Shown here piece after piece: positions 1-28,815 of a DNA stretch of 28,815 nucleotides; positions within the stretch are counted from its first letter, which is position 1, and every line of letters starts with the position of its first letter. Both the position numbers and the translations under genes were made by a program. The notes under the pieces were generated by a model. It ran no database searches. It saw only the letters and a program-made list of their open reading frames with translations, and was not told where the DNA came from. The stretch is from positions 1-28,815 of the IMG/VR virus record IMGVR_UViG_3300042806_000277; one strand, written 5' to 3'. This DNA is from a virus.

Positions 1-1
1 C

Positions 2-196
2 ATTCTGCGCGGCGCCATTCTGTACGGCGCCATTCTGCGCGGCGCCATTCTGCGCGGCGCCAATCTGTACGGCGCCAATCTGCGCGGCGCCAATCTGTAC
101 GGCGCCAATCTGAGCGGCGCCAATCTGAGCGGCGCCAATCTGTACGGCGCCAATCTGAGCGGCGCCAAGCTGCGCGGCGCCATTCTGAGCGACGCC
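2..196 (+). repeat. Tandem 15-bp coding repeat (about 13 units)
   Basis: Units of the form (A/C)ATCTG(C/T/A)(G/A)CGGCGCC are repeated head to tail with few differences. They encode the pentapeptide repeats. Identity at DNA level, including synonymous positions, suggests recent unit duplication. Unit number may vary between relatives. Confidence 0.9.
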
Positions 197-493
197 AAGG
201 GGTTGCCAATCGCTGCAGATCATCTGCAGCGGCTGCGTGCGGTTGCCAGTGAAGTGCTGTCCAACCCTCAAAACCTTCACATGACAAACTGGCATAACGA
301 GTGCGGTACTACTCATTGCCTGGCAGGGTGGGCTATTCACCAGGCTGGACCGCTAGGTGAAGTCTTGGAGAAACTTCATGGCCCACACATGGCTGGATTG
401 CTGCTGTTAGGCGTTGATGCTGCTGAGCACTTCTACGACAAGAAGGACGACGCCATTGAGTGGCTGCAGTCCGTTGCACAGGAGGCGGCATGA
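2..493 (+). CDS. Pentapeptide-repeat protein, 5' end cut by the window
   Basis: About thirteen near-identical 15-base units (2-196) encode consecutive A(N/I/K)L(R/Y/S)G pentapeptides, which fold into a right-handed quadrilateral beta-helix in this family. A C-terminal domain of about 95 residues follows. It contains [11 protein letters not shown], then LLLLG, and ends in a WLQSV helix. I recall this tail on other phage and cyanobacterial pentapeptide-repeat proteins, but its function is unknown to me. The reading frame is open from base 2, so the N-terminus lies upstream. The stop overlaps the next start (GCATGA). Pentapeptide proteins can mimic DNA or act as scaffolds, but nothing here shows which. 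Confidence 0.85.
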
Positions 494-840
494 CCGACCA
501 ACACCGCGCCACGCCTGAGCAGTGGGCAGCGCTTGAGGAGCAGAGCGCTCCCGAGTACGACAACACCATCCTTGAACTCCGCGCCCGCGTCGAGGCGCTA
601 GAGGCATCGGCACGTATTGGCCAGCTCGCCGCACCGGCCAATACCGAGGCCCGGCCTGGTGGGCTGGCGGAGAGGGTGGCGCTACGCATTGCGCACAAAG
701 GTTGCTTTGCCCCTGAAGAGTCGTATGGCCAGGAAGCCCGCGCCGCAATCCGCGAGGTGGCGGCGTGGCTCAGCGAGCACACAGACGACGACGCAGCGGC
801 CTACTGGGCCGCTCGACTGGAGCAGGAGGCCGACCGATGA
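490..840 (+). CDS. Hypothetical phage protein, 116 aa
   Basis: Function not recognised. The ATG at 490 overlaps the upstream stop by four bases (ATGA) and has GGAGG at 481-485, a good Shine-Dalgarno at correct spacing. That is why I prefer it to the upstream in-frame start at 460. The protein is acidic and largely helical, with a predicted coiled-coil stretch ([13 protein letters not shown]). The C-terminus ([26 protein letters not shown] region) resembles the tail end of the 117-aa protein two genes downstream. It ends in GACCGATGA, overlapping the next start. Confidence 0.75.
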
Positions 841-1385
841 CCACCGACTACCGCGCCCTGTGCGCTGAGCTGGCCAACGACCTTCAGGAAGCCCGTGATG
901 CGGTGAGCGACTGGGCCGCCTACGCCAGCGACCACTTCAAGCAGAAGCACGACCTGCAGGGTGATCTGGACCGCATTCAGCGCCAGATCACCCGCGCCCG
1001 CGCCGCCCTGGCCCAGCCCGAGCCGCAGGGGCCGCCAAAGAATTGCTGGCTCGAACACAACATCACCCCACCGCCGGAGCTGGTGAAGCAGTGGGAAGCT
1101 GACTGGCATTGTTCCGGCAATACAAACGGAAACGGATTCACGTATTTTGTCGCCACCCGCGCCGCCCAGTGGGGCGCCGACATTGAACTGGAGGCGTGCT
1201 GTGAGTGGTTACAGCATGACTATCCCAACATTGGTGCAAACGCACTCCGCGCCGCCCGTCGCCCAAAACCCCAGACACTGAACAGCATTGCACTAGAAAT
1301 GCTGGGGACAATTGAAAGGATGGATGTCGTGATCCCAGAGATTACCGATACCATCCGCCGCGCCCTGGAGCAACTTGATGACTGA
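837..1385 (+). CDS. Hypothetical phage protein, 182 aa
   Basis: Function not recognised. The start at 837 shares ATGA with the previous stop. Residues 1-60 are helical with heptad character (about 20-50). The middle carries a Trp/Cys-containing segment (PKNCWLEHN, ADWHC, ECCEWLQHDY) that looks like a small folded domain. The final 50 residues are helical and end in DTIRRALEQLDD. It sits inside a run of overlapping genes and is probably expressed with them. No catalytic motif was seen. Confidence 0.7.
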   Translation: MTTDYRALCAELANDLQEARDAVSDWAAYASDHFKQKHDLQGDLDRIQRQITRARAALAQPEPQGPPKNCWLEHNITPPPELVKQWEADWHCSGNTNGNGFTYFVATRAAQWGADIELEACCEWLQHDYPNIGANALRAARRPKPQTLNSIALEMLGTIERMDVVIPEITDTIRRALEQLDD

Positions 1386-1728
1386 CCTCACCCCCAATGA
1401 TCTAAGCCACCTCAGCGATGAGGAGTTCAATGCGTTGTGTCCACAAGGCCATCATGCACCTGGACCAGCTCAGCCGTTATCACCCGCCGCGCAGGCCGTG
1501 CTGAATGCTGCTTTCCTTGCTTATGACGACGAAACTTTGTATGTCGCTACCTGCGAACAACATGCCGGCAAGATAGCCGCCGCCGCCCTGCGAGCTGCTG
1601 CTGATCAGGTGGTGCCGGAAAAAGTCAACCCGGTAGGCGATGAGCACGACGACGCACGCCACGACCAGTGGATACGCATTCGCCTCAAGTTCCTCGCCAT
1701 CGCCGCCGAGCTGGAGGCCGACCGATGA
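1378..1728 (+). CDS. Hypothetical phage protein, 116 aa
   Basis: Function not recognised. It begins MTDLTPNDLSHLSDEEFNAL. The ATG at 1378 overlaps the preceding stop by 8 bases and follows GGAG at about 1366-1369. A TTG at 1375 is an alternative start one codon earlier. A helical segment around AAALRAAADQVVPE and a C-terminal IAAELEADR are of a type common in small phage operon proteins. The stop overlaps the next ATG (ATGA at 1725). Confidence 0.7.
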   Translation: MTDLTPNDLSHLSDEEFNALCPQGHHAPGPAQPLSPAAQAVLNAAFLAYDDETLYVATCEQHAGKIAAAALRAAADQVVPEKVNPVGDEHDDARHDQWIRIRLKFLAIAAELEADR

Positions 1729-1883
1729 CTAACCGCGAACTGATCGCACGCCTGCTGTTCCTCGCTGAAACAGCTGTAGATCAGGCTCTGGATTATGCCT
1801 ACGATGATCCCGAGGATTACTTCATCTACCGTGAACTGCGGGAGCTGAAGGCTGCTGTTGCCGCCGAGCTGGAGGCCCACTAA
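1725..1883 (+). CDS. Small acidic helical protein, 52 aa
   Basis: Function not recognised. The start at 1725 overlaps the previous stop by four bases, and the stop (TAA 1881-1883) shares one base with the next ATG. The protein is helical and acidic, with DYAYDDPEDYFIYRELRELK in the middle and AAVAAELEAH at the end. The tail repeats the AAELEA ending of the upstream protein, suggesting shared ancestry of the gene ends or local duplication. Confidence 0.65.
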   Translation: MTNRELIARLLFLAETAVDQALDYAYDDPEDYFIYRELRELKAAVAAELEAH

Positions 1884-2026
1884 TGCCACGCCTCTACCAC
1901 GTGCAAACCACCCACGGCCCCATCGAGCTGTACGCAATCACCCAGGCCCAGGCCATCGCCACTGCGCTGGAGCTCGCCGGCCCTGGTGCTCGGCTGCTGC
2001 GTGTTGCCCGCCAGGGCGACTGGTAA
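1883..2026 (+). CDS. Small protein, 47 aa
   Basis: Function not recognised. It begins MPRLYHVQTTHGPIELYAIT and ends ARQGDW. The start is fixed by a TAATG overlap with the upstream stop. The pattern is beta strand, beta strand, helix (QAQAIATALELAG), then a strand ending in Trp, a compact small-domain layout. It closes the plus-strand run. The stop TAA at 2024-2026 abuts the stop of a minus-strand gene at 2027. Confidence 0.65.
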   Translation: MPRLYHVQTTHGPIELYAITQAQAIATALELAGPGARLLRVARQGDW

Positions 2027-2233
2027 TCACAAGCCCGGCTCATCACACTCTGAAGGCCCGCGCCGCGGCTGCTTGCCCCCACCAGGGAGCTGCAGACCGC
2101 GGCGTTGGCATTCCATGCTGAACGCTGCAGTGGCTGCATGACGATCAGGGTGCCGACTGGCAACGCCTGCACCCTGCACCAGCCAGATCGGCTGCCCGTC
2201 GCAGATCACCAGTTCGGTGGTGGGGAGGTGCAT
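2027..2233 (-). CDS. Possible small protein, 68 aa
   Basis: The N-terminal 55 residues look like natural protein (MHLPTTELVICDGQPIWLVQ, then a helix around AATAAFSMECQRRG), while the C-terminus is Gly/Pro/Arg rich. No Shine-Dalgarno precedes the ATG. The stop is exactly back-to-back with the plus-strand stop at 2026, which favours a real convergent gene. The regulator fragment upstream reads into it. Function unknown. Confidence 0.4.
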   Translation of the reverse strand: MHLPTTELVICDGQPIWLVQGAGVASRHPDRHAATAAFSMECQRRGLQLPGGGKQPRRGPSECDEPGL

Positions 2234-2510
2234 GGTTCAGGGTATGCACGGGAATAGCCTGGCTTCCCCACTCGCAAACCACCATGGCGCAGTATCGGTA
2301 CGATCCCGAGCTGCAGCAGATCGCCGTTGCACGTTTTGGGGACATGCTGCGGCGGTGGCGTGAGCAGCAGGGCTGGACCCACTCGTGGATGAGGCGTTTG
2401 ATGTGCCGGTCGCTGCAGCCAAGAGCCTCGGCCGCCTCCGCAACAGTCAGCAGCGGCCGGCCTTTTTTGCTCTGCGCTCTGCTGCCGGTGTCTAAGGAAA
2501 ACGAATCCAT
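2145..2510 (-). pseudogene. Truncated MerR/excisionase-type DNA-binding protein
   Basis: From the ATG at 2508-2510 the first 42 residues look natural. A basic lead is followed by LLTVAEAAEALGCSDRHIKR, a winged-helix/HTH signature of excisionase (HTH_17) and MerR-like proteins. After IHEW (about 2380) the composition turns abruptly Cys/Arg rich, because the frame then runs antisense to another gene fragment. I read this as a gene that lost its 3' part. It diverges from the serine recombinase (starts 40 bp apart), the usual place for a recombination directionality factor or regulator. A natural 121-aa product is less likely. Confidence 0.55.
2284..2382 (+). pseudogene. Truncated repressor-like (XRE-type) N-terminus
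   Basis: The ATG at 2284 opens a natural-looking N-terminus (MAQYRYDPELQQIAVARFGD, then MLRRWREQQGWT), typical of the first helix of XRE-family HTH regulators. Just after GWT (about 2380) the frame turns into the antisense of the excisionase-like fragment and loses protein character, though it stays open to 2649. The recognition helix and everything beyond are missing. Interpretation: remnant of a control gene whose 3' end was deleted together with that of its convergent neighbour. Confidence 0.45.
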
Positions 2511-2549
2511 AGCGCAGGGTAGTGTGAGTGGCCGTTCTGGGCCGATCCT

Positions 2550-3869
2550 ATGGCCGTCATCGGCTACGCCCGCGTCAGCAAAGACGATCAGGCAGGCAGC
2601 CTCCCAGCCCAGGTCAGCCGCCTGCAGGCCGCCGGCTGCGCCCGGGTGATCACCGACATCGAGACCGGCCGCAGCACCGATCGGGATGGCCTGCTGGAGG
2701 TGATGGCCATGGTCCAAGCCGGGCAGGTGTCGGAGCTGCTGGTAACCCGCGTGGACCGGCTCGGGCGGGACGCGGCCTACACCGATGCCCTACTGGCCCA
2801 GTGCGAGCAACAGGGAGTCGCCGTGCGGGCGCTGGACGGGGGCGCGATTGAGACGGCTACCCCCCAGGGATTCCTGATGGCCCGGCTGCAGACCGGCCTA
2901 GCGGAGATGGAGTCGCGCATGCTGAGCCTCAGGCTGCGGCGGCAGTTCGCCGTCTACCGTGCCGAGGGTCGCCACCTGCGCCGGCGCAAGCCGTTCGGCT
3001 ACCAGGCCGGGCCGGGCCACCGGCTGCAGCCGCACCCTGAGCAGTGGCCTCAGGCGCTGCGGGTGCTGCGTGACCTGAAACGGCTCGGGAGCTTTGCGAC
3101 GGTGACCCGTTCGATGCCGGAGTGGTGCGACTGGACGCCGGCCGCCACCAACCTGCAGGCGTGGTTCGTCAACCCGGTGATTCGCGGGCACATCGGCCAC
3201 CAGCTGGACCGGAAATCAGGTAAGGGCTGGGGCCAGCGGTGGGGGGAGATCCTCTACGACCAGCATCCGGCGCTGATCAGCGAACAGGACTGGCGGGAGC
3301 TCGCCGATCTGCTGCGGCGGCCGACCAACCGGTTCAAGAACACCACCACCACCGAGGTGGCCCATGCACTCACGGGGCTGCTCCGCTGCAGGTCCTGCGG
3401 CCATCTGCTGCGGCGGAACACCTCCAACGGCGTGGCCTGGTGGCGGTGCCGGCATCGGCTGTGCGCGGGGCGGGGCGGCGCCAGGGAAGACCGGATCCTG
3501 CCGGTGGTGATCGATGCCTGCGTGGCCGAGGCCGGCCGCTTGGCGCAGTTACTGGCTGAGCCCCAGGCCCAGGAGCCGGCAGTGGCGGCGATGGCCGACG
3601 AACTGGAACTGATGGAGCGCATGGCCGCACGCAACCCCGAGAACCGGGCGATGGCGGCAGCCGTGGCCGAGCAGCGCCAGCGGATCGAGGCGCTGCGCAG
3701 GGTGGAACGGTCGGCGGTGGATCCTGCCGCTTACAGGGCGATGCAGGATCCGCGGTTCTTCACCTCAGGTTCGCCACAGGACCAGCGAACTGTGATGCAG
3801 GCCGTTCTTCGATCGGTAACGGTGGGGGAACGTGGCGACCCGATCGAACCTCTTCCTCGTAGCTGCTGA
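2550..3869 (+). CDS. Large serine recombinase (XisF-like), 439 aa
   Basis: This is a site-specific DNA recombinase that cuts and rejoins att-like sites through a phosphoserine link. The resolvase domain is at residues 1-135: GYARVS with nucleophile Ser10 and Arg8, then TRVDRLGRD with Arg67, Arg70 and Arg73. A recombinase domain follows (about 145-265). A zinc ribbon has Cys280, Cys283, Cys300 and Cys305. A coiled-coil region (about 345-390) precedes the C-terminal segment. At 439 aa it fits the large-serine family, and general resemblance is to cyanobacterial XisF-type excision recombinases. All catalytic residues seen are intact. The start follows a 39-bp gap from a divergent regulator fragment and no clear Shine-Dalgarno is present. 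Likely role: phage integration/excision, or inversion of a segment. Confidence 0.9.
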   Translation: MAVIGYARVSKDDQAGSLPAQVSRLQAAGCARVITDIETGRSTDRDGLLEVMAMVQAGQVSELLVTRVDRLGRDAAYTDALLAQCEQQGVAVRALDGGAIETATPQGFLMARLQTGLAEMESRMLSLRLRRQFAVYRAEGRHLRRRKPFGYQAGPGHRLQPHPEQWPQALRVLRDLKRLGSFATVTRSMPEWCDWTPAATNLQAWFVNPVIRGHIGHQLDRKSGKGWGQRWGEILYDQHPALISEQDWRELADLLRRPTNRFKNTTTTEVAHALTGLLRCRSCGHLLRRNTSNGVAWWRCRHRLCAGRGGAREDRILPVVIDACVAEAGRLAQLLAEPQAQEPAVAAMADELELMERMAARNPENRAMAAAVAEQRQRIEALRRVERSAVDPAAYRAMQDPRFFTSGSPQDQRTVMQAVLRSVTVGERGDPIEPLPRSC

Positions 3870-3921
3870 GCATCGAGAGCAGGGCTTCGCGCACTGTCTT
3901 TGGGTGGCTGCACTTCCGCAT
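3760..3921 (-). CDS. Possible small protein, 53 aa, overlapping recombinase 3' end
   Basis: The ATG at 3919-3921 lies two bases after the stop of the zinc-ribbon gene and has GAGGGG about 5 bases upstream. The N-terminal half (MRKCSHPKTVREALLSML, then an EEEVR helix) looks natural, while the C-terminal half is Pro rich and antisense to the recombinase end. It may be the last gene of the minus-strand operon. Function unknown, and a chance open frame is possible. Confidence 0.35.
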   Translation of the reverse strand: MRKCSHPKTVREALLSMLSSYEEEVRSGRHVPPPLPIEERPASQFAGPVANLR

Positions 3922-3923
3922 CC

Positions 3924-4382
3924 TCACCCCTCTACGACGTACAGATTGCAGTCCCTGGCGAACCCTGGACCCTCTTCGATGGGGTCCGGGAATCCCAGGC
4001 TGCAACCCTCGCCCAGCCATTCGCGGCAGTGTTCACAGGAGCGTTCACCGCGACGCGGTGGTGGGCGGTAGTCATCTGGCAGCAGGTCGCAGTAGATCAA
4101 TCCTGCGCGAATCTGGCGGATCAGTTCAGGGCTGCAACCGTAGCGATCTGCGAGTTGTCGTTTGCTGTCGCATGATTCGCGGATTGCAGCCACCTGATCA
4201 GCTGTGAACCGCCGGCTGGGTTGCATTACACGCGAACGTTGAGCGGCGACATGCTCAACATCACCGAATGTTGAGATCCGCCGCTTGCAGTCCCGACACG
4301 CGAAGCGCTTGTATTCGCCGCGTTTGGACTGCCGGGTGTGCGTGACGACCATGATGCCACCGCATTCAGTGCAGGGGATCAT
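3924..4382 (-). CDS. Zinc-ribbon / HTH DNA-binding protein, 152 aa
   Basis: An N-terminal zinc ribbon has Cys4-x2-Cys7 and Cys29-x2-Cys32. A helical segment (about 58-95: FTADQVAAIRES, RQLADRYGCSPELIRQIRAG) reads as a helix-turn-helix of the type used by homing-endonuclease and transposase N-terminal domains. A second Cys cluster has Cys116-x2-Cys119, Cys127 and Cys145 (CEHCREW, GCSLGFP, ARDCNLY). Likely a DNA-binding regulator or recombination accessory; no nuclease motif was seen. The start overlaps the dCTP deaminase stop by four bases, so the two are co-translated. Confidence 0.7.
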   Translation of the reverse strand: MIPCTECGGIMVVTHTRQSKRGEYKRFACRDCKRRISTFGDVEHVAAQRSRVMQPSRRFTADQVAAIRESCDSKRQLADRYGCSPELIRQIRAGLIYCDLLPDDYRPPPRRGERSCEHCREWLGEGCSLGFPDPIEEGPGFARDCNLYVVEG

Positions 4383-4891
4383 CCGCGACTCCCCTGCACT
4401 GCTGGGTCACGGTTGTATCTTCCGGTAATTGCATAAGATCGCGCGGGATGTTCAACCATTAAGTGGAATATGATCTGGCCCACGCGCATTCCCGGCCATA
4501 GCAGCTGCGGCCATAGCTGGCGATTGTTCCGCAGCTCTAGGGTGAGTACCGAGTTGTGCCAACCGGGATCGCACCAGACGGCGAGCGCCTGATCGAGGCC
4601 TTCGCGGGCGCGGCTGGACTTCAGGCGGAACTCTGCGGCCACGTCATCCGGCAGGTTGAACACCTCCATCGTCTGCGCTAGGCAGAACTGCCCAGGCCGC
4701 AGCTCATACGGGTTGTCTTTGCTGTGCCCGGCCAGTGGGTATGACACCAGGTCACGGGACTGCGCAGATTCAATCAGCAACGTGCCGCCCAGCCTGACAT
4801 CCAGGCTGGCGGGATTGATCAGCTCAGGGTCGTAGCCCTCAACCATGCCGCCCTCGCAGCGGCTGAGGATCTGCCAATCAGCGAGCGGCAT
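4379..4891 (-). CDS. dcd: dCTP deaminase (dUTPase-fold), 170 aa
   Basis: Deaminates dCTP to dUTP in the cytoplasm, feeding dTMP synthesis during phage replication. Family motifs visible: INPASLDVRLG (25-35), the phosphate-binding KSSRAR (91-96), and DPGW followed by TLEL with catalytic Glu119. The C-terminal GRYN closes over the nucleotide in this trimeric fold. Length is slightly under the roughly 190 aa of bacterial enzymes. A bifunctional deaminase/dUTPase is possible but cannot be settled by eye. No thymidylate synthase or kinase is present here, so the dUTP must be handled by host enzymes or genes outside the window. The start overlaps the upstream gene by 14 bases. Confidence 0.9.
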   Translation of the reverse strand: MPLADWQILSRCEGGMVEGYDPELINPASLDVRLGGTLLIESAQSRDLVSYPLAGHSKDNPYELRPGQFCLAQTMEVFNLPDDVAAEFRLKSSRAREGLDQALAVWCDPGWHNSVLTLELRNNRQLWPQLLWPGMRVGQIIFHLMVEHPARSYAITGRYNRDPAVQGSRG

Positions 4892-5042
4892 CAGTGTTCT
4901 GCGATGGTTGCATCAACTCGACCAGTTCCAACAGGTGCGCGGCGAATGCGACGTGTGTCATCCGAGCGTGGGGCCCTGGCGGCGTGCCGTAACTGTCTAT
5001 CCACCAATCCTCAAAAGCGGCGGCGATGCTGGCTTCATTCAT
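4878..5042 (-). CDS. Small hypothetical protein, 54 aa
   Basis: Function not recognised. The start at 5040-5042 (MNEASIAAAFEDWWIDSYGT) is chosen because it overlaps the upstream stop (TGA 5039-5041) in the operon's usual style. A longer version starting at 5126 would be antisense-like and basic at its N-terminus. The sequence is helical, with a Trp-Trp pair and a second helix (VAFAAHLLELVELM). Confidence 0.65.
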   Translation of the reverse strand: MNEASIAAAFEDWWIDSYGTPPGPHARMTHVAFAAHLLELVELMQPSQNTDAAR

Positions 5043-5251
5043 GGCAGGATCGGCGATTTGGACAGGATCTGCTGGGGCACAGTCCATTCGGTGCCTTCGT
5101 AGTCGATCACCATGTAATGCGGCCATGCTGAGCGGCCATGGCCAAATGCAGCGACGACTTTGGCGGCGAATTGCGGGTGCCCAGCGAGGAATACCTCGTC
5201 ACCAACGGCGAATCGCCAAGGGTTGTGTTGCAGGGTTGCGGTTAGAGCCAT
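5039..5251 (-). CDS. Small hypothetical protein, SH3-like pattern, 70 aa
   Basis: Function not recognised. The alternating beta pattern (RFAVGDEVFLAG, YMVIDYEGTEWTVPQQIL) resembles small SH3-like barrels found in phage accessory genes. That is a structural guess from strand pattern only. The start overlaps the upstream gene by 10 bases and the stop overlaps the next ATG. Confidence 0.65.
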   Translation of the reverse strand: MALTATLQHNPWRFAVGDEVFLAGHPQFAAKVVAAFGHGRSAWPHYMVIDYEGTEWTVPQQILSKSPILP

Positions 5252-5487
5252 GATGCGGATTTGGGGGTGAGGATAGTGATGGAACTGGCGTCAGGGTGTC
5301 GCCGTTCGGCGAACTGATAAGCCTGCTGGCGGGACACGGCGCGGATGGTGCAGCGCATCGGCTGGCGGCAGGCGAACGTGATCTCACAAGGCCAGAATTG
5401 AGCGCCGGCCTCGCTGGTGCGGGTGATGCCCTCGCCAGCGGACTGGCAGGGGTCGTCGTCGAAAACGAAGGGTACGGGCTGGGTCAC
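5242..5487 (-). CDS. Small hypothetical protein, 81 aa, GTG start
   Basis: Function not recognised. The GTG start at 5485-5487 is chosen because GTGA overlaps the upstream stop. The longer in-frame version from 5562 adds a Gly-rich stretch that is only the antisense of the upstream gene. Three cysteines (DDDPCQ, FWPCEITFACRQ) and a central beta-rich region are followed by a helix (SRQQAYQFAERRHPDAS). The pattern of a short beta domain plus helix recurs in the next small gene upstream. Confidence 0.6.
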   Translation of the reverse strand: MTQPVPFVFDDDPCQSAGEGITRTSEAGAQFWPCEITFACRQPMRCTIRAVSRQQAYQFAERRHPDASSITILTPKSASWL

Positions 5488-5657
5488 CGCCGCACCTCCA
5501 CCGCCTGAATCCGCGCCTCCCGGTCCAGCACCACCACCGCCGCCACAATGCCCAGCAGGCACAGCGAGACAGCAATCACGGTTCGGCGACAGGAAGCGGC
5601 CTTGGCAGCAGCTGCAGCACGTCGTCGCTGGGCCCTGTAAAGCGAGAGGTCAACCAC
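5484..5657 (-). CDS. Small single-pass membrane protein, 57 aa
   Basis: A basic, Ala-rich N-terminal segment (YRAQRRRAAAAAKAASCRR) precedes one hydrophobic helix (TVIAVSLCLLGIVAAVVVL) and a short charged tail, so an inner-membrane anchor is likely. The start is uncertain. GTG at 5655-5657 lies 10 bases after the upstream stop, and no strong Shine-Dalgarno was seen. The end is fixed by the GTGA overlap with the next gene. Role unknown; small membrane proteins in early phage operons often act on the host envelope or in superinfection exclusion. Confidence 0.55.
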   Translation of the reverse strand: MVDLSLYRAQRRRAAAAAKAASCRRTVIAVSLCLLGIVAAVVVLDREARIQAVEVRR

Positions 5658-5667
5658 ATCAGCAGAG

Positions 5668-5844
5668 TCACCATGGCACTTCGGTGATGCTGATGATCTC
5701 AGCTGACGGATACTGGACCTGGAAGGCATCACGAACGGCAGATGTACTCCATCCCTTGGGGCAAGTCCATTCAAGCGTGATTGTTCCATTGTCATGATGT
5801 CGGCGATAGGTGATGAGGTGAGTAATTCCAGTGGAGGGGGTCAT
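5668..5844 (-). CDS. Small hypothetical protein, 58 aa
   Basis: Read directly from the minus strand: ATG at 5842-5844, TGA at 5668-5670. The product begins MTPSTGITHLITYRRHHDNG and ends AEIISITEVPW. The TGATG junction with the upstream gene fixes the start. The strand-strand-helix-strand pattern (TITLEWTC, STSAVRDAFQVQYP, EIISITEV) suggests a compact alpha/beta domain. Function not recognised. Confidence 0.65.
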   Translation of the reverse strand: MTPSTGITHLITYRRHHDNGTITLEWTCPKGWSTSAVRDAFQVQYPSAEIISITEVPW

Positions 5845-6152
5845 CAGAGTGATTCGGTTGATGACTGAATGATCTGCATGACAGCGCGCAGCTCGGCGAT
5901 GAGTTCAGCTGCCAGGTGTTTAGGGACAGCGAACCCGCCATCCCATGCGTTGTCGTTGATGGCGCCTGCTGTGACCTTTGTTGAATCGATCAGCCCGATC
6001 AGCAGTGGCATGAGCGGTTGATTCAGTGCGCCAACGTCGGGCAGGGTGATCAGTGAATCGACGTGTGCCGGCAGCGCCTGGCGGGCAGCCTGCAGGATCA
6101 GGTCGGAGAGTGCGCCGTCGCACTCTAGGGGGGTGGGGTTGTGGTTCTGCAC
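5844..6152 (-). CDS. Hypothetical phage protein, 102 aa, GTG start
   Basis: Function not recognised. Starts at GTG (6150-6152), 9 bases after the Gp157-like stop. It is mostly helical (LSDLILQAARQALPAHVDSL) and ends with AAELIAELRAVMQIIQSSTESL. The middle is Gly/Asn rich (AGAINDNAWDGGFAVPKH). Its place directly after a Gp157-like gene suggests co-expression with a replication/recombination module. Confidence 0.65.
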   Translation of the reverse strand: MQNHNPTPLECDGALSDLILQAARQALPAHVDSLITLPDVGALNQPLMPLLIGLIDSTKVTAGAINDNAWDGGFAVPKHLAAELIAELRAVMQIIQSSTESL

Positions 6153-6161
6153 GGTGAGTGG

Positions 6162-6701
6162 TCAGGCGATTTTCCAGCTGCGGCGCTCGACCAGGGAGCA
6201 GCCGTCGATCTGCTCTCCGGCCTTGAGGGCAGCCTTGATCGCGGTCTTGTTGGCTTCGACCTTGACCCGTGCGAACTGGGCGGGTAGCTCCTCAGCTGGG
6301 GCGTCAACGATCACCGACTCCGTGCGCCGGCTGGTGATCTTGTGCTCCGGCAGGTCGTACCTCGTGGCATCGGGATCGACGCGCTGCAGCGCCGCAATCA
6401 GTCGATCCTGCAGCGCATCCGCCTGCTGCTCATCAGCGGCGGCCAGCTCTGCCAGCGCCTGAGCGCGAGCCTTGCGGGCATCACGCCGGGCGCGGATGGC
6501 GTCGATCACCCAGCACCAAGCGTCGGCTTTGGCCTCGACAGCGCGGCGGTTGTCAGCCTCAGCTGAGATCAGGCCCTCCAACGTGGCGGTGGCCGCGGCC
6601 ACTACGTCGGGATCGTCGGAGAACAGGTCAACGGCGGCGCTGTCGATCTGCTGCTGCAGGCGGAGGGCGTCGCCGGTGAGGTCGTAGAGAGTGGTGGTCA
6701 T
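6162..6701 (-). CDS. Siphovirus Gp157-like protein, 179 aa
   Basis: Start at 6699-6701 (MTTTLYDLTGDALRLQQQID). The layout matches the Sipho_Gp157 family: an N-terminal helix, a long coiled coil over about 40-110 with several EA/AE repeats, then a short beta-containing C-terminus (TRYDLPEHKITSRRTESVIV, GCSLVERRSWKI). In known phages these proteins sit with single-strand annealing or replication genes; their exact role is unclear. Here it heads the minus-strand early operon and diverges from the sigma factor. No Erf, RecT or SSB gene is present in this window. Confidence 0.7.
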   Translation of the reverse strand: MTTTLYDLTGDALRLQQQIDSAAVDLFSDDPDVVAAATATLEGLISAEADNRRAVEAKADAWCWVIDAIRARRDARKARAQALAELAAADEQQADALQDRLIAALQRVDPDATRYDLPEHKITSRRTESVIVDAPAEELPAQFARVKVEANKTAIKAALKAGEQIDGCSLVERRSWKIA

Positions 6702-6786
6702 AGGCAGGCGGTGGGCACCTGCCAACTGTACCGGTTAGGTTCCGGTTCTGCACCTATGATGAGGCAGATCCGTCACACTCGACCCG
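6702..6786. promoter_or_regulatory. Divergent promoter region between Gp157-like and sigma genes
   Basis: The only gap between the two divergent genes. Plus strand: TATGAT at 6755-6760 fits a sigma-70 -10 box, 27 bases before the GTG start. A direct repeat CCGGTT occurs at 6731-6736 and 6742-6747 (11-base period, one helical turn), just upstream of that -10, and could be an operator. No clear -35 box was seen. Minus-strand promoter elements are less clear. Confidence 0.4.
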
Positions 6787-7749
6787 GTGCCAGCCAGCTC
6801 CAACCAGTCCTGGTGGCTTGACAGCATCGGGCGCATACCGCTGCTCACACCTGCTGAGGAAATTGAGCTGGGCACTGCGATCCAGCGGTGGCAGACCCAC
6901 CCCGACCCGTGCCCGCCCGGGATTCGCAGACGCGGCATGCGGGCGCGTGATCGATTCGTATCAGCCAACCTGCGGCTGGTGATCAGCTACGTCACCCGGC
7001 ACTGTCACCGGCTGGCGAAGAACCACTCAGTTGAGGACCTGACGCAGGCGGGCAACATGGGGCTGATCACTGCTGTAGAGCGGTTTGATCCAACAAAGGG
7101 GTACCGGTTCTCCACCTATGCGTATTGGTGGATCCGGCAGTCGATCAACCGATGGGTCGATCAGCACGGCCGATCAATCGCCATCCCCGGCAGCCACTGC
7201 CAGCACCTGTCAAAGCTGGCAGGGATCACGCGGCGATTAGAACGCGAGCTGAATCGTGCACCTACTCACCAGGAGCTGGCGGCCGAGCTGGGGGTGAGCA
7301 TGCGGGTGCTGCAACAGGTGATTGAGAACGGCCGGCCGATTGGCAGCCTGGATCAGGTGGTGACCGATGACGGCCTTGAACTAGGCAGCACGGTTGCAAC
7401 GTGGGATCGATCACCAGAGGATGAAGAGGAGCAACGTGAGCGGTGGCGGCAAGCGGAGCAGCTGCGCGGGTTGATTGCTCGACTGCCGGCATCAGATCAG
7501 CGGCTGCTGTCTCTGGCGTGGGGCCTTGACGGTGTTGAGGTGCCCCGCTCTGAGCTAGCAGCGAAGGAAGGCGTGAGTGTGCGGGTGCTGGAGAGCAGGT
7601 TAGAGCGGCTGCAGGCGTCACTGGCAGCTGAAGCGGTGCAGCTGGTGTTGGTGGCAGTAGCGCGGGTGCCGGTGCGTGTGGTGAAGCGTGCTAGGCGCTG
7701 CCGGCGTCGCGTGGTGGTGTTCCTGCAGCTGGTGCTGGAGGTGGCGTAA
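6787..7749 (+). CDS. Sigma-70 family RNA polymerase sigma factor, 320 aa
   Basis: Redirects RNA polymerase to particular promoters. Region 1.2 is at about 8-35 (LDSIGRIPLLTPAEEIELG). Region 2 is at about 52-145, with SANLRLVISYV, EDLTQAGNMGLITAVERFDP and the -10-reading STYAYWWIRQSINRW. Region 3 is at about 146-205. Region 4 is at about 222-278. Region 2 is well conserved and cyanobacterial-looking. Region 4.2 has lost the usual SRERVRQIE recognition helix (here SVRVLESRLERLQ), so -35 contact should differ or be weak. Odd: residues 280-320 form a tail alternating hydrophobic and Arg-rich segments (VKRARRCRRRVVVFLQLVL), not part of the family. Starts with GTG. Placement between phage modules suggests control of late or accessory genes. 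Confidence 0.88.
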   Translation: MPASSNQSWWLDSIGRIPLLTPAEEIELGTAIQRWQTHPDPCPPGIRRRGMRARDRFVSANLRLVISYVTRHCHRLAKNHSVEDLTQAGNMGLITAVERFDPTKGYRFSTYAYWWIRQSINRWVDQHGRSIAIPGSHCQHLSKLAGITRRLERELNRAPTHQELAAELGVSMRVLQQVIENGRPIGSLDQVVTDDGLELGSTVATWDRSPEDEEEQRERWRQAEQLRGLIARLPASDQRLLSLAWGLDGVEVPRSELAAKEGVSVRVLESRLERLQASLAAEAVQLVLVAVARVPVRVVKRARRCRRRVVVFLQLVLEVA

Positions 7750-7756
7750 AGGAGTG

Positions 7757-7792
7757 ACCCCCGCTCTGGGTCGGCCCGGCGGGCGCGGGGGT
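7757..7792 (+). terminator. GC-rich stem-loop after the sigma gene
   Basis: ACCCCCGC (7757-7764) pairs perfectly with GCGGGGGT (7785-7792), just after the sigma stop. No T-run follows (GTTGCTGG), so it is a weak or Rho-dependent terminator, or an RNA-stabilising hairpin. Confidence 0.4.
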
Positions 7793-7812
7793 GTTGCTGG
7801 GGTCAAGATACA

Positions 7813-7837
7813 GAAAAGCCCGGCGCTGTGGCCGGGC
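7813..7837 (-). terminator. Rho-independent terminator for the minus-strand gene
   Basis: On the minus strand GCCCGGC (7837-7831) and GCCGGGC (7824-7818) form a 7-bp GC stem with a 6-base loop, followed by TTTTC. It lies 22 bases after the stop at 7859, a classic intrinsic terminator, and also separates the minus-strand transcripts from the convergent sigma gene. Confidence 0.8.
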
Positions 7838-7858
7838 GGGGTGGGTGGTTGGTGGGGA

Positions 7859-8116
7859 TCAGCCGGAGAAGCTGTAGGTTTCGCGGCCGTTGGTGCCCCA
7901 CACGCTCCAACGGGAGTGGTGCTGAATGTCGGTGTTCCGGGAGATCAGCGCGTCGGCGTAGCGGACGGCGAGGCGCTCGACGTAGCCGCCTTCAATGAAG
8001 CGGCGAACGATGAATGCGCGGTCGATGTAGCCGCCGGAGGCCAGGACGGCGAAGATGCCGGAGACCACGAGCTTGGCGCGGGGGCGGTCGAAAGCGATGG
8101 GGTTGATGGTGGTCAT
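7859..8116 (-). CDS. Small hypothetical protein, 85 aa (moron-like)
   Basis: Function not recognised. Start at 8114-8116 (MTTINPIAFDRPRAKLVVSG). A hydrophobic stretch (LVVSGIFAVLASGGYI) could be a buried strand-helix or a weak membrane segment. The rest is a mixed charged domain (DRAFIVRRFIEGGYVERLAV, then RWSVWGTNGRETYSFSG). It has its own terminator downstream and a promoter-like element upstream shared with the 64-aa gene at 8469, so it looks like a self-contained accessory unit. Confidence 0.65.
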   Translation of the reverse strand: MTTINPIAFDRPRAKLVVSGIFAVLASGGYIDRAFIVRRFIEGGYVERLAVRYADALISRNTDIQHHSRWSVWGTNGRETYSFSG

Positions 8117-8208
8117 GGCTGGCGGGTGGCGGTGGAGGCGTTTCCCTCCGATGCCCATACTGTAACCCGTGGGGCACACGCTGACAACCACCACGGCGGA
8201 CGGTTCAC
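8117..8208 (-). promoter_or_regulatory. Promoter/leader-like element, copy A
   Basis: Minus-strand order: GTGAAC (8208-8203), 37 bases, then TTACAGT inside the 19-mer GTGCCCCACGGGTTACAGT (8177-8159), then GCATCGG and a hairpin GGAGG/CCTCC just before the gene at 8116. A TTGTCA box lies 17 bases before TACAGT, a plausible sigma-70 promoter. Copy B, upstream of the gene at 8663, has the same 19-mer, the same 37-base spacing and the same hairpin motif. Confidence 0.55.
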
Positions 8209-8417
8209 GGATCGTCACGTTTCCGCTGTCTTGCCACCCTCTCGCGGTTCCACTCCCGGCCAGCTGGTGTCAGCTTCCAGCACTGGGAACACAGCGGCGC
8301 GGTGCGGTCGCTGATCACGGTGCGGCCGCACTGTGGGCAGGTGGGCAGGGCGGGGAGCTCACCCGCCAGGCGTAGGCGATAGCGGGCGACCTTCTCGCGG
8401 GATGGTTGGCGGGGCAT
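8205..8417 (-). CDS. Zinc-ribbon small protein, 70 aa
   Basis: Two CxxC pairs, Cys27/Cys30 (CPQCG) and Cys43/Cys46 (CSQCW), make a treble-clef or rubredoxin-like zinc knuckle. Both flanks are Arg/Lys rich (KVARYRLRLAGE, RERVARQRKRDDP), suggesting nucleic-acid binding. Start at 8415-8417. It follows a 51-bp gap containing a stem-loop (8438-8454). Function not assigned; a transcription accessory role is possible given the nearby sigma factor. Confidence 0.7.
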   Translation of the reverse strand: MPRQPSREKVARYRLRLAGELPALPTCPQCGRTVISDRTAPLCSQCWKLTPAGREWNRERVARQRKRDDP

Positions 8418-8437
8418 AGCGTGGCGAGTGAATGACT

Positions 8438-8454
8438 GCCGGATGGGCTCCGGC
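8438..8454. other. Perfect stem-loop between two small genes
   Basis: GCCGGA and TCCGGC flank a 5-base loop. No T-run follows on either strand, so it is not an obvious intrinsic terminator. It could be a transcript-stabilising or processing hairpin. Confidence 0.35.
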
Positions 8455-8468
8455 GGGCCGTGGGTGGG

Positions 8469-8663
8469 TCAGGCGTAGCTGGTTTGACCAACGCAGACAA
8501 GATAGGGGCCCTTCTCTTGCATGATGTCTACATTGGTCATGTATCCCATGTCGTAACACTCTTCGCTGATGATGGATGCTTTTTTATGAGCATCTGAGTA
8601 GCTGCCGTGAATGGTGGTGCTCATCCAGGGAGCGGATTGGCAGCGGATGTCGTAGCGGGTCAT
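8469..8663 (-). CDS. Small hypothetical protein, 64 aa (moron-like)
   Basis: Function not recognised. Start at 8661-8663 (MTRYDIRCQSAPWMSTTIHG). Beta strand, a Lys/Ser-rich helix (SYSDAHKKASIISEECYDMG), then strands (MTNVDIMQE, PYLVCVGQTSYA). Codon use is visibly more AT-rich than the neighbours (AAA, TAT, TTT and ATA-type positions in 8500-8590), hinting at separate origin. It is preceded by promoter-like copy B and a 125-base structured leader. Confidence 0.65.
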   Translation of the reverse strand: MTRYDIRCQSAPWMSTTIHGSYSDAHKKASIISEECYDMGYMTNVDIMQEKGPYLVCVGQTSYA

Positions 8664-8818
8664 GGCTGTCAGTGGCGATGGAATGGAGCGGGGATTGCCG
8701 ACGATCTGGCAGGCTCCCCGTGGGCCAGGGGCCGGAGCCCCGGAGGAGGCTTCCCTCCCGATGCAATCACTGTAACCCGTGGGGCACCACCTGGCCGCCC
8801 ATCATCGGGTCAGTTCAC
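8664..8818 (-). promoter_or_regulatory. Promoter/leader-like element, copy B, with a long GC-rich leader
   Basis: GTGAAC at 8818-8813, 37 bases, then the 19-mer GTGCCCCACGGGTTACAGT at 8787-8769, then GCATCGGGAGGGAAGCCTCC with a GGAGG/CCTCC hairpin. Unlike copy A, about 80 further bases separate it from the ATG, rich in self-complementary runs (GGGGC/GCCCC, GGCTCC/GGAGCC). No -35 consensus at 17-base spacing (CGGCCA). The leader could be a cis-acting RNA; no known riboswitch consensus was matched. Confidence 0.5.
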
Positions 8819-8824
8819 AATCCG

Positions 8825-9046
8825 TCACCTGCTTATCGCCAGCTCCACCTCCAGGTGGCGCACGCGGCCCAGCAGTCGATTGATCATTTCCTGCTGCTGG
8901 TACCACGACACGATCAGGTCGTCTGCCTTGATATGCAGCTCATCACGTGTCATGCGCGCCGCGGCGCGCCGGTCCCGTTCCATCTCCAGCTGGGTCGGCA
9001 GGCTGAGATCAGGAATCAGCCAGCCCGCATCCGTTGCACCAGCCAT
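8825..9046 (-). CDS. Small helical protein with NblA (ycf18)-like residue spacing, 73 aa
   Basis: The core reads LSLPTQLEMERDRRAAARMT, then RDELHIKADDLIVSWYQQQE, MINRLLGR. NblA proteins, small helical-hairpin phycobilisome-degradation adaptors, typically show LSL, then an M-S pair 16 residues later, then LL 25 residues after that. The same spacing is seen here (LSL, MT at +16, LL at +25), with Gln/Glu-Met near the usual position. It then adds a heptad-like extension (RVRHLEVELAISR). Several freshwater cyanophages carry nblA, so the idea is reasonable, but identity is by eye only and a generic phage coiled-coil protein is the main alternative. Start shared in a CCATGG with a plus-strand gene; no Shine-Dalgarno. 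Confidence 0.5.
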   Translation of the reverse strand: MAGATDAGWLIPDLSLPTQLEMERDRRAAARMTRDELHIKADDLIVSWYQQQEMINRLLGRVRHLEVELAISR

Positions 9047-9221
9047 GGAACCACAGCAGTTGAATCAGTCTGCGCAGCCGTACATCACGGTTGGCTGCAG
9101 CCGCACCGGTGGCACGTGCTGGTATGTCGTCAGTCGTGATCAGATCGTTGAGTGCCATTCAGGTGAACGCGCCTGGGCTGTGCTCAATGCAATGCGAGCA
9201 TCCCGTGGTATCACGTCGTAG
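9045..9221 (+). CDS. Possible small plus-strand protein, 58 aa
   Basis: ATG at 9045 opens MEPQQLNQSAQPYITVGCSR, then TGGTCWYVVSRDQIVECHSG and a helix (ERAWAVLNAMRASRGITS). The composition looks like genuine protein, with three cysteines in a short beta domain. It is the only plus-strand gene among minus-strand neighbours. Its ATG overlaps the ATG of the divergent NblA-like gene, and its stop overlaps the phosphoesterase end by 11 bases. No Shine-Dalgarno was seen. Function unknown. Confidence 0.5.
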   Translation: MEPQQLNQSAQPYITVGCSRTGGTCWYVVSRDQIVECHSGERAWAVLNAMRASRGITS

Positions 9222-10065
9222 GCGTTGCCATCACGTCCACACCGCCGCGCTTCCTAGGCCGCAGCGTCAGCCAGATGCCACCTAACGACTTGGGCATGAC
9301 GATGCGTTCAACCGCCCACCCGCCAGTGCCGCCAAACTCATGCTTGTAGGTGCCGGTTTGCAGGTGCCAGCGTTGCTCAACCCATACCGCGCCATTCTCC
9401 GCCAGCCGATAGCACGGATGCGCCACGATCGTGCGTTCATGGTTGTGGCCATTGACGATCAGGTCAGCATCAGGAGCGACGCTGGCGTAACGGCCACCGC
9501 CCATGGTGCCCTTGGTGATGATGCCGCCCCATGCGCCGTGGTGGAAGAACAGCGTGCAGCGGCGGACGCCACCACCATCACGCTTGGCAAACACGAACCG
9601 CACAAAGCCTTGGTAACCCATGTGTTCAGTAGCTGCGCCACTGTCACGCATGAGCCGCACCACGTTCTGCAACGGGTCGATCTCTTGATTGGAGATCACG
9701 GCGGTTTCATGGTTGCCGTCGCTCATCAGCAGGATGCGCTGCTGCCACGGCTTGAGCCACTGCGCTGATTCGTCAAATACCAAATCAAAGTAGTTTGACC
9801 CGAGGTGCTCAGGCCGAATGTCACCCTTGCTGCCGCGTCGATCACGTTTGCCTTGCATCAGGCACAGCACATCACCGAAAAACAGCGCGTGACCATCTCG
9901 ATCGCGCATTTCGTTGAGGTGTTTACCGAGCAATGCACGGTCGCACTTTGGATTGTCGAGGTGAATATCGGATGCCAACAGGAATGTCGCTGTATCAAGC
10001 ACGGAGGAATACGGGATTCGTATCTCCAGCAGCTGCGGTGACAGCCTGGTAGCAGTGATGTTCAC
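9211..10065 (-). CDS. Calcineurin-like metallophosphoesterase, 284 aa
   Basis: Two-metal phosphoesterase. The five signature blocks are intact: Asp33-x-His35 (SDIH), Gly64-Asp65 (FFGD), Gly117-Asn118-His119-Glu120 (DGNHE), His175 (FFHH) and Gly206-His207-Asn208-His209 (NGHNH). Substrate cannot be read from sequence; relatives include DNA-end nucleases, cyclic-nucleotide and protein phosphatases. Starts at GTG (10063-10065) overlapping the HNH stop (GTGA), so it is coupled to the nuclease gene, which mildly favours a nucleic-acid role. Confidence 0.88.
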   Translation of the reverse strand: MNITATRLSPQLLEIRIPYSSVLDTATFLLASDIHLDNPKCDRALLGKHLNEMRDRDGHALFFGDVLCLMQGKRDRRGSKGDIRPEHLGSNYFDLVFDESAQWLKPWQQRILLMSDGNHETAVISNQEIDPLQNVVRLMRDSGAATEHMGYQGFVRFVFAKRDGGGVRRCTLFFHHGAWGGIITKGTMGGGRYASVAPDADLIVNGHNHERTIVAHPCYRLAENGAVWVEQRWHLQTGTYKHEFGGTGGWAVERIVMPKSLGGIWLTLRPRKRGGVDVMATPTT

Positions 10066-10403
10066 ATCTCAGTCCTAGGTTCTACCTCAGTGTGCGGATC
10101 ACCAGCAATCCACCCATCAATGCGGGCCGCACGATCGGGGCAGTACCAGGCCTGGGCCTCGAACCACTCCCGCCAGTCGGTGGAACTCTTCGCCCCATTG
10201 CATCGCCGGCAGGCGGGGATGAGGTTCTCCGCCACGGTCAGCCCACCACGGGAGCGTGGCAGCACGTGATCAAGGGTGTCGGCTGGGTCGGTGCAGTATG
10301 CGCACTGGTGGTTCCACTCGGCGAAGATCCGGCGACGGAATCGTGCTTTCGTGACGCGTTTGGGCTGGAGCTCGGTCTGGTCGATCTGGTGATCGAAAGG
10401 CAT
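10062..10403 (-). CDS. HNH endonuclease, 113 aa
   Basis: Compact HNH domain: Cys34-x2-Cys37, then LDHVLPRSRGG with Asp45-His46, Asn60 (AENLIPAC), and Cys65-x2-Cys68 followed by NGAKS. The four cysteines bind structural zinc, and His46 is the general base in the family. Start at 10401-10403 is fixed by the TGATG overlap with the endolysin stop. It could be a free-standing nuclease (homing or host-DNA attack) or a packaging-associated nuclease. No terminase is present in this window, so packaging use is untested. Confidence 0.88.
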   Translation of the reverse strand: MPFDHQIDQTELQPKRVTKARFRRRIFAEWNHQCAYCTDPADTLDHVLPRSRGGLTVAENLIPACRRCNGAKSSTDWREWFEAQAWYCPDRAARIDGWIAGDPHTEVEPRTEM

Positions 10404-11551
10404 CAGTAGTCCCAGCGAACACGCGGCCGGCCCGCGCGAATGCCGAGATGAACAAAGCCCTTGGGTGCGCCGTAGCCCACGGAGAATGACCACTCCCGAT
10501 CACACCAGGCCTGTACTGCGTTGATGTCGGCGCCTTTGATGTAGAAGTCGACAGCACCTACACCGGGTGCATTGAACAGGTGCTCAGATTGACTGGCGCC
10601 ACCAACGGAGCGATTGATCGCCGGTGGGCGGTAACCGCTTGTGATGATCACCGGCTTGCCGCCGAATGCCGTGCGCACCCGCTCAAGGAATGCCGCCAGC
10701 TCAGCGGCGGTGTCGACCTGGTGCTGAGCGGTGAAGCGCCGCGCCTCCTCGAATAGTGCGAACTCACCGACCTGAATGTGAGCGGTGAGGTGTGCAGTGA
10801 ACGGCGACGTCGGCGTGATACGACCGGGCGTGATGTCCGATGCAGGCGCGCTTGAGATCGTCGCCACCGCCCGGGCGAAGTATGCCTCCCGATCGGCTAG
10901 GCCGTTGGCGGGGTCGCGACCGTTCACCTTCGCGCTCACCTGCCGGCAGCTGGCACCTTGATCGACAAACGCATTGATGGCGTTCAGGTGCCACCAGAAT
11001 CCAGCGCTGGTGAACGGATACCTCACGGCGACGTAGGCTCCGCCGTCCATCACGTCTGGATCTTTGATGTAGTCAGCGAAGCGCTGGTAGTTGTAGCGAC
11101 CGGTGAGCTGAATCGCCCCGGCGCCCTTGAACCTTCGACCGTCGCCGGCGCGGGTGTTGCCGAGATCAGCGCGGCCCTCGTAGGCATCGCCGCTGGCCAG
11201 TTCGAGCATCCATTTCAGGCCGCCGGATTCGTGACCGACCTGGGCCAGGAAGTGCCGGATCCTTGCCGGGGTGTTGATGTTGAACCGCGTCAGGCAAGAG
11301 TTGAGATCCGCCAGCTGGGAGGTGCTGGGTGCGCGACCGAAGACGGCTGTGGCCTGAGCCATCGTCACCAGCTCAGCCACCGGCGGCGGCGCTGCAGGGC
11401 TGCCCTGCGCCCGCCAGAGCTCGGTGAACTCCTGGCGTTGTGCATCGCTGAGCAGTTCATCCAGTCGATCCAGTGCAGCCAGCTGATGCGGCGTGATGCT
11501 GCCAGTGCGGACGAGGTGCTCAGCAGCGGAACGGACAGAGGCGAAGGTCAT
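10403..11551 (-). CDS. Two-domain endolysin: GH19-type muramidase/chitinase fold plus M15 peptidase, 382 aa
   Basis: Degrades peptidoglycan for host lysis. Residues about 60-235 carry a GH19-like glycosidase: FLAQVGHESGG with catalytic Glu108, YEGRADLGN, and GDGRRFKGAGAIQLTGRYNY. Residues about 262-382 carry an M15A-type D,D-carboxypeptidase with the zinc motif His324 (SEHLF), Asp335 (GAVDF) and His368 (FVHLG), plus SGYR at 305-308. Residues 1-55 form a separate helical segment that might target the cell wall. No signal peptide was seen, so export needs a holin. Four- and one-base overlaps link it to the glycosidase-like gene upstream and the HNH gene downstream. Confidence 0.9.
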   Translation of the reverse strand: MTFASVRSAAEHLVRTGSITPHQLAALDRLDELLSDAQRQEFTELWRAQGSPAAPPPVAELVTMAQATAVFGRAPSTSQLADLNSCLTRFNINTPARIRHFLAQVGHESGGLKWMLELASGDAYEGRADLGNTRAGDGRRFKGAGAIQLTGRYNYQRFADYIKDPDVMDGGAYVAVRYPFTSAGFWWHLNAINAFVDQGASCRQVSAKVNGRDPANGLADREAYFARAVATISSAPASDITPGRITPTSPFTAHLTAHIQVGEFALFEEARRFTAQHQVDTAAELAAFLERVRTAFGGKPVIITSGYRPPAINRSVGGASQSEHLFNAPGVGAVDFYIKGADINAVQAWCDREWSFSVGYGAPKGFVHLGIRAGRPRVRWDY

Positions 11552-12390
11552 GAGATGGAATCGATGAACGCAAGATCAGGGGAGAGGTCGGACTGATTGC
11601 GCAGGACACGGCCGCTCATGCCATCCATGAGCAACAGGGAATCGCCCCGTGCCCATGCAGCGCGCAGACCGGCAACGTTGCTGCGGAGCGGGGAAGCGTG
11701 GTCGGTGTCGAAGATGTACGGCCCCTTGAATCCGGCCACCCGCTGCCCACCAGCGGGGGAGAGGATGTCGGCGCCAGTGCGGGCCATCCAGTCTTGGGAG
11801 CGGCCGGCTGAGGGCTTCATGCCCTGGGCGTAACCCACGGCAATCGGCGCATCGCTGAACCGCTGCCACCAGCGCACGACCCTGGGCTGAAACCAGCCGA
11901 TCGAGTTGCGGTGCAGCTCGTTGCCGGCGTGGCCGATCACGTTGTCGAACGGCGCCAGGGCCTGAGCGACGCGCTTCACGTGCGCCCGCTGGTGGGTGTT
12001 CCACGGGCCCCGGGCGTGGACCAGCTCCGGTGTTGCAGGGGACCGTTTGAGGTCGCGGCTCCAGTGATTGGCCCAGCCGCCGTCGAAGCCCTGGAAGGTG
12101 CCCTCGAACAGGCGCACCACCACGGTGATGTCGCGGCGCCCTGCGGCCTGCACCAAGTTCTTGAGCGCCCGGTAATACCGGCCGTTGAGGCTGCCATCGT
12201 CACGCCACGGCACCCGCCCCACGCGCAGCATCCCGGGCGTGTTGCTCCCCCACTGCGAGCCGGCCGCATTGAATGCCCGGGTCTCGATGGTCCAGGCGGA
12301 GGTGAGGTTGCCGGTGATCTCATCAATGCTGGTGGTGCGCCCTGCGATCGGCTGCAGCAGGTCCCAAGTGTGATTGCCGGCGCGATTCAT
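11548..12390 (-). CDS. Glycoside-hydrolase-like (TIM-barrel pattern) protein, 280 aa
   Basis: The layout is a run of alternating strands and helices with DITVVVRLFEG (88-97), FDNVIGHAGNELH (148-160), PIAVGYAQG (182-190) and GPYIFDTDH (223-231). The Asn157-Glu158 pair at the end of a strand resembles the acid/base of clan GH-A enzymes, and the aspartates near 228-230 could be further catalytic residues. It may cut host surface or wall polysaccharide alongside the endolysin next door. Assignment is by pattern only; a structural virion protein with the same fold is possible. Confidence 0.5.
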   Translation of the reverse strand: MNRAGNHTWDLLQPIAGRTTSIDEITGNLTSAWTIETRAFNAAGSQWGSNTPGMLRVGRVPWRDDGSLNGRYYRALKNLVQAAGRRDITVVVRLFEGTFQGFDGGWANHWSRDLKRSPATPELVHARGPWNTHQRAHVKRVAQALAPFDNVIGHAGNELHRNSIGWFQPRVVRWWQRFSDAPIAVGYAQGMKPSAGRSQDWMARTGADILSPAGGQRVAGFKGPYIFDTDHASPLRSNVAGLRAAWARGDSLLLMDGMSGRVLRNQSDLSPDLAFIDSIS

Positions 12391-12590
12391 CGCCGGCCCT
12401 TGCGTCTGCCGAACAGCGGCGGGCGATTACTGCGTGATGGCTTATCTTTTGCCCTGAGCTGATACGGGAACAGTTCCTGCGCCATGTGAAGCACCAGCTG
12501 CAGAACAGAGTTCTCTTTGAGCTGACTCATGCCGATCAGCTCTGATGCAACAAACAGCGCCAGACCGATCAGGACGTCGTGGTTTTCCAT
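12387..12590 (-). CDS. Small membrane-associated protein in the lysis block, 67 aa
   Basis: An N-terminal hydrophobic helix (VLIGLALFVASELIGM) is followed by an amphipathic segment (SVLQLVLHMAQELFPYQL) and a strongly basic tail (RSNRPPLFGRRKGRR). Position beside the endolysin and the basic tail make a holin or holin accessory a fair guess, but only one clear membrane segment is present. Stop overlaps the next ATG. Confidence 0.6.
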   Translation of the reverse strand: MENHDVLIGLALFVASELIGMSQLKENSVLQLVLHMAQELFPYQLRAKDKPSRSNRPPLFGRRKGRR

Positions 12591-12619
12591 GGTCGGATTG
12601 GAGGTGCTCCACCCTCAAC

Positions 12620-12811
12620 CTATGGATGGCGTTCAGTGCGCCGCTCCACGTCTCGCAGCCGTTCCTCGTGATCCTTGAGCATCTCTTGAATGCCGCCAAG
12701 AATCGTGGTAGTGCGGGCTTCAAAACGCCCCAGTCCGTTGGCGATCTTCCACAGTGCAGCAACGCCACCGCCACCCAAGCCGATGACTGCTACGACGATC
12801 TCTGGTCCCAC
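12620..12811 (-). CDS. Small TM plus coiled-coil protein, lysis accessory candidate, 63 aa
   Basis: GTG start at 12809-12811, two bases after the previous stop. A hydrophobic N-terminal helix (EIVVAVIGLGGGGVAALW) is followed by a charged coiled coil (IQEMLKDHEERLRDVERRTE). This membrane-anchor plus coiled-coil layout is seen in XhlA-like and spanin-like lysis accessories. Orientation here puts the anchor first. Together with the 67-aa membrane protein it may form the holin system. Confidence 0.6.
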   Translation of the reverse strand: MGPEIVVAVIGLGGGGVAALWKIANGLGRFEARTTTILGGIQEMLKDHEERLRDVERRTERHP

Positions 12812-12813
12812 GA

Positions 12814-12993
12814 TCAGCTGGTTGCTGTCTCAGTCTGCTGAGCACACTGCTCACAGATGCTGATCAGCGAGTCGTCGCGGGAGTGCGCTGCGTATGGGTC
12901 AATGTCTCGCGCCAGCAGGGAGCGGTAGAGCTCTGAGCTAAGCACAGCTGGATTGAGGGCAGCCGGTGTGTAGCCAGGGTCGGACGGGAGCAT
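12814..12993 (-). CDS. Small hypothetical protein, 59 aa
   Basis: Read directly from the minus strand: ATG at 12991-12993, TGA at 12814-12816. Begins MLPSDPGYTPAALNPAVLSS, with a helix (ELYRSLLARD) and a C-terminal CxxC (ICEQCAQQ). It lies 5 bases after the fibre stop and 2 bases before the next start, so it belongs to the operon. Function not recognised. Confidence 0.6.
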   Translation of the reverse strand: MLPSDPGYTPAALNPAVLSSELYRSLLARDIDPYAAHSRDDSLISICEQCAQQTETATS

Positions 12994-12998
12994 GGCGA

Positions 12999-15900
12999 TC
13001 AGAGGATGGTGTTGAACGACGGGATCGTGATGGCGCGGTTGACGCTGATGCCAGCCTTGAAGCTGCGCAGGCCCACATTCAGGCCCTTGCTGCCATCGGT
13101 GGTGATCACCGGGTTGTCGCCGGTGGGGTAGCCCTCACCCGGCAGCGTGGATAGAGCGTTGAAGTCAGGGCGAGCGGTTGAATCGGCCGCCCCAGCAGCA
13201 ATGCCGGCCTTCTGGAAAATGCTCTTTCCATTGTTGGCGCCACTGCCTGGTGACAGGCTGAAGGTGAAACCCGCCTCCGGTGTCGTCACACCCAGGTTGC
13301 CGCCCAGCACACCACGGGCCTTGGTGGTGTTGTACCCATTGCTGCCGAACTTGCCGATGAAGCCCTGCAGCCTGGGCCCCGGTGTTGCGGAAGTCTCGCC
13401 ATTGGTCTGCCAGACATTTCTGGTTGTGAACTTGCTAGGGGCGTGAATGAACTGATCGAAGAACGGCCCGCTGCTGTCATCAGCTGGCACTTGCCCTGAT
13501 GATGTCAGCAGGTGGATGTGATTAGGCAGCAGCTTGCCGGTCCTGTCCTGGTAGTAGCTCTCAGTATTGAAAGCACTGCCGAGATTAGCCTTGAGCGTTT
13601 GACCGCCACCAAAATTGAGCGCAATGTCGCCAGGGTCGCCAGGTGGTGGTGCAATGAACGTGTGATAGGTCTGCTCCCATGTCCAGGGTGCGCTGACGGT
13701 AGATGATCCGTATGCACCATCACCTGATTGCTGAATGTTGCCGATTGAAGCATTGCTGACGCCGGGGAACATACCAGCGGTGGTGATCTTGGTCTTGCCC
13801 CTGAAGTAGATGTTCCTGACAGTTGGCTCAATCGAGCCCTCCACCGAAATCAATGCGTTTCTGGTGCCATTCAGCGCATCTTTTCTTGACGGCAGGCCAG
13901 GACCAAACACGCAGTCCCGGATAACGCCAGTGTCGCCCTTCTGCCCGCGCAACCTGAACAGGTTGCTGGCTGTGTACGACTGATAATTTGCGGTGCGGGA
14001 GTTGGCAACGTAGAGCGCATTGAGCAGCGTGTCCACATTGGTGGCCACATCCGTCGTGTATGCGCTTGACGCTGGATAAACAAAGGGGGTCGTATTGGTA
14101 ATGAGCTTGGTTGCCGTCAGATTGTTTTCGGCAACTGCCTTGATCAGGTGAGGCAATCCAAGGAAGTGGAAACCACCCTCAAAATCAAAGCCCTTGTCGA
14201 ACGTCATCGGCAGCGGCAGGCACGCCAGTGTCAGCTGATTATTGGCTTGATCTGGTGGCAGCAGCACTAGCGTGAATGTCTGAAAATTGACGGAGTTTGC
14301 TAGGTCGTCATACCCGCTTCCATCGAAATAGTTATTTGCCACGCTTGAAGTGCCAATGCTGTTGCTGGCCCACTTCACTGATGCAAAATTGGCGGTGTAG
14401 GCAATGAACTTGACGTTGCACTGCCAGACCGAGGATGGATCGTAGAGACCCGGCGCCATCCTGATCTCTGCAGTGCGGCTGCTGCCACTGAGCAGCGCGT
14501 TGGCATAATCCGACGCCAGCGCCAGTGTTGGCACTGCATCAGCCGGCTCGATGGGCGGGGTTTCGAGCATCTGATCCAAGGTGCGACTAGGCGCTCCCTG
14601 CTTGACGTAGATCGGCACCGACGCGGTGCTGGCACTGATCAATCGCTGCGCAATCATCCAGCGATTCAAACCGCCAATCGTTACCGCTTTAGGGTTAGCC
14701 TCGATTGATGCATCACTGCTGGCAATCTCCAGGTTGTTCGTTTCCGTGAGCTCAGCGAAACTGGCCAACTCGACAGCACCAACACGAGTCGTCTTGGCAT
14801 TGGCTGCATCCGAGTACGTGACCTGACCCGTGATCTCCAGATCCTGCACGACTGCAGTGCCGCCAACCTGGATGCCATTGGGGAAGTCGGTGCGTTGCGC
14901 ATCGTCAATACCCAAGCCACCCAAGCTCTCAGGGCTGATCGTGGCGCCCGTTGCAATGTCTTCCAGGCCACGCGGCGACACCTCATAGCCATCTTCATTA
15001 CTGCCCTTCGGCACCACACGCCCGCCACCTGAATTGGTGAAGTAGTATGTGAACTTGTTGAACTCGCTCATATCCTGCTGCACTGCAGGCATGGCCTTTG
15101 AGTAGTTGCCGAATCCCGCCCACTCCCACTGGTGGTTGTAGAGCCGGATCGTCGATGGCCGGCGGAACTCAACCGCCCAGTTACCGCGACCTGTTGCAGC
15201 ACCGCCTGATGGCGCCGTAGGGAAGTCGGTGGCGCTGGTTGGATTGAGCTCCCGAGCTGCTGACGCTTTCGGTACTAGGGCAGCGTGTGCAGCCGTCTCA
15301 GAGAAGCCCAGGGCGCGGAGCATGGCGTAGATGCCCAGGTAGTCCGTCCCGGTGCGGTACTGCTGCAGCACGGGGCCAGTGGTGGTCCACACCGCCGTCC
15401 AGTTAATGCCCAACGTGGTGGAATCTTCAAGGTCAGACGTGTCGGTATCGAACGTCAGGATCGGCGTCTCCTGGCTGATGGGATCCTCCGGGTTGAAGCC
15501 GCTCGGCATGTGCACGAACGCCTCACCCCAGAGGGCCGGATCGGGCGCCGCGCCGGTGCTTGTCATCGCCACCTTGGCCTGCCAGTGCTTGCCGGCATGA
15601 CGCACCACTGTGCCCTGACGGTAGAAGGTGTCAGGGGCGTATGCCTTGCTGGCGGCACCACGCCTGATCGTCAGCTCTGCTGTCTTCGTCACACCAGCAC
15701 CAGGTGCAGGGCCAGTGCCGACGGCGGAAACAATCAGCACCTCCTCTCCACCAGGTGCTAGCACCCTGCTGATTGCCCCACCAGATCGCGCCGGATCGGT
15801 TTGCAGCACCGCGTCACGCTGCGGCAACCTGGCGCTGGCGGTGTTCGATAGCACCAAGGACAGCCGGCGCTCGGCCACGCTGCGGGTATCCACCACGCGG

Positions 15901-17648
15901 CGGATGTAGACCCTGCGACCTACCACGGCAGTGCCTGCCGGCGAGTTGGTGCCACTCTGCAGTGGCGCACCGGTGATATTGATCACGGCCGGCGTGGTGC
16001 TGCTCCATGCCGCGCTGGTCAGCGTTGCACGCCAGTCGGCACCATTAGGGTTGTCGATCCAGATTCGCGTATCACCGGCCAAGCTGTAACCGGCAGCAGA
16101 CAGAACAGCGGGGACCGTCGTTGAGCTGGCATCAATCGCCAGACCATTGGTCAGCGTGATGGTTGAACTGGTGACACTGGCGACCACGCCTAGGTCAATG
16201 CGGCGGATGTTGCCGAGCTTCTCGCTTAGGTTCAGCGGCACCTTGATGCGACTGATCGCCCAGTTTTTATCCTTGGCAAATGCAGCGCGCTTGTAACCCT
16301 TCGCCAGCGCTGAGCATCCGCCAAATGTAGAATTGCCGGAGTTGTCGGTAATCTCACCGCCATTATCCGCCATCGTCACTTCAGACTGGCCAATCCCAAA
16401 GATTGATACCTTCTGGATATAAGCATCATTGACAGCTGAAATATGCCGCGTCTGACGTGCTGGATTGCGACGCAAGCTGTCAGGTGCAGCGTCGATGTAC
16501 TTCTGATAATCCTGAGGGGTATTGGTCAGTGAAACCCAGTTGCCACTTTCATAGACCTGCCAGCAGCGCATGTCCTTCTGCTGGTTGGTGCCGGTAAAAT
16601 TGGCGCATACCATCGACTTGAGGCCGGCGATCTTGTCGCCATCCCAGAATGCGCCGCCCATTCCATATTCAGACCGCACAGACCAGTTGAAGATATACGG
16701 GCTGGCGCCAGCAGTTGTATCCCATGCTGAGCTCGGCGCTTGCGCCTGATTGATCGGCCCAACAATCTGATACTCGCTGGGGCGTGCCACCAGCAGCGCA
16801 TTGGCCAGGTCAGCGCCACCACCGACAGCGCTCTGCACCTTGCTGTAAAACGCCGTCAGTTCCCCCTGGCTGGCGGGATGGAACGTGTCGAGTAGGTGGA
16901 CAGATTCGGTGTGACCGCTCTTGTCCATTGTGGTGGCATTGAAGAAGAACCCAGTGCCCGATACCTTCAGGATGGCGCGGCGGTTGCTGTAATCCGCTGC
17001 CTCATCCTCCACAGCCGGCACCCAAGATGGCCGCAGACTGCTCTTGCGTAGATCCTGCCCGTGCATCGAGCATCCACGCGGCAGCAACACGCCGCCGGCG
17101 GTTGGGTTGAACGCAATCAGCTCCTCAATCGTCGGATCCTTAGACGTGCCCCAGCTCGCCAGGCTGGTAGACCCACTGCCAGGGTTGCTGTAAACAATGT
17201 GAACACCACCGCTAAGCACGATGGTCACGCAATCAACGTGAGCGCGTGGGTCGCTGTAGCTGTACCAGTTCTTGCTGGTGATGATCGCTGCTTCAATCGC
17301 AGCGCGGTTGATTGTCTTGAATGGACGCGCAGCCGTATAACCACACTCCAAACGCTGCAGCTCAATGCGCTTCAGTTTCTGCGCAATGATCTGCTCATCA
17401 GTGCCACTGGTCTCAAAGCTGTTGTATGCGCCACCAACGAAACGATCAGAGCCGATGTACGGATCGACGTACAACGTGAATGGCGCATTGAGTGGATCAG
17501 CTGCAGCCAGCGCGCCAGCCACCACGGATGGATTGCCACCCAGCTGGCGCATCATGTCCAGCAGCGCCGCGATCTGCTCCTTTGCCACCGCCTGACTGGC
17601 AGCCACATCGAGAGCACCGCTTTGCCCCGCTCTCTGCAGCTGGCTCAT
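12999..17648 (-). CDS. Giant tail fibre / receptor-binding protein, 1549 aa
   Basis: Last and largest structural gene of the tail module, the usual place for host-recognition proteins. N-terminal helical segment (1-48), then a domain opening LYVDPYIGSDRF and containing RPFKTINRAAIEAAI (about 105-120). This resembles the start of pectate-lyase-like beta-helix fibre domains, where DPxxGxD and PFKTIxxA recur. The middle is Ser/Thr/Gly rich beta sequence without visible catalytic residues, including one carbohydrate-binding-like patch (FYRQGTVVRHAGKHWQAKVA, about residues 670-690). The C-terminus (NTTKARGVLGGNLG, GINVGLRSFKAG-like) resembles particle-tip repeats. No frameshift or truncation. Start at 17646-17648 has a weak GGCGG upstream. 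Confidence 0.75.
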   Translation of the reverse strand: MSQLQRAGQSGALDVAASQAVAKEQIAALLDMMRQLGGNPSVVAGALAAADPLNAPFTLYVDPYIGSDRFVGGAYNSFETSGTDEQIIAQKLKRIELQRLECGYTAARPFKTINRAAIEAAIITSKNWYSYSDPRAHVDCVTIVLSGGVHIVYSNPGSGSTSLASWGTSKDPTIEELIAFNPTAGGVLLPRGCSMHGQDLRKSSLRPSWVPAVEDEAADYSNRRAILKVSGTGFFFNATTMDKSGHTESVHLLDTFHPASQGELTAFYSKVQSAVGGGADLANALLVARPSEYQIVGPINQAQAPSSAWDTTAGASPYIFNWSVRSEYGMGGAFWDGDKIAGLKSMVCANFTGTNQQKDMRCWQVYESGNWVSLTNTPQDYQKYIDAAPDSLRRNPARQTRHISAVNDAYIQKVSIFGIGQSEVTMADNGGEITDNSGNSTFGGCSALAKGYKRAAFAKDKNWAISRIKVPLNLSEKLGNIRRIDLGVVASVTSSTITLTNGLAIDASSTTVPAVLSAAGYSLAGDTRIWIDNPNGADWRATLTSAAWSSTTPAVINITGAPLQSGTNSPAGTAVVGRRVYIRRVVDTRSVAERRLSLVLSNTASARLPQRDAVLQTDPARSGGAISRVLAPGGEEVLIVSAVGTGPAPGAGVTKTAELTIRRGAASKAYAPDTFYRQGTVVRHAGKHWQAKVAMTSTGAAPDPALWGEAFVHMPSGFNPEDPISQETPILTFDTDTSDLEDSTTLGINWTAVWTTTGPVLQQYRTGTDYLGIYAMLRALGFSETAAHAALVPKASAARELNPTSATDFPTAPSGGAATGRGNWAVEFRRPSTIRLYNHQWEWAGFGNYSKAMPAVQQDMSEFNKFTYYFTNSGGGRVVPKGSNEDGYEVSPRGLEDIATGATISPESLGGLGIDDAQRTDFPNGIQVGGTAVVQDLEITGQVTYSDAANAKTTRVGAVELASFAELTETNNLEIASSDASIEANPKAVTIGGLNRWMIAQRLISASTASVPIYVKQGAPSRTLDQMLETPPIEPADAVPTLALASDYANALLSGSSRTAEIRMAPGLYDPSSVWQCNVKFIAYTANFASVKWASNSIGTSSVANNYFDGSGYDDLANSVNFQTFTLVLLPPDQANNQLTLACLPLPMTFDKGFDFEGGFHFLGLPHLIKAVAENNLTATKLITNTTPFVYPASSAYTTDVATNVDTLLNALYVANSRTANYQSYTASNLFRLRGQKGDTGVIRDCVFGPGLPSRKDALNGTRNALISVEGSIEPTVRNIYFRGKTKITTAGMFPGVSNASIGNIQQSGDGAYGSSTVSAPWTWEQTYHTFIAPPPGDPGDIALNFGGGQTLKANLGSAFNTESYYQDRTGKLLPNHIHLLTSSGQVPADDSSGPFFDQFIHAPSKFTTRNVWQTNGETSATPGPRLQGFIGKFGSNGYNTTKARGVLGGNLGVTTPEAGFTFSLSPGSGANNGKSIFQKAGIAAGAADSTARPDFNALSTLPGEGYPTGDNPVITTDGSKGLNVGLRSFKAGISVNRAITIPSFNTIL

Positions 17649-17680
17649 GTCCGCCTGATGCCTTGATTTCTGGCTTCAGG

Positions 17681-18808
17681 CTATGGAGCCTCCTTCGCAA
17701 TCCTGATTTGCCCCGTGGCGATGAACTCACCGGTAAGCCTGATCACATCCGTTGCCTGCGTGTTGACCGCGGTGCGACCCATCAGGATGTCGGTCTCATA
17801 GAACACCCGCTCCTTCACGTGTTCGGCAACGGTGCTGGTGCGCTGATCCATCAGCTGGAACCGTGCGCGTGCCTTGCTGCCCTGCGCTGTCAGCATCATC
17901 AATTTCAGCAGGCCTAGGCCGCTTTGCTCACCTGCTATCCGGCTGTGGTCCACCTCACCGTTGAAGCTGCCAGCACCACGCAGCACACCCTTTGCCGTCT
18001 CGCCAAAGGCCTGGCCGATTGCGGTTTCATCCAGCTGCGTTGCATCCATCTCAAACACCCAGCCGGTCAGATCGCACTGCACCAGCCAGCCGCGTTGCTC
18101 AGCGTCAGATGCTGCAGCAGTCAGCACTTCAGGCACTGCAGCCAGGTTGGCTGCCGGTTGCTCACCGTCCGGGATCGGCATCACGGTGATTGCCTGCAGC
18201 AGTTGCAGCGCCGCAGCGGCATACTCTCCCCCAGAGCCCAGCGTCACCAGTGGCGATCCGGCCAGGGTGGTGATCCGACCACCGCTCAGGGTGGTGAGGT
18301 ATAGGGAGCTGCCAGCAGCAGTTGCCGGCAGGATCAGCATGGTGCCGGGTGAGACATTGCGCAGCGGTATCAAGCCCTGGCTGCCGCCATTGATCGCGTC
18401 AATCTCACTGCTGTAGAACCGCACATCATCGAGCTCATCGCGGTGAATGAACGCGGTGGTGAACTGCTGCAGTCCAACCGTGGCGGCTGACTCCCAGAAT
18501 GGCTGCGTAGGGTCTGCACTCCAGAATCCACCGCCTGCACTGCGTGCCGCCAGCGCGGGCCCCACGGCCGCATCACCGCCAGGCCAGAACGCATGACCAT
18601 CAGGGCATGGCGCTGCACCATTCACGCCAACACCCAAAGGCACGCCGCGCAGACTCAGCAGCAGCACCTCATCACCTGACTGGAACGCCTGATCTGTCAG
18701 GTCCAGTGATGGCGACGCACCACGCTGCAGCCTGGCATCATCAAGCGCTGTCGGCGCCGGCCACTCCCTGCTCAGCTCGACAATGCCCTTGCGGCCCTCG
18801 ACAGCCAT
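17681..18808 (-). CDS. Tail-module structural protein, 375 aa
   Basis: Not recognised to family. Beta-rich with many short Gly turns (SPLVTLGSGGEYAAAALQLL), a Pro-rich N-terminus and a C-terminal beta segment (ATDVIRLTGEFIATGQIRIA). It sits between a small tube-like protein and the giant fibre, so a fibre adaptor or baseplate protein is likely. Start TGATG-coupled to the upstream gene. Confidence 0.6.
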   Translation of the reverse strand: MAVEGRKGIVELSREWPAPTALDDARLQRGASPSLDLTDQAFQSGDEVLLLSLRGVPLGVGVNGAAPCPDGHAFWPGGDAAVGPALAARSAGGGFWSADPTQPFWESAATVGLQQFTTAFIHRDELDDVRFYSSEIDAINGGSQGLIPLRNVSPGTMLILPATAAGSSLYLTTLSGGRITTLAGSPLVTLGSGGEYAAAALQLLQAITVMPIPDGEQPAANLAAVPEVLTAAASDAEQRGWLVQCDLTGWVFEMDATQLDETAIGQAFGETAKGVLRGAGSFNGEVDHSRIAGEQSGLGLLKLMMLTAQGSKARARFQLMDQRTSTVAEHVKERVFYETDILMGRTAVNTQATDVIRLTGEFIATGQIRIAKEAP

Positions 18809-19203
18809 CAGAACGCACGGCTGGGTTTGCCGCTGATCACAAAGCTGATGTTCACCGACACGCTCTCTCCCAGGCTCTGACCGATGCCCTGGCTGTTGAT
18901 CAGCACCGGCCCGGACAGCTTGCTGCCGCTGCCCTTGTGAATGACCATCTCCAGGTCGTCCGGCTGTTCGCCATCCTCAAAGATCCGATTCATCAGATCC
19001 ACGGTCGGCTGATCGTCGATGCGATACCGCACCACTGCCGAGCCACTGGTGGTGCGCTTGCCGTAGGCAAACTCATCATCCATGTCGCCGATGCCGGTCG
19101 TATCCAGCGTTGCACGCTGCGTTTCCATGCTGATGTTCACCACCTTGGCAACCTTCTGCCCCCGGAAGCGGATCTCGCCGTGCGTGCTATTCGGAACCGT
19201 CAT
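18808..19203 (-). CDS. Tail-tube-like structural protein, 131 aa
   Basis: The sequence GEIRFRGQKVAKVVNISMET, then LDTTGIGDMDDEF and YGKRTTSGSAVVRYRID is the type of small beta-sandwich seen in tail tube/TTP-like proteins. In standard order the tube gene lies upstream of the chaperones; this copy lies downstream of the tip protein, so it is more likely a distal-tail or hub component using the same fold. ATG at 19203 has no good Shine-Dalgarno; an 18-bp gap precedes it. Confidence 0.55.
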   Translation of the reverse strand: MTVPNSTHGEIRFRGQKVAKVVNISMETQRATLDTTGIGDMDDEFAYGKRTTSGSAVVRYRIDDQPTVDLMNRIFEDGEQPDDLEMVIHKGSGSKLSGPVLINSQGIGQSLGESVSVNISFVISGKPSRAF

Positions 19204-19221
19204 CGGATGTTCGACCGCTAC

Positions 19222-19608
19222 TCACAGCCTAAGCTCGGCCCTGAATGTGCACCGGCAGCTGATCCGCCGGCCGCCCTGCATACGGCTGCCCTCAGGCGGC
19301 GCTGCCCAGTACCACCGCATCCCGCCACCAGGCGTCAGCAGCTGCGCGTCGATCAAACCCTTGCCCACGATCGCCGGGAACGTCACATCCTCCATCGGTC
19401 CACGGGCGGCATTGTGCGCGGCCCTGATCTGCTGATAGGCCGCCTGGGTGATGTTGTCGAACGTCAGCGTCAACGGCGCATCAGATGGTTTATCGCCCCA
19501 CAGCCGAACGCTGCGCACCCCGCTCTGTGATCGTGATTCAGTGACTGGCCAACTGCCCTCGCCGAACTCGTGCGCAGTGGGCTGAATTGCCGGGAACTGC
19601 ACCGTCAT
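19222..19608 (-). CDS. Phage tail protein, 128 aa
   Basis: Not assigned to a family with certainty. Begins MTVQFPAIQPTAHEFGEGSW, contains SVRLWGDKPSDAPLTLTF and a C-terminal MRWYWAAPPEGSRM then CRCTFRAELRL. The final beta segment is typical of small baseplate-wedge or tail-hub proteins. It overlaps the J-like stop by four bases (ATGA) and is co-translated with it. Confidence 0.6.
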   Translation of the reverse strand: MTVQFPAIQPTAHEFGEGSWPVTESRSQSGVRSVRLWGDKPSDAPLTLTFDNITQAAYQQIRAAHNAARGPMEDVTFPAIVGKGLIDAQLLTPGGGMRWYWAAPPEGSRMQGGRRISCRCTFRAELRL

Positions 19609-22600
19609 CGCTCAATCACCCATGCGCTGGTCTGATCCCAGTCTGCAGCCACCAGCAGGATGCCTTGGGCATTGGTTGGCATGTGCACCGCCTCAATCTC
19701 GTAGGCGCCCTGATCGGATGGCGTGATCCGGCTGATCTGGTACGTGCGCACCTGCGTTGATACCTGCTTCACCGTGAAGACGATGCCAGCTGGCGACCCG
19801 ATGCCGCCGCTGATCGACAAGGTGGCTGCATCGTTCACGTTGCCGCTGCCGCCCCAGCTGATCACGTTGTAGGTGCCATTCGCCAGCGGCGTCGTGCTCA
19901 CCACAGTGCCATCGCCCAGCACTACGCCGTTGTTGAACTGGTCGTAGACCGTGGTATCCATCGCCACCCTGATCAGGTCGCCAGGCCCCACACCGGTGCT
20001 GATGCCCTCCAAGCCGTCGTAGGTGGTGCGGAACCTGATCGTGTGATCCCGCAGCCGGCGCATCCGCAGCGTGAACTTGGCGACATCGATCGCGTGGTTC
20101 TCATTGGTGCAGAAGTCGCTCAGGTCGATTGCCTCCATCGGCAGCGCATCGCTGCCGTACGGCGCCGCCTCGCGCACCAGCACCTCGCGCTCAAGCGGGA
20201 ACAGGCCAGGATTGGCAGGGTTGGTGCTGCTGCGTTCCTGCCGCCACTTCACGCTGATCCGCGCCGCCTGCCGTTGCTCTGGTGGTGTTGACTCAAACTG
20301 GAAGCTGCCCTGCTCAATGTTCCCGGCAGTGAACAACGCACGATGCGTCACGGCGTCAAACGTGATGAACGGCACCAGGTCGTAGCGGCCATTCACCTCT
20401 CGGAAGTCCAGCAGCATCGCGCCAGCTGTGTCGGCAATCCATTGGCGGGGTGCTTCCTGGCTGATGATCACGCCACCATCAAAGAAGTATTTCCGGTCCT
20501 GGCACCACTGCGCTGCTGATGCAAAGTTGACAAGATTGATCAGATCATCACTGATGCTGCCAGGCCCATACTTCACGTTGGTGAGTCGATCCAATGCCAG
20601 ATCAGGCAGCAGATGTGATGGGCCGGTTGCGAGATTGTTCAACAGTCGCCGCACCTCAGTGCCGCCAGTCACGTACGCCGACAGCTGGCTGAACTGCCGC
20701 CACTCATACGCTGACGTGGCATTAACACCCAGCAGCGCAATCCCGCTGTACTGCGGCGCGGTGGCGTTCTGCACAATCTCATTGACGTAGACGATCTCAT
20801 GCTCAGGTGAATCTGTGCTGGCTTGAATCTCGTCATAGATGAAAAACTCAGCCAGCTTGCCCCATGCATCGGCATAGTTGTTGTTGCTGTCAGCATGCGG
20901 CAGACCCATATTGGATCGCCTGGTTTCCCGCAACCTGAACGCCTGTTCATTGCGGCTGATTGTGCGACCATTGAATGTAGCGCGCACCGTGCGGCCGCCA
21001 GCTGTAGACGTCACCGATTGCACCGTGCTCATGCGACTGTCAATCACATACAACGTGCTTGCAGTCACAAGGTTCCGCACCTCCCATCCAGTGAGTGGTT
21101 CAACAATCCACTCCCATGAGTCAAGCGTTGGAAACTGCAACCGTAGATAATTGAAAGATGCCTGCTGGTCAACGCCAACAAATCCAAACACCTGATCCAA
21201 TGGTGTGAAAGCTGACTCCGACTGTTTGCGGTACAGCACACGCACAAACGAGTAGCGTTCACTAACGCCAATCAGCTGCCCGCTCTGATAGTTGTCAACC
21301 TTGAGCGTGTTGCCGCGGCGGATCGTATCACCTTCGCGGTTCAGGCATGCCCTGCCATCGGCATCGGCAAACGACAACGCACCACGGAACCGCAGGATGC
21401 CATTCAGCCGAATGCCCAGCGTTGAGCGAATCCCCAGCTCGACAATTCGGCATTCGCGTGTGGTAGCGCCAGTGGCCACCGCAACACGCATGATATGCGG
21501 CCCGCTAGTGGCCGTCTGCCGGGTCGGTGTTTCAGTCAGGCCGTTCTGATTCAGCGTGGCCTCCGTGACCGTTGCAGCCGCACCAGGTCGCACAATCCTG
21601 AACGTAGCCTCAATCCCCTGGCCGCTGCCTGCTGCCTCAAGCTCCGCGTCGCTGCGGAACACCGCATCCGATGGCGTCCGGCCGGTGCAGACTGCCAGTG
21701 CTGAACCGATCTTGTAAAGCTCCCCCACGGCAATTGCGTCATCCCACGCCTGTTGCCGCGCAGCTACTGACGCAGCGGCATCGTCTGCAGACTCGCTATA
21801 CAAATCAGATTCGGAATAGTCAAACGCCATCGAGGCGCGCAGACGGTTGGGACTGGTCAGCGTCTGCACAGGTCCAGAGCCATCTGCAACCTGCAGTTCA
21901 ACATCAACCCGCGTCGTTAGCGTACTCTCGTTGATGCCGGTGCTGATGCTGACCGATGCAGTCTCGTTGATAAAATCAACGGAGATCGAATCGCTGCTGT
22001 TGTTGCGGATAAACGTGCGGCTGTTGCGCACCCTCACGATGGCAACAAACTTGAGCTGGAGCTCAATGTCCCGCGCAGTATTGCGAGCGGTGATCCAATA
22101 CTTGATCTCATACCGCCCAACGGCAGAATTGGCGTACAGATTGGCGATAGTGTCTAAGTTGATCGTTGCATCAGCCGTTACCGTCTTGGCTGTAGTGTTC
22201 ACCGTCGGGCTGCCAACCGTAACAGCACCCTCCAATGCTGACTGGGTGATAGCAGTGCTCACGCCAGGAATCACCTGGTTGTAGGCCGGCTCCTGATATA
22301 CATCTTCAAGGTTGCGCAGCTCGTGGTCTACTGTCCAGGTGTCGCCTTCTTCAACCACTGATTGGAAAATGGTCTCAAAGTCGCTACCCGGTAGCAGCTT
22401 GTACGTGACAACATCATTAACGGCACCGAACGATCCGCTAGTGATACCAGATCGCGTTGAAAAGAAGGCGCGAAACTTGGCGCGCTGCACTTGAGTTGTA
22501 TCATCCAGGTCACACACCACCTCGGCATCACCATCGTCCCCCTTTGGCTTGAGGCTGGCAGTCACACCAGGCCGCACCGTAGGATTCAGCTTGAATCCAA

Positions 22601-23393
22601 GGTTGTTGCCAATCGGGCTGTATACACCGAATGTTGTCGACGTTGCGGGCTTCACTGCTGAGCAAAAATCAGGCGCCCAGTTGTTATCAACCGACTGCAC
22701 CTGAAACACATCGCCAGCGCCGGCATTGATCGCATTACCTGCATCAGCAGTAGCAGTGCGGCCAACAATTCGATTGTTACTACCAATCCGCCCGCCATTG
22801 TCGCGGTAGTAAATCGTGATGCGGCTGCCGATCTCATTCGCCTGGCTGCTGCCAAGGTCATACACGCCGATTGAGTTGTCGCCAATCGCAAAGCCCTGAT
22901 TGTCGATACTCGAAACCCTGCCCTCCGCCAGCATGAACACTGCGCGAAGCATCTGGCTGCCGCCAAGGCTCCAGATTTGAGACCATAGCAGCGTTGCATT
23001 CACGCGCACGCCGCCATAGGTTACGCCGTTGATCGTTTCACGATTGGCGTAGACCACTGGTATCGGTTCGCCAATGCTGGCCACCGTCTGCACGGCATCA
23101 AAGCCCACCCGCGGGGCGAATGATTGCAGATTGGTTTGTGACTCTCCAGTGCGGTTGCGTGCCTTCAGCTGCGCAGGCTTGGCCTGGGTGACAGTTGGCG
23201 TCAACAGCGTGCCGATCAGCTGCAGGCCGACGGCAATCACGATCTGAATTACAATGCTCACCGGATCAAGGCCCGCCACCGCCGCCGGCTGCGGCGCACG
23301 CTGGGCGCGATCTCGCACCTCATCACGCCAATACTCAAACTGCTCATCGCTCAACCCGAGCAGCTCGGCTAGGTAGCGATCAGATGGCAGCAT
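19605..23393 (-). CDS. J-like central tail tip / host-specificity protein, 1262 aa
   Basis: Forms the tail tip and contacts the receptor in related siphoviruses. A short N-terminal soluble segment (DEQFEYWRDEVRDRAQR) is followed by a hydrophobic helix (VSIVIQIVIAVGLQLIGTLL, about 48-67), as found at the start of many J/I-type tip proteins. The rest is beta rich: a middle part (about 130-760) with jelly-roll-like strands, then WEWIVEPLTGWEVRN, and a late part (about 850-1260) with GVGPGDLIRVAMD near the end, the OB/tip motif typical of gpJ-type proteins. Position right after an NlpC/P60-like gene is canonical. Overlaps it by 14 bases. Confidence 0.78.
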   Translation of the reverse strand: MLPSDRYLAELLGLSDEQFEYWRDEVRDRAQRAPQPAAVAGLDPVSIVIQIVIAVGLQLIGTLLTPTVTQAKPAQLKARNRTGESQTNLQSFAPRVGFDAVQTVASIGEPIPVVYANRETINGVTYGGVRVNATLLWSQIWSLGGSQMLRAVFMLAEGRVSSIDNQGFAIGDNSIGVYDLGSSQANEIGSRITIYYRDNGGRIGSNNRIVGRTATADAGNAINAGAGDVFQVQSVDNNWAPDFCSAVKPATSTTFGVYSPIGNNLGFKLNPTVRPGVTASLKPKGDDGDAEVVCDLDDTTQVQRAKFRAFFSTRSGITSGSFGAVNDVVTYKLLPGSDFETIFQSVVEEGDTWTVDHELRNLEDVYQEPAYNQVIPGVSTAITQSALEGAVTVGSPTVNTTAKTVTADATINLDTIANLYANSAVGRYEIKYWITARNTARDIELQLKFVAIVRVRNSRTFIRNNSSDSISVDFINETASVSISTGINESTLTTRVDVELQVADGSGPVQTLTSPNRLRASMAFDYSESDLYSESADDAAASVAARQQAWDDAIAVGELYKIGSALAVCTGRTPSDAVFRSDAELEAAGSGQGIEATFRIVRPGAAATVTEATLNQNGLTETPTRQTATSGPHIMRVAVATGATTRECRIVELGIRSTLGIRLNGILRFRGALSFADADGRACLNREGDTIRRGNTLKVDNYQSGQLIGVSERYSFVRVLYRKQSESAFTPLDQVFGFVGVDQQASFNYLRLQFPTLDSWEWIVEPLTGWEVRNLVTASTLYVIDSRMSTVQSVTSTAGGRTVRATFNGRTISRNEQAFRLRETRRSNMGLPHADSNNNYADAWGKLAEFFIYDEIQASTDSPEHEIVYVNEIVQNATAPQYSGIALLGVNATSAYEWRQFSQLSAYVTGGTEVRRLLNNLATGPSHLLPDLALDRLTNVKYGPGSISDDLINLVNFASAAQWCQDRKYFFDGGVIISQEAPRQWIADTAGAMLLDFREVNGRYDLVPFITFDAVTHRALFTAGNIEQGSFQFESTPPEQRQAARISVKWRQERSSTNPANPGLFPLEREVLVREAAPYGSDALPMEAIDLSDFCTNENHAIDVAKFTLRMRRLRDHTIRFRTTYDGLEGISTGVGPGDLIRVAMDTTVYDQFNNGVVLGDGTVVSTTPLANGTYNVISWGGSGNVNDAATLSISGGIGSPAGIVFTVKQVSTQVRTYQISRITPSDQGAYEIEAVHMPTNAQGILLVAADWDQTSAWVIER

Positions 23394-23778
23394 CCCGCGG
23401 TCTCCAATACTCCAGTCTCATCACCCGTTGCGCAGCGCTGAACGGCAGCCACTGCACACCACGTCGATGATTCACAGTCAACACACCACCGTCAACGACG
23501 ATGCCGATCCCCATGCCAGCAGCATGGCGGTGGAGCAGCAATGCGCACGGCTCAAGGTGGCACGGTTCCATCGTGCGGCGCCACTCGCGCTCAAGTTGAT
23601 CCCACTGCCCTGCCGCCGCCATCGTGAACCACTGCGGATCCAGTGGTGGCATCGACAGCCCAGCAGCAGTGCGGACCTTATGCACCATCACCAGACAGTC
23701 AACACCGATGCCGTCATCTGGATCAGCACCGATCACATGCGGCAGGCGAGCATCAATCCAGCGGATGTAGTCGATCAC
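23380..23778 (-). CDS. NlpC/P60-like tail protein (K-type), 132 aa
   Basis: Peptidoglycan-hydrolase-type tail-tip component. GTG start at 23776-23778, fixed by GTGA overlap with the upstream stop. A Cys in GIGVDCLVMVHKV (about 25-37) is the expected nucleophile position of NlpC/P60 proteins, and a His in VLTVNHRRGVQWL (about 108-120) the expected second residue. The domain is shorter than lambda K. The third catalytic residue was not identified. The usual order tape measure, minor tail, K, J is preserved here. Confidence 0.7.
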   Translation of the reverse strand: MIDYIRWIDARLPHVIGADPDDGIGVDCLVMVHKVRTAAGLSMPPLDPQWFTMAAAGQWDQLEREWRRTMEPCHLEPCALLLHRHAAGMGIGIVVDGGVLTVNHRRGVQWLPFSAAQRVMRLEYWRPRDAAI

Positions 23779-24242
23779 TGCAGAGTCAGTGTGCCGCTGG
23801 TGGGCAGTGCACCCACCAGCGACTGATTCAGCACCCGGCCACCTGGTGCCTTCACTGCATCCAACGGGCTGGCCAGCTGCAGTGTCACGAACGCATCGCC
23901 GGTGCTGTGCTGCACCTGCCGCGACGACCAATACTCGACCACCAACAGTTGGCCGGGTTGCAGCGTCGCGCGGTTCACCTTGACGGATCGCACCTCCAGC
24001 AACCACTCCTCAGCAGCAGCTTCAGCGAAGACATTCAGGCTCAGAGCAGAGATGCCGGCACCCAGGGCAGCCTCCGATCGATCACCACCTCTGGTGCTGC
24101 TGTTCGTGGCAACAGCAATCGGCAGATACGGATACTGCAGACCGTTATGCGTGATCACCTGACCAATGAAGAAGTTCTGCGCCGCCCAGCTGGTGTAGGT
24201 GCCATTGCGGCGCTTAAATCGCATGAAACTGCAGACCTCCAT
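23775..24242 (-). CDS. Minor tail protein (distal-tail type), 155 aa
   Basis: Beta-rich protein between tape measure and the K-like gene, the place of lambda L/M. Begins MEVCSFMRFKRRNGTYTSWA; a second Met at residue 7 is an alternative start, but the TGATG overlap with the tape-measure stop favours the first. Motifs: TSWAAQNFFIG, RATLQPGQLLVVEYWSS, VTLQLASPLDAVKAPG. The latter two resemble DUF1833/L-type minor tail proteins. No Cys cluster for the Fe-S site of lambda L was seen. Confidence 0.6.
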   Translation of the reverse strand: MEVCSFMRFKRRNGTYTSWAAQNFFIGQVITHNGLQYPYLPIAVATNSSTRGGDRSEAALGAGISALSLNVFAEAAAEEWLLEVRSVKVNRATLQPGQLLVVEYWSSRQVQHSTGDAFVTLQLASPLDAVKAPGGRVLNQSLVGALPTSGTLTLQ

Positions 24243-27200
24243 CAGCTCATCCCCACTGCGCGGCGCGCTGTTGGATTGTTGATCAATCGTTTCTGCGCGA
24301 GCTCAGCACCACGTTGCGCCGACTCCCGGCCGATGCGCTGCGCCTCCTCCCGGGTAACCACATCGAGATCGCCAACGCGAATGGTCTCGAAGCGCACGTC
24401 GATGCTGGCGCCGTTTGCGACGCGATCACCAGCAGCGCCGCCGGTGGTGTCGCGCTGGAACGGCACCGTGAGGCCCTCCATGCCGCGCTGGAATGGCACC
24501 GCCAGGTCATTGCCGCCACGGGTGGTCACGTCACGCTGGAACGGCACTGCCAGCGCCTGCAGACTGGCATTGTTGAGTGCCTCCAGCGCCTCGGTGGCCT
24601 CAGCCGGGATGATGGTGCCGGATTGATACGGCACGAACAGTTCAGGGCCACGCTCACCGACCTTGTACGGCTGGCCGGCCATGGTGGGGCCACCGACTGC
24701 GCGACCGACCATTGCGCCTGGGTTGAAGTTGAACGCAGAGGCGGATCCTGGTGCCTGGAATGGACCGGTCGTGCTCGGCGTAAACGACGTCCCTGGAGCG
24801 CTGGAAGCAAAGCCGGCAAACATCCTGGCGATGCCAATCGCGATGTACTGCGCAATCATCTTCTTTGCTGCATCCAGCAATGCACTAGCAACGCCGTTCA
24901 GGAAGTCCACGAAGACCTCTTTAGCTGACTTGGCACCAGTCACAACCTCTGCCAATCCACGTGTCGCTAGGTCGGCGGCAGCATCAGCAGCGCCACCAAT
25001 CGCCGGGTACTTCTCCAGGATTTCATCCAACACTACGCGCTGCTGCTCCAGCTGGTTGTATGCAGTTGGCATTGCAACCTGATCCATGAACTCCTTAAAC
25101 AGGCGAGTCCGTTCTTCGTAAACCTTGTTGAGATCCTGCTCAGTCTTCAGTTGAAGATTCGCCAGTGCATGACGCTCTTCCGCCTCAAGTCGCGCAGTCT
25201 GCTCTTGCAGGTTGTTCTCAATGCCAAGCCTCTGCGCTTCCTTGTCGAGGTCTAATGCCTCTGCCTTGAGCTGCCGATATTGCTCTTTGATGTTGTTGGC
25301 TTCATAGGCATTTTCGATCTGGATGCGTTCTTCATCAGAGACTGCCTTGAGCAGTTCAGTTTCCTTGTTCAACTGAACAACCGAATCAGTGCGCACCTTG
25401 ATTGACTCTTGGATTTTTTCAGTAAGCTGATCCTGCTCCTGCTTAAGTTTCTCGGCGGCTTGTTGTTGTTCGTCGTACCCCGCAATCATTGCCTCTGCCT
25501 GCTCAACAGCACCGAATCCGACGTTGGTCGTTGATCCACCGAAGAAAGTGGCCAAAGCCTTCTGACGGTGTGGACCCATTCGCTGCACGCCGCTGATTGG
25601 ACTGGTGCCGAAGGAGTCGCGGGCATTGCGGTTGGCGCGAGGGTTGCCGGCCAGCACCGTGGTGTAGAGATCCAGCAGGCTGGCGCCCTGGGTGCTCATG
25701 CCAGCACCTTGGAACCGATCCTGGAAGTACCGGACAACAGGCCCCATGACCTGCTCTTCAAACGATTGACCAGGCGTCACCCCGTACTGCCGGCGCTCGG
25801 GTGCGCCAAACTGAATGAGCCCTTGATAATTGCCACCGGCGCCGCCGCGGATTGAGGGACTGAAGGTGCCGCCCGTCTCAAAGCTGATGATCGTCGCCAG
25901 ATCCAGGGGGCTTACGCCCAGCTTTTGCGCTGCAGCGATCAACGCTCTGGCACGGCTTGATGGCTGAAATGATGGAGCCGATCCCGCCTTAGCGCTACTG
26001 CCGCCAGTCGTCCCACCACCAGGCAGCACAGGCGCCGAGGGAGCACCGGGGAGGGTGCGGGGAGCCTGTAGTGCGAATGGCGCAGCACCCGCCACAGGCC
26101 GGCCTGTCGCCGTGTTGTAGGTGATCCCGCCCACGGTGTAGGTGTTCGGCACGCCTGCCGCCTGCAGCCGCTGCTGACCGGTCTGCATCGCCCGGGTAGC
26201 AGCATCGCCCACGTTAATCCCCATCGTGGTGAGCATCGCCGTGAACGGGTTGGAGTAGTTGATCATGTTGGAGATGGTCTGCTGCCATCTCGACTGCACG
26301 AAATCAAACGCCGCAGAGAACACGTTGCCGATCGTGGTGGAAACGCTTTGCATGGCGCCCGCCAGCCACTGACCGTCAACGCCGATAGCACGCAATGATT
26401 CGGTAGCACGTTCACGGATCCAGCCAAAGCCGGCCGCAAACCTGCTGGCGATTCCCTTGATGCTGTCTGTCAAGAACTGCCCAACAGCGCTGAAGGCGTC
26501 TGCAATTCTCTTGAACGACGCCTGCGCATCGGCCGCGATTGATCCCCAGAACAGTTTGAACCGTTCCGGGTAGGTATCAACAAACACCCTGAACGGCTCA
26601 ATAAACTTGTATGCCGCCACCGTGGCCGCGATGATCCCGGCTGTCGCCAGCACCCATGGGTTGGCAAGCACCGCAAGGTTGAGGCCCGCCTGCGCCTTAG
26701 TGGCGACGCCTGTTGACGCGGCATAGGCCTGCATGGCCTTCGTTGCAGCGCTGATTCCCCCGATGGCGCTCATCGCCGTGGTCAGGCCGAGAACAGCAAC
26801 ACCGGCGACGGCCGCAGCGGCTCCAACTTGTTTGACCGGCTCTGGCAGTTTGCTGGTCTGCTCTAGTATTCCGGTCGCCGCCTTGGTGAGCGCGATGGTG
26901 GTAGGCAGCAGCGATTGCCCGAACTGAATCTGTAGCTCCTGCCCCGCAATTTGCAGATTGCGGAACTGCTGCGCCGGGCCCTTCATCGCCTCGGCCAGTT
27001 TCGGGGCACCGTCGCGCTCGATTCGCCCCAGAGCTGTGAGCACGATGTCACCGGTGATCTTGCCTTCCTTCGCCAGCTCGCGAATCTGACCGATCGGCAC
27101 GCCCATCACTTGAGCGATACCTTGCACCACGGCAGGGGTTTGCTCAAACACGCTGTTCAGTTCTTCGCCGCGCAGGACGCCGGTGCCCAAAGCCTGGCTC

Positions 27201-27892
27201 AGCTGCAGGAACGCGGCGCTGGCCTCGGCTGATGTGGTGCCACTGAGCTTTGCCGCGGTGTTGAATCCGTTGTAGACGGTACTAACCTCCTCCAGCGTCA
27301 GCCCAACTGGCCGCAGCCTGGCGTAGATCTGCGCGAACTCTTGATTGGCCTGCGTCTGTGCAATGCCGAACTTCTGCGCAGCCGCAGTGGCGGCGGCCTG
27401 CACCCGGCTGTAATCGTCGAGGCCCTGCGACAGCGACCTCAGCCGCCGCTCTGATTCCTCGCTGGCAACCACTGCACCGAGCGATCCGCTGATGGCCCTG
27501 CCGGCGCCGATTGTGGCCAGGCTGCTGGCCAGGCCCGCTGCCAGCTTGCGGCCCATCGAATCACCGGCGCTCTGCGCAGCGCCATCCAGCCCCCGCAGTT
27601 TCCCCTCCAGCTTTTGGATCTCTGCCCCGTACCGCTGAAATTGGCGACTGCCGATCGCGGCCTGTTCTTGCAATCCACGAAATGCACTGATGCTGTTGCG
27701 GATCCCGGCGATGGTGTTGTCGTTGGCGCGCGCCATCTGAAACGTGGCCGATCGCAACGCACCCATCTCTCGCGCCGTGGTCTGACCGCTCTTGGCCAGA
27801 TCCTGCAGCGACTTCTTCACCCGATCAATGTTCCCGCCGCCCTTCACCTCGGCGCTCAGGCGGATCGCAGTATCCAGACCCATCTGAGCCAT
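24242..27892 (-). CDS. Tail tape measure protein with embedded lysozyme-like domain, 1216 aa
   Basis: Sets tail length and is ejected into the cell. N-terminal tape-measure signature at about 235-290 (LRGEELNSVFEQTPAVVQGI, then GKITGDIVLTALGRIE). Hydrophobic helices at about 355-425, likely membrane-penetrating. A lytic-transglycosylase or lysozyme-like domain at about 650-780 (ALIAAAQKLGVSPLDLATII, FETGG, NYQGLIQFG, then TTVLAGNP). Coiled coil over about 800-935. C-terminal part with GERGPELFVPYQSGTIIPAE, common to tape measures, and three VPFQR repeats just after. At 1216 residues the expected helix length is about 180 nm (0.15 nm per residue), an upper limit on tail length. Codons overlap the next gene by one base. 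Confidence 0.88.
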   Translation of the reverse strand: MAQMGLDTAIRLSAEVKGGGNIDRVKKSLQDLAKSGQTTAREMGALRSATFQMARANDNTIAGIRNSISAFRGLQEQAAIGSRQFQRYGAEIQKLEGKLRGLDGAAQSAGDSMGRKLAAGLASSLATIGAGRAISGSLGAVVASEESERRLRSLSQGLDDYSRVQAAATAAAQKFGIAQTQANQEFAQIYARLRPVGLTLEEVSTVYNGFNTAAKLSGTTSAEASAAFLQLSQALGTGVLRGEELNSVFEQTPAVVQGIAQVMGVPIGQIRELAKEGKITGDIVLTALGRIERDGAPKLAEAMKGPAQQFRNLQIAGQELQIQFGQSLLPTTIALTKAATGILEQTSKLPEPVKQVGAAAAVAGVAVLGLTTAMSAIGGISAATKAMQAYAASTGVATKAQAGLNLAVLANPWVLATAGIIAATVAAYKFIEPFRVFVDTYPERFKLFWGSIAADAQASFKRIADAFSAVGQFLTDSIKGIASRFAAGFGWIRERATESLRAIGVDGQWLAGAMQSVSTTIGNVFSAAFDFVQSRWQQTISNMINYSNPFTAMLTTMGINVGDAATRAMQTGQQRLQAAGVPNTYTVGGITYNTATGRPVAGAAPFALQAPRTLPGAPSAPVLPGGGTTGGSSAKAGSAPSFQPSSRARALIAAAQKLGVSPLDLATIISFETGGTFSPSIRGGAGGNYQGLIQFGAPERRQYGVTPGQSFEEQVMGPVVRYFQDRFQGAGMSTQGASLLDLYTTVLAGNPRANRNARDSFGTSPISGVQRMGPHRQKALATFFGGSTTNVGFGAVEQAEAMIAGYDEQQQAAEKLKQEQDQLTEKIQESIKVRTDSVVQLNKETELLKAVSDEERIQIENAYEANNIKEQYRQLKAEALDLDKEAQRLGIENNLQEQTARLEAEERHALANLQLKTEQDLNKVYEERTRLFKEFMDQVAMPTAYNQLEQQRVVLDEILEKYPAIGGAADAAADLATRGLAEVVTGAKSAKEVFVDFLNGVASALLDAAKKMIAQYIAIGIARMFAGFASSAPGTSFTPSTTGPFQAPGSASAFNFNPGAMVGRAVGGPTMAGQPYKVGERGPELFVPYQSGTIIPAEATEALEALNNASLQALAVPFQRDVTTRGGNDLAVPFQRGMEGLTVPFQRDTTGGAAGDRVANGASIDVRFETIRVGDLDVVTREEAQRIGRESAQRGAELAQKRLINNPTARRAVGMS

Positions 27893-27926
27893 TACGCCGT
27901 GCTCGCTGGCATCATCATCAGGCTAC

Positions 27927-28265
27927 CTACCCTCTCATTGCCGACAGGAACTCACCCTCCATCAACCGCAGATCATCCAGCAACCACACGCGATCTGCAC
28001 GCTTCACGCCCTCCTCGCGTGCCCACAACATGAACACGCCATAATCCAAGCCAATCGGGCCATTCATGCCGATGCGCCACTGCGTCTGCATCTTCATGAA
28101 CCACGACAACGCTTCAACATTCTCCGGCAGGATGCCAAATACCTCGGGCTGCAAATCAGCATCCGGCATCGGCAGGCCAAACATGGCCGCAGCATCAGCG
28201 GCATCCTTGCCATCATCCGGCCGGCCCTTTGCCGCGGCAGCCATGAACAGCGCCGCGTCGATCAG
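27927..28265 (-). CDS. GT-type tail assembly chaperone extension (frameshift product), 105 aa as free frame
   Basis: Second frame of the chaperone pair. Its protein pattern QTQWRIGMNGPIGLDYGVF matches the DUF1799/GT class that binds the tape measure. A free start ATG exists at 28242-28244, but no Shine-Dalgarno precedes it. In-frame codons run upstream without a stop through the G gene's slippery site, and the relative phase is exactly -1. Expected product: a 262-aa G-GT fusion joining 150 residues of G, 7 linker residues (LIDAALF) and this segment. Lies directly before the tape measure, as in lambda. Confidence 0.85.
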   Translation of the reverse strand: MIDAALFMAAAAKGRPDDGKDAADAAAMFGLPMPDADLQPEVFGILPENVEALSWFMKMQTQWRIGMNGPIGLDYGVFMLWAREEGVKRADRVWLLDDLRLMEGEFLSAMRG

Positions 28266-28271
28266 TTTCCC
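28233..28271 (-). promoter_or_regulatory. Programmed -1 ribosomal frameshift site
   Basis: Slippery heptamer G-GGA-AAC at 28271-28265 in the G frame, followed by a 7-base spacer and a hairpin with stem CGCGGC (28257-28252) and GCCGCG (28238-28233). XXXYYYZ form, correct phase, spacer and stem all match known tail-chaperone frameshift signals. Confidence 0.88.
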
Positions 28272-28714
28272 CGGCGGAATCCTCCAGCCTTCGCTGCAGA
28301 CTTCTCACTCGGCTGCCCCAGGCTGTCGAACCATGCCTTCACAATCGCAACGCAGGCGCCCTGCACGCGGTACATCTGCCGCTTGCTCGCCTCGCTGAAC
28401 TCCACCACCTCACCAGCTGAATCTGACACCTTCGACCAACCGCACAGCAGTTCATCGCACAGATCCTCGTAGCCTTGATCTGCAGCGGTGCCTGCTTCGG
28501 TGAAGTCTTCCTCGCTGGCGTAACCCTCCAGGGTCTGCAGCTGCCGGCGCAGATCAGTGACCAGCTTGAAGTACCGCTGCCGAAGCTCGGTGACTTCCTG
28601 CTCAGGCAGACGCCTGAATTCAGCATCAAAGCTGAATTGCTTTTTGGCACCATTGACCGGCAACTCAATACTGACCGGCCAGGTGTAGGAATCAGACTGA
28701 TCGAGGATGAACAT
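28262..28714 (-). CDS. G-type tail assembly chaperone, 150 aa
   Basis: N-terminal beta segment (YTWPVSIELPVNGAKKQFS), a helical core with ELRQRYFKLVTDLRRQLQ and EDLCDELLCGWSKVSDSAGE. The pattern cgW...D..GE.V.FSEA fits the tail chaperone class. It holds the tape measure during assembly and is absent from the virion. Stop TGA at 28262-28264 lies immediately after the slippery heptamer. Start TGATG-coupled to the tube gene. Confidence 0.8.
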   Translation of the reverse strand: MFILDQSDSYTWPVSIELPVNGAKKQFSFDAEFRRLPEQEVTELRQRYFKLVTDLRRQLQTLEGYASEEDFTEAGTAADQGYEDLCDELLCGWSKVSDSAGEVVEFSEASKRQMYRVQGACVAIVKAWFDSLGQPSEKSAAKAGGFRRGN

Positions 28715-28815
28715 CAGAAGAAGATCAGGCGGGTTTCATCGTTCTGGGTCTTGGGCAGCGCCGTGAACGGAATCTGCAGCATGTCGATGCCGTCAGAGTC
28801 GCTGAAGCTCAGGTC
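28714..28815 (-). CDS. C-terminus of the probable major tail tube protein (cut by window)
   Basis: 33 residues in frame to TGA at 28714-28716, overlapping the G start (TGATG). Visible: DLSFSDSDGIDMLQIPFTAL, then LIFF end. The position directly upstream of the chaperones is the canonical place of the major tail (tube) protein. Sequence alone is too short to assign a family. Confidence 0.6.
   Translation of the reverse strand, partial: DLSFSDSDGIDMLQIPFTALPKTQNDETRLIFF

Follow-up and report, generated by a model that had tools for sequence, protein, structure and literature searches.

A recurrent promoter-like cassette of freshwater cyanophages resembles host psaD promoters in its layout

Introduction

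Repeated phage promoters and start cassettes are already known. The cluster K mycobacteriophages, a single phage group, carry short repeats ahead of unrelated non-structural genes, namely the SAS, a 13-mer proximal to the ribosome-binding site, and the ESAS, a 17-bp inverted repeat, which are nearly absent from the hosts and sometimes overlap an upstream stop codon (PMC3203893). The late promoters of T4, served by gp55 and the sliding clamp, have no -35 and consist of a -10 only (PMC2988020); gp55 bears a clamp-binding motif on a variable linker (PMC2988020), such motifs taking the form QLxLF or QLxLxL (PMC4564189). Phage morons are autonomously transcribed cassettes in which small accessory genes with a promoter of their own are swapped between phages. 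At the RNA level, 5'-terminal stem-loops stabilise bacterial mRNAs such as those of ompA and papA, according to works cited in PMC3997798. Finally, the host regulator RpaB binds the HLR1 sequence KTTACAWW-N2-KTTACAWW, a 10-bp direct repeat, and activates from about -66 to -45 (PMC13421787).

Here we analysed a window of 28,815 bases, IMG/VR virus record IMGVR_UViG_3300042806_000277, whose nearest cultured phage at the sigma factor gene is Synechococcus phage S-LBS1 (77%-identical sigma). A prediction made from the letters of the window had noted one 19-mer ahead of two minus-strand genes close to this sigma gene and had read it as part of a common promoter with TACAGT as -10, a -35 that is poor or absent in copy B, and a hairpin in the leader, a promoter which the phage sigma might serve. 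We found that the observation holds and is larger than first described, and that its interpretation is supported in part: the shared promoter reading gained support, and the phage sigma was not established as the reader.

Results

The 19-mer, GTGCCCCACGGGTTACAGT, is present in the window exactly twice (Table 1), and 100 dinucleotide shuffles gave no occurrence at up to 3 mismatches (0 expected). Reading of the sequence bore out the further details of the original prediction, since in both copies GTGAAC lies exactly 37 bases ahead of TTACAGT, GCATCGG is followed by a stem of the GGAGG/CCTCC type, and CAGCCATGACC, common to both leaders, spans the start codons at 8116 and 8663. The -35 is indeed missing from copy B, because CGGCCA stands at the place that TTGTCA occupies in copy A, and TTGTCA/TACAGT of copy A is the sole sigma-70-like site found. 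The two genes behind the copies are unrelated to each other, and the region runs in the order copy B, gene B, 70-aa ORF, copy A, gene A and terminator-like hairpin. The extent of the unit had to be revised: the 19-mer is real, but the conserved unit is about 100-170 bp long and starts at 8218 and 8828, and GTGAAC is only a piece of a longer box, the second TGA of which is, in copy A, the stop codon of ORF 8417-8205. An Rfam search gave no match of the element to a known RNA family, and a tRNA search found none.

Table 1. Coordinates of features in the window and, where a record is named, in related phage records
Feature	Coordinates	Strand	Remarks
Copy A upstream box GTGACGATCCGTGAACCGTCC	8198..8218	-	-66 to -46; two GTGA half-sites 10 bp apart
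Copy A -35-like TTGTCA	8182..8187	-	17 nt ahead of -10; not kept across the wider family
Copy A 19-mer	8159..8177	-	End of the lineage-specific spacer, then extended -10 GGGTTACAGT with its hexamer at 8164-8159
Copy A predicted start A (8152) and 5'-end hairpin GGAGG-GAAACG-CCTCC (8149-8134)	8134..8152	-	Start predicted from geometry
Gene A, 85 aa	7859..8116	-	Without family match; the S-H1 homologue stands behind a sister element belonging to S-H1
Intrinsic-terminator-like hairpin and T run, 3' of gene A	7818..7837	-	Two in region against 2.1 expected: weak alone
Copy B upstream box GTGACGGATTGTGAACTGACC	8808..8828	-	-66 to -46
Copy B 19-mer	8769..8787	-	End of the spacer, then extended -10 with its hexamer at 8774-8769; CGGCCA in place of a -35
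Copy B predicted start A (8762) and two leader hairpins (+4 to +19, +22 to +35)	8728..8762	-	
Gene B, 64 aa	8469..8663	-	Without family match
Second ORF behind copy B, 70 aa	8205..8417	-	Zinc-ribbon match, weak and below the cut-off
Phage sigma factor, 320 aa	6787..7749	+	Convergent neighbour; regions 1.2, 2, 3 intact; 4.2 diverged; C-terminus ...QLVLEVA; candidate reader only
S-H1 sister elements	L057: 3574, 3898, 7104, 8271, 14002, 21065, 21479		
KBS-S-2A sister elements, two	L134: 13905, 20095		
Clamp-binding-like sigma C-termini	window 7660-7746; L129, L131, L126, L122, L123		Motif match

A scan of 2.9 million viral contigs recovered the exact 19-mer in 11 other contigs, with 1-2 copies each, in all of which similarity runs from about 60 bases upstream down to the start codon. 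When only the upstream part was used as a query (GTGACGATnTGTRAACYGnCC), more phages appeared in which the spacer is wholly different and the box, the distance, the -10 and the leader are the same. Since other phages keep all these parts around a different spacer, by sequence comparison the 19-mer is the spacer and -10 of one lineage and not the general element. The latter consists, in order, of the box (-66 to -46, 21 bases), 33 nt, an extended -10 GnGyTACAGT, 6 nt, an A, a hairpin, the leader and the start codon. Scanning for the box, 33 nt and TAnnnT gave 44 stretches, while the box with no downstream condition occurred 54 times, followed by TAnnnT exactly 33 nt on in 41 cases and at 36 nt in three identical alleles; the remaining 10 lie in unrelated sequence, have no leader and look like chance matches. 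Core-only and box-only scans recovered each other's half. In a logo of 20 clusters the box is nearly invariant, T-12, A-11 and T-7 stand at 100%, -16G at 94% and -14G at 95%. The scan patterns partly ascertain the letters of the box and of TAnnnT, but neither -16G and -14G nor anything downstream. The same 20 clusters show no conserved -35 hexamer 16-18 nt before the -10 (less than 0.8 bit per position), TTGCCA or TTGTCA at that place being confined to part of the 19-mer lineage.

In total, about 60 copies of the cassette were found, spread over several dozen freshwater cyanophage contigs of IMG/VR. A 257-Gb set of bacterial and archaeal genomes contained zero matches to the box, 33 nt and TAnnnT, and a matrix scan found no element in S-LBS1, S-CBS1 or S-CBS3. 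Within single lineages, GTnnCCCnnGGGnnAC of the 19-mer seemed to make an appealing operator palindrome, an idea that was rejected, since over 11 spacer lineages the best centre was paired at 0.40 against 0.40 in permutations.

The predicted leader hairpin was examined in 34 distinct leaders, in which the stem almost always begins at about +4 (+1 being 7 nt after the hexamer), the loops are 3-8 nt long and often purine-rich tetraloops, and the stem sequences are entirely different from leader to leader, as in GAACCG/CGGTTC, GGAGG/CCTCC and GGGGC/GCCCC. Among nine equal-length leaders, pairing is seen in 98% of cells and 14 changes are double-sided, a level reached by 0 of 500 shuffles; this covariation is the cleaner test, because the leaders are related and the P value combined over all 34 therefore overstates the case. 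The single-sequence folding energies of the two window leaders were unexceptional against shuffles, so that the case for the hairpin rests on comparison. Some leaders, that of copy B among them, have a second hairpin, and the start codon then lies near +100. A C/A-rich stretch ends in the usual start context CCAGCCATGACC, with no Shine-Dalgarno sequence nearby. As a separate observation, host psaA leaders (loci L276 and L277) also seem to open with a GC-rich stem (GGTCCCC..GGGGCC) a few nt past the likely start.

The position of the cassette is strongly biased to gene starts, as the original prediction had expected: 59 of 60 elements have a downstream ORF, with the ATG mostly 33-45 or about 100 nt past the predicted +1. 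On the other side, the upstream ORF ends within the box, on one of its two TGA triplets, in 43 of the 60. The 59 downstream ORFs, with a median length of 74 aa, fall into 41 unrelated families with almost no known function among them, the exceptions being one match each to AcrF31, DnaJ and DUF932. The AcrF31 match (anti-CRISPR F31, Pfam, E 1e-10, above the curated cut-off) is a 65-aa ORF on the minus strand (L059:8293-8487). Since AcrF31 and DnaJ matches stand behind the cassette, the remaining families are candidates worth testing. The same gene family can stand behind different leader types, element classes and positions; a family opening with MT(T/A)FTLERAE..., for instance, was seen behind a marine box class in L141 and L143 and behind the freshwater class in L011. 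We also observed that the S-H1 homologue of gene A (L017:4959-5207) is encoded antisense to the annotated CDS AZB50557.1, an annotation that is probably wrong.

The box is a direct repeat with a period of 10 bp, TGTGAC-N4-TGTGAA, although the T at -67 is present in only 45%. OmpR-type regulators bind direct repeats of this kind, with a 10-bp period. Read on the other strand the box is KTYACA-N4-KTCACR, which departs from the strict HLR1 consensus in having KTCACA for KTTACA in most copies; one perfect HLR1 half-site occurs, only in the copy-A-type boxes with GTAAAC. Counted from the predicted start, the box lies at -66 to -46, as compared with about -66 to -45 for HLR1. Because RpaB binds a 10-bp direct repeat and activates from a similar position, we examined the promoters of psaD, a photosystem I gene under RpaB control, at loci fetched with a PsaD query that was used for fetching only. 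In 72 picocyanobacterial genomes these promoters have TGTTGACGGG/TGTGAAG in common, and TGTTGACGGGTGTGAAG is shared upstream of psaD. They contain TAGCTT or TACTTT within GTGCTA, 46-47 nt from the start of TGTGAA, where the phage distance is 45, so that the -10-like GCTAnnTT is 1-2 bp further from the box than in the phages, and their first half-site is TGTTGAC, shifted by one base, in place of the phage TGTGAC.

When host loci of high GC were scored with a matrix built from the phage elements only, the psaD promoter came first in 26 of 50 (2.3% expected for each) and was among the top three in 43 of 50, although 26 of 50 comes near to a single evolutionary observation because the psaD genes are orthologous. 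Elsewhere, scores of at least 12 occur at 28 per Mb, which corresponds to a chance of about 0.006 in one 200-bp upstream region. Conversely, a layout pattern derived from psaD matched once in each of three whole host genomes, at the psaD promoter sequence only. The host psaA promoters have the same HLR1-like ingredients at a different spacing; the comparison covers psaA and psaD, since at the psaL loci the longest ORF was not psaL and the promoter was not readable. The half-site repeats of the phages (TGTGACNNNNTGTGAAC, up to 2 mismatches) stood near the control level in five host genomes, with no clear genome-wide excess. On these sequences, the box appears to resemble RpaB-type promoters in its way of working, and we do not claim membership of the HLR1 family for it. 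We found no report of RpaB sites in cyanophages in the open-access literature.

The sigma ORF of the window matches Pfam Sigma70_r2, r3 and r1.2 and not r4, and alignments to solved cyanobacterial SigA stop before region 4.2, in agreement with the altered region 4.2 described before. Sigma homologues were detected in 18 of the 21 element-bearing records of at least 25 kb, and 37 of 44 elements lie within 3.5 kb of one, a co-occurrence that is suggestive, although the records share ancestry; some of these homologues are merely 22-30% identical. One sigma clade has a diverged region 4, and in another this region is unrecognisable. For the window sigma, prediction from the single sequence gave a structure of poor overall quality (pLDDT 49), in which the region-4 part has confident helices; prediction for the divergent clade was of low confidence, so that a region 4 fold may still be present there. 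Beside the sigma gene, window positions 6162-6701 (minus strand) encode a Siphovirus Gp157 / Mu Gam-like protein, which is also present in S-LBS1, and at window positions 1-225 tandem repeats of 15 bases (5 residues), cut by the contig end, look like a pentapeptide-repeat protein.

A marine sister class, alike in architecture but with another box, was found in S-H1 and KBS-S-2A, both cultured phages of Synechococcus WH7803, and further elements of this class occur in viral contigs. S-H1 has no sigma and at least 7 sister elements (AAACCkGCACAC..., about 32 nt, MATAMT), of which some are followed by a hairpin leader, and the element class as a whole therefore needs no phage sigma. It is possible that a different activator serves the marine class.

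The C-terminal peptides of the cyanosiphovirus sigmas, which follow a variable linker, include QLVLEVA, QLGLLV and QPSLF, and, in the cultured S-CRES1/3 and KBS-S-2A, QGSLF and QLPLIP. By motif match only, 10 of 46 sigma sequences have QLxLxx or QxSLF among their last 12 residues, as against 0 of 1951 other ORFs, and we found no report of a clamp motif on cyanosiphovirus sigma factors in the open-access literature. The sigma of S-CBS2 (L130:1159-1779) seems to be truncated at its C-terminus relative to that of S-CRES1/3 (RVPQGRC end), possibly through a frameshift or a sequencing error.

Discussion

To account for the cassette, its spacing and -10, the covariation of its hairpin, its bias to gene starts and its similarity to psaD promoters, all of which come from sequence comparison, we propose an activator-dependent promoter joined to an mRNA-stabilising leader, which would mimic host RpaB-activated photosystem I promoters and probably express early accessory genes; we put the probability of this reading at slightly under one half (about 0.48). 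An activator would bind the box at -66 to -46 as a tandem dimer on the two half-sites 10 bp apart, and would recruit RNA polymerase to the extended -10 (GnGyTACAGT) with no usable -35. The transcript would begin with an A about 7 nt past the -10 and fold at once into a 5'-terminal hairpin that may slow 5'-end-dependent decay, as for ompA, and the unstructured C/A-rich stretch would lead to CCAGCCATGACC, where translation would begin without a nearby Shine-Dalgarno sequence. RpaB, an OmpR-type regulator of the host, or one of its paralogues would be the likeliest activator, since the position of the box, the repeat period and the whole layout match psaD promoters. A promoter addressed to host RpaB and host RNA polymerase would be usable from the start of infection, and we infer early timing because the element is host-readable and its genes are small and accessory. 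The outcome may be that unmodified host polymerase expresses small accessory genes immediately and in tune with light or redox state.

The reader of the box could instead be encoded by the phage, with host sigma or phage sigma serving the -10. Such an activator would fit the lack of the phage pattern in all bacterial genomes searched and its difference from strict host HLR1, and the separate box of the marine class is what would be expected if each phage group owned its activator. We regard it as doubtful, since a scan of the neighbouring genes of the window gave no DNA-binding activator candidate, and since a single box kept across phages whose sigmas are 22-30% identical would be explained more easily by a conserved host protein.

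That the neighbouring phage sigma reads the promoter, its region 2 taking TACAGT and its altered region 4 dispensing with a -35, was the suggestion of the original prediction. Sigma homologues lie near most elements, their diverged or unrecognisable region 4 would fit the missing -35, and it is S-H1, the phage without a sigma, that has the more TATAAT-like -10 (MATAMT). However, proximity can reflect a stretch of genome inherited in common, S-LBS1 combines a 77%-identical sigma with zero elements, the large records G027, G032 and G038 have elements and no detectable sigma, and host psaD has a similar -10 with no phage sigma involved, all of which makes this reader unlikely. As psaD promoters have a similar layout and need no phage sigma, host RNA polymerase with a host activator would be the simpler and better-supported reader.

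Like T4 late promoters, the cassette has no -35, and the sigmas near elements often combine a reduced or altered region 4 with a clamp-binding-like C-terminal motif on a variable linker; unlike them, it has a conserved upstream box at fixed spacing, and elements also occur where there is no sigma. It is improbable, though suggested by these motif matches, that the element represents a second case, evolved independently outside the T4 family, of transcription coupled to replication, in which a sigma whose -35 recognition is missing or rewritten would link polymerase to the beta clamp of the host and fire these -35-less promoters, and the box would add site specificity. Most improbable is a recombination linker or translation-start element akin to SAS, kept for the swapping of gene cassettes and not a promoter, which would suit the recurrence of gene families behind different leader types and element classes and the upstream stop codons in the box, but leaves unexplained the exact 33-nt spacing with its variable interior, the -10-like hexamer and the covarying hairpin at a fixed distance.

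Returning to the proposed mimicry of RpaB-activated photosystem I promoters, the phage and host promoters share a 10-bp direct repeat, at about -66 to -45 if the predicted start of the phage transcripts is right, the lack of a conserved -35 and, in the psaD type, an extended -10-like GCTA...T at a near-equal distance (host gap 34, phage 33), whereas the phage half-sites deviate from HLR1 and the phage copies precede unrelated small genes. As with SAS/ESAS of cluster K, short repeats nearly absent from hosts stand before unrelated genes of one phage group and may overlap the upstream stop codon; here, however, the unit is a fixed-spacing promoter with a predicted 5'-terminal hairpin, the start context is CCAGCCATGACC and not GGGATAGGAGCCC a few nt before the start, and the spacer contains no palindrome. 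The predicted stem-loop lies at most about 3 nt from the predicted 5' end with its sequence free to vary, as in ompA and papA. Like morons, the cassette gives small accessory genes that are swapped between phages a promoter of their own, but one promoter identity serves many unrelated genes, and a terminator is not shown for most. In the open-access literature we found no phage cassette that is like a light-regulated host photosystem promoter, carries a covarying leader and precedes dozens of swapped genes.

The cassette offers a finder for small phage effector genes, the sister elements of the cultured S-H1 and KBS-S-2A make transcript mapping feasible now, and the clamp-motif matches on the sigmas make replication-coupled transcription beyond the T4 family testable. 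If the box is an RpaB-type site, phages would have borrowed the host photosystem I switch for accessory, probably host-takeover, genes, and a concrete, mutable DNA element would tie phage expression to the light and redox state.
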